In this document: piece after piece, positions 1-41,417 of the stretch | Numbering within the stretch: the stretch's first letter is position 1 | Layout: the number at the start of each line of letters is the position of its first letter | From: Desulfotomaculaceae bacterium | GTDB lineage: Bacteria > Bacillota > Desulfotomaculia > Desulfotomaculales > Pelotomaculaceae | Length of the DNA: 41,417 bases | Reading direction: 5' to 3' | NCBI GenBank assembly: GCA_028696455.1 | Contig: JAQVGZ010000014.1 | Location: forward strand, 1-41,417 | The notes under the pieces: model-generated | What the model was told of the DNA's origin: nothing | What the model saw: only the letters and a program-made list of their open reading frames with translations | The model's database searches: none | Position numbers and translations under genes: made by a program

Positions 1-1665
1 GGAATAACTCCGGACAAGCTGGAGCAGAGTAAAAAAAATATTAAAGATCAGGTTACGGGGATGCGCCTTTCCAAACCTTACGAAAATTTTGCTATGGGTG
101 CTATTGATTATTATATTCGCCCAAATTGCTTTGTAGACAATGAGAAAACCAGGCAGCAGAAGGAAGAGGCGATGGCCGCAGTACCCACGGTTATAGTATC
201 AGTAAAAGAGGGAGAAAAGATTATTGGAGAGGGTGAGATACTGACCGAAGAGCACCTGGCTAAGCTGCAAGCGCTGGGTCTCATCCGCACCAAACTGGTT
301 TTTACATCTGTCCTGGGCACATTACTGCTGGTTGTTCTGCTTACGGTAGTTGTGCTTTTATTTCTTTATCAGCAGAACCGGGAAATCTATGAACAAGTCG
401 GTCACCTATACTTGCTGGGTATAATTGTGCTGGTTGTCCTTGGGGTGGGAAAAATAATTATTGCCATAAATGTTAGCCGTTGGCCTGAATTTAGTGCTCA
501 GTTCGGTTATATGGTGCCAATGGGTGCAGCCGGAATGTTGACCGCCATTCTTTTGGACTCACGGCTGGCTGTTCTGGTTGTGGCGGTGATGAGTCTGATG
601 CTCGGTGTAATGACAGGAAATCAACTGCAGTTCGGATTGGTTGGGTTAATAGGTGGTATAACAGGAGTTTACAGTGTGTCTAAGCTAAGCCAGAGGGGAG
701 ACCTGGCGCGTGCTGGCATTTATACCAGCCTAGCAAATATAGTGGCAATATTTGCGGTGGGGCTTGTAAACGAAACACCATTTGGCCTTTTAATCTCATC
801 AAGTCTGGCTTTGGGTTCGGCCAGTGGTATTCTTTCGTCAATACTTACCAACGGTGCTCTTCCTTTTCTAGAAAGCACTTTCCGTCTTACCTCGCCGGTA
901 AAACTATTGGAGTTATCTCACCCGAACAATATTTTGTTAAAAAGGCTATTAACTGAGGCACCTGGGACTTACCACCACAGCATTATTGTGGGGAACTTAG
1001 CTGAATCGGCTGCTGAAGCTGTGGGCGGTGACTCATTGTTAGTCCGGGTAGGTGCTTATTACCACGATATTGGTAAGCTTAAAAGACCCTACTTTTTTAT
1101 AGAAAACCAAATGACAGCCGAAAATCCTCATGATAAAATTGGACCATCTTTAAGTACCCTGATTATAACCTCCCATGTAAAAGATGGAGTAGAAATTGCC
1201 AGGGAGCACAAACTGCCCCAGGGTATTATCGACATTATTGAGCAACATCATGGCACTAGCCTGGTGGGTTATTTTTATCATAAAGCGATGGAGAGCGATC
1301 ATAGCGAAAGCGTTACCGATGAAGAGTTTCGTTACGAAGGTCCCAAGCCACAAACCAGGGAGGCAGCTATTGTGATGCTTGCTGACTCGGTGGAAGCTGC
1401 TGTCCGTTCGCTTCAAAACCGCACTCCTGCCCGGGCGGAAGGCCTTGTGAGGAAATTTATCAAAGACAAGCTAAACGACGGTCAGCTTGAAGAGTGTGAT
1501 TTGACCTTTAAAGATCTCGATATTATCGCTAACGCATTTGTTCGGGTGCTATCCGGGGTATTTCACTCCCGGGTAGAATACCCGGATATGTCTCAGGAAA
1601 TAGAAAGGAGAAAGAGGCGTGCAGGTTTTCGTAAGCAATCTGCAGGAAGAGGTGGCGCTGGATAA
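1..1665 (+). CDS. pgpH: 7TM-HD cyclic-di-nucleotide phosphodiesterase, PgpH family (5' end missing)
   Basis: The frame is open from base 1, so the gene starts outside the window; 554 residues are visible. The visible order is the end of an extracytoplasmic 7TMR-HDED domain, about seven hydrophobic segments (roughly residues 95-280), then a cytoplasmic HD domain. The HD domain shows a YHHS motif, the HD pair in YHDIGK (about residues 355-356), QHHGT and ADSVEAA. Known PgpH-type proteins hydrolyse cyclic di-AMP to pApA at the membrane. The stop lies 47 bases inside ybeY, so the two are translationally linked, as is common in Firmicutes. The first ATG of the window (61) is internal. Family assignment is secure; the substrate is inferred from the family. 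Confidence 0.9.
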   Translation, partial: GITPDKLEQSKKNIKDQVTGMRLSKPYENFAMGAIDYYIRPNCFVDNEKTRQQKEEAMAAVPTVIVSVKEGEKIIGEGEILTEEHLAKLQALGLIRTKLVFTSVLGTLLLVVLLTVVVLLFLYQQNREIYEQVGHLYLLGIIVLVVLGVGKIIIAINVSRWPEFSAQFGYMVPMGAAGMLTAILLDSRLAVLVVAVMSLMLGVMTGNQLQFGLVGLIGGITGVYSVSKLSQRGDLARAGIYTSLANIVAIFAVGLVNETPFGLLISSSLALGSASGILSSILTNGALPFLESTFRLTSPVKLLELSHPNNILLKRLLTEAPGTYHHSIIVGNLAESAAEAVGGDSLLVRVGAYYHDIGKLKRPYFFIENQMTAENPHDKIGPSLSTLIITSHVKDGVEIAREHKLPQGIIDIIEQHHGTSLVGYFYHKAMESDHSESVTDEEFRYEGPKPQTREAAIVMLADSVEAAVRSLQNRTPARAEGLVRKFIKDKLNDGQLEECDLTFKDLDIIANAFVRVLSGVFHSRVEYPDMSQEIERRKRRAGFRKQSAGRGGAG

Positions 1666-2071
1666 TAATCTGATTGATTTTTTGGTCATGATAGTACAGG
1701 AGGCTGTAAAGGACGGAGGGTACGGGGAAGAAGCCGAGATTAGTCTAGTATTTGTTGACGATAACTATATTAGAAACTTGAACTTACAGTACCGCGGGAT
1801 AGATAGTCCGACCGATGTTCTCTCTTTTGCTATGCTAGAAGGCGAGTCAATTCAGGGTGGGGAAGCAATGCTGGGTGATGTGGTTATTTCGTTGCAGACA
1901 GCCAAACGGCAGGCTGAAGAATATGGGCACAGCTTCCAGCGTGAAGTTGCTTACCTGACTATACATGGTGTTTTGCACCTGCTTGGCTATGATCATCAAA
2001 CGGAAGATGAGCGACGAAAAATGCGTCAAAACGAAGAAGAACTACTAGCGAGGTTAGAACTGTTCAAATAA
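1619..2071 (+). CDS. ybeY: Endoribonuclease YbeY (rRNA maturation factor)
   Basis: A 150-residue protein of normal family length. It carries the metal-binding signature HGVLHLLGYDH, with His116, His120 and His126 as zinc ligands. YbeY is a single-strand endoribonuclease needed for 16S rRNA 3'-end maturation and ribosome quality control. It starts at GTG 1619 behind the purine-rich stretch AGAAAGGAGAAAGAGG and overlaps the end of the upstream phosphodiesterase gene by 47 bases. The kinase gene follows after about 40 bases, so it belongs to the same operon. The assignment rests on the motif, the length and the conserved neighbourhood. Confidence 0.95.
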   Translation: MQVFVSNLQEEVALDNNLIDFLVMIVQEAVKDGGYGEEAEISLVFVDDNYIRNLNLQYRGIDSPTDVLSFAMLEGESIQGGEAMLGDVVISLQTAKRQAEEYGHSFQREVAYLTIHGVLHLLGYDHQTEDERRKMRQNEEELLARLELFK

Positions 2072-2110
2072 ACATCACCATGCGTTCATTGCTACTGGGG
2101 GAGGTTTGCA

Positions 2111-2464
2111 GTGGAACTGCGCAAATTCTTAAAAAGTATTTATTATGCTGCAGCAGGATTGGGTTATGCTTTACGGACCCAGCGCAATATGCGAGTACAC
2201 TTCAGCGCTCTCTTATTAGTGATGGGTCTGGCACTTTATCTTCGTATTAGTGCTTATGACCTGCTGTTATTGTTTTTTGCCATTACTCTGGTTGTGATGG
2301 CGGAGATGTTTAATACAGCCGTTGAGACGCTGGTTGACCTTTTTGTGCAAACCGAGCACCCCCTGGCACGCGTTGCTAAAGATGTAGCAGCAGGAGCAGT
2401 GCTGGTGACCGCACTGAATTCAATCGCGGTGGCTTTTGTGGTGTTTTATCCTCGCCTGGTGTAG
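2111..2464 (+). CDS. dgkA: Diacylglycerol kinase / undecaprenol kinase family protein
   Basis: A 117-residue integral membrane protein with about three transmembrane helices. It has the family signature AEMFNTAVETLVDL (around residues 61-74) and an N-terminal amphipathic segment. The E. coli enzyme phosphorylates diacylglycerol; Gram-positive members mostly phosphorylate undecaprenol, feeding the cell-wall lipid carrier pool. The start is GTG 2111, six bases after a GGGGAGGT ribosome site. Its place between ybeY and cdd matches the conserved Firmicutes operon leading to era. Substrate preference cannot be read from the sequence. Confidence 0.92.
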   Translation: MELRKFLKSIYYAAAGLGYALRTQRNMRVHFSALLLVMGLALYLRISAYDLLLLFFAITLVVMAEMFNTAVETLVDLFVQTEHPLARVAKDVAAGAVLVTALNSIAVAFVVFYPRLV

Positions 2465-2552
2465 AGTGGTAAACCTGCTTGGACAAAATGTGGCGCTATC
2501 ATAGCCCAAATAAGAGGAATTGATTTGAAATTTAGAAATGGTGGTGTGCTAT

Positions 2553-3026
2553 ATGGATTTTCCGGTTGAAAAATTAATTAGAGCTGCCAGCGCGGCCCTC
2601 GGCAGAGCCTACGCGCCTTATTCCTGTTTCAAGGTGGGTGCTGCAATATTGACCACCGAAGGTCGTTACTACACCGGCTGTAATGTGGAAAACGCTTCGT
2701 ACGGTCTGTCTTGCTGCGCTGAACGGGTGGCTCTATTTAAAGCTGTCTCTAACGGCGAGCGTAACTTTGAAGCGCTTGCCGTTATTGCTGATACAGACGA
2801 TTATTGTACACCCTGCGGAGCCTGTCGCCAGGTGCTGGCAGAATTTAACCCGGCCATGAAAATTTATATGGTAAACGGGCGGGGTGAGTATTGGCTTTTG
2901 ACAGTTGCAGATTTATTACCGGCGACCTTTGTTCTCAAGGAAGCTCATCCCACCTCTGCAGGGCTTGGGGAAGATCGGCCAGGGGGCAAGGTTATTACTA
3001 AAATATTTGAGCCAGTGAACCGGTGA
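2553..3026 (+). CDS. cdd: Cytidine deaminase
   Basis: Zinc-dependent deaminase converting cytidine and deoxycytidine to uridine forms in pyrimidine salvage. The catalytic block CAE (Cys55, Glu57) and the PCGAC block (Cys88, Cys91) give the three zinc cysteines and the proton-shuttling glutamate. I chose ATG 2553 because the GGTGGTG stretch lies six bases before it and the family starts near this point; an ATG at 2538 would add five residues. The protein has 157 residues, about 25 more than the usual 130 or so. The extra part is a C-terminal tail after the conserved LLP(x)F element, with no recognisable motif. It sits in the ybeY-dgkA-cdd-era operon. Confidence 0.95.
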   Translation: MDFPVEKLIRAASAALGRAYAPYSCFKVGAAILTTEGRYYTGCNVENASYGLSCCAERVALFKAVSNGERNFEALAVIADTDDYCTPCGACRQVLAEFNPAMKIYMVNGRGEYWLLTVADLLPATFVLKEAHPTSAGLGEDRPGGKVITKIFEPVNR

Positions 3027-3056
3027 TTTGACTATCCAAGGTGGGGTAATAAGTAA

Positions 3057-3329
3057 GTGAGTGTATTTGAGATTCTAATGCTCGTCTGCTTCGGGATTGC
3101 CTGGCCATTTTCCATCTATAAATCTTATGTATCAAGACAAGTTGCGGGAAAGAGTATTTTATTCCTGTGGATTGTTTTTGCCGGATATATTTCAGGAATT
3201 ATTCATAAGCTTATCTTTAGCTATGACGCTGTTATTTTTCTGTATGCCCTTAATGGAACAATGGTAATAATGGATATTATATTATACTATCGTAACAAAG
3301 CATTGATGAGCAAATGTAACAGATTATAA
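3057..3329 (+). CDS. Small PQ-loop-like membrane protein, function unknown
   Basis: A 90-residue hydrophobic protein with about three membrane segments (roughly residues 3-18, 32-50 and 58-78). The first half, with IAWPFSIYKSYVSR and then GKSILFLW, resembles a half-size PQ-loop/SemiSWEET-like unit, but I cannot name a substrate. The start GTG 3057 follows a GGTGGGG stretch, though the spacing of about 10 bases is long. It is inserted between cdd and era, which are adjacent in many relatives, so it may be an accessory member of the operon. The codon pattern and lack of interruptions favour a real gene. Confidence 0.7.
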   Translation: MSVFEILMLVCFGIAWPFSIYKSYVSRQVAGKSILFLWIVFAGYISGIIHKLIFSYDAVIFLYALNGTMVIMDIILYYRNKALMSKCNRL

Positions 3330-3354
3330 CATGACCATAAAGGCAGGTGCTTTA

Positions 3355-4260
3355 ATGCAGGATGACAGCCAATACAGGTCTGGTTTTGTTGCGCTGGCGG
3401 GCAGGACCAATGTGGGTAAATCTACTCTTTTAAACAAGCTTGTTGGGCGAAAAGTATCCATTATGTCCGATAAGGTCCAGACAACAAGGAACAAAATCCT
3501 CTGTGTGCTGAGCCGGGAAGACTCCCAAATGGTATTTATAGACACCCCGGGCTTGCACAAGCCGATGCATAAACTTGGTGAGCATTTAGTGCAGATAACG
3601 CTGAATACTCTTAGAGAGGTTGATGTTATTCTTTTTCTAGTGGAGGCAAACCAGCCCCCTGGTCCGGGTGATCACTATCTTATCCGTCAACTGAGCGGTA
3701 TACCTAACCCGGTCTTGCTGGTGATCAATAAGATAGACCTGGTCAGGCGAGAAGAACTATTACCCTTGATCGAAAGCTATGTCAAACTATACAAATTTGC
3801 TGAAATTGTGCCTGTGTCGGCTCTGTCCGGGGAAAACCTCGACCGTCTCCTGGAAGTGTTAACCGGCTATTTGCAGGCTGGGCCTAAATATTATCCCGAA
3901 GATATGATCACTGATAGGCCGGAGGAATTCATAATGGCTGAGCTGATCAGGGAAAAGGTTTTAAGCCTTACCGGTCAGGAAGTGCCGCATTCAGTTGCTG
4001 TAATCATTGAAAATATGCAGGAGCGGCCAAATAACGTGACGGAGGTACAGGCAGTAATTTACACTGAAAGAGAATCACAAAAAGGGATATTAATCGGCAA
4101 GAAAGGTCAAATGCTAAAAAAAATAGGCCGTCTTGCCCGTGAGGACATAGAAAAACTGCTAGGATCAAAAATTTTCCTCAAGCTCTGGGTAAAGGTCAGA
4201 CCGGACTGGCGAGACAAGGAAGCGCAACTCAAAAATCTGGGGTACGGTGATCAATTGTAA
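3355..4260 (+). CDS. era: GTPase Era
   Basis: Ribosome-assembly GTPase that binds the 3' end of 16S rRNA. From ATG 3355 it has 301 residues, typical for Era. G1 is GRTNVGKST (about residue 16; most relatives have Pro where this has Thr). G3 is DTPG (about 63), G4 is NKID (about 125), and a C-terminal KH domain contains GILIGKKGQML. ATG 3355 is preferred over ATG 3331 because AGGCAGGTG lies five bases upstream of it. It is in the same transcription unit as cdd and recO, and works with YbeY encoded nearby in 30S maturation. Confidence 0.96.
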   Translation: MQDDSQYRSGFVALAGRTNVGKSTLLNKLVGRKVSIMSDKVQTTRNKILCVLSREDSQMVFIDTPGLHKPMHKLGEHLVQITLNTLREVDVILFLVEANQPPGPGDHYLIRQLSGIPNPVLLVINKIDLVRREELLPLIESYVKLYKFAEIVPVSALSGENLDRLLEVLTGYLQAGPKYYPEDMITDRPEEFIMAELIREKVLSLTGQEVPHSVAVIIENMQERPNNVTEVQAVIYTERESQKGILIGKKGQMLKKIGRLAREDIEKLLGSKIFLKLWVKVRPDWRDKEAQLKNLGYGDQL

Positions 4261-4325
4261 AAATTATCTAGCAAAATATTATGGGGCATAAGTACTTTTA
4301 GGCTGCTCAAACGGAGTATACGATT

Positions 4326-5087
4326 ATGAAACTATATAAGCTTGAGGCAGTAGTATTACGGGCCAGGGACTGCGGCAACGCGGACAAGCTGTTGGTTATC
4401 TATTCCAGAGAGTTTGGCAAACTAAAATTAATGGCGCACGGCGCCGCCAAACCTGCAAGCCGCAAGCGCGGTTCTGTGCAGCTTTTTGCCCACTCCAAGT
4501 TCCTAATTAACCGTGGTCGTGAGCTAGACTCAATTAGCCAGGGCGAAATAATTGAGATGTTTTCCTCGCTCAGAAACGATCTGGAAAGAATCGGCTATGC
4601 CAGTTACCTGGCCGAGCTGGTGGATGCCTTTGCACCGGAGGGAGAGCCAAATCCAGCCTTTTTTGAACTCATCATTACAACCCTGCGCCTGCTGGCTACG
4701 GAAGATGCCGAGCTGGTAGCCCGAGCCTTTGAAATTAAAGCACTTACCATGCTCGGCTACCGCCCTTCACTGGAGCGCTGCACCCACTGCCGGAGCCCCT
4801 TGTCGGGACATCTCTATTTCAGCCCGGCTGCCGGAGGGGTGCTTTGCGAGGACTGCCGACCGTCCTATCCGGATGCGCGGACCTGCAGCCAGGGTATTCT
4901 GGAACTCATTAAGCTTTTTTTGCGCTGGCGCCCGGTCAGGCTGCGCCAGCTCAGAGTTGACCGCCCTGATCGAAACCTGCTAAAGCTCTTGATGGGTGAA
5001 TTTATCCGGTACCACCTGGAGCGGGAATTAAAATCCGCGGTATTCTTAAGACGTTTTCCCAACGGGGCCGGAAAGACTGGTGTATAA
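4326..5087 (+). CDS. recO: DNA repair protein RecO
   Basis: A 253-residue recombination mediator that with RecR loads RecA onto SSB-coated single-stranded DNA. The N-terminal OB-fold begins with LYKLEAVVLRARDCGNADKL. The C-terminal region contains a zinc-binding C4 arrangement, CTHC followed about 28 residues later by CEDC. The GC-rich second half produces overlapping open frames in other phases, which are shadows. The era-recO order is conserved in Firmicutes. The gap of 65 bases after era shows no terminator. Confidence 0.93.
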   Translation: MKLYKLEAVVLRARDCGNADKLLVIYSREFGKLKLMAHGAAKPASRKRGSVQLFAHSKFLINRGRELDSISQGEIIEMFSSLRNDLERIGYASYLAELVDAFAPEGEPNPAFFELIITTLRLLATEDAELVARAFEIKALTMLGYRPSLERCTHCRSPLSGHLYFSPAAGGVLCEDCRPSYPDARTCSQGILELIKLFLRWRPVRLRQLRVDRPDRNLLKLLMGEFIRYHLERELKSAVFLRRFPNGAGKTGV

Positions 5088-5181
5088 AAGTGACTGATAT
5101 TGGAGTAAATAAAATAAAAGGTAGGGCAACACCAAGGTACTGATTAGGATATTCTTCTAAGAAGAAAGGAACGGTTAAAAG

Positions 5182-5613
5182 ATGAGTGAACTTGAGAAAA
5201 TCGATACTATTAGAAACCGGCTAGGTACCAGCTATAAAGAGGCAAAGGCAGCCCTGGACGCAGCCGGAGGGGATGTGGTCCAGGCACTGATTAGCCTTGA
5301 AGAGAAAAAGCATGAGCCGGTCGAGCGTTACCAGGTCAAAGGGAATGAGCTCCTGGATCAAATCAAAGGTTTGCTTAACAAAGGACAAGGGTACCGGATT
5401 AAGGTCAAGCAGGGCGAGCGGACGGTTACTGAAATTCCCGCCTCAGTTGGTGCACTGGGCCTGCTGGGTGTTCTGGCCAGCAGTCAAATCGCTGTTCTTG
5501 GCGCCCTGGCCTCAGTAGCGGGTATGGCTAATAACTACACCCTGGAGGTAGAGCGCGCCTCTGACTTTAGTAGAGATAAAGATTTTGGGGCGGACAAGGC
5601 AAGCAGCAGTTAA
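5182..5613 (+). CDS. DUF4342 protein with N-terminal UBA/TS-N-like domain
   Basis: A 143-residue protein. Residues 1-40 (SYKEAKAALDAAGGDVVQALISLE) form a UBA/TS-N-like three-helix motif of the type found in EF-Ts. Residues 50-130 fit the DUF4342 family, with a hydrophobic stretch VGALGLLGVLASSQIAVLGA that could be a membrane-associated helical hairpin. The start ATG 5182 has AAGAAAGGAA upstream. It lies between recO and glyQ. Its function is unknown; a peripheral membrane or translation-linked role is only a guess from the domains. Confidence 0.8.
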   Translation: MSELEKIDTIRNRLGTSYKEAKAALDAAGGDVVQALISLEEKKHEPVERYQVKGNELLDQIKGLLNKGQGYRIKVKQGERTVTEIPASVGALGLLGVLASSQIAVLGALASVAGMANNYTLEVERASDFSRDKDFGADKASSS

Positions 5614-5799
5614 TATAATTGGAAATTTCCGTCTCCCGGCATGCTTAGACGTTTACCCTTTGAAGATATATCGGGACCTCTAACTTGAACTGCATCAATG
5701 ATGATGTTTGCTGGCATTGACTTTAACCCGAAGATCTGATAGATTATAACAAAAAGTACTAGAATTAGATGTGAACCACAACAATAAAGCATTTGAAAG

Positions 5800-5843
5800 A
5801 CTCCCGTCTCTGGTAGAATACCGGGGGCCGGGGGTTTTTCTTT
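5800..5843 (+). terminator. GC-rich hairpin with T tract before glyQ
   Basis: Bases 5802-5835 can fold into a long hairpin (arm CTCCCGTCTCTGGT against ACCGGGGGCCGGGGG, with several G-T pairs). It is followed by TTTTTCTTTT. It lies 31 bases upstream of glyQ, so it either ends the upstream operon or works as an attenuator for glyQS. No T-box core (AGGGTGG-ACCGCG) is visible in the 260-base gap. Confidence 0.7.
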
Positions 5844-5873
5844 TATAGAATATGATTTAATAGGAGGCGGCCT

Positions 5874-6755
5874 ATGAATTTCCAGGAGCTAATTATTACC
5901 CTGGACCATTTTTGGTCCCAGCAAAATTGCATCATTTTGCAGCCCTATGATGTAGAAAAAGGGGCTGGTACAATGAACCCGGCTACCTTTTTAAGGGCTC
6001 TGGGGCCAGAGCCGTGGCGGGTGGCTTATGTGGAGCCCTCCCGCAGGCCTACAGATGGGCGTTATGGGGAAAATCCAAACCGCCTGCAGCATTATTACCA
6101 GTACCAGGTTATATTGAAGCCTTCTCCAGATAACGTCCAGGAACTATACCTTGACAGCCTGAAGGCTATCAACATCGACCCGGACGAGCATGATATACGT
6201 TTTGTCGAAGACAATTGGGAGTCTCCAACTCTTGGCGCGTGGGGGTTGGGCTGGGAAGTATGGCTGGACGGTATGGAAATAACTCAGTTCACCTATTTTC
6301 AGCAGTGTGGTGGCATTGACTGCCGGCCGGTCTGCGCAGAAATAACCTACGGCCTGGAGCGCCTGGCCATGTTTATCCAGGGTGTGGACAGTGTATATAA
6401 GATTACCTGGGTAGATGGCATTCACTATCATGATGTCCACCACAGGGGGGAAGTTGAGCATTCCCATTACAATTTTGAACTGGCTGACACAGCGATGCTG
6501 TTTAAGCTTTTTGATTTATACGAGCAAGAAGCTTTAAGAGTAGTTGAGAAAGGTTTTGTGCTTCCTGCTTACGACTATGTGTTGAAATGTTCTCACTCCT
6601 TTAACCTATTGGATGCTCGAAGTGCGATTAGTGTGACTGAACGTACCGGGTATATCTCCCGGGTAAGAAACCTTGCCCGCGCGTGTGCCCAGGCTTATGT
6701 GGAACAGCGTGAAGCAATGGGCTATCCGTTGCTCAAGAAGAAGGGGGCTAAGTAA
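5874..6755 (+). CDS. glyQ: Glycine--tRNA ligase alpha subunit
   Basis: A 293-residue catalytic subunit of the bacterial alpha2-beta2 glycyl-tRNA synthetase (class IIc). It starts with the invariant [17 protein letters not shown]-type N-terminus and contains class II motif regions ([32 protein letters not shown], and QQCGGIDC...EITYGLERL). Charging of tRNA-Gly needs the beta subunit encoded next. AGGAGG is eight bases before ATG 5874. The stop TAA shares its last base with the ATG of glyS (TAATG), so translation is coupled. Confidence 0.97.
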
Positions 6756-8851
6756 TGGCCGGCAATGTTAGAGATTTCTTACTGGAAATTGGAGTGGAGG
6801 AGATGCCCGCACGTTTTTTAGACCCGGCCCTGGTCGAGTTGAAAGAACTGGCTATGGCTGCTCTTAAGGAACAGCGCCTGAAATTTAAAAGAGCTCAGAC
6901 TTATGGAACGCCGCGGCGCCTAATCCTGTTTGTTGAGGAGTTGGCTGAAATACAGACACCTTTAGAAACTGTAACAAAGGGGCCAGCCGTTAAAGCAGCA
7001 TACAAGCAGGATGGCACACCCACTAAGGCCGCTGAGGGCTTTGCCAGAAGTCAGGGAGTGCCTGTAGACAGCCTGCTTCAGAGACCTGTCGGGCAGGTTG
7101 ACTATGTATTTGCGGTAAAGCGGGAGGCTGGCCGGCCGGCCCCGGAGGTACTGTCGCTTTTAGCGCCAGCCCTTATTGCCAGGCTCCACTTCCCCCGACC
7201 GATGCGCTGGGGTGACCTTGAAACCCGTTTTGCCAGGCCGATTCGCTGGATTGTTGCGCTTTTTGGCAGTGAGATAGTGAAATTTAATTATGCGGGCCTG
7301 CAAGCAGGGCGGACTACTGCTGGACATCGTTTTTTGTGCAAAGAGCCCATCGAACTCTATACCCCGGTGGAATACTTTGAAAAAATGAGACAGGCCTTTG
7401 TCATGGTTGACCCGCGGGAGCGCAGAGAAAGCATCCTGCGCCAGGTGCAGGAACTGGCTGAATCAGTTGGTGGAACGATAGAGCAAGATGAAGATCTGCT
7501 CAATGAAGTGAATAACCTGGTTGAATACCCGACTGCGCTAATAGGGGATTTTAGCCAGGTATACTTAAAGCTGCCAAAAGAGGTGCTCGTTACCCTGATG
7601 CGGGAACACCAGCGCTATTTCCCGGTTAATGATCCTGACGGTAGTCTGGTGCCTAATTTTATCGCTGTCAGGAACGGTGGGGCGGAGCATATTGAAATTG
7701 TCAGAACTGGGAATGAAAAGGTGCTGCGGGCGCGCCTGGCTGATGCAGACTTCTTCTTTAAGGAGGACTTAAAGTCTCCACTTGTCGAAAAAGTGCCATC
7801 CCTAAAAAAGGTCGTGTTTCAGGAAAGTCTTGGCAGTGTTTATGACAAGGTTGTCCGGGTAAGTGAGCTTACCGAATACCTGGCCGGGGTGTTGGGCGCC
7901 AGCGAGCAGGAAAAGAAATGCGCCCTGCGGGCAGCCTACCTGGCCAAAGCTGATCTAGTTACAAGTATGGTCTATGAGTTCCCCGAGCTTCAAGGTATTA
8001 TGGGCCGGGAGTATGCTGAGCGCTCCGGAGAAGAGCATGGTGTGGCTAAAGCTATTTTTGAACATTACCTGCCTCGTTTTGCTGGCGATGATTTACCCGA
8101 TACTGTTGCTGGAAGAATGTTAAGTATAGCTGATAAAATGGATAACATTTTAGGATGTTTTGCAATTGGTATTCAGCCAAGCGGATCGCAAGACCCTTAC
8201 GCTTTAAGACGACAGGCTCTGGGTATCACCAATATTCTTCTAGCCGGGGGGATTCAACTATCACTTGAGAAGGTGATTGCAAGCGCCTACCGGTGCTATG
8301 AAGGCAAGGTTTCGCTTAAGTTAAGTCTTAAAAGAGTAACGAAAGAGGTCGTGGAGTTTTTTAAACACCGTCTTAGGGGCATTCTTGAAGAGCGTGGTTT
8401 TCACTATGACACAGTGGAAGCAGTGCTTGCCTCTGGTTGTGACGATTTCAATGATGTTTATTTGAGGGTACAGGCGCTAGCCAGTTTCCGGGCAGAGCCT
8501 GCCTTCAACGATTTATTGACAGCCTTTATCCGCGCAAACAACCTTTCCAAAAAAGCAGCGACCAGCTACGTAGACCCGAAGCGGCTTTCGGATCCGGCGG
8601 AGAAAAGACTTTTCAACTGCCTTTGTGCGGTGAGAGAAAAGGTGGAAACATACCGGATTTCCCAGAACTACCGTTCCTTGCTGGCAGCTGTTGCTACCCT
8701 GCAGGAGCCGTTAGACCAGTTTTTCAATGCTGTGATGGTAATGGTGGATGATCAGTATGTGCGCGAAAATCGTCTGGCCCTCCTTCTCAGTCTGGCTGTG
8801 ATGGTAAAGCAGGTTGCTGACTTGAGCAGAATAGTCGTTGAATCAAAATGA
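6755..8851 (+). CDS. glyS: Glycine--tRNA ligase beta subunit
   Basis: A 698-residue subunit that binds the tRNA anticodon and acceptor. It begins FLLEIGVEEMPARFLDPAL and has the conserved YGTPRRL and GHRFL blocks, an HD-like middle part, and a C-terminal DALR anticodon-binding region ending around DQYVRENRLALL. Its length is normal. It is coupled to glyQ by a one-base TAATG overlap. No hairpin with a T tract is evident directly after the gene. Confidence 0.97.
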   Translation: MAGNVRDFLLEIGVEEMPARFLDPALVELKELAMAALKEQRLKFKRAQTYGTPRRLILFVEELAEIQTPLETVTKGPAVKAAYKQDGTPTKAAEGFARSQGVPVDSLLQRPVGQVDYVFAVKREAGRPAPEVLSLLAPALIARLHFPRPMRWGDLETRFARPIRWIVALFGSEIVKFNYAGLQAGRTTAGHRFLCKEPIELYTPVEYFEKMRQAFVMVDPRERRESILRQVQELAESVGGTIEQDEDLLNEVNNLVEYPTALIGDFSQVYLKLPKEVLVTLMREHQRYFPVNDPDGSLVPNFIAVRNGGAEHIEIVRTGNEKVLRARLADADFFFKEDLKSPLVEKVPSLKKVVFQESLGSVYDKVVRVSELTEYLAGVLGASEQEKKCALRAAYLAKADLVTSMVYEFPELQGIMGREYAERSGEEHGVAKAIFEHYLPRFAGDDLPDTVAGRMLSIADKMDNILGCFAIGIQPSGSQDPYALRRQALGITNILLAGGIQLSLEKVIASAYRCYEGKVSLKLSLKRVTKEVVEFFKHRLRGILEERGFHYDTVEAVLASGCDDFNDVYLRVQALASFRAEPAFNDLLTAFIRANNLSKKAATSYVDPKRLSDPAEKRLFNCLCAVREKVETYRISQNYRSLLAAVATLQEPLDQFFNAVMVMVDDQYVRENRLALLLSLAVMVKQVADLSRIVVESK

Positions 8852-8971
8852 TTAATCATGGTCAACTCGCAACAAACACAAGCACTACAAAAATGGTCTC
8901 TGGTGTTCCAGGGTGGAAAATTAGTTTTTTAATTACTTAAGCTACTAGCTAATTTTAAGGGAAGGGTAGGG

Positions 8972-9000
8972 TTGAATTGCCTGTAGCCATAGTATATATT
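8972..9000 (+). promoter_or_regulatory. Sigma-A-type promoter for the CcpN-like gene
   Basis: TTGAAT at 8972-8977 and TATATT at 8995-9000 are 17 bases apart, upstream of the regulator gene starting at 9057. An AT-rich imperfect palindrome (around 8994-9009) overlaps the -10 and could be a self-regulation site. Only the sequence match supports this. Confidence 0.5.
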
Positions 9001-9056
9001 AATAATATATCATCAGTTGATTTAAAACTATTAGTGCTCTCTAAGGGGCGATTGAT

Positions 9057-9695
9057 TTGGAATTGACTGGCCGGCAAAACGCTATACTGGAAATTGTTAA
9101 AAGTATGGGCCCAATAACCGGTGAGCAGATTGCTGAAAAACTGTCCTTGACCAGGGCTACCTTACGGCCGGATCTGGCCATCCTAACTATGTCCGGACTG
9201 CTTGAGGCCCGCCCAAGGGTGGGTTATTATCACAGTGGCAAGTACCCGCATCATATTGTAGCTAAAAAAATACACAGTATATTGGTTGGTGATATTAAAT
9301 CAGTTCCTATTGTAGTGTCTGAGCAATGCTCGGTGTATGACGCAGTGGTCACTATGTTTATTGAGGATGTCGGTACGCTGTTTGTTGTTAGAGAAGGAGG
9401 GCTGCTGGAGGGTGTCATTTCTCGCAAAGATTTACTTAAGACAACACTGGGTGGGCAGGACATTCAGAAACTACCGGTGGGTGTAGTAATGACTCGTATG
9501 CCTAATGTGTTGGTTACTCATGCCGAGGAGTCAGTATGGTCCGCAGCCCTGAAGTTAATCACACATGAAGTGGATGCCCTGCCAGTCGTTCGTAAAGTAG
9601 TCTTGCCGGATGGAAGTGATAAATATGAAGTGGTCGGACGCTTAAGCAAGACGAATATAACCCGTCTTTTTGTTGAACTTGGAGAAGGCGACTAA
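9057..9695 (+). CDS. CcpN/YqzB-like transcriptional regulator, HTH plus two CBS domains
   Basis: A 212-residue protein. Residues 1-60 are a winged HTH of the DeoR/HTH_11 style (NAILEIVKSMGPITGEQIAEKL, then RATLRPDLAIL). Residues about 75-205 hold a pair of CBS domains, which bind adenine nucleotides. In B. subtilis, CcpN represses gluconeogenic genes, and its operon partner YqfL is the PPDK-regulator family. The start is TTG 9057 behind CTAAGGGGCGA. The stop TAA (9693-9695) is embedded in the ribosome site of the next gene, so the two are coupled. An energy-charge sensor controlling pyruvate/PEP interconversion is inferred. Confidence 0.88.
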   Translation: MELTGRQNAILEIVKSMGPITGEQIAEKLSLTRATLRPDLAILTMSGLLEARPRVGYYHSGKYPHHIVAKKIHSILVGDIKSVPIVVSEQCSVYDAVVTMFIEDVGTLFVVREGGLLEGVISRKDLLKTTLGGQDIQKLPVGVVMTRMPNVLVTHAEESVWSAALKLITHEVDALPVVRKVVLPDGSDKYEVVGRLSKTNITRLFVELGEGD

Positions 9696-9708
9696 GGAGG
9701 AGTTTGTT

Positions 9709-10542
9709 ATTTCCACCGATAACGATCTGAAGCCGGTTATTTATGTTATTTCTGATTCCGTTGGTGATACGGCTGAATTGGTAGCTCATGCTGCTGCCTG
9801 TCAGTTTGACCAGGATACTGTAGAAATCAGGCGGGTATCCTATGTTAACGATCCCAGTGATATAGTAGAAATAGTTGAGGAGGCCGGTAACTTCAATAGC
9901 CTGATCACCTATACTTTGGTGTTGCCGGGTTTGCGTGAAAGACTGGTCACGGAAGCCACTAAGCGCGGTATCCCGACGTTGGATATCATGACGCCAATGC
10001 TTGAAGCATTATCCACTTTGACCCATTCACAGCCAAGGCTGGAGCCTGGATTGGTGCGTAAAACAGATGAGGAGTACTTTCGCAAGGTTGACGCTATTGA
10101 ATTTGCTGTTAAGTGTGACGACGGGAAAGACATGCGGGGCATCAACAAAGCGGATCTGGTAATTATTGGTGTGTCTCGTTCTTCTAAAACTCCTCTTTGC
10201 ATGTATTTGGCCCATAAGCGGATTAAGGCAGCGAACTTTTCACTTGTTCCTGAAGTTGCTCCACCGGAAGAAATTTTTAGGTTGCCGTCCCATAAATTAA
10301 TCGGGTTAAGAATTAATTCCCAGCAATTAGTTGAAATTCGGCGGGAACGTCTAAAAGCGCTTGGCATCACTTCGAATGCTGACTATATCAGCATGGAGCG
10401 AATTAATAAGGAACTGGAATACGCAGAAGATATTATGAAAAGGGCGGGTTGCGCTGTTATTGATGTGACTAACAAGGCCGTTGAGGAGACTGCCAGCAAG
10501 GTACTTGAAATATACTTGAGAGGGGAAAGGAACAGTATCTAA
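9709..10542 (+). CDS. Pyruvate, phosphate dikinase regulatory protein (PSRP, DUF299)
   Basis: Bifunctional ADP-dependent kinase / Pi-dependent phosphorylase that inactivates and reactivates PPDK by modifying a threonine next to its catalytic histidine. The N-terminus PVIYVISDSVGDTAELV and the P-loop GVSRSSKTPL (about residue 154) are diagnostic. The open frame extends up to TTG codons at 9670-9681 inside the upstream gene, but none has a ribosome site. AAGGAGG (9694-9700) is placed eight bases before ATT 9709, which matches where the family starts. I therefore favour an ATT start (277 residues). The target gene ppdK lies 690 bases downstream. Confidence 0.9.
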   Translation: MSTDNDLKPVIYVISDSVGDTAELVAHAAACQFDQDTVEIRRVSYVNDPSDIVEIVEEAGNFNSLITYTLVLPGLRERLVTEATKRGIPTLDIMTPMLEALSTLTHSQPRLEPGLVRKTDEEYFRKVDAIEFAVKCDDGKDMRGINKADLVIIGVSRSSKTPLCMYLAHKRIKAANFSLVPEVAPPEEIFRLPSHKLIGLRINSQQLVEIRRERLKALGITSNADYISMERINKELEYAEDIMKRAGCAVIDVTNKAVEETASKVLEIYLRGERNSI

Positions 10543-10968
10543 ATATAATTGTTTAGTTTACCTTTGTCCATAACCTAACGTTATCAGAATAAACACAAAG
10601 AGTATAAAATGTAAACGGCTGTATGCCGTCATTTTGTCTCCAAACTAAAGGCCATTGTGGTGCTGCTGCTATTCATGTGTCAATTTAACTTGCATACCAG
10701 CGGAACCGGCAACTGGTTTCCATTCAGTTATAAAAGGGTTATGCAGTAAAAATCTGAAAAGCTAAAGTCGACGCATTAGCACAGGATGTTCTTCGAGACA
10801 CAATCAGGCATACTTAAGATTTCCTCCCTCCAGAGAACTTCAAATAACGGCACACCTACATTCCCCCCTTACTTTTTTAATTAACACAAATAATAATATA
10901 TCAGTTATGGGTAATTACAGATGCGGGACAAATGTTTTAAGATATATAGAAGTTGAAGGAGGTTAAGG

Positions 10969-11016
10969 GTGTTCAAACTGCGTGGTTTACGTGGAAGGAA
11001 TAAGTTTTGGATATAA
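10969..11016 (+). CDS. Possible 15-residue leader peptide
   Basis: GTG 10969 is preceded, after six bases, by GAAGGAGGT, a full complement to the 16S rRNA 3' end. The frame encodes the short basic peptide MFKLRGLRGRNKFWI and stops at TAA 11014-11016. It resembles no peptide I know. It lies about 215 bases upstream of ppdK, ahead of inverted repeats, so a regulatory leader is possible. It could also be a chance ORF or the remnant of a longer gene. Confidence 0.35.
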   Translation: MFKLRGLRGRNKFWI

Positions 11017-11066
11017 GGTGAAAATAATGTAACTGCATCTTAGTAAGGACTATTTATATTCTGGCT

Positions 11067-11119
11067 TGGACCATACCTTTCTAACCGGCCTGATCCAGCC
11101 GGACCATTATGGTAAACCA
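11067..11119 (+). promoter_or_regulatory. Nested inverted repeats and direct repeats upstream of ppdK
   Basis: TGGACCATA (11067-11075) can pair with TATGGT (11108-11113) plus CCA (11117-11119), enclosing a CCGGC/GCCGG hairpin (11085-11102). GGACCAT occurs twice, at 11068 and 11101, exactly 33 bases apart. The second copy is part of the palindrome ACCATTATGGT. This could be an operator pair for a regulator such as the CcpN-like protein, or an RNA structure. No known consensus was matched. Confidence 0.35.
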
Positions 11120-11231
11120 GTGATGGAATAGTGACGTCATTTTGGATTAAAATCTTAGCTTTTTTAATGTAAATAATAGGTGTATAATAAATGTATTGCT
11201 GGTATAAAATTCGTTTTCAGGAGGGAAAGCC

Positions 11232-13907
11232 TTGGCTAAGAAGAAATATGTATACCTTTTTGAAGAAGGAAATTCTGATATGAAAATGCTGCTTGGCGGA
11301 AAAGGCGCCAATATGGCTGAAATGACTAATATTGGCCTGCCTGTTCCACCTGGCCTGACTATCACAACTGAAGCCTGTAATGACTTTACTGCAGCGGGGC
11401 AAAAGTTCCCCGCCGGAATGGAAGAAGAAGTTAAAGAGAAAATTAAAATCCTAGAGGATAAGTTGGGAAAGAAATTTGGAGATGAAACGAATCCACTTTT
11501 GATGTCTGTGCGTTCTGGTGCTCCTGTGTCCATGCCAGGCATGATGGATACCGTTCTTAACCTTGGACTGAACGACCGTACGGTTGAGGCTCTTGCAAAT
11601 AGTACCAGCAACGAGCGTTTTGCCATGGATTGCTATCGTCGCTTTATTACCATGTTTGGCGACGTAGTGATGGGTGTCGAACACCATAAATTTGAAAGCA
11701 TTCTTGAATCCCAGAAAGAAAAGGCTAATGTACGCTTTGATCACCAGCTTTCCGCTAATGATTTGCGGGAAGTAATTGTTGACTATAAAAAGCTGATCCT
11801 GGACGAAACGGGACGCTCATTTCCACAAGATCCGATGGATCAACTGTTTATGTCAGTGTATGCAGTATTTAACTCCTGGAATAATGACCGGGCCATAGTT
11901 TACCGGAGACTTAACAAAATCCCTGACGATTTTGGTACGGCTGTAAATATTCAAGCTATGGTTTTTGGTAATATGGGTGACGACTGTGGTACTGGTGTGG
12001 CTTTTACCCGCAATCCATCCACCGGGGAGAGAAAGCTGTATGGTGAATATCTGATTAATGCCCAGGGTGAAGACGTGGTGGCCGGTATCCGCACCCCACA
12101 ACCTATTGCAGCGCTGGAAGAGGACATGCCGGTTATCTACAAGCAATTTGCCGATATATGCAATCTTTTAGATAAACATTACCGGAACATGCAGGACATC
12201 GAGTTCACTATTGAGCGTGGCAAACTATATATTCTCCAAACCCGAAACGGGAAACGTACCGCTCCAGCAGCGATCAAGATTGCCGTAGATATGGTTGATG
12301 AGTGCCTGATCACCAAGGAAGAAGCAATTTTACGGGTTGAGGCCGGTCAGTTGGATCAACTTCTGCATCGTCGTATTGATCCCGGCGCCAAGCTGAACGT
12401 TTTAACCAGCGGGTTGCCTGCTTCCCCTGGGGCAGCGTCAGGGGCAGTAGTGTTCGACGCCAATTTGGCTGAGGAATTGGCCAAGACCGGTAAAAAGTTG
12501 CTATTGGTTCGTATTGAGACAACTCCTGATGATATTCACGGTATAGTTGCCGCGCAAGGGGTACTGACCTCTAGGGGTGGGATGACTAGCCATGCTGCAG
12601 TAGTAGCCAGAGGTATGGGTAAACCTTGTGTGTGTGGCTGTGAAGCCATTCGAATAGATTACAACAATCAGATATTTACACTTGGAGACTTGGTGGTAAA
12701 AGAAGGTGACATTATCTCGATAGATGGCTCTAACGGTAGTGTTATGCTCGGAGAGGTGCCCATGATCGACCCCGAGATTTCTACGGAGTTTAAAAGGATT
12801 TTAGAGTGGGCCGATGATATTCGCACCCTGGGTGTAAGGGCAAATGCAGACACCCCTGAAGATGCTGCTAAGTCACGGGAATTTGGCGCAGCCGGGATTG
12901 GACTGACTCGCACTGAACACATGTTTATGGCACAGGACCGCCTGCCTATCGTTCAGGAAATGATTCTTGCCTCCACTCGGGAAGGACGGCAGGTCGCACT
13001 GGATAAGTTGCTGCCGATGCAACAGAAAGACTTTTACGGCATATTAAAAGCTATGGACAGTTTTCCTGTAACCATCCGCTTACTTGACCCACCGCTACAT
13101 GAGTTCCTGCCTGACGCCGAGGAACTCATGGTTGAAATAACCACCCTCCGCTTAACTGACGGCAATAAAGACGTGATCGCAGATAAGGAAGAACTATTAA
13201 GAAGAGTGCGGGCGCTGTCAGAGTTTAATCCAATGCTTGGACACCGGGGCTGTCGCCTTGGTATTACCTTCCCTGAAGTTTACGCAATGCAGGCTAGAGC
13301 GATCCTGCAAGCAGCTGCTCAGCTGGTCAAAGAGGGTTTAAACCCTATTCCCGAAATAGAAATACCCCTGGTTATAGACGTAAAAGAACTGGCTTATTTA
13401 CGGGAGCTGGTCATAAATGTTGGCGAAGAAGTAATGAAAGAGACCGGGGTAAAAATTCACTATACTGTTGGTACCATGATTGAGGTACCCAGAGCGGCGC
13501 TGCTGGCAGACGAAGTAGCAACCCAGGCTGATTTCTTCTCTTTCGGTACCAACGACCTGACACAGACTACTTTAGGCTTTTCCAGGGACGATGCCGAAGG
13601 CAAATTTATCCCTGTATATCTGAACAAGAAAATTCTGACCGACAGCCCGTTTGTTGTTTTAGATCGAAAAGGTGTAGGCAAGTTGATGAAAATGGCAGTG
13701 GAACTGGGGCGCGCTACCAAGCCTGGATTGCTAATCGGTATTTGCGGAGAGCACGGTGGTGAGCCGAGTTCAATCGAGTTTTGTCATCTTGCCGGGCTGG
13801 ATTTCGTAAGCTGCTCACCTTTCCGGGTGCCCATAGCCCGATTAGCTGCAGCCCAGGCCAAAGTAAGAAACGTACCAGGTGCAAAACAGGACTTCGGTAC
13901 TCTGTAG
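11232..13907 (+). CDS. ppdK: Pyruvate, phosphate dikinase
   Basis: An 891-residue enzyme converting pyruvate, ATP and phosphate to PEP, AMP and pyrophosphate, reversibly. The N-terminal nucleotide-binding part begins KYVYLFEEG with GGKGANMAEM. The swivelling phosphohistidine domain has GGMTSHAAVVARG with His454 catalytic and Thr452 as the expected target of the PPDK regulatory protein. The C-terminal PEP/pyruvate barrel has GTNDLTQTTLG and CSPFRVPIARLAAAQ. The start TTG 11232 lies six bases after AGGAGG. A strong terminator follows. In anaerobes of this group the enzyme often serves PEP or pyruvate balance in a PPi-linked glycolysis. Confidence 0.98.
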   Translation: MAKKKYVYLFEEGNSDMKMLLGGKGANMAEMTNIGLPVPPGLTITTEACNDFTAAGQKFPAGMEEEVKEKIKILEDKLGKKFGDETNPLLMSVRSGAPVSMPGMMDTVLNLGLNDRTVEALANSTSNERFAMDCYRRFITMFGDVVMGVEHHKFESILESQKEKANVRFDHQLSANDLREVIVDYKKLILDETGRSFPQDPMDQLFMSVYAVFNSWNNDRAIVYRRLNKIPDDFGTAVNIQAMVFGNMGDDCGTGVAFTRNPSTGERKLYGEYLINAQGEDVVAGIRTPQPIAALEEDMPVIYKQFADICNLLDKHYRNMQDIEFTIERGKLYILQTRNGKRTAPAAIKIAVDMVDECLITKEEAILRVEAGQLDQLLHRRIDPGAKLNVLTSGLPASPGAASGAVVFDANLAEELAKTGKKLLLVRIETTPDDIHGIVAAQGVLTSRGGMTSHAAVVARGMGKPCVCGCEAIRIDYNNQIFTLGDLVVKEGDIISIDGSNGSVMLGEVPMIDPEISTEFKRILEWADDIRTLGVRANADTPEDAAKSREFGAAGIGLTRTEHMFMAQDRLPIVQEMILASTREGRQVALDKLLPMQQKDFYGILKAMDSFPVTIRLLDPPLHEFLPDAEELMVEITTLRLTDGNKDVIADKEELLRRVRALSEFNPMLGHRGCRLGITFPEVYAMQARAILQAAAQLVKEGLNPIPEIEIPLVIDVKELAYLRELVINVGEEVMKETGVKIHYTVGTMIEVPRAALLADEVATQADFFSFGTNDLTQTTLGFSRDDAEGKFIPVYLNKKILTDSPFVVLDRKGVGKLMKMAVELGRATKPGLLIGICGEHGGEPSSIEFCHLAGLDFVSCSPFRVPIARLAAAQAKVRNVPGAKQDFGTL

Positions 13908-13936
13908 CTGTTGTTTGTTTAGTGGGCTGGATAAGA

Positions 13937-13969
13937 AAAGGAGGTCACTCAGGTGACTTTCTTTTTTTT
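13937..13969 (+). terminator. Rho-independent terminator after ppdK
   Basis: The arm AAAGGAGGTCAC pairs with GTGACTTTCTTT around a four-base loop (12 pairs including G-T), and the strand continues as a T run. It begins 30 bases after the ppdK stop. Confidence 0.88.
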
Positions 13970-14102
13970 ACCTTTTGGTGACTTTGTCTTTTTTATTCCT
14001 GTTATAATCGGGATGTTAAAAATCCTGTTTACAAGAAGGATATTAGCAGTGGTAATGACGAATTATTTATAACGTGCCAATGATGTTATACGGGGTGATC
14101 AG

Positions 14103-14708
14103 TTGTTGCGCCAGATGAGATTATTTGTAGCGATTAATTTTCCGGATTATATAAAGTCAAAGCTTAAGTTTTTCATAAAAGAACTTCGTCAACTTCCATC
14201 TGACGCAAAATGGGTTGACGTGCCAAATCTTCATCTTACCATTTGGTTTCTTGGTAATGTTTCAGAGACGGAGGTTAACACTATTTCAACTATCTTGAAT
14301 GGTTCTGTTACAGGTATAGGTCCTTTTAAACTCAATTTGGATGGTGTGGGAGTATTTCAATCTGTAGAAAGGCCCCGCGTGTTTTGGATGGGCGTCTCGG
14401 GGGGGACTGGTCAGCTGGTTAGACTACACAGACAGGTACAAGAAGCGCTCAGACAGCTTGGCTTTGAGCCGGAAAGGCGCCGTTATTCTCCTCATCTTAC
14501 TTTGGCAAGAATAAGGTCACCGCATGGTTTTGTTGCAATTTATGAAAGAGCAAAGGAACTGGTGAGTAAACAGGTTGAATTTGGTTCAGTAAATGTTACT
14601 TCAATTGAATTGATGCTAAGTGAATTAAGCCCCAGGGGGCCCAAGTATTCTATCCTATCCAGTATACCCCTGATGGAGGTGGATGATGGAAATCCGATTG
14701 CACGCTGA
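14103..14708 (+). CDS. thpR: RNA 2',3'-cyclic phosphodiesterase (2H phosphoesterase)
   Basis: A 201-residue 2H-superfamily protein with the two HxTx catalytic motifs HLTIWFLG (His44) and HLTLARI (His131). The opening MRLFVAINF is typical of ThpR/LigT. These enzymes open 2',3'-cyclic phosphates at RNA ends to 2'-phosphates. TTG 14103 follows GGGGTGA, while ATG 14115 is an alternative start four codons later that fits the family opening better. The 3' end overlaps the next gene by 26 bases, indicating coupling. Confidence 0.9.
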   Translation: MLRQMRLFVAINFPDYIKSKLKFFIKELRQLPSDAKWVDVPNLHLTIWFLGNVSETEVNTISTILNGSVTGIGPFKLNLDGVGVFQSVERPRVFWMGVSGGTGQLVRLHRQVQEALRQLGFEPERRRYSPHLTLARIRSPHGFVAIYERAKELVSKQVEFGSVNVTSIELMLSELSPRGPKYSILSSIPLMEVDDGNPIAR

Positions 14709-15687
14709 GGAAGTTGAAAGAAGGATTTTAGCACCCTGCGCTAGCTTTAGCAGTGCTACTATGGGTAGGATTGTAAAAGAAGAGGAATGTGTTGTTCGCA
14801 CAGCCTATCAACGTGACCGCGATCGGATTATACATTCAAAAAGCTTTCGCCGGCTTAAATATAAGACGCAAGTTTTTACCATCCCGGAAGGGGACCATTA
14901 TAGGACTAGACTTACCCATACTCTTGAGGTTGCTCAAATTGCCCGTACCGTAGCTCGGGCCTTAAGGTTGAATGAGGATCTTACCGAAGCAATAGCCCTG
15001 GGCCATGACCTGGGGCATACTCCTTTCGGCCAAGCAGGAGAAGAAGCTCTTAATAAATTGATGGAGCCAGGTTTTAGGCATAATGAGCAGAGCCTGAGAG
15101 TTGTCGATGAACTTGAGGGGGGTAAGGGGCTTAATCTTACCAAGGAAGTGCGTGACGGTATTTTAAATCACACCGGGCCGACAAAGCCTGTCTCTTTAGA
15201 AGGCCAGATCGTGAAAATAGTTGACCGGGTGGCTTATATAAATCATGATATTGACGATGCTATTCGGGGAGGTGTCCTTGACGCAGAACAGCTCCCCCGG
15301 GAAAGTATAGAAATTCTTGGCAATAAACACCGTGAACGAATAAATAATATGGTTCTTGACCTGATCCAAACAAATTATAACGAGCCGACATTGATTAAGA
15401 TGAGTCCAGCGGTGCAGGCTGCCACTGACCTGTTGAGGGAATTTCTCTTTAGACACGTTTATCTGGGTACCGGCGCTAGGCGTGAAGAAGCCAAAGCACG
15501 TCATATTATTCAGCATCTATTTTATAAATTTATGGAATGTCCGGAGATTTTACCTGACGAATACCTGGAGCGGACAAAAACTGATGGTACACAGCGTGTT
15601 GTCTGTGATTATATTGCGGGAATGACAGACAGGTTTGCGATTAAAACATATCAAAAGTACTTTTTACCAGTGTCCCGGGTAGAATGA
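14683..15687 (+). CDS. dGTPase-like deoxynucleoside triphosphate triphosphohydrolase
   Basis: A 334-residue HD-domain protein of the Dgt-like family, which cleaves dNTPs to nucleoside and triphosphate. It shows YQRDRDRIIHSKSFRRLKYKTQV, TRLTHTLEVAQIAR and the HD pair in LGHDLGHTPFG (His108, Asp109), then FRHNEQS and DRVAYINHDIDDA. This is the short class found upstream of dnaG in many Firmicutes. ATG 14683 or 14686 may be used; GGAGGTGG overlaps the end of thpR. The exact dNTP preference is unknown. Confidence 0.92.
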   Translation: MMEIRLHAEEVERRILAPCASFSSATMGRIVKEEECVVRTAYQRDRDRIIHSKSFRRLKYKTQVFTIPEGDHYRTRLTHTLEVAQIARTVARALRLNEDLTEAIALGHDLGHTPFGQAGEEALNKLMEPGFRHNEQSLRVVDELEGGKGLNLTKEVRDGILNHTGPTKPVSLEGQIVKIVDRVAYINHDIDDAIRGGVLDAEQLPRESIEILGNKHRERINNMVLDLIQTNYNEPTLIKMSPAVQAATDLLREFLFRHVYLGTGARREEAKARHIIQHLFYKFMECPEILPDEYLERTKTDGTQRVVCDYIAGMTDRFAIKTYQKYFLPVSRVE

Positions 15688-15880
15688 ATAGTGGTTATGT
15701 GTTACATAATATGGTAATAATATTTAAAGGCCAATAATCTAAAATATTGTCATTTGGCTGGCAGGGGAATCGAGAATTATAGCGAATACTTTTTAACAAT
15801 AGTAATTATTAGTTGGTAATTCTATTAACGTGGAAAAGCTAATAAATATTTAAGCATTAATTATATTGAAGGTGGTCAGG

Positions 15881-17770
15881 GTGGGACTTATTTCAGATGA
15901 AGTAATAGAAACAGTCCGCCTGCGGTCAGATATTGTTGAGGTGGTTTCCCGTTACGTACAGCTTAAGAAAAAGGGTAAATACTTCACCGGTTTGTGTCCT
16001 TTTCACCAGGATCGTACGCCTTCATTTACTGTTACGCCGGACAAGCAAATATTCCATTGTTTTGGCTGTAATACCGGTGGGAATGTTTTTAAGTTTTTGA
16101 TGTTGAAGGAGAACCTTACTTTTGTTGAAGCTGTAAGCCTTCTGGCGGAACAAGCAGGGATAGCAGTTTCTTCAAACGAGAGTCCAGCTGAGCGTGAAAG
16201 GGAGCATAAGTGGAGACGGTTGAGGCAGATTAACAGCCTGGCCATGGATTATTATTATTACATACGCCAGCGCCATGATGCAGCTGCCAGAGCTAGAAAA
16301 TATCTGGCTGAACGTGGGATCTCCGGGGACATTCTGGAACGTTTTATGGTGGGTTATGCCCTACCGGATTGGGATTCCCTGCTATTATATTTAAAGAAGA
16401 AAGGTTATCAAGCCCAGGAAGTTGCTGAAGCCGGATTGGCAGTTAAGACGGAAAACGGAAAATATTATGACCGCTTTCGCCAAAGGATCATATTACCTAT
16501 TTGGGACGCGATTGGCCGGGTGGTTGGGTTTGGCGGGCGAATTCTTGATCATTCCCTTCCTAAATATATTAATACACCTGAAACAGCGCTGTTCAGCAAG
16601 GGGAATCTACTCTACGGACTCCATCTTGCAAGAGGGGCAATCAGGGAAAAGGGCTTTGTTGTAATTATGGAAGGATATATGGATGTCATTTCCGCACACC
16701 GGTATGGTATTACAAATGCAGTGGCCTCGCTTGGTACGAGTTTGACCAGAGAACAGGGCAGGCTGCTGACAAGCTACAATAAGAATATAGTTGTTGCATA
16801 TGATGCTGATGTGGCAGGTGTTGCTGCTACTATGCGGGGTTTAGATTTACTTCAGGAACTTGGTTGTCATGTCCGGGTGGTAAACATACCGGACGGGAAA
16901 GATCCTGACGAGTTTTTACAAAAACAAGGATATGAGCCCTGGGAAAATTTAATTAACCAGGCGCCTTCACTAATTGAATATAAATTACAGCAGGCAGTTA
17001 GCAAAAAACAGGTTAGAACAGTTTCAGATAAACTTGAAGTAATGCGTAAGGTGTTTCCCAGTCTGTCGGTAATTACCAGTGAAGTGGAAGTGGAGGAAAA
17101 CCTCAAGGTAATGGCGGGACTCTTGAATTCAAGCCCTGAAACAATTGCAGGTGAATTTAAGAGATATAAGGCAAATAAGAGAAAAAAATGGACATATCCG
17201 GATAATATTGCTAAGAATAAGCATAATATATTAAACAATACAAAAAAACCAAGTGCACAGGAAAAAGCGGAAGCAGGACTTTTGCGTTTAATAATAGAAG
17301 ACCCGTCGTTAGTTGTAACTATTCAAGAAAAATTGGGTCCAGAGCCTTTTAGCAACAACAGTTATCATAAAATATTTAAACATCTACATGAAGCTATTAA
17401 TAAACCCGTTTACCACTTTGCGGAACTTTTTAACTATCTTGAGGATGATGAGCAAACCTTGTTAAGCTACTTATTAACCCTTGAAATCCCCGGGGAAGAT
17501 CGTAATCAAGTTATGATCGATTACGTGGAGTGCATCAGTCGCTGTAACCGGCAAGAACGTAGAATGATGCTTCTGCAGGAAATAAGTAAGGCGGAAAAAT
17601 CCGGTAGTCATTGGCATGATTTGTGGCGCGAGTATAGTCTTTTGCGGAGGATCGTTGAGGCCGAACGACTTGGAGATCGCAAACGTACTGCGAACTTGTT
17701 GCAGGAATATCAGCAACTTATAAAGATAGATATCTGTAAGCACCCTAGAGAGGGGAGTGACGGCAGCTGA
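15881..17770 (+). CDS. dnaG: DNA primase
   Basis: Synthesises RNA primers at the replication fork. From GTG 15881 it has 629 residues. The CHC2 zinc-binding domain is visible as Cys39-His42...Cys60-Cys63. The Toprim catalytic core shows EGYMD (Glu264) and the acidic DAD motif in YDADVAG. A C-terminal helicase-binding domain follows a low-complexity Lys/Asn-rich linker. GTG 15881 is chosen because GAAGGTGG lies five bases before it and the protein then starts GLISDEVIE; the open frame also reaches a TTG at 15866. The stop TGA overlaps the proposed rpoD start as CTGA. Confidence 0.96.
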
Positions 17771-18855
17771 GGGACGAAATCAAAATCGAATGTGTTAAAG
17801 AACTTATAGAAAGAGGCAAAAAGAATGGAATTCTGACTTACCATGAGATTATGGACAGCCTTCAGGGAACAGACATTACTCCTGAGCAAATTGATGACTT
17901 TTACGAAAAATTAGCCAGCATGGGAGTAGAAATTGTACCTGAGGCAAATGGAGAACAACTTGATAGTGCAGCGCTTGAAGTCGCTACTGAAGATGCAGAA
18001 GTAGATCTTTCCATACCTGAAGGCGTTGGAATAGATGATCCAGTTCGCATGTACCTTAAAGAAATTGGCCGCGTCCCACTTCTTACATCTGAAGAAGAAG
18101 TTGAGCTCGCTAAGCGTATGGAAAACGGTGATGAGGAGGCAAAAAGAAGGCTAGCAGAAGCCAATTTAAGGCTTGTAGTTAGTATTGCTAAACGCTATGT
18201 AGGAAGAGGCATGCTATTTCTGGATTTGATTCAGGAAGGTAATCTTGGTTTAATAAAAGCGGTAGAAAAATTTGACTATCGCAAAGGTTATAAATTTAGC
18301 ACGTATGCTACCTGGTGGATCCGGCAGGCGATCACCAGGGCGATAGCAGATCAGGCCAGGACAATCCGGATACCGGTGCATATGGTCGAAACGATAAACA
18401 AGTTGATCCGGGTTTCTAGACAGCTTTTACAAGAGCTGGGCCGTGAGCCAAGTCCGGAAGAAATCGCTAAAGAGATGAATATCACCGAGGATAAAGTCCG
18501 TGAAATAATAAAAATTGCCCAGGAGCCGGTATCCTTAGAAACACCTATTGGTGAGGAGGAAGATTCCCATTTGGGTGATTTCATTGAAGACCATGAGGCG
18601 AGGGCACCGGCCGAAGAGGCGTCATTTACTCTTTTGCGAGAGCAGCTTGATGAGGTATTAAAAACTTTAACTGACCGCGAGCAGAGGGTTTTACGGTTGC
18701 GTTTTGGTCTTGATGATGGTCGAGCACGAACACTTGAAGAAGTGGGTCAGAAGTTTGGTGTTACCAGGGAGCGTATAAGGCAAATTGAAGCTAAAACTCT
18801 CCGGAAATTGCGACATCCAAGCCGTAGTAAAAAACTTAAAGATTATTTAGAATAA
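17767..18855 (+). CDS. rpoD: Primary RNA polymerase sigma factor (RpoD/SigA)
   Basis: Housekeeping sigma factor of 362 residues if started at CTG 17767. Region 1.1 reads [20 protein letters not shown] followed by an ILTYHEIMD segment, which is conserved in clostridial RpoD and lies entirely upstream of the first ATG (17851), so that ATG cannot be the real start. The frame is closed by TGA at 17758-17760, and the only near-cognate start behind GAGGGGAG is CTG, overlapping the dnaG stop. Regions 1.2-2.4 ([12 protein letters not shown] through [17 protein letters not shown]), 3 and 4 ([20 protein letters not shown]) are complete. dnaG-rpoD is the classic macromolecular-synthesis operon. Confidence 0.95.
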
Positions 18856-18870
18856 AATAAATGATAAATG

Positions 18871-18899
18871 TTGACGAGGTGGATAAATAATAGTATAAT
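18871..18899 (+). promoter_or_regulatory. Sigma-A promoter of the tRNA cluster
   Basis: TTGACG (18871-18876) and a perfect TATAAT (18894-18899) are separated by 17 bases. The expected start of transcription lies a few bases before the first tRNA gene (18914). Confidence 0.85.
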
Positions 18900-18913
18900 T
18901 AAAACCACGGTGT

Positions 18914-18988
18914 TCCTCGATAGCTCAACGGTAGAGCAACCGGCTGTTAACCGGTAGGTTGTAGGTTCGAATCCTACTCGGGGAGCCA
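18914..18988 (+). tRNA. tRNA-Asn (anticodon GTT)
   Basis: A complete cloverleaf: acceptor TCCTCGA/TCGGGGA with one G-T pair, anticodon arm CCGGC-TGTTAAC-type loop with GTT, T arm GTAGG-TTCGAAT-CCTAC, discriminator G and an encoded CCA. It is the first gene of a four-tRNA cluster. Confidence 0.95.
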
Positions 18989-18993
18989 TTTTT

Positions 18994-19068
18994 GGGCCCA
19001 TAGCTCAACGGTAGAGCATCCGGCTCATAACCGGCTGGTTCCAGGTTCGAATCCTGGTGGGCCCACCA
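18994..19068 (+). tRNA. tRNA with anticodon CAT (elongator Met or lysidine-type Ile2)
   Basis: A complete cloverleaf: acceptor GGGCCCA/TGGGCCC, anticodon loop CTCATAA, T arm CCAGG-TTCGAAT-CCTGG, discriminator A and encoded CCA. The paired G1-C72 rules out initiator tRNA. Whether it is elongator Met or Ile2 (modified by TilS) cannot be decided by eye. Confidence 0.9.
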
Positions 19069-19084
19069 TTTTAGTTGTGGGTCG

Positions 19085-19127
19085 TTGGTAGTTGGCTAAT
19101 GGTTTAGGTGAAACCACCAATCACCAA
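19085..19127 (+). repeat. Imperfect inverted repeat between tRNA genes
   Basis: TTGGT, TTGG and GGTTT on the left pair with AAACC, CCAA and ACCAA on the right around the loop AGGTG. The element fills most of the 62-base spacer between the CAT and Glu tRNAs. It resembles a small palindromic intergenic repeat, or it may be a processing hairpin. No second copy was found in this window. Confidence 0.4.
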
Positions 19128-19130
19128 ATT

Positions 19131-19206
19131 GGCCCCTTGGTCAAGCGGTCTAAGACACCGCCCTTTCACGGCGGTAACATGGGTTCGAATCCCGTAGGGG
19201 TCACCA
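19131..19206 (+). tRNA. tRNA-Glu (anticodon TTC)
   Basis: A complete cloverleaf: acceptor GGCCCCT/AGGGGTC (one G-T pair), anticodon loop CTTTCAC, T arm GGG-TTCGAAT-CCC, encoded CCA. The anticodon TTC reads GAA/GAG. Confidence 0.95.
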
Positions 19207-19211
19207 AATAT

Positions 19212-19287
<76 letters not shown>

Positions 19288-19299
19288 TATTATATGATT

Positions 19300-19335
19300 A
19301 CGGGGGTTTTGGACTTTACCAAAACCCCCGTTGTT
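19300..19335 (+). terminator. Terminator of the rpoD-tRNA region
   Basis: ACGGGGGTTTTGG pairs perfectly with CCAAAACCCCCGT around ACTTTA (13 pairs), and the strand then reads TGTTT. It ends the four-tRNA transcript. Confidence 0.85.
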
Positions 19336-19781
19336 TAAATCAGTTGTAAATCATGATTGTTTTCTTGACTTAAAAAAATACCATGGATTAAAGTACTACC
19401 GGGATTTATTCCTGGTACTTTTTTTCTGGGGGAAATTTCCAATAGGATAAATAAATTTATCTATTCTAACAGTTGGCTCGGTTGTATTTCTCGGTAGGCT
19501 AGGCATATCCCAAATATTTTTATAGAATCTACGAGTCACCTGGAATTGCCTCCAACTAAGAACTTGTGCCTTGGTAAGAACCCACCACAACCTTATCGCC
19601 AACGCTCAGGCTGCAAAACGCAATGAGACAAAGGAAGAGAGGCCCATTACTACACCTTATTACTTATGGACGCTGTCTTAGTGATGGTTAACTTCAAGCC
19701 TGCCGGCCATGGAGTTTGTTTTTTTGGGTGAGATGTTCTATACTTGAGCTAGATTAGCTAAAAAATTTACTGGAGGAATAA
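19332..19781 (+). other. 450-base gap between tRNA cluster and trmK
   Basis: No convincing gene. It contains a second terminator-like hairpin (19394-19426). The rest is ordinary sequence with scattered stops in all frames; a 68-codon reverse frame at 19396-19602 has no ribosome site or recognisable family. GGAGG just before trmK is the only clear signal near the right end. Confidence 0.6.
19394..19426 (+). terminator. Second hairpin with T tract downstream of the tRNAs
   Basis: TACCGGGA pairs with TCCTGGTA around TTTAT and runs into CTTTTTTT. It lies about 60 bases after the tRNA terminator, so it may be a back-up terminator or belong to a short unknown transcript. Confidence 0.55.
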
Positions 19782-20471
19782 ATGGCACTTTCCCTGCGCC
19801 TGGCTTCCCTGGCGGCACTTGTGCCGCCAGGCAGCATCGTGGCCGATATCGGAACCGACCACGCTTATTTGCCCATATTTCTTGTTGAAAAAGGTATTTG
19901 CCCGGTAGTCATTGCCACTGATATAAAAGATGGACCTTACCGCATAGCGGCCGGTAAGGTTAAAGATCATCATGTACAAGATAAGGTCATTCTAAGGCTA
20001 GGCGACGGACTGACAGCGCTGAAACCGCTGGAAGCGGATGTTTTGGTGCTGGCAGGCATGGGTGGCAATACGATCAGGGAAATTCTGGCGTCTTCCCCAC
20101 ATATTATGTCCGGGATAAAAAGACTGCTGCTGCAACCAATGGCAGACGCTGCAGACTTGCGGTTCTGGCTGGTTGCCAACGGCTGGAGAATAGCGGATGA
20201 GGTATTGGTTGAGGAAGACAACCGTATTTATCTAATTATCACAGCTGAGCCCGGCCTGGAAGAAACAACAGATCCCATATTTTTAGAGCTGGGCCCAAGG
20301 CTACTGGAGAAAAATGACCCGCTGCTTAAGGTCTACCTGGAAAATATAATTATTAAATATGAGCGTATCATGGCGGGACTTGCAGTCGCGAAAAGCAGCA
20401 CGGCCTGGGAGAAGGCCTTGAGAGTGAAAATAAAAATAGCAAAAATAAAAGGGGTGGCGGGATGCCCGTAA
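19782..20471 (+). CDS. trmK: tRNA (adenine(22)-N1)-methyltransferase
   Basis: A 229-residue class I SAM methyltransferase that makes m1A at position 22 of tRNAs. The SAM-binding motif is VADIGTDHAYLPIFL (about residues 20-34), followed by DI in ATDIKDGP, then LRLGDGL and AGMGGNTIREIL, all typical of TrmK (YqfN). GGAGG stands seven bases before ATG 19782. Its end overlaps the next gene by 10 bases. The position after rpoD and before the Nif3-family gene is conserved in Firmicutes. Confidence 0.94.
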   Translation: MALSLRLASLAALVPPGSIVADIGTDHAYLPIFLVEKGICPVVIATDIKDGPYRIAAGKVKDHHVQDKVILRLGDGLTALKPLEADVLVLAGMGGNTIREILASSPHIMSGIKRLLLQPMADAADLRFWLVANGWRIADEVLVEEDNRIYLIITAEPGLEETTDPIFLELGPRLLEKNDPLLKVYLENIIIKYERIMAGLAVAKSSTAWEKALRVKIKIAKIKGVAGCP

Positions 20472-21580
20472 AATGCAGACAAATTTTTAACCTGATGGAA
20501 GAGCTTGCCCCTCTCAAATTGGCTGAAGACTGGGATAACAGTGGTCTGCAGGTAGGAGATCCGAACTATGAGGTGAGCTGTGTCCTGCTTGCGCTTGATC
20601 TCGATTTAAATGTTGCTGCAGAAGCTAAAGATTTGGGTGCAGGCCTTATTATCAGCCATCACCCCCTATTTTTCAAGCCGGTGAAATTAATAGGCTTGGG
20701 CTGTCCCCAGGGGGAATTAATCTACTTCCTGCTGCTGAACCAGATCTGTGCTTATGCTGCTCATACGAACCTGGATATTGCAAACCAGGGAGTGAGCCAG
20801 GCTCTAGCGGAGCGGATTGGCCTGCAGAAACTGGCGGTTTTACTGGAAACAGGGAGGGAAGCCTATTATAAAATAGCGGTCTTTGTTCCCGAGAAACACG
20901 TCAACTCAGTCCGGCGAGCAATGGCGGAGGCCGGGGCTGGCTGGATCGGCAACTACAGTCATTGCACTTTTATGACACCAGGCACGGGGACATTTAAGCC
21001 CCTGGAAGGAGCCAACCCTTATATCGGCGCTAAAGGGGTTATTGAGCAGGTCGCGGAGGTAAAACTAGAGACTCTTGTTCCGGAAGGGAGACTGAGTGAA
21101 GTCATTCGAGCCATGCTGGAGGCACACCCTTACGAAGAGGTAGCCTACGATATATATCTTTTGCAAAATGCAAGCCCGCCTTATGGTCTAGGCAGGGTAG
21201 GGACATTGTCTGAAGAATGGTCATTTCAACAATTTACCGAAATGGTAAAAGAGGCGCTAGGTCTTTCAATCGTGCGGTGGGGCGGGAACCCGGGGGAAAA
21301 GGTCACGAGGGTAGCAGTATGCGGCGGTTCAGGGGCAGATTTGTGGGAAGCGGCGAAACGGTCAGGGGCAGATACATTCGTGACGGGTGACATTAAATAT
21401 CACACAGCGCAGCAAATGCTGGCCAGCGGCCTCAAGTTCATAGACCCGGGGCATCACGGTACCGAGGCAGTGGTACTGCCTATGCTGCAAAATTACCTGC
21501 AGGAGCGCTGCCGCCAATTGAAAATGGATCTTCAGGTCCTGATCTCACAGGCTAAAACAGATCCCTTCGCATATGTTTAG
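20462..21580 (+). CDS. Nif3-like dinuclear metal centre protein (YqfO type)
   Basis: A 372-residue Nif3/DUF34 protein, the long form with a central PII/CutA-like insert (roughly residues 130-235) between the two halves of the metal-binding fold. Likely metal ligands are in SHHPLFF, AAHTNLD and DPGHHGTE. The family forms hexameric toroids. The function is not settled; a GTP cyclohydrolase-like or metal-handling role has been proposed. ATG 20462 follows GGGGTGGCGG, and the gene overlaps trmK by 10 bases, so translation is coupled. Confidence 0.92.
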   Translation: MPVKCRQIFNLMEELAPLKLAEDWDNSGLQVGDPNYEVSCVLLALDLDLNVAAEAKDLGAGLIISHHPLFFKPVKLIGLGCPQGELIYFLLLNQICAYAAHTNLDIANQGVSQALAERIGLQKLAVLLETGREAYYKIAVFVPEKHVNSVRRAMAEAGAGWIGNYSHCTFMTPGTGTFKPLEGANPYIGAKGVIEQVAEVKLETLVPEGRLSEVIRAMLEAHPYEEVAYDIYLLQNASPPYGLGRVGTLSEEWSFQQFTEMVKEALGLSIVRWGGNPGEKVTRVAVCGGSGADLWEAAKRSGADTFVTGDIKYHTAQQMLASGLKFIDPGHHGTEAVVLPMLQNYLQERCRQLKMDLQVLISQAKTDPFAYV

Positions 21581-21627
21581 GATAGGAAATAATTCCTATC
21601 CTTAATTATTTATAAGGAGAGGTTAGC

Positions 21628-22338
21628 ATGCCCGACTTAAAGTCACTTCTAGAAATTCAAATTTTGGATGGAAGAATAAAGGCGCTGGAAACAGAGCTCA
21701 GAAAGGAACGACAGTCTGTTGAGCTAAAAAAGCTTCGGGGTGAAATAAAACAAGGACGGGCAGCATTTGAAAAGCTAAAGGAAACTTATAACGTATTAAA
21801 AAATAATTTAAATTTAAAAGAAATAAGTGTTGCTAAGGCTAGAGAGCAGGCTGACAGCCTCGGACAAAAATTGTACAGTGGCGTTATTACGAATGTTAAG
21901 GAGATGGATATTAACAGTAAAAAACTTGAAAGTCTAACGAAAACAGTGAGCCTGGCAGAAGACGAAATATTACGATTGATGGAAAGAAAAGATGATATTA
22001 AAGCCCAACTTTCAGAAATCGTTGCTGTATCAACTAAGAAAATTGAAGAATATCGTAAAATTAAGGAATTACTTCTGGCCAAACAGCAGCAAGCAAAAGG
22101 CGAGCTGGATAAATATCAGGATATAATCCAAAAAATGATCGAACAGTTGGACCCGGGACTTTGGAATATGTACCGGGATATGAAAAATAGTTTACATGAG
22201 CCACTGGCTAGAGTGGAAAGAGGGACCTGTATGGGCTGCCGGATGGGGATATCTTATAGGGAGATGCGCCTTTTAAAACAAGGCGAAGGATTGGTTTACT
22301 GCGGTAATTGTGGCAGAATCCTTTACTGGGAAAAGTGA
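21628..22338 (+). CDS. Coiled-coil protein with C-terminal C4 zinc ribbon
   Basis: A 236-residue protein. Residues about 5-175 are Lys/Glu-rich heptad sequence predicted as a long antiparallel coiled coil. The C-terminus has a zinc ribbon with CMGC and, about 23 residues later, CGNC. This architecture is the widespread CT398/DUF164-like zinc-ribbon family, of unknown role, often beside the Nif3 gene and rnpB. AAGGAGAGG precedes ATG 21628. Confidence 0.88.
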   Translation: MPDLKSLLEIQILDGRIKALETELRKERQSVELKKLRGEIKQGRAAFEKLKETYNVLKNNLNLKEISVAKAREQADSLGQKLYSGVITNVKEMDINSKKLESLTKTVSLAEDEILRLMERKDDIKAQLSEIVAVSTKKIEEYRKIKELLLAKQQQAKGELDKYQDIIQKMIEQLDPGLWNMYRDMKNSLHEPLARVERGTCMGCRMGISYREMRLLKQGEGLVYCGNCGRILYWEK

Positions 22339-22413
22339 TTAAGCATATGGAATAATGCCGTTAAGTCTTTTGTGCCTTTATTGGACAGATTAAACTAGAC
22401 AAAGCAGGCTTAA

Positions 22414-22480
22414 TTGCAGTTATTATTCTTACATGTTATAATAAAATCAAAAATAATTATATCATTGTCTTGTATATAAT
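22414..22480 (+). promoter_or_regulatory. Promoter region of rnpB
   Basis: TTGCAG (22414-22419) and TATAAT (22437-22442) are 17 bases apart. A second TATAAT at 22475-22480 sits just before the predicted 5' end of the RNA (about 22485) but lacks a good -35. Either a leader is processed or the second site is used. Confidence 0.5.
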
Positions 22481-22484
22481 AATG

Positions 22485-22866
22485 AGTGAGTAAGTCAGGT
22501 GGTCGCGGGCGCCAGGCCGAAAGGTGGCGCCTGAGGAAAGTCCGAGCTCCATAGGGCAGGGTGCTGGGTAACACCCAGTGGGGGCGACCCTAAGGAAAGT
22601 GCCACAGAAATGTAGACCGCCCGCACCGAACTGTTGCGATAGCAACTTCCGGTGCGTGGTAAGGATGGAACGGTGCGGCAAGAGCGCACCAGCGGCCGGG
22701 TGACCGGTCGGCTAGGTAAACCCCACCTGGAGCAAGACCGAATAGGGGGGCTTTTGCGGTTGCCCGCCGTTAGTTCCCGGGTAAGGTCGCTTGAGGCGTA
22801 CTGGCAACAGACGTCCCAGATAGATGATCACCCAAGACAGAACTCGGCTTACGATTTGCTCACTTG
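22485..22866 (+). ncRNA. rnpB: RNase P RNA, bacterial class A
   Basis: The catalytic RNA of ribonuclease P, which removes tRNA 5' leaders. Conserved elements are GAGGAAAGTCC near 22533, AGGGTGCTGG, the ACAGAAA segment at 22604-22610, and the 3' conserved ACCCAAGACAGAACTCGGCTT-like end. P1 forms from AGTGAGTAA (22485-22493) and TTTGCTCACT (22855-22864). Ends are set from that pairing and may be off by a few bases. Confidence 0.95.
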
Positions 22867-22878
22867 TTAGCTTTAATT

Positions 22879-22903
22879 AACGCCTTAATCAGGGCGTTTT
22901 TTT
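22879..22903 (+). terminator. Terminator of rnpB
   Basis: AACGCC pairs with GGCGTT around TTAATCAG, and the strand continues as a T run. It lies 13 bases past the P1 helix of RNase P RNA. Confidence 0.88.
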
Positions 22904-22947
22904 AAATAATTGTTAAACAAAGCCTGTGTATAATAGGGGTATCGTTT

Positions 22948-23598
22948 ATGAAGGACCTGTTCAAAATGAGAGAGCCAGTGAACACCTGTACCCACTTTAT
23001 TACGTTTCTTGGATCTATTGCTGGTCTGGTATTTCTTATTGTGGTAACAAAAAATGATGCATCAAAGCTAATTACTTTAACAATTTACGGAAGCAGTGTT
23101 ATTATATTGTATGGAGCAAGCTCTTTATATCACTGGCTCAGAACAACACCATCAAATATTCTAATGTTAAAAAAGCTTGATCATGTGGCAATTTATTATT
23201 TAATTGCAGGTTCTTATACACCTATATTCTATTTTGGCCTGGCTGGAACATGGAAATGGGTTATGCTTTCAGCAGTATGGGTTTTAGCTATAATTGGCAT
23301 GATTCTTAAGCTCTGGTTGATTTTTGCCCCCCGTTACGTTTCAGCTGCCTTTTATTTAACACTAGGCTGGATTGCCCTGGTTCCGTTCCTGCAGTTATTT
23401 AAAAACCTCCCGCTTGAAACGATTATCTTAATGATTACTGGTGGTGTGCTTTACACTATCGGGGCAGTTATTTATGCGACTAAGTGCTTTGATTTTTTCC
23501 CGAGGCGCTTTGGGTTTCACGAAATATTTCACCTTTTTATCATGGCCGGAAGCATAGTACACTTTTTTATGATTATACGTTATGTTTTACCGCTTTAG
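22948..23598 (+). CDS. PAQR / hemolysin III family membrane protein
   Basis: A 216-residue protein with seven predicted membrane helices. It has the family signature near the N-terminus (REPVNTCTHF), SSLYHWL with the first conserved Ser/His, DHVAIYYLIAGSYTPI, and the C-terminal FHEIFHLFIMAGSIVHFF metal-site histidines. Relatives (YqfA/TrhA) affect membrane fluidity homeostasis, and the name hemolysin III is historical. ATG 22948 is used; ATG 22966 with AAGGA before it is also possible. It is a single-gene unit ended by a bidirectional hairpin. Confidence 0.9.
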   Translation: MKDLFKMREPVNTCTHFITFLGSIAGLVFLIVVTKNDASKLITLTIYGSSVIILYGASSLYHWLRTTPSNILMLKKLDHVAIYYLIAGSYTPIFYFGLAGTWKWVMLSAVWVLAIIGMILKLWLIFAPRYVSAAFYLTLGWIALVPFLQLFKNLPLETIILMITGGVLYTIGAVIYATKCFDFFPRRFGFHEIFHLFIMAGSIVHFFMIIRYVLPL

Positions 23599-23636
23599 GT
23601 TAGATTCTATTAGTATGAGAGGTACAATTAAAAAAA

Positions 23637-23671
23637 CGTGGCAATGCTTTATTTAAATGCCACGGTCTTTT
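23637..23671. terminator. Bidirectional terminator between convergent genes
   Basis: CGTGGCA (23637-23643) pairs with TGCCACG (23658-23664). It is followed by a T run on the plus strand and preceded by an A run that becomes T on the minus strand. It separates the PAQR gene from the reverse-strand phosphosulfolactate synthase gene. Confidence 0.75.
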
Positions 23672-23675
23672 TATT

Positions 23676-24479
23676 CTATAATACCGATCTAAGGGTGTCA
23701 CTCCGCAAACCAACGCGTAGGGCTTCCAGGGCGATCACTTCAAAAGGTGGAATATTGCCCATGTTTATGTCCGGTCCATATTCAAGGATAAATGCCTGTT
23801 GCTGCTCTTTTAGCGGCGCCTCCCAGATCAGCCGTTCCGGTTTATCTACGGCTGACAGCATGAGGTTCACATGATTTCTGTCCAAATGTCCCTCCCGGTC
23901 GTATAGTCCAGTATTCATACCTGATTCACGACCCTCAACGATAATATTGGAGGCGCCGTTTTTAAGATCGGCATGTATTTGTTCCAAGGATTTTTCGACG
24001 GGTACCCAGTCCAGCGGGTTTTTTTTCCCTATTTCAGTCAGGACTTTAAACCCAAGGTCTGCCGCTTGGGCTACTGCGCTTGCTCTCACCTCCGGTGGAA
24101 TACTGGCCGTGCCATCCGACACTTCAATGGCTGTGTAGCCCATGGTTTTAGCCATTTTTAAAAACTCTTTTAGCTTATGCTGCAACAGGGCTATTTCCAA
24201 AAACGTACCGCCAGGGTAGATATCTATGCCATAGTTTCTAGCCAGGTCGATTTTTTCATCGAGCACTTTTTGCGGGTACAGGGCGGATGTGCCGAAACCC
24301 AGCTTAATCATGTCGATAAAGGTTCCTGCAGTCTGAAGTAATTCCCTCGTTTCCTCCACACCCAGGCCCTTATCCAGGATCATGGTCAATCCCTTTTGGC
24401 GAGGTTTTTGACTGCGCCCCTGGAGGGGAAATTGTAATAATTCCAACCAATTATTATTAACTGGTTGCTGAGCTTTCAT
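23676..24479 (-). CDS. comA: Phosphosulfolactate synthase (ComA family)
   Basis: A 267-residue TIM-barrel protein of the ComA family, which adds sulfite to PEP to give (R)-2-phospho-3-sulfolactate. Seen are KGLTMILDKGLG, IDMIKLGFGTSALYP, IEVSDGTASIP, the conserved lysine region VLTEIGKKNP and VEGRESG. The ATG at 24479 has GAGAGGAG eight bases upstream; the open frame runs further to 24542 without a ribosome site. In archaea this starts coenzyme M synthesis. In Bacillus the homologue YitD is linked to sulfolactate in spores, which fits a spore-former better. No phosphatase or dehydrogenase of the pathway is adjacent. Confidence 0.88.
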   Translation of the reverse strand: MKAQQPVNNNWLELLQFPLQGRSQKPRQKGLTMILDKGLGVEETRELLQTAGTFIDMIKLGFGTSALYPQKVLDEKIDLARNYGIDIYPGGTFLEIALLQHKLKEFLKMAKTMGYTAIEVSDGTASIPPEVRASAVAQAADLGFKVLTEIGKKNPLDWVPVEKSLEQIHADLKNGASNIIVEGRESGMNTGLYDREGHLDRNHVNLMLSAVDKPERLIWEAPLKEQQQAFILEYGPDINMGNIPPFEVIALEALRVGLRSDTLRSVL

Positions 24480-24651
24480 TCGAATACTCCTCTCCGGCCT
24501 CTTTGTCGGCCTCTCAAAAAAATACCGACTCCCTCCCTCCATTGGATCATGGCGAGGCAGTTCTTGCCATTATTGTATTCTTCAATATTTAGAAAGTTGC
24601 TGCTTTGTTCAAAATAAGTATTGGAGGATTAGCCTCCATGCCATAAGGGGC

Positions 24652-25935
24652 TTAGCTTTCAGGCTTTTTAGCTGGTTCCGGGGTAAATTGAAGAACTTTC
24701 CCACTCTCTTTTTTTGTCCTTGCGGCACTCTGCCCCTGGGTATCTGCGCTTTGAGTTTTGATCAAAAACAAGGCAATTGCAGCGGTAGCGAGGGCAAGTG
24801 CGGCTGAACTCCAAAACATCAGACCGGTACTTTTAGCCATCAGGAAACCATATAGAGGAGGGCCAAAGGCCACACCAAAAAACCTAACGCTGCCATATAG
24901 TGAGGTAATCATGCCGCGCTCCTCCCTGGAGGCGGCGCTGGTAATCAAATTATTCAGGCAGGGCAGGGCGAGGCCGGTGCCGATGCCGATAATGGATATA
25001 GCAATGAAATAAATAATGACGCCCCCTGCCAGAGGTAGAAATGCGAGTGCGGCAGTCATGATCACCAGGCCAGCCACTACCAGAGTCTTCATCAGGGACT
25101 TCTTCTTTTTGATGATGAAGCCGGTAGCAAAAGATGTAGCGCTCATAAACAGCACTGGGATAGCCAGGACCAGGCCTTTATTTACACCATCCAGGCCAAA
25201 CTGTTGCTCCAGGTATTCCGAAAGATAGAACAGCACCCCGAATAGGACCATTAAAACAACTGCTCCGGCCAGGTAAGAGGACAGCAACAACCCCGCTTTA
25301 TTCTTAAAAACTGTAGTAACGGATTTCAGATATTCGGATATCTTTTGTTGGGATTGGCCGGCTTGGGGTTCTTCAACCAGCCGCCACATTGCGATCACCA
25401 CGGGGATAACAATTACGGGAAAGAAAAAAAAGGCGGCATACCAGGTAATCATTCCGATAGCGGCGCCTAGTATCGGGCTGACCACCTTGCCCAGGCCATT
25501 GGAAGACTCAATCGCCCCTAAAGAGCGGCTGCGCTTTCTTCCCTGATAGAGGTCACTGCATAGGGCCATAGTGATCGGCGCTGTTCCAGCCGCCCCGATT
25601 CCTTGCAGCACCCTACCAGCCAAAATTACCGGAAAAACATGTTCTTTTAAAAACACTGAGGCAAAGGCGGCAAGTAACCCTCCCAGGCCGTAAATAATGG
25701 TGGCAGGAATAATGACTGCTTTCCTGCCAAAATGATCCGATAAAAAGCCGGCTACAGGAATAATGATGCCGGCAGGCAACGAAAATAAAGTGATCAGTAA
25801 ACTAATATCAATTGCGCTTAGGTTCAAAGCATTTCTTATATCGGGTAAAACAGGGATGAGCATGGAGTTCCCCAGAACCATGATAAACGGTACTCCTGAC
25901 AGCGCCGCTACGGTCAGCCAGAATTTTTCTTTCAT
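24652..25935 (-). CDS. MFS drug/proton-type exporter (DHA1-like)
   Basis: A 427-residue major facilitator with 12 predicted helices. The N-terminal half carries the antiporter loop motif GFLSDHFGRKAVI and the motif C-like region LGAAIGMITW; the tail of about 30 residues is hydrophilic (Lys/Glu/Gln-rich). The substrate is unknown. It is transcribed away from the dehydrogenase gene and toward comA, from which it is separated by 172 bases. It could export a sulfonate or a drug; nothing in the sequence decides. Confidence 0.88.
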   Translation of the reverse strand: MKEKFWLTVAALSGVPFIMVLGNSMLIPVLPDIRNALNLSAIDISLLITLFSLPAGIIIPVAGFLSDHFGRKAVIIPATIIYGLGGLLAAFASVFLKEHVFPVILAGRVLQGIGAAGTAPITMALCSDLYQGRKRSRSLGAIESSNGLGKVVSPILGAAIGMITWYAAFFFFPVIVIPVVIAMWRLVEEPQAGQSQQKISEYLKSVTTVFKNKAGLLLSSYLAGAVVLMVLFGVLFYLSEYLEQQFGLDGVNKGLVLAIPVLFMSATSFATGFIIKKKKSLMKTLVVAGLVIMTAALAFLPLAGGVIIYFIAISIIGIGTGLALPCLNNLITSAASREERGMITSLYGSVRFFGVAFGPPLYGFLMAKSTGLMFWSSAALALATAAIALFLIKTQSADTQGQSAARTKKESGKVLQFTPEPAKKPES

Positions 25936-26008
25936 AATAAATTCCCCCTAATAAGTTTTATAAATATGATCCAGTTTAGCGGAGACAATAATAAAAGAGC
26001 TTTTTGCA

Positions 26009-26023
26009 CTGAATCTAATTCAG
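26009..26023. promoter_or_regulatory. Palindrome in the MFS/dehydrogenase divergent promoter region
   Basis: CTGAAT-CTA-ATTCAG is a perfect 6+3+6 inverted repeat in the 134-base divergent gap. It is too short for a terminator and has no T run, so a transcription-factor operator is the simplest reading. Confidence 0.4.
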
Positions 26024-26069
26024 GGACAAAAATTACGTTGCATAAAGAATAAAAAAGAGGTGACCTTAA

Positions 26070-27179
26070 ATGAGAAAGTTAAAAGTTGGTATCATCGGTG
26101 CGGGGATGGCTTTTGAAAAATTGCATCATCCAGCCTACCAGGAGCTTACGGATAAATTTGAAATAGCTGCCATTTGCGATCTGGACCCGGCCAAAGCTAA
26201 TTTCTGGGTAAAGAAATTGCACCTTGCCCAGGAAAAAGTATATTCTGAATACCGGGGCATGGTGGTTAGGGACGACATTGACATCATTGATATTATGGTC
26301 CCAATCGAGCTGAATTATAAGATTACAAAGGATGTTGCCGCCCTCGTGGCAGGCACAAAAAAGTGGATCATTTGTGAAAAGCCGCTGGCCTCAACCATTG
26401 AAGAGGCAAAATTAGCGAAGGAATTACCTGAAAAATATCATGTTCCCATCCTGATTGCGGAAAATTACCGGTATAATGAGGAAACAAACATCATCAGGGA
26501 CTATGTTAGGGAAAAAAGAATTGGTGATGTTTTATACTTTGTGCAAAACAGGGTAGTGAATTTCCCCGAAGATATGACCGCCAACAAATTTCCGTCCACC
26601 GAGTGGCGCCAGTATCCGGAATTTCCCGGAGGCGCCATTTTAGATACAGGTGTTCATGATATCGCCGGCTTAAGGCACATTTTTGGGGCTATTGAGAAGG
26701 TCCAGGGTTTTGGTTATCCCCAGGAGTATGAATTTGCGCCCTATTCGGTAATTTGTGTGAACATGCTTTTCAAAAGCGGTGTAATCGGCCAATTTTCTTT
26801 TTATTGCAGCGGGAAGGAAATGCAGAGGCCGCTGGTTGGCTTGCGGATATTTGGTAACAGAGGCATGATCTTTTTGGAAGAAAGGGACTGCGGAACAATA
26901 AATATCGCTTACAATGACGGAACTTTTGAACAAATAGCTTACCGGCCGCAGAGGGGGTACTATAACGAACTGCTAAACTTATATAAGGCTGTCGCTGGCG
27001 AGGAGCCAGTTTCCGTCACTCCTGAAATGGAATTTGGCGACACTTACACGATATTCCAAATACTAAAGTCAATTAGTGGAGAGGAAACGCTGCCGGTGGA
27101 CTTGGAAGTGGATTATATTCCGGCCTATGGCGCCGCCCGTAGGGCACAAGCAGACAATAGCCGCTACCTGCAACATTAA
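26070..27179 (+). CDS. Gfo/Idh/MocA-family NAD(P)-dependent oxidoreductase
   Basis: A 369-residue protein. The N-terminal Rossmann fold (KVGIIGAGMAFEKLHHPAY, then ICDLDPAKA) and the conserved EKPLA motif (residues about 107-111) identify the family, whose members oxidise or reduce sugar and inositol derivatives. The C-terminal alpha/beta domain contains GGAILDTGVHDIAGLRHIFG, with the usual active-site Asp/His. The substrate is unknown. AAGAGGTGACC precedes ATG 26070. The gene converges with the broken ThDP enzyme gene; the two overlap by 4 bases at their 3' ends. Confidence 0.9.
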   Translation: MRKLKVGIIGAGMAFEKLHHPAYQELTDKFEIAAICDLDPAKANFWVKKLHLAQEKVYSEYRGMVVRDDIDIIDIMVPIELNYKITKDVAALVAGTKKWIICEKPLASTIEEAKLAKELPEKYHVPILIAENYRYNEETNIIRDYVREKRIGDVLYFVQNRVVNFPEDMTANKFPSTEWRQYPEFPGGAILDTGVHDIAGLRHIFGAIEKVQGFGYPQEYEFAPYSVICVNMLFKSGVIGQFSFYCSGKEMQRPLVGLRIFGNRGMIFLEERDCGTINIAYNDGTFEQIAYRPQRGYYNELLNLYKAVAGEEPVSVTPEMEFGDTYTIFQILKSISGEETLPVDLEVDYIPAYGAARRAQADNSRYLQH

Positions 27180-28102
27180 GTTACTTGATTCCTGGGCAAC
27201 TCAATATCAGCGCAAATTACCTCTAATAAAGCAGGTTTACCGGAATCGAGGGCATGGCGGACGCTGCCCACAATGTCTGCCGGACTTTCGACAAGGTAAC
27301 CTGCTACACCGCAGGACCTGGCAAGCCGGACAAAATCAGGTGTAATCAATTCATACCCGAAAGGGGTAAATCCTTCGGAGAACATTTTGTTCTTTTCTAT
27401 GCTGTAAACACCGTTTTTTACAACAATAATGGCGATGGCCAGGTGGTAACGCACACAGGTGAGAAGTTCGCTCATAGATGAGATGAAACCACCATCTCCC
27501 ACGATAGCCATAACCGTTTTTTCCGGGCAGGCTAATTTAGCCCCGATGGCAGCTGGAAGGCCGCAGCCAATGCTCCGCCACTTGCTGGAAAGCAGTAACT
27601 CTTGCTGTTGCCCCGGAAACCCAAGGTCGAACCAGTGGTTAAATTCACCAGTGTCAAGGGCTATAAGGGCATCAGCCGGTACCAGGTCCTTGAGGGCTGC
27701 CATTAGCTGCAGTGGGTGAATAATCTCGGTATCGTGGCCTGTTCCCCGGGTTAGCTGCTGTTTTCTTTGCCTTGCCGCATCTTTGATGGCCGTTAGCCAT
27801 TCCTGATTCAACGCCTGGTTTTCCAAATCTTGCAGTAAAGCTCCAATGATTGCGTTTAAATCCCCGGTCACACTAACTACCGCATTAGTATAAATATTTT
27901 CAGACCGGTCACTGATATGGACCACAGCTGTGCTTTGCGGGAAAAACATCTGCTCATATGCAGCTTCCCCGATAAGAATAATGCAATCCGCTTCTTGAAT
28001 AGCCTCGGGAAGGAACCCTGCCTCCAGACCTCCTAGATTCAGCTCATGTCGGCCGTCAATAGCCCCTTTAGCTTCCTGGGCCAAGACCAGGCCCGCCCCC
28101 AT
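27176..28102 (-). pseudogene. ThDP-dependent enzyme, C-terminal two-thirds (frameshifted from upstream half)
   Basis: This frame encodes the central nucleotide-binding-like domain and the C-terminal thiamine-diphosphate domain of a pyruvate oxidase/acetolactate synthase-type enzyme. GDGGFISSMSELL and, about 25 residues on, KNGVYS correspond to the GDG...NN cofactor motif, with Lys in place of the first Asn. The frame is open as far up as 28126 and continues the N-terminal half in the -1 phase. ATG 28102 has no ribosome site and falls inside the family fold, so it is not a natural start. It is probably a single-gene remnant of about 530 residues, not a separate subunit. Confidence 0.8.
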
Positions 28103-28116
28103 TCTTTCAGCAAGTT

Positions 28117-28779
28117 TTAGACCTGGCTAGTTACCGTTTTTGACTGCCGCCCAAGAACTACCAGTGGCTTATGAAAGCATCGGGTGGCGTCTAGAATCTT
28201 TTCAATGTTGCCGGTAACCGGTGGCGTGGTTTTTACTTCCACGTAATCAACCGGTACGATTTCAGACGAGATAGCTTTTGTGAAAATATCTTTAGGAATG
28301 GAGATATGCCCGGTAGTAAAGTGCAGGTAAGCATACCGCACCGTTGCTATAAGTTCCCTGGTAACATTAGCCGGATCGATAATAATAGCGGAGCGTCCGG
28401 AAAAGGTCCTAAACAAGGCCTGCTGGTCAAAGTACTGTTTTGTACCGGTGCCCATTTTTTTAGTTTCCAGTTGGCCGGTAATAGCCAGAACGGGGACCCC
28501 GTCCATGAAGGCGTCAGCCAGGCCGTTCAGCATGGTTACCGCACCCGGCCCCGCCCCGGTGGCGCATACGGCTATCTTGCCTGTCACCCGGGCCTCATAG
28601 GAAGCCATAAAAGCGGCGCTGTCCTCCCGGGTGGCGGCTATGAATTTTATTTTGTCCTGGCGGGCTATGGCGTCAAGCAAGGGAAAAATTGCATCACTGA
28701 GTACACCATAGATCCTTTTTACTCCCCACTCAGCCAGTTGTGCTAAAACCAGGTCAGCGACATTTCCGTTAATAGGCAT
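28117..28779 (-). pseudogene. ThDP-dependent enzyme, N-terminal third (frameshifted)
   Basis: The N-terminal PYR domain of a pyruvate oxidase/acetolactate synthase-type protein. GVKRIYGVLSDAIFPLLDAI is followed by ATREDSAAFMASYEA with the cofactor-activating Glu, then GAGPGAVTMLNGLADAFMDGVPVLAITGQ. The frame ends at TAA 28117-28119 directly after KPLVVLGRQSKTV, where relatives continue into the middle domain. The start ATG 28779 is preceded by AAGGGA. The enzyme reaction cannot be fixed: pyruvate oxidase-like is closest, and a sulfopyruvate decarboxylase is less likely because that enzyme lacks the middle domain. Confidence 0.8.
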
Positions 28780-28937
28780 CCTGCGACATCCCTTCATTAA
28801 CAATTATCCAACATTCGTCCAAGATATTGTTAATAGTATTGATAGTGCTTATTTTACCAGGCATTGATATTAATTATCCATTAAGAATAATAACCTGAAG
28901 CCAGGATAAAATAAAAAAAAGTGCAGGAGGTGGAAAA

Positions 28938-29144
28938 ATGGAACAGCTCACTCAAATGGAATTGCTTCAGCTTGAGGAATTACTGGGTACTGAAGAACTG
29001 GCGGTAAAGAAATCCATGTTCTACGCTGAGAATTGCCGTGATGCAGAGTTGAAAAAAATTTTCCTGGAAAGCGCCAGAAATCACAAGGGACACCTGGATG
29101 GGCTGATTGAACAGATGCGTAGCTTAAGTGGCAAAGTACAATAA
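28938..29144 (+). CDS. Small coat-F-like helical protein
   Basis: A 68-residue, wholly helical and Glu/Leu-rich protein (QLEELLGTEELAVKKSMFYAENC, then ARNHKGHLDGLIEQM). It matches short spore-coat/ferritin-like-fold proteins that pair with CotF-type genes in clostridia. GCAGGAGGTGG sits before ATG 28938. A coat-F-domain gene follows 20 bases downstream, so the two are likely co-transcribed late in sporulation. No sporulation sigma promoter was confidently seen upstream. Confidence 0.75.
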   Translation: MEQLTQMELLQLEELLGTEELAVKKSMFYAENCRDAELKKIFLESARNHKGHLDGLIEQMRSLSGKVQ

Positions 29145-29164
29145 CTAGAAAGAGGTGATTTATA

Positions 29165-29449
29165 GTGATCCTTGACGACAGGGACATGATCGCGGATATG
29201 CTGCTGATGCAAAAGCAGCTAATCCACTCCTACATGATGGCTGAGCGTGAATCAGCTAATAGCCATTTAAGGGAAGCTTTACATGACTTACATGGTGAGG
29301 AAGAAAACCTCCACGCTAAAATGTTTCACAGCATGCATCAGCGCGACTGGTATAAAACTCCGGTAGCCGGTCAGCAGGCTATTGAAAGTTCTATTATCAA
29401 CTGGGAGCAAAAACTGGTGCGACAGCCTGAGCTAAGGCACCAAAGTTAA
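29165..29449 (+). CDS. Spore coat protein, CotF family
   Basis: A 94-residue protein with the coat F pattern: DRDMIADMLLMQKQLIHSYM, AERESANSHLREALHDLHGEE and a C-terminal MHQRDWYKTP, as in proteins of the B. subtilis CotF C-terminal domain. The start GTG 29165 follows AGAAAGAGGTG. It is presumably deposited on the forespore. It lies between the smaller helical protein and the glutamate-synthase-like gene in the same direction. Confidence 0.82.
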   Translation: MILDDRDMIADMLLMQKQLIHSYMMAERESANSHLREALHDLHGEEENLHAKMFHSMHQRDWYKTPVAGQQAIESSIINWEQKLVRQPELRHQS

Positions 29450-29486
29450 GATGATTATAAATAACCTGATTGGCAGGTGACCAGAT

Positions 29487-30911
29487 TTGTTTGCCTGGCT
29501 TACTCGTAAAATTACTAATTCCATGTCTGACAGTATAATGAGCCGGATGCTTCAAGACCCATATACTGAAAATATTTTTTCCATGTTTCCGATTACTAGA
29601 AAAATTGGTTTAAGAAATATAATTGAGGCGGGCATGAGAGCAGAATCGGGCAAGCCCATCGACCGCCCTTTGGGAAGCCCGGTAGTACTTTCTCCCTGGG
29701 AAAAACTTCTTTTTAATCCTGTTCATCTGTTTCGGATGCCCACTCAGGATGGAGTGGAAATCCAGACCGGGGTCACGATTGGGCCGGCGGCTCAAAAACC
29801 GCTACACCTGGAGATACCGGTCCTTATTAGTGGCATGTCCTACGGGGGAGCGCTGAGTTTAAAAGCTAAAATAGCGCTGGCCCGGGGGGCGTCTATGGCT
29901 GGAACGGCGACAAATTCCGGTGAGGCGCCCTTAATCGATGAAGAAAGAAAAGAGGCAAAGTTTTTTATTGGTCAGTATAACCGGGGCGGCTGGATGAATA
30001 CACCCGAACAGTTAAGCAGACTTGATGCCATTGAAATACAGCTCGGTCAGGGCGCCCAGGCTGCAGCACCGATGGGGACTGAGTCGCATCAGATCGGGGA
30101 GGATTTCCGCAAAGCCATGCGCCTTAATGATGGTGAAAACGCAGTAATCCACTCCCGTTTAACTGACGTGAACAGCGCCCGGGACTTTATCAAGCTGGTG
30201 GGAAGGCTGCGTAAGGAATACGGGGTACCCGTAGGGCTCAAGTTCGCCGCCACCCACTACCTGGAAAAAGAGCTGGACATTGCGGCTGAGGCCGGAGTGG
30301 ATTATGTGGTGGTAGATGGCGCGGAGGCAGGTACCCATGGTGGGCCAACCATACTGCAAGATGACGTGGGGCTGCCGACCTTGCATGCCTTATCCAGAAC
30401 GGTTAAACACCTAAAAAAATTAGGAGTAAAAGACCATACGAGTGTGATTGCTGCCGGCGGCCTGGTCAGTCCAGGACATTTCCTGAAAGCCATGGCGCTG
30501 GGGGCAGACGCGATATATATCGGATCAATAGCACTAATCGCAATGCTGCAGACCCAGATGAACAAGACTTTGCCTCTTGAGCCTGCGGCACAGGGTGTTC
30601 TTTACCTGGGTAAGTTCAAGGAGGACTTAAACATTGAAAAAGGGGCAGAGCACCTGGCTAAATTTCTTAAGTCCTCTGTAGAAGAAATGAAGCTGACCGC
30701 TTATGCCCTGGGCAAGACTGACCTAGCCCAAATCACACGGGAAGATCTCGTTTCTATAGATAAAGACCTGGCCTGGTTTTTAGATGTGGACTACGCTGGT
30801 TTTTCTCACGAAGAACAGAAACTGGCCAGAGAAGGGTTACAGGTTTTACCAGAAATAGTCCTGGAAGGTATACTTGAACAAGAGCCGTCGACATCAAGAA
30901 ATGTTCACTGA
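29487..30911 (+). CDS. Glutamate synthase large-subunit-like FMN protein (YerD type)
   Basis: A 474-residue protein matching the FMN-binding (beta/alpha)8 domain of GltB. It shows PVLISGMSYGGALSLKAKIALARGA, GTATNSGEAP, QLGQGAQAAAP, VVVDGAEAGTHGGP and IAAGGLVSPGHFLKAMALGADAI. It lacks the amidotransferase domain. It contains no cysteine at all, so the 3Fe-4S cluster of true glutamate synthase cannot be present. The start TTG 29487 follows GGCAGGTGACC. A hydrophobic N-terminal part (residues 1-45) precedes the barrel. The reaction is unknown; it is close behind two coat genes, which suggests a role in spores. Confidence 0.85.
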   Translation: MFAWLTRKITNSMSDSIMSRMLQDPYTENIFSMFPITRKIGLRNIIEAGMRAESGKPIDRPLGSPVVLSPWEKLLFNPVHLFRMPTQDGVEIQTGVTIGPAAQKPLHLEIPVLISGMSYGGALSLKAKIALARGASMAGTATNSGEAPLIDEERKEAKFFIGQYNRGGWMNTPEQLSRLDAIEIQLGQGAQAAAPMGTESHQIGEDFRKAMRLNDGENAVIHSRLTDVNSARDFIKLVGRLRKEYGVPVGLKFAATHYLEKELDIAAEAGVDYVVVDGAEAGTHGGPTILQDDVGLPTLHALSRTVKHLKKLGVKDHTSVIAAGGLVSPGHFLKAMALGADAIYIGSIALIAMLQTQMNKTLPLEPAAQGVLYLGKFKEDLNIEKGAEHLAKFLKSSVEEMKLTAYALGKTDLAQITREDLVSIDKDLAWFLDVDYAGFSHEEQKLAREGLQVLPEIVLEGILEQEPSTSRNVH

Positions 30912-30926
30912 AAATATACGGCAATT

Positions 30927-30961
30927 AAAAAAGAGCCAGGAGGAGCTTCAGCTCCCCCTGG
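30927..30961 (-). terminator. Terminator of the reverse-strand ABC/GTPase/Fe-S operon
   Basis: On the minus strand CCAGGGGGAGC pairs with GCTCCTCCTGG around TGAA (one mismatch) and runs into CTCTTTTTT. It lies just past the stop of the Fe-S gene and also separates it from the convergent FMN protein gene. Confidence 0.75.
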
Positions 30962-30966
30962 TAAAA

Positions 30967-31617
30967 CTAGTCCGCAGAGGCAAGAATATGAACGTCTTCA
31001 ATCCGGACATGAAATCCGTGGCTTTTCTTTAAAACCATATTAACTAGTCCAGTGTGGTTTAAGTCCATCATGCAGAAGCCTGGTAGGAAGGTAGCCCGGG
31101 AGCCAGGCACGGGTTCTTTATTTATTTCATCAGCAATGCCTTCAAAACCAATCATGTGGTAGGCTATCACGTCTTTGACCTCCTGATTTCTAGAGTAAGC
31201 GGGTCCTACCACCCAGGTGTATAACAACCCGGTAACCTCTTCAGCCTTGATTACTTGCAGCACATGGGGAATCGGGCACCCAGCCCCCATTGGACGCCCC
31301 AGGACGTAGTCCCCTTTGCGGATGTTCATTTTTTCAACCATATCACTGCGGAAGGGCAGGACTATTTTACGAGCAGAGATCTCACCCGGCAAAGGACTCA
31401 GAACAAAGTCGTATTGATGGCCTAAAATATCAATACCTGAATAAATAGCTTCATGCACCTGGTTTACGTTTCGGCTGCAGTTCTCTCCCTGGTAAAAAGG
31501 GCAGTCTGCATAAGCTTTTTGCCCGTTGTTAACCATGCGAACAAAGCTTTTGCAATTAATTTCACCACAAAGGCCGCAGTTTTTCCCCGGGGGGAGCCAA
31601 TATTGTGTTGAATGCAT
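30967..31617 (-). CDS. Fe-S cluster protein with N-terminal PF04060-like domain
   Basis: A 216-residue soluble protein. The N-terminal motif Cys14-x2-Cys17-x4-Cys22-x16-Cys39 (NCGLCGEINCKSF ... DCPF) fits the four-cysteine 4Fe-4S domain found in corrinoid Fe-S proteins and RnfB, with Cys47 close by. The rest (residues 60-216) is not a fold I recognise; it has Cys114 in MGAGCPIPH and Cys182 in PGFCMMD, which could be further ligands. It starts at ATG 31617, with GGGGTGA overlapping the GTPase stop two bases upstream, so translation is coupled. It is the last gene of a three-gene operon. Confidence 0.75.
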   Translation of the reverse strand: MHSTQYWLPPGKNCGLCGEINCKSFVRMVNNGQKAYADCPFYQGENCSRNVNQVHEAIYSGIDILGHQYDFVLSPLPGEISARKIVLPFRSDMVEKMNIRKGDYVLGRPMGAGCPIPHVLQVIKAEEVTGLLYTWVVGPAYSRNQEVKDVIAYHMIGFEGIADEINKEPVPGSRATFLPGFCMMDLNHTGLVNMVLKKSHGFHVRIEDVHILASAD

Positions 31618-31619
31618 AT

Positions 31620-32330
31620 TTATTCACCCCGGTACATATAATCGGCGATTTGACCGTCAAGTTTTTTTACAACCCCAAAATGGTGTTTCCAGCCAACTTC
31701 TTTCTTGCCTACACAAATTGTACACGTCCCGATGGGTGGATTCCCTTTCAGGTACAAGTTGTTTTGCTCAATGTCTTCCGATTCGCTGATCAGCCCGTAA
31801 AGGCGGTGCAGGGAAGTGCCCTGCAGGGCATTTGTTTCCATTAGGATCACGTGCGGGTGGACCTCTTTAATTTTTTGGATCAGGACTTCCCGCTCAGCCT
31901 GGCTGACCAGATCTATTTTAGTAACTATGGCAATATCGGCCAGGCTGACCATAGCCCCCATCTTTTCGGGGGCGTGTATTCCTGAAATAGAACTCAGCAC
32001 AACCACCCCCAGGCCCTGGTTTAGGTAAGGTGAACAGCGCAGGCACAGGCCGGCGCTTTCCACAATGAAAAGGTCGGCGGACTTGCTTTGTGCCCAATCG
32101 ACAGCGTCACCCAGAACCATTGCCCCGGCGTGATCGGGGCACAGGTCGCCCGAATAAATCTTTTTGGTCATGATGTGAAATTCTTTGCCTAATTCAATAT
32201 CCTCATAGGCTTTGACCACATCTATCTTCAAAAAAGCAATTCGCATTTCATCTTTAAATCTTTTGACAATTTGTTTGGTAAGAGCTGTTTTACCGGCAGA
32301 TGGCGGGCCGGCTATGACCAAAAGCTTCAA
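31620..32330 (-). CDS. HypB/UreG-like GTPase (putative metallochaperone)
   Basis: A 236-residue P-loop GTPase of the SIMIBI class. Walker A is GPPSAGKT (residues 8-15). GDLCPDHAGA (Cys64, His67) occupies the place of the metal-binding GxxCHLDA of HypB. VESAGLCLRC (Cys96, Cys99) replaces the ENVGNLVC motif, and TKID is the G4-like motif at 137-140. The C-terminus adds an unusual CTIC pair (Cys203, Cys206) and HH at 216-217. The start is TTG 32330 behind GGTGAAA. In HypB, UreG and CooC such proteins insert nickel; a metal-insertion role is inferred here. No hydrogenase, urease or CODH is in the window. Confidence 0.8.
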   Translation of the reverse strand: MKLLVIAGPPSAGKTALTKQIVKRFKDEMRIAFLKIDVVKAYEDIELGKEFHIMTKKIYSGDLCPDHAGAMVLGDAVDWAQSKSADLFIVESAGLCLRCSPYLNQGLGVVVLSSISGIHAPEKMGAMVSLADIAIVTKIDLVSQAEREVLIQKIKEVHPHVILMETNALQGTSLHRLYGLISESEDIEQNNLYLKGNPPIGTCTICVGKKEVGWKHHFGVVKKLDGQIADYMYRGE

Positions 32331-32361
32331 TAATTTTCACCGCCCGGCTTTAATTATTTAA

Positions 32362-33141
32362 TTACGCAAAGCTTACGTGAAGCAGTTCACTAGTAATTTC
32401 ATGCCCCGCCCTTAACTTTTCCCTGATTAACCCGACCCGCTTATCCAATTCAAGGAGATTTTCAGCAGTCCGGGTTTCAAATTCATTCTGGTTAAGGACT
32501 CTTATTACCGCACCGTTTTCCATAATAATACGTTTCTTAGTGAGAAGGGCTATTACCGGGTCATGAGTGACAAATATGATTATTTTAGATGTGTTTTTGA
32601 TGATTTCTATAACTTCCTGTTTAAAAATGCCTGCATTTTCAATCTCATCCAGCAAAATTACCGGTGCGGCGCCTATTAAAATAGCATCGGCAATTAATAG
32701 GGATCTAGTTTGCCCACCGGAAAGAACAGTTACTTTAGTATCTTTATTAATTTTTTCGCCGGTGAATTTATTGGCCAGATCGATGGTTTCCATAATTATT
32801 CTTCTGTCTTCAATTTTTCGGGAACGGGCGTGGATTTGTAAAAATTCCTCAGTGCTTAAATCAGTAAAACATTTGGTATTTTGGGTAATCATCGATATCG
32901 GCTTAGATGCAGGATTATATCTTATCTCGTCACCTGGCAGTGTCCCATTGATTAGTACCCTGCGCTTGGTGGATGTGTCACCCTGGGCCAATAGCTCAAT
33001 GTCGGAGATGAGAGCGGTTTTCCCACTTCCCGTGGGACCGACAATAGAAACTGTTTCCCCAGGATACAAATTTAATTGATCAAATTGTTCTCTGTTGCCG
33101 CCTTTATCTAGCCCAGGTAGAATTGTAATTACTTTAATCAT
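32362..33141 (-). CDS. Orphan ABC-type ATPase
   Basis: A 259-residue single ABC nucleotide-binding domain. Walker A is GPTGSGKT (35-42), the Q-loop is Gln87, the signature is LSGGQ (140-144), Walker B is ILLDE (162-166) and the switch is His193. No permease or binding protein is encoded nearby, so it may work as a soluble ATPase. The ATG at 33141 is chosen because AAGGAG lies in front of it. A GTPase gene follows after 31 bases and an Fe-S gene after that, all in one direction. An energy-driven step in cofactor or metallocentre assembly is plausible but unproved. Confidence 0.82.
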   Translation of the reverse strand: MIKVITILPGLDKGGNREQFDQLNLYPGETVSIVGPTGSGKTALISDIELLAQGDTSTKRRVLINGTLPGDEIRYNPASKPISMITQNTKCFTDLSTEEFLQIHARSRKIEDRRIIMETIDLANKFTGEKINKDTKVTVLSGGQTRSLLIADAILIGAAPVILLDEIENAGIFKQEVIEIIKNTSKIIIFVTHDPVIALLTKKRIIMENGAVIRVLNQNEFETRTAENLLELDKRVGLIREKLRAGHEITSELLHVSFA

Positions 33142-33326
33142 TACTTCACTCCTTTTCTGCACAGATAATATAATCGGCGCAGCTAGTTTAATTTTAATTA
33201 CCTGTATATACTATTAAGTCTTAAAATCGTTTGTAACTAATGGAGTAGTTTTTGCTATAATTAGATATTGTTAATAAAGTTATATTTTTCAATCCACTTA
33301 CTATAGAGTTTGGGAAGGTGGTCGGC

Positions 33327-34361
33327 ATGACGGCAAAGATTACTTTTAAAAAAATTGAGATGGAGAACACTTTTCTTGATCCCCGCCGGGGCTTTCAACC
33401 AAATGTGGTAAACTCACAGGTGCGTTTTGACCCTCTTACGGGTAGAACTGGGCACTTCTCACACTTTGGAGCTATAAAACCGCAACAGCTGAACCTGGAA
33501 AAATACTCGGACCCGCAGGTAACAGGTTTTTGTCCCTTTTGCGGTGCCCGCAGGGAGGCTCAAACGCCCAAATTCCCCGGGGAAATAATACCGGAGGGAC
33601 GTCTGGCCAGGGGTGAGGCCTTGCTTGTGCCTAATTTAAATCCTTATGATATTTACAGTTCAGTATGTATTATGTCCTGGGAACATGTTGTTTCACTGGA
33701 TCGGTGGAACTACGAAAAATTATCTGACGCTTTTACCATCGGCCTTGATTTTTTGAAAAGAATTAAAGCCATTAGCCCTTCCTTGCCTTACCATCTTATG
33801 GGCTGGAACTATATGCCGCCATCCGGTGGCGGGCTGGTCCATCCGCACCAACAGTATTTTGCCACTGAACATCCTGGAAACCGGTTTACTGATGAAATAA
33901 GGGCGTCAGAGTTGTTCTATAGAAATTACCAAACGGATTACTGGCAGGAGCTGGTATACAGGGAGCAAAAAAATGGGGAGAGGTACATTGGAAAACTCGG
34001 TAACTCGCACTGGCTTACGTCTTATGTATCTTTTGGTGTACTCGGCGAGATAATTTGTGTGTTTCACAGAGTGTACTGCCTGAATGACTTTACAGGCGAA
34101 AATCTCAATGAGCTTGTAGCAGGCCTCCAAAAAATTTTCAGCTACTTTAGCCATAAAGGTATACCCAGTTTTAATGCGTCCCTATTCTTTTGCAGTGAGG
34201 GCCAGCGATTTTTTCCCGTGCTTTTCCGGATTGTGCCCAGGACTTTCTTGAATACCAGGGACAACGCATCTGATCTGAGTTTTTTCCAGGCGTTGCTACA
34301 GGAGCCAGTCAGTGTAGTTTTACCGGAGGATTTATGCCGGGAGGTCAAGTCATTTTTTTAG
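33327..34361 (+). CDS. GalT-like nucleotidyltransferase (HIT superfamily)
   Basis: A 344-residue protein of the galactose-1-phosphate uridylyltransferase fold. FDPLTGR (34-40), a CPFC zinc pair (Cys69, Cys72) and GGGLVHPHQQ with the HPH active-site motif (172-174) are visible; classical GalT has HPHGQ. A covalent nucleotidyl-histidine intermediate is expected for the family. The sugar and nucleotide are unknown; ADP-sugar phosphorylase-like activity is possible. ATG 33327 is preferred over GTG 33318 because GGAAGGTGG is five bases before it. It is divergent from the ABC/GTPase operon and ended by a strong hairpin. Confidence 0.82.
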   Translation: MTAKITFKKIEMENTFLDPRRGFQPNVVNSQVRFDPLTGRTGHFSHFGAIKPQQLNLEKYSDPQVTGFCPFCGARREAQTPKFPGEIIPEGRLARGEALLVPNLNPYDIYSSVCIMSWEHVVSLDRWNYEKLSDAFTIGLDFLKRIKAISPSLPYHLMGWNYMPPSGGGLVHPHQQYFATEHPGNRFTDEIRASELFYRNYQTDYWQELVYREQKNGERYIGKLGNSHWLTSYVSFGVLGEIICVFHRVYCLNDFTGENLNELVAGLQKIFSYFSHKGIPSFNASLFFCSEGQRFFPVLFRIVPRTFLNTRDNASDLSFFQALLQEPVSVVLPEDLCREVKSFF

Positions 34362-34456
34362 CAGTGTATAAGGGTTATGAGTTTTAGGAATTAAGGGATG
34401 ATAAAAGGTTAGTTTAAGGATGTGTCTGATTAGCGGCATTACACATTAACATTTGA

Positions 34457-34500
34457 AATAGGTAGAGCCATCCGTTAGATGGCTCTACCTATTCTCTTTT
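34457..34500. terminator. Perfect 16-bp hairpin terminator
   Basis: AATAGGTAGAGCCATC (34457-34472) pairs completely with GATGGCTCTACCTATT (34478-34493) around CGTTA, followed by CTCTTTT. It serves the GalT-like gene and probably also the convergent UPF0173 gene. Confidence 0.88.
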
Positions 34501-34514
34501 GTAATACTGTCGGT

Positions 34515-35210
34515 TTAAATTGTAATTTCCTGTCCGGGCTTAATGGCCGCTACTGTAACTTCAGGAGCCCTCTTGCCGGCTAAATCAATAAACTCTCTAG
34601 CGTCTTGGACGAGTATGGGGAATGTCTGGTAGTGAATGGGGATTGCTTTTTTGGGCTTAAGTAGGGTGAGGCTAACTGCCGCCTGAAGCGGATTCATAGT
34701 AAAAACGCTGCCAATTGGTATCAGGGCAAGGTCAATATCATAAATCTCGCCAAAGAGCCGCATGCTGTCAAAAATGCCAGTGTCCCCGGCATGATACACT
34801 GTTTTCCCGTTTTCTAAAATAATGATGTAGCCTACAGGACTCCCGGCGACGCTGGAATGAAAAGCCTGAGTCATGATAATTTTGATGCCGGCTACCTCAA
34901 CTTCGCCGCCTATATTCATGCCCATGCCAAAAATAATGTTGTCTGCGCTTACCCCTGACTTTTGCAGTGTATCTACCAGCTCGGGCTGCGCAATCACAGT
35001 GGCGCCGGTTGCTTTGACTAGATCCGGGACGTCTTCACCGAGGTGGTCGAAATGGTCATGGGTGATTAAGATAATGTCAGCCTTCTTGATATCTTCTTTT
35101 TTAACCGGACAACTAGAGTTACCAGAAATCCAGGGGTCTATTAAGATGACAGCCCCTTTTTCTGTCGTAATTTGACAGGCGGCGTGTCCCAGCCATTTGA
35201 TGTTGGCCAT
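34515..35210 (-). CDS. UPF0173 metal-dependent hydrolase (metallo-beta-lactamase fold)
   Basis: A 231-residue protein with the metallo-beta-lactamase signature ITHDHFDHLGED, a downstream HSSVAG histidine, HAGDTGIF and PIHYQTFP, all usual for the UPF0173/YtkL family. It begins IKWLGHAACQI, a typical start. The ATG at 35210 has GAGGAGGAG upstream, so the five extra codons to 35225 are not used. The substrate is unknown. It appears to be a single-gene unit. Confidence 0.9.
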   Translation of the reverse strand: MANIKWLGHAACQITTEKGAVILIDPWISGNSSCPVKKEDIKKADIILITHDHFDHLGEDVPDLVKATGATVIAQPELVDTLQKSGVSADNIIFGMGMNIGGEVEVAGIKIIMTQAFHSSVAGSPVGYIIILENGKTVYHAGDTGIFDSMRLFGEIYDIDLALIPIGSVFTMNPLQAAVSLTLLKPKKAIPIHYQTFPILVQDAREFIDLAGKRAPEVTVAAIKPGQEITI

Positions 35211-35368
35211 TTTTCTCCTCCTCAAAAAATAAATAGAATACTAGTAAATTAATTATTTCTAGATTTATTTTCATTTTCCTGCATATTAGAAAAAACAGGA
35301 CGCCTGAAATTTTTACAAGCGTACGTTGTTAGCCTTGCCCTGGTATGATATAGGTGTGTCTTAGGAAA

Positions 35369-35971
35369 TTATAGTTTCACTATTATGTTGCCAGTGGTTA
35401 TGGCCTCAATAGTATCATACATATTGGTAATGGACCCAACTTCAAGTTTTTCTTTTAACTGGTAATAATCAAGGCAGGTGCCACAGGATTTAATTTCTAC
35501 TCCATCATTATGGAGTCTTTTTAATGTATTTAATACCGGCGAGTTTTCTGTTGTCAAAAATACACCTTCGTTTAAAAAAATAATTTGGTCGGGCTTATTA
35601 GTGACAGAAGGCAGGGTATTGATAAATCCTTCCATCAGAATTTTGCCCAGTTCTTCATTAATCCCAATTTTATTACAAGTAATCAGGAAAGTTGTGCGAG
35701 AACTGAGAGATTGTTTTAAGGCCAGGGGGTCTGCACAGCTGCTGTTGCCGTCTTTTTGACGGATTAGCAGTTTCCAGCCGTCCTGAGTGTTGTTTTCCTC
35801 AACATCGCAATTATAGCTTGAACAAAATTTTTTAATGTTCTCTTTTGGTATTTCGCTGTCTACCAGCACCTCGAATTCTTTATCGCCGCCGTCAATCGTC
35901 TTTTTGGTAAGCAGTACCGGCTCCGGGCAGGTTAAACCTCTTGCGTCTAATGTTTTCACCTTATACATCAC
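35369..35971 (-). CDS. yedF: YedF-like sulfur/selenium transfer protein (TusA + DsrE-like)
   Basis: A 200-residue two-domain protein. The N-terminal TusA/SirA domain has DARGLTCPEPV with the persulfide/perselenide-carrying Cys15. The C-terminal DsrE-like domain carries the CGTC pair (Cys163, Cys166). This architecture is the family annotated as selenium metabolism protein YedF, often next to selD. GTG 35971 or ATG 35968 could be the start, both overlapping the desulfurase gene end by about 10 bases. With the two upstream genes it forms a coupled sulfur/selenium relay operon. Confidence 0.9.
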   Translation of the reverse strand: MMYKVKTLDARGLTCPEPVLLTKKTIDGGDKEFEVLVDSEIPKENIKKFCSSYNCDVEENNTQDGWKLLIRQKDGNSSCADPLALKQSLSSRTTFLITCNKIGINEELGKILMEGFINTLPSVTNKPDQIIFLNEGVFLTTENSPVLNTLKRLHNDGVEIKSCGTCLDYYQLKEKLEVGSITNMYDTIEAITTGNIIVKL

Positions 35972-37118
35972 CTTCTTTCTGAGAAATGTGGGATAGGGCG
36001 GTTAAGCCTGTGTGGATTTCTTCTATATTATTAAAGGGGCCAAAGGCAAACCTTACGGTCCCTTGTGGAAAGGTGCCGATAGTTTTATGAGTTGAAGGCG
36101 CGCAGTGCAGGCCGGGCCTGCAGGCAATATCAAAGTCCCGGTCCAGGATATAAGCGATTTCCGCCGGGTCATAGCCGGAAATATTCAGGCTTACTACGGA
36201 GACCCGGTTATTTGCATCCTTCGGACCATACAGACGGACATCTGGTATTTTTGCCGCATTTCTAATGAAGCTCTCTGTCAGAGCCATTTCCTTTTGCCTG
36301 AGATTCACTACACCGTGCTCTAGAACATATTTTACGCCGGCACCCAGACCAGCCAGGCCAATTACGTTTAGGGTGCCTGATTCCAGCCGATCCGGCATCA
36401 GCTCCGGCTGGAATTCCCTCTCAGAGTTACTGCCTGTGCCACCACGCATGAGTGGCTCTATTTCGATCCCTTCCCTGATGTACAGTCCGCCGGTGCCCTG
36501 CGGTCCTAAGAGCGCTTTGTGTCCGGTAAAGGCCAGCATGTCCACGCCGTCGGCTTCAACGTCTACCGGGTAGGCGCCCGCTGTCTGAGCTGCATCGATC
36601 AAAGTGTTGCTGCCGTAACTTTTGACAATTTGGGTAATCGGGCCAATGGGATTCACTGCACCGGTAACGTTAGAGGCATGGCTAAACACGACTAATTTGA
36701 TTGATTCTTTTTTTAATATATCTTCAAAAGAAGCCGGGTCTACCATTCCCGCCTGGTTGGCCTGAACAACATAAAGCTTTATTTTTCCCGCCTGCTCTAA
36801 ATAGCGGAGCGGGCGCATTACACTATTGTGCTCCACGGAGGTAGTAATTACCCGATCCCCTTTTATTAGGAAGCCATTGATCGCCATATTTAAGCTCTCA
36901 GTGACATTCTTGGTAAATACTATCCTGGCGCTATCTTTAATATTGAACAGCTGCGCCAGGGATTCGCGTGTATTAAATACCAACTCACTGGCCTCGAGAG
37001 CCATTTTGTGCCCGCTTCTTCCAGTTGTTCCCCCCATGTTAAAAAAGTAATTTTCCATGGCCTCAATCACAGCCTTTGGCTTGGGGAAACTAGTGGCGGC
37101 ATTGTCAAAGTAAATCAC
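35961..37118 (-). CDS. Class V aminotransferase-family cysteine desulfurase
   Basis: A 385-residue PLP enzyme releasing sulfur (or selenium) from cysteine (or selenocysteine) as a protein-bound persulfide. IYFDNAATSFPKP opens the protein, the PLP lysine is Lys201 in FTGHKALLGPQGTGG, and the sulfur-accepting Cys339 is in RPGLHCAPSTH. It is the SufS/Csd-like subtype seen with DUF3343 and YedF in anaerobic Firmicutes. GTG 37118 follows AAAGGGGGTG. It overlaps both neighbours (14 bases upstream, 11 downstream), which implies a stoichiometric operon. No scaffold protein is encoded here. Confidence 0.93.
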   Translation of the reverse strand: MIYFDNAATSFPKPKAVIEAMENYFFNMGGTTGRSGHKMALEASELVFNTRESLAQLFNIKDSARIVFTKNVTESLNMAINGFLIKGDRVITTSVEHNSVMRPLRYLEQAGKIKLYVVQANQAGMVDPASFEDILKKESIKLVVFSHASNVTGAVNPIGPITQIVKSYGSNTLIDAAQTAGAYPVDVEADGVDMLAFTGHKALLGPQGTGGLYIREGIEIEPLMRGGTGSNSEREFQPELMPDRLESGTLNVIGLAGLGAGVKYVLEHGVVNLRQKEMALTESFIRNAAKIPDVRLYGPKDANNRVSVVSLNISGYDPAEIAYILDRDFDIACRPGLHCAPSTHKTIGTFPQGTVRFAFGPFNNIEEIHTGLTALSHISQKEGDV

Positions 37119-37323
37119 TTTTGAAGCGCACCCCCTTTAAGCACAGAATTTCATGAACCCGCTCCAGCACAAATGCTTCAACTTTCAGGGACATACCGCA
37201 TTCGGAAGATAACTTCTTTGGGGTGGGAATTATTTCATGAGCGATACAGGCTTGCTGCAGCTCTTTTTTTGCTTTAATGACATCATGGGTTGATTGAAAA
37301 TAAACAACATATTCTGCGGACAC
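37105..37323 (-). CDS. DUF3343 putative Se/S carrier protein
   Basis: A 72-residue protein of the DUF3343 family, proposed as a Se/S carrier. It opens YVVYFQSTHDVIKAKKEL and has the conserved ECGMSL motif (around residue 41), whose cysteine would carry the chalcogen. The start GTG 37323 follows GGAGGAAGG. It overlaps the cysteine desulfurase gene by 14 bases. It is the first gene of the three-gene cassette; the promoter must lie in the AT-rich gap 37324-37667. Confidence 0.85.
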   Translation of the reverse strand: MSAEYVVYFQSTHDVIKAKKELQQACIAHEIIPTPKKLSSECGMSLKVEAFVLERVHEILCLKGVRFKSDLL

Positions 37324-37667
37324 TATGTTATCCTTCCTCCTCTGTCTATTGAGAACTGGATTTGAACCACTTATTGGTTTACCTGCAAAATAATTCTTAC
37401 AAAGTAAGTTAGCAGAGATTTTTTGGTTGAACTATAAGGTTTTAAAAAGTACTTTAATTATAGTAACATATAATAAATTTATGTAAAAACAAAAAATACT
37501 TATACTAATTTTCAAGAACATAAAAAAAACTTATAATACCTTGCCGGAATCATTGTAAAATAGCACTACCGTATTCTTTAGCGCAATAATATAGAAGTAT
37601 ATATAAAAAAAAACTGTTTTGTGGTATAGTTCCTTCTAAGGGTAATTACGGAGGGATGGAGTGAAGC
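37324..37667. other. 344-base AT-rich divergent intergenic region
   Basis: No gene seen. It contains several A-tracts (around 37495, 37522 and 37605) and -10-like TATAAT at 37532-37537, with TTCAAG 15-16 bases before it. It should hold the promoters for the reverse-strand Se/S cassette and the forward DUF441 gene. A stretch at 37357-37367 resembles an antisense tRNA T arm but does not extend to a tRNA. Confidence 0.5.
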
Positions 37668-38114
37668 TTGAGTCAATCGATTATTATTTTAAGTGCCGTT
37701 GCCCTCCTCGGGATAGTTGGCAAAAACAGTTCGGTGGCGGCAGCAGCAGGGGTCCTGCTGGTTTTTCGGCTGTTTGTGGGGGAGCGGTCTGTGCCGTTCC
37801 TAGAGGAGTATACTTTAAAGGCGGGCATTACCATAATCACACTGGCAGTGCTGGTACCATTCGCTACTGGTGAGGTCGACCTTAATTCACTATTCAACTC
37901 TTTCAAGAGTTACCCTGGATTTGTGTCTATTCTTGTTGGTATAATTATAGCCTACCTGGGCGGCAAGGGGGTGACTTTTCTGACAGATCAGCCGCAGGTT
38001 CTTGTCGGGTTACTAATCGGCACGATCATTGGGGTCGCTTTTTTCAAAGGTGTACCGGTTGGCCCACTTATTGGTGCAGGAATTGTGGCGCTGATTTTGT
38101 CTAAAATATCTTGA
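37668..38114 (+). CDS. DUF441 integral membrane protein
   Basis: A 148-residue protein with four predicted membrane helices, matching the DUF441/YeaL family (opening IIILSAVALLGIVGKNSSVA; PGFVSILVGIIIAYLGGKGV). The function is unknown. The start TTG 37668 is placed six bases after GGAG; an overlapping frame at 37661 is a shadow. The 3' 102 bases overlap, on the opposite strand, the end of the YkgJ-like gene. Confidence 0.88.
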   Translation: MSQSIIILSAVALLGIVGKNSSVAAAAGVLLVFRLFVGERSVPFLEEYTLKAGITIITLAVLVPFATGEVDLNSLFNSFKSYPGFVSILVGIIIAYLGGKGVTFLTDQPQVLVGLLIGTIIGVAFFKGVPVGPLIGAGIVALILSKIS

Positions 38115-38657
38115 CACGGGGTAAATAATGTTTGGCCGGCAGCCTTCCCTCTCACGCTCCCTTGAGTCCATTTCCACCAGGTCACGGATGCGAGGATCGG
38201 CCAGGAGTCTTTGCCAGCACAAGGCTGTTACTTCCATAAAGTCTTTTCTTAGAGGTATTCTTCTGGCAATGAGCGGGCACAAATAAGGCAACTCCAGTGT
38301 TTCATGGATTAAAAATAAAGTATCGTCTTTTAATAAATGGGGCGCTAAGGGGAAGAAGCGGCAGTTCAAAGGGCGCTGCTTTCTGGGGCATAAGCCTGTA
38401 CAGCGTACAAAGTATACAGGATATTCCCATGATGGTGGAAAATCATCTTCGTCAGGATGACGTCTCTCCCATTGCAGCCATTTTTCTTTCCCTGTAAACA
38501 TACACTCTTCACCTGGGAACAGGTAAACGCCCAGGTCATCCTCACTGTCTGGCTGGCAGCAAACTTTGCCGCAAAGTTCTCCACAATCGCTTTGGATCGG
38601 GGTGATTGCACTGGTAATTCGGTAAATCTCTTTATAATTGACTGTCTTATTTGACAT
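38013..38657 (-). CDS. YkgJ-like cysteine-cluster protein
   Basis: A 214-residue protein with a CxxxCxxxCC-type N-terminal cluster (DCGELCGKVCC), CTGLCP, and LNCRFFPLAP, the cysteine pattern of the YkgJ/UPF0153 putative zinc- or iron-binding family. The C-terminal 34 codons lie opposite the end of the DUF441 gene; that tail is hydrophilic and shows no motif, so it may be an extension past the conserved part. The start ATG 38657 has GGAGAGAAGC upstream. The function is unknown. Confidence 0.8.
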   Translation of the reverse strand: MSNKTVNYKEIYRITSAITPIQSDCGELCGKVCCQPDSEDDLGVYLFPGEECMFTGKEKWLQWERRHPDEDDFPPSWEYPVYFVRCTGLCPRKQRPLNCRFFPLAPHLLKDDTLFLIHETLELPYLCPLIARRIPLRKDFMEVTALCWQRLLADPRIRDLVEMDSREREREGCRPNIIYPVSRYFRQNQRHNSCTNKWANRYTFEKSDPNDRAD

Positions 38658-38908
38658 TTTATGCTTCTCTCCGATATTTCTTTTATAAAACCCCTGTAGT
38701 GCTCCCCTGAATACGCTTTTTGCACCTATGATAATATCATATAATACAAATAATTAAAATAAATAATACTACACCCCAGCTGAATTTTTATTTAGTGCTA
38801 GTTATTATTAGTTTTATATGAAATTTAAAAGAAATGGCCCGAGTTAGGCCTTTTCAGATGTATAATTATAAGAATAATAAAAGGGGTATCAAAAGTTAAG
38901 GAGTCCGA

Positions 38909-41038
38909 ATGAGTATGGATGAAAAATGGCGCAAGGTAGCAAAGGTAATCATCAATATCTCTCTGCTGTTATTTTTAGCTACTTTGCCGTTTATTATCTG
39001 GGGGTATTATTATGCGAATCAGATATTAGTAGGTTTTACCGGTGAAGAAGCGAATATAGATGTATTCGATCAAAACTCCTTTCTTTTTGATGATAACAAC
39101 AACTTAATTTACGAAATCCATGGTGAGGTAAACCGCACTCCAGTACCTTTGGAACAGGTTCCAGAACATGTGCAAAAAGCATTTGTAGCCATAGAGGATA
39201 GAAGATTTTACGACCACCACGGGATTGACTTAAAGGCAATTTTTCGTGCAGCGTTCAATTACTGCAAAAATGGACGGATCACAGAGGGCGCCAGCACTAT
39301 AACCCAGCAGATGATAAAGCTATATTTCTTATCACCGGAGCAAACTCTTAAACGAAAAATAAAAGAGGCAGCTATTGCCCTGGAATTTGAACGGCGGTAT
39401 AGCAAAGATAAAATACTGGAGCTATACATGAACCGGGTCTATTTCGGGGAGGGCGCCTATGGCATTCAAAGTGCGGCGAAGGTGTATTTTAATAAAGAGT
39501 CAGGGGCACTCTCACTGGCTGAAGGCGCACTGTTGGCAGCCCTTGTGCAGGCCCCAAGCGCTTATGATCCTTTTTTGAATGTGGAAGGCTCCTTGCAACG
39601 GCGAAATGTGGTGTTGGAAAAAATGATTGAACAAAAGCTAATTTCCAAAGAGCAGGGAATTGAGGCTCAGCAAAAATCAATCGAACTAACAAATGAAGTC
39701 AAGATGGAAAACTATAATTCTTATTATATTGATTATGTAATTAGTGAAGCAATTGCTGTCGCGGGCGGTGATCAGCTATTTAAAGGCGGGCTAAAGATAT
39801 ATACCACCCTGGAGCCGGAAATACAGAATAAAGCAGAAGAGATATTTGCGCGTAACCACCTATTCCCCTCTAGTAGCGTGGAGGCTGCCCTGGCTATGGT
39901 CGAGAACAGCACAGGGGCAATAAAAGCATTAATGGGTGGAAGACATTACGAAACCAAACGCGGGTTTAACCGCGCTACCCAGATGTTCAGGCAGCCTGGT
40001 TCTACTTTTAAGCCTATTGCCGTTTACGCGCCTGCCTTCGAACTGGGCTACAGGCCGGATTCGATAATTTCAGACACACCCTTTAAGGTTGGCAGCTATG
40101 AGCCGCATAATGCTGATGGTGGCTATTATGGGGAGATCAGCATCAGGACAGCTGTACAATGGTCTCGCAATGTTGCCGCAGTCAGACTTTTAAATACAAT
40201 TGGAGTGGAAAACGGCTTTGAAATGGCTATGAAAATGGGTTTTGAGCTGGTCGAGGCAGACCGCTGCCTGCCGCTGGCGCTAGGGGGTTTGACCAGAGGG
40301 GTTACCCCGTTACAAATAGCCGGAGCCTATGCTACCTTCAGTAACCGTGGTATTTTTACCAGGCCATATGCAATCAAGTATATTGAGGACTCACAAGGAC
40401 GGGTTATATACCGGTGTCCTGAGGGAAGCCAGGTAATGAAAGCCTCTACAGCCGAAAGCATGAAAGATGTCTTGCGAACAGTAGTTGAATCCGGCACAGG
40501 TTCCCGGGCTAGGATTAGGGGGGTGGTAGTATTTGGTAAAACTGGCACCACCGAACTGCCGGACATACCGGTGTTTAAAGGCCTGAACGGTAATAAAGAC
40601 GCCTGGTTTGTCGGCTCGACGGACCGTTATACAACCGCGGTCTGGTTGGGTTACGATGAGAAAGATATGGATAGGTTGCACTACTTGACCTCCAGCGGTG
40701 GCAGTCAGCCAGCAGAGATCTTTCGCCTTGTACTCGCTAGCGTTACTGGCGCAGATGATCAACCCCTCGCAAGGACACAGTATGTGACACAGCGGGTCGT
40801 AGAACAGCAGGCGGAAGCGCAATTTATTGCTCCCGAAGAGACAGGAGATTCAGAGGCAATGGTGCAAAACGAGGAAAACAACCAGAATGAACATGACAAA
40901 GTGCAGGATGAACAGGAGGAAATAGAAGAGCTACAAGAAAGCCTTCAGCAGTATAAGCCAACCCGGGAAAAGGGGCAAAATGACTCTCTAAAGTGGCTGG
41001 AACCAACAGATAATCAAAAAATCCAGGTAGTATTATGA
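38909..41038 (+). CDS. Class A penicillin-binding protein (PBP1A-like)
   Basis: A 709-residue bifunctional peptidoglycan synthase. There is a single N-terminal membrane anchor (about residues 12-36). The GT51 glycosyltransferase domain has EDRRFYDHHGID (about 97), STITQQ (about 129) and ELYMNRVYFGEGAYGI. The transpeptidase shows PGSTFKP (Ser about 365), SRN (about 419) and KTGTTE (about 544). The last 50 residues are Gln/Glu-rich and likely disordered. AAGGAG precedes ATG 38909. It is monocistronic between divergent and downstream genes. Which of the several spore-former class A PBPs it corresponds to is unclear. Confidence 0.95.
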   Translation: MSMDEKWRKVAKVIINISLLLFLATLPFIIWGYYYANQILVGFTGEEANIDVFDQNSFLFDDNNNLIYEIHGEVNRTPVPLEQVPEHVQKAFVAIEDRRFYDHHGIDLKAIFRAAFNYCKNGRITEGASTITQQMIKLYFLSPEQTLKRKIKEAAIALEFERRYSKDKILELYMNRVYFGEGAYGIQSAAKVYFNKESGALSLAEGALLAALVQAPSAYDPFLNVEGSLQRRNVVLEKMIEQKLISKEQGIEAQQKSIELTNEVKMENYNSYYIDYVISEAIAVAGGDQLFKGGLKIYTTLEPEIQNKAEEIFARNHLFPSSSVEAALAMVENSTGAIKALMGGRHYETKRGFNRATQMFRQPGSTFKPIAVYAPAFELGYRPDSIISDTPFKVGSYEPHNADGGYYGEISIRTAVQWSRNVAAVRLLNTIGVENGFEMAMKMGFELVEADRCLPLALGGLTRGVTPLQIAGAYATFSNRGIFTRPYAIKYIEDSQGRVIYRCPEGSQVMKASTAESMKDVLRTVVESGTGSRARIRGVVVFGKTGTTELPDIPVFKGLNGNKDAWFVGSTDRYTTAVWLGYDEKDMDRLHYLTSSGGSQPAEIFRLVLASVTGADDQPLARTQYVTQRVVEQQAEAQFIAPEETGDSEAMVQNEENNQNEHDKVQDEQEEIEELQESLQQYKPTREKGQNDSLKWLEPTDNQKIQVVL

Positions 41039-41135
41039 AAGGCTATTATGGTTTGATATAATATTATTGCTGGTTTCATCAATTAAAATTATTTTTTTTG
41101 TAGATGGAAATAAGTAAATTAAAGGTGGTGGCGAT

Positions 41136-41417
41136 ATGTTTAATACCGTTATTTATAAAGTAAGCGGTAGTGTGGCGTACATAACCCTTAACCGGCCGGA
41201 AACAATGAACTCCCTGGATCCTGAATTACTTAAGGAACTATTCGATGCCTTGCAGACATGTCATTATGATCAGGCTGTACGAGTAGTGGTAATCACCGGA
41301 GCAGGAAAAGCGTTTTGTGCCGGTGGGGACCTAAAATGGATGATGTCTGTCCGGAATAATAACTGGAAGAGCAGTTTTGACAGTTTGGTAAGGGATTTTA
41401 ACACCAATATTTTATAT
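41136..41417 (+). CDS. Enoyl-CoA hydratase/isomerase family protein (3' end missing)
   Basis: Only the first 94 codons are inside the window. VAYITLNRPETMNSLDPELL and VVVITGAGKAFCAGGDL are the crotonase-fold signatures, the latter forming the oxyanion hole. The start ATG 41136 is preceded by AAAGGTGGTGG. Likely activity is hydration or isomerisation of an enoyl-CoA in fatty-acid or butyrate-type metabolism; the catalytic Glu region lies beyond the edge. The frame is open to the last base. Confidence 0.88.
   Translation, partial: MFNTVIYKVSGSVAYITLNRPETMNSLDPELLKELFDALQTCHYDQAVRVVVITGAGKAFCAGGDLKWMMSVRNNNWKSSFDSLVRDFNTNILY

Follow-up and report, generated by a model that had tools for sequence, protein, structure and literature searches.

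The three adjoining genes at positions 30,967 to 33,141 of the stretch of DNA analysed here (41,417 nucleotides from a Desulfotomaculaceae bacterium, referred to below as the window) raise the question of which pathway is served by an ABC ATPase, a HypB/UreG-like GTPase and an Fe-S protein encoded together. The window comes from a genome of 2.7 Mb, and its closest relatives among public contigs are Pelotomaculum assemblies. All genes of the trio are on the reverse strand. The first encodes the ABC ATPase (33141-32362, 259 amino acids), the second the GTPase (32330-31620, 236 amino acids, TTG start) and the third the Fe-S protein (31617-30967, 216 amino acids), with intergenic gaps of 31 and 2 bases, respectively. 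An intrinsic terminator, consisting of a hairpin of 11 pairs (-22.1 kcal/mol, z -4.0) and a U-run, was found on the same strand at 30961-30936, and a promoter scan gave counts at background level. The original prediction of three coupled genes with these gaps and with their own terminator was therefore right. Elsewhere in the window, two adjacent reading frames were observed at 27176-28803 on the reverse strand. As the part at 27176-28102 covers no more than the C-terminal half of TPP enzymes of the acetolactate synthase/pyruvate oxidase kind, this gene looks broken, either by a frameshift or by a sequencing error.

The ABC protein matched PF00005 with 60 bits, over the Pfam cut-off, and its Walker A, Q-loop, LSGGQ, Walker B (LLDEIE) and H-loop motifs were all found. 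The catalytic motifs were invariant in 17 sequences of bacteria and archaea. The ATPase is of the soluble type and no permease gene adjoins it, as had been predicted. The GTPase matched PF02492 (HypB/UreG/CobW nucleotide-binding domain) with 46.3 bits against a gathering cut-off of 20.7, and its best full-domain PDB sequence matches were HypB/UreG structures. It stayed below the cut-offs of both the HypB equivalog TIGR00073 (66.4 of 121.2 bits) and the UreG equivalog TIGR00101 (28.5 of 204.2 bits); indeed, none of the three proteins reached an NCBIfam equivalog cut-off. The cysteine and histidine residues originally named in the GTPase are all present. In an alignment of 27 sequences, with identities down to 37%, C64, H67, C96, C99, C203, C206 and H217 were invariant, so that only one of the two extra histidines is conserved, H216 being variable.

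The Fe-S protein consists of an N-terminal four-cysteine [4Fe-4S] domain (C14, C17, C22 and C39), which matched PF04060 with 33.1 bits against a cut-off of 23, followed by a beta domain. The N-terminal domain also matched the corrinoid Fe-S protein (CFeSP), with 32-37% identity over about 37 residues. In the AlphaFold2 model of the protein (pLDDT 85.5), the beta domain gave no match with E <= 0.001 in a Foldseek search of the PDB, and its best VIA-align Z was 5.3 over 64 residues, which may reflect only a common beta arrangement. The description of a four-cysteine domain joined to an unrecognised one thus held. Alignment of 45 sequences, with identities down to 31%, revealed as invariant cysteines and histidines the four cluster residues and a second set, C114, H118, C182 and H188, located in the beta domain. 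This second site points to a metalloprotein type that has not been described. From its context and homology, the Fe-S protein would belong to COG2000. The trio thus combines two nucleotide motors with at least three candidate metal sites.

The distribution of the trio was studied next to its composition. The three genes were found together at about 80 bacterial and archaeal loci, nearly all in the same order. In the class of the window, the Fe-S protein is encoded in 16 other genomes (69-88% identity), always adjoining the ABC gene, and adjoining the GTPase gene too wherever the assembly allows it to be seen. Among 84,980 species scanned, 56 trio loci were found. Their bacterial hosts were Pelotomaculum, heliobacteria, Thermincola, Dethiobacter and many uncultured Clostridia, and their methanogen hosts (49-58% identity) Methanofollis, Methanospirillum, Methanocorpusculum, Methanosarcina and Methanimicrococcus. 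The order ABC-GTPase-FeS was kept in all loci uncut by a contig end or an N-run, with the exception of one (L070) that starts with the Fe-S gene. This recurrence in order, in the same class and in the 56 loci, is not due to chance, and it bears out the expectation that the trio would be found jointly in other genomes. In the tree of the GTPase, the Clostridial sequences grouped apart from those of methanogens (89/86 support). In a sample of 129 genomes of an archaeal phylum, the Fe-S protein was encoded in 31, some of which form a divergent group of about 32% identity, and the archaeal homologues were about 31-62% identical to the proteins of the window. All three genes were adjacent in 28 of the 30 archaeal loci examined; the other two (L209 and L210) contained only the GTPase and Fe-S genes within the stretch examined.

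Several individual loci deserve mention. In L023 (genome G108), an in-frame internal deletion at 1327-1593 has removed most of the trio, leaving a natural scar of the whole module, with the first ABC codons (1 to about 59) running directly into the final 30 of the Fe-S gene. The loss of the GTPase gene considered for G098/L063 is only apparent, as an N-run and not a deletion is found there. One contig filed as Bacilli (L075) carries a trio and a coenzyme M (CoM) operon nearly identical to those of Methanocorpusculum and is probably mis-binned archaeal DNA.

The neighbourhood in archaea had been noted before. Chadwick et al. (2025, PMC12068725, Fig 2) showed genes for an ATPase, a Ni-binding GTPase and a COG2000 Fe-S protein of methanogens as "often colocalized with CoM biosynthesis", giving no role for them. 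The archaeal association is consequently not new; the trio originally said to belong to no named system matched indeed no named maturation system, but it was already in the literature on methanogens. In methanogens, the trio lies immediately upstream of the coenzyme M biosynthesis genes. At the archaeal loci studied first, MMP16 (TIGR03287), cysteate synthase (TIGR03844) and ComDE come after the Fe-S gene, frequently without any gap. The gene after the Fe-S gene was MMP16, cysteate synthase or ComD/ComE in 22 of the 30 archaeal loci (14, 1 and 7, respectively), and in the other eight none of them was found within 1.5 kb. Where MMP16 is the next gene, its start often overlaps the stop of the Fe-S gene. 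The divergent archaeal lineage, with an Fe-S protein about 32% identical to that of the window (L211-L222), has separate ComD and ComE genes after the Fe-S gene in seven loci; in the remaining ones, the next 1.5 kb contain no CoM gene.

In bacteria, the trio is linked to ComA. The window itself encodes this phosphosulfolactate synthase at 23676-24542 on the reverse strand (TIGR03849, 338.5 bits, cut-off 280), 6.4 kb downstream of the trio, on its strand and outside its operon. The same arrangement was found in three relatives (L031-L033). This ComA is likely the functional partner of the trio, so that the client is not simply encoded elsewhere, as had been thought. Adjoining ComA, at 24652-25935, and also kept in the three relatives, there is an MFS-type transporter which possibly exports sulfolactate. 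A five-gene operon ComA-ComB-ABC-GTPase-FeS was identified in three further genomes (G227, G480 and G427; L170-L172), while another (G278, L168) shows ComA, an N-gap in the place of ComB and then the trio, and in G368 the ABC gene follows ComA at a distance of about 135 bp. Physical linkage of ComA and the trio occurs, altogether, in three bacterial families.

Co-occurrence agreed with this linkage. In a phylum sample of 398 genomes, a ComA match was present in 25 of the 26 genomes with the trio and in 109 of the 372 others (p 6e-12); this tally includes 134 of the 135 ComA-positive genomes, and one of the 25 matches (G347), interrupted by a contig end, scores below the cut-off. At family level, with the total number of families inferred from the listing, ComA was found in 11 of 12 families with the trio and in 47 of 126 others (p 3e-4). 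Both statistics could be inflated by shared ancestry and by an anaerobic lifestyle. Five additional bacterial genomes with the trio all encoded ComA, this number being the 12 bacterial entries, all positive, minus seven which contig coordinates identified as repeats of genomes already counted. The trio was found without ComA in G167, the only such case in the phylum sample, and in UBP3_UBA6266. In the former (L176), the trio at 4243-6417 adjoins a YqeG phosphatase and shikimate genes; in the latter (L070, 913-5094), the reordered trio lies in a PseC/PseG-like sugar gene cluster. The CoM genes beside the trio in methanogens and its tracking of ComA/ComB in bacteria indicate that its partner pathway is sulfonate synthesis, and lend no support to a nickel or corrinoid client as originally proposed. 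We regard the link to the sulfonate pathway as well supported. The analysis showed the operon, its co-conservation, the invariant ligands and, in two domains of life, the linkage to sulfonate genes. As far as the literature shows, the bacterial distribution, the operon with ComA/ComB and the sulfite inference discussed below are new, and they widen the archaeal observation to bacteria without CoM genes. As many bacteria carry the trio without CoM genes, its role is not about coenzyme M alone.

The enzymes of coenzyme M synthesis were then considered as the client. No match to ComDE (sulfopyruvate decarboxylase, TIGR03846) over the cut-off was obtained in 39 bacterial genomes bearing the trio, the archaeal controls being positive. 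The main rival to the reading proposed below is that the trio matures COG1900 sulfurtransferases, for instance by installing a metal or Fe-S centre; these would be MMP16, the coenzyme M synthase, in archaea and L-aspartate semialdehyde sulfurtransferase in bacteria. It explains the archaeal gene order, with MMP16 directly after the Fe-S gene in the 14 loci mentioned, and fits a certain enrichment of COG1900/HcyBio proteins in genomes with the trio (19 of 26, against 115 of the 372 others in the phylum sample). However, it does not explain the bacteria without COG1900: no such protein was found in seven of the 26 trio genomes, heliobacteria among them, which rejects COG1900/HcyBio as the sole general client. 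In addition, HcyBio is present in those 115 genomes that have no trio and in 107 of 113 genomes of the class of the window regardless of it, the only COG1900 protein of the window genome reached just 126 bits against the MMP16 cut-off of 364, and the operon partners in bacteria are ComA and ComB. We therefore consider COG1900 maturation quite unlikely. Lack of ComDE, together with the seven genomes without COG1900, argues that the client is neither CoM synthesis nor its last enzyme.

What remains in common is the input. ComA joins sulfite to phosphoenolpyruvate (PMC3087415) and cysteate synthase joins it to phosphoserine (PMC12713407); with ComDE and COG1900 set aside, sulfite is the common input. 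If the trio supplies it, genomes with a route from sulfate to sulfite should be able to do without the trio. The sulfate enzymes were compared in 80 genomes picked to cover families, a sample in which ancestry is uncorrected. Of the 26 trio genomes, 2 have ATP sulfurylase, compared with 31 of the 54 genomes with ComA and no trio (p 2e-5; 2.5e-4 when the class of the window is left out). By a hand count, again uncorrected for ancestry, which combined ATP sulfurylase, CysD, CysH and AprA-like matches, a plausible route from sulfate to sulfite was found in 4 of 26 and about 33 of 54 genomes, respectively (p 1e-4). This is only a trend and strict mutual exclusion of the trio and sulfate reduction was rejected, since there are exceptions both ways: about four trio genomes (G123, G158, G172 and G435) encode sulfate activation and an APS/PAPS-reductase-like protein, about 21 of the 54 genomes with ComA and no trio have no route from sulfate to sulfite, and in one family (f36) the trend is reversed. 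The trend is consistent with the sulfite reading and is no proof of it. UDP-sulfoquinovose synthase was also considered as a third sulfite-user, beside the reordered trio of UBP3_UBA6266, and was rejected: the dehydratase-like neighbour matches dTDP-glucose dehydratases and epimerases, with no sulfoquinovose synthase among the matches listed.

All these results lead us to propose, with confidence a little short of even, that the trio is one module for sulfonate biosynthesis which most likely provides sulfite, or enables an enzyme to provide it, in anaerobes unable to make sulfite from sulfate. The sulfite would be supplied to ComA in bacteria and some methanogens, and to cysteate synthase in other methanogens. 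The GTPase would take up a metal through its Cys/His sites and, under GTP control, load it onto the Fe-S protein at its C2H2 site (C114, H118, C182 and H188). The soluble ABC ATPase, by analogy with SufC or the MCR-activating A2, might use ATP to open or energise the Fe-S scaffold and so power an assembly or redox step, with the [4Fe-4S] domain moving electrons. The product would be sulfite or an active sulfite-forming enzyme. Sulfite as the point of action, the metal concerned and the order of these steps are what we infer, and the ATP- and GTP-driven metallocentre machine originally proposed stands as a conserved unit with such parts and as a plausible machine, while its corrinoid or nickel client found no support.

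Almost all biological methane formation depends on coenzyme M, whose synthesis in turn requires sulfite. By following both sulfite-using routes in two domains of life, the trio makes the question of the sulfite source of methanogens testable. In methanogens that live on sulfide, this source is unsettled: oxidation of sulfide by Dsr-like proteins has been suggested, but some methanogens lack them (PMC3448663), and the step has been described only as "hypothesized" (PMC5116941). A bolder proposal is that the trio is itself the missing anaerobic sulfite-forming system of methanogens and non-sulfate-reducing Clostridia, that is, a GTPase-loaded and ABC ATPase-driven metalloprotein oxidising sulfide or other reduced sulfur. 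No recognisable catalytic chemistry for sulfide oxidation was found in the trio and we consider this proposal unlikely.

Sulfite or sulfonates could also be handled otherwise, the trio protecting or delivering sulfite, or acting downstream on sulfolactate or cysteate, and not making sulfite. The same linkage to ComA and CoM genes fits this possibility, and an inhibitory effect of sulfite on methanogenesis has been described (PMC3448663, PMC5116941). Nevertheless, a shared downstream substrate is unlikely because the ComA and cysteate routes proceed by different steps from there on, and sulfite detoxification should bring no preference for genomes that lack sulfate reduction; we find such a role rather improbable. 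Less probable still is the earlier reading, in which the trio assembles a nickel or corrinoid enzyme whose gene lies elsewhere. The GTPase resembles HypB/UreG and the four-cysteine domain resembles the corrinoid Fe-S protein, but none of the genes seen to recur beside the trio was a hydrogenase, CODH, urease or corrinoid gene; those identified are sulfonate genes. Finally, the trio might have an unrelated role and accompany ComA only because their hosts are alike in being anaerobes and Clostridia exchange genes. This would suit the patchiness of both in anaerobic Bacillota and the two trio genomes without ComA, but it is very unlikely given the family-level association and the fact that sulfonate genes are physically linked to the trio both in three bacterial families and in methanogens of a different sulfonate pathway.

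Comparison of the trio with known systems revealed partial likeness to several of them. The GTPase shares the G domain with HypB and UreG, and its invariant C64, H67, C96 and C99 are candidates for a metal site like the one that HypB has near its switch regions, as originally suggested. However, it falls under both equivalog cut-offs, lacks the N-terminal nickel motif and has the extra C203-x2-C206 and H217, and no hydrogenase or urease partner was seen nearby. Likewise, the Fe-S protein has the PF04060 four-cysteine cluster domain of the CFeSP large subunit and RnfB, while its remainder is a different beta domain and no corrinoid-binding domain was found. SufBC and the A2 ATPase of the MCR activation complex combine a soluble ABC ATPase with a metallocluster protein and have no permease. 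By analogy, the trio may be of this kind, although it differs from SufBC in an Fe-S partner that is not SufB-like by sequence and in the additional GTPase. The closest counterpart is the trio published for methanogens (PMC12068725): the three protein types match, and the archaeal homologues of the window proteins adjoin MMP16, cysteate synthase and ComDE. In contrast, in the window and its bacterial relatives no ComDE over the cut-off was found and the trio is accompanied by ComA, and often ComB, instead.
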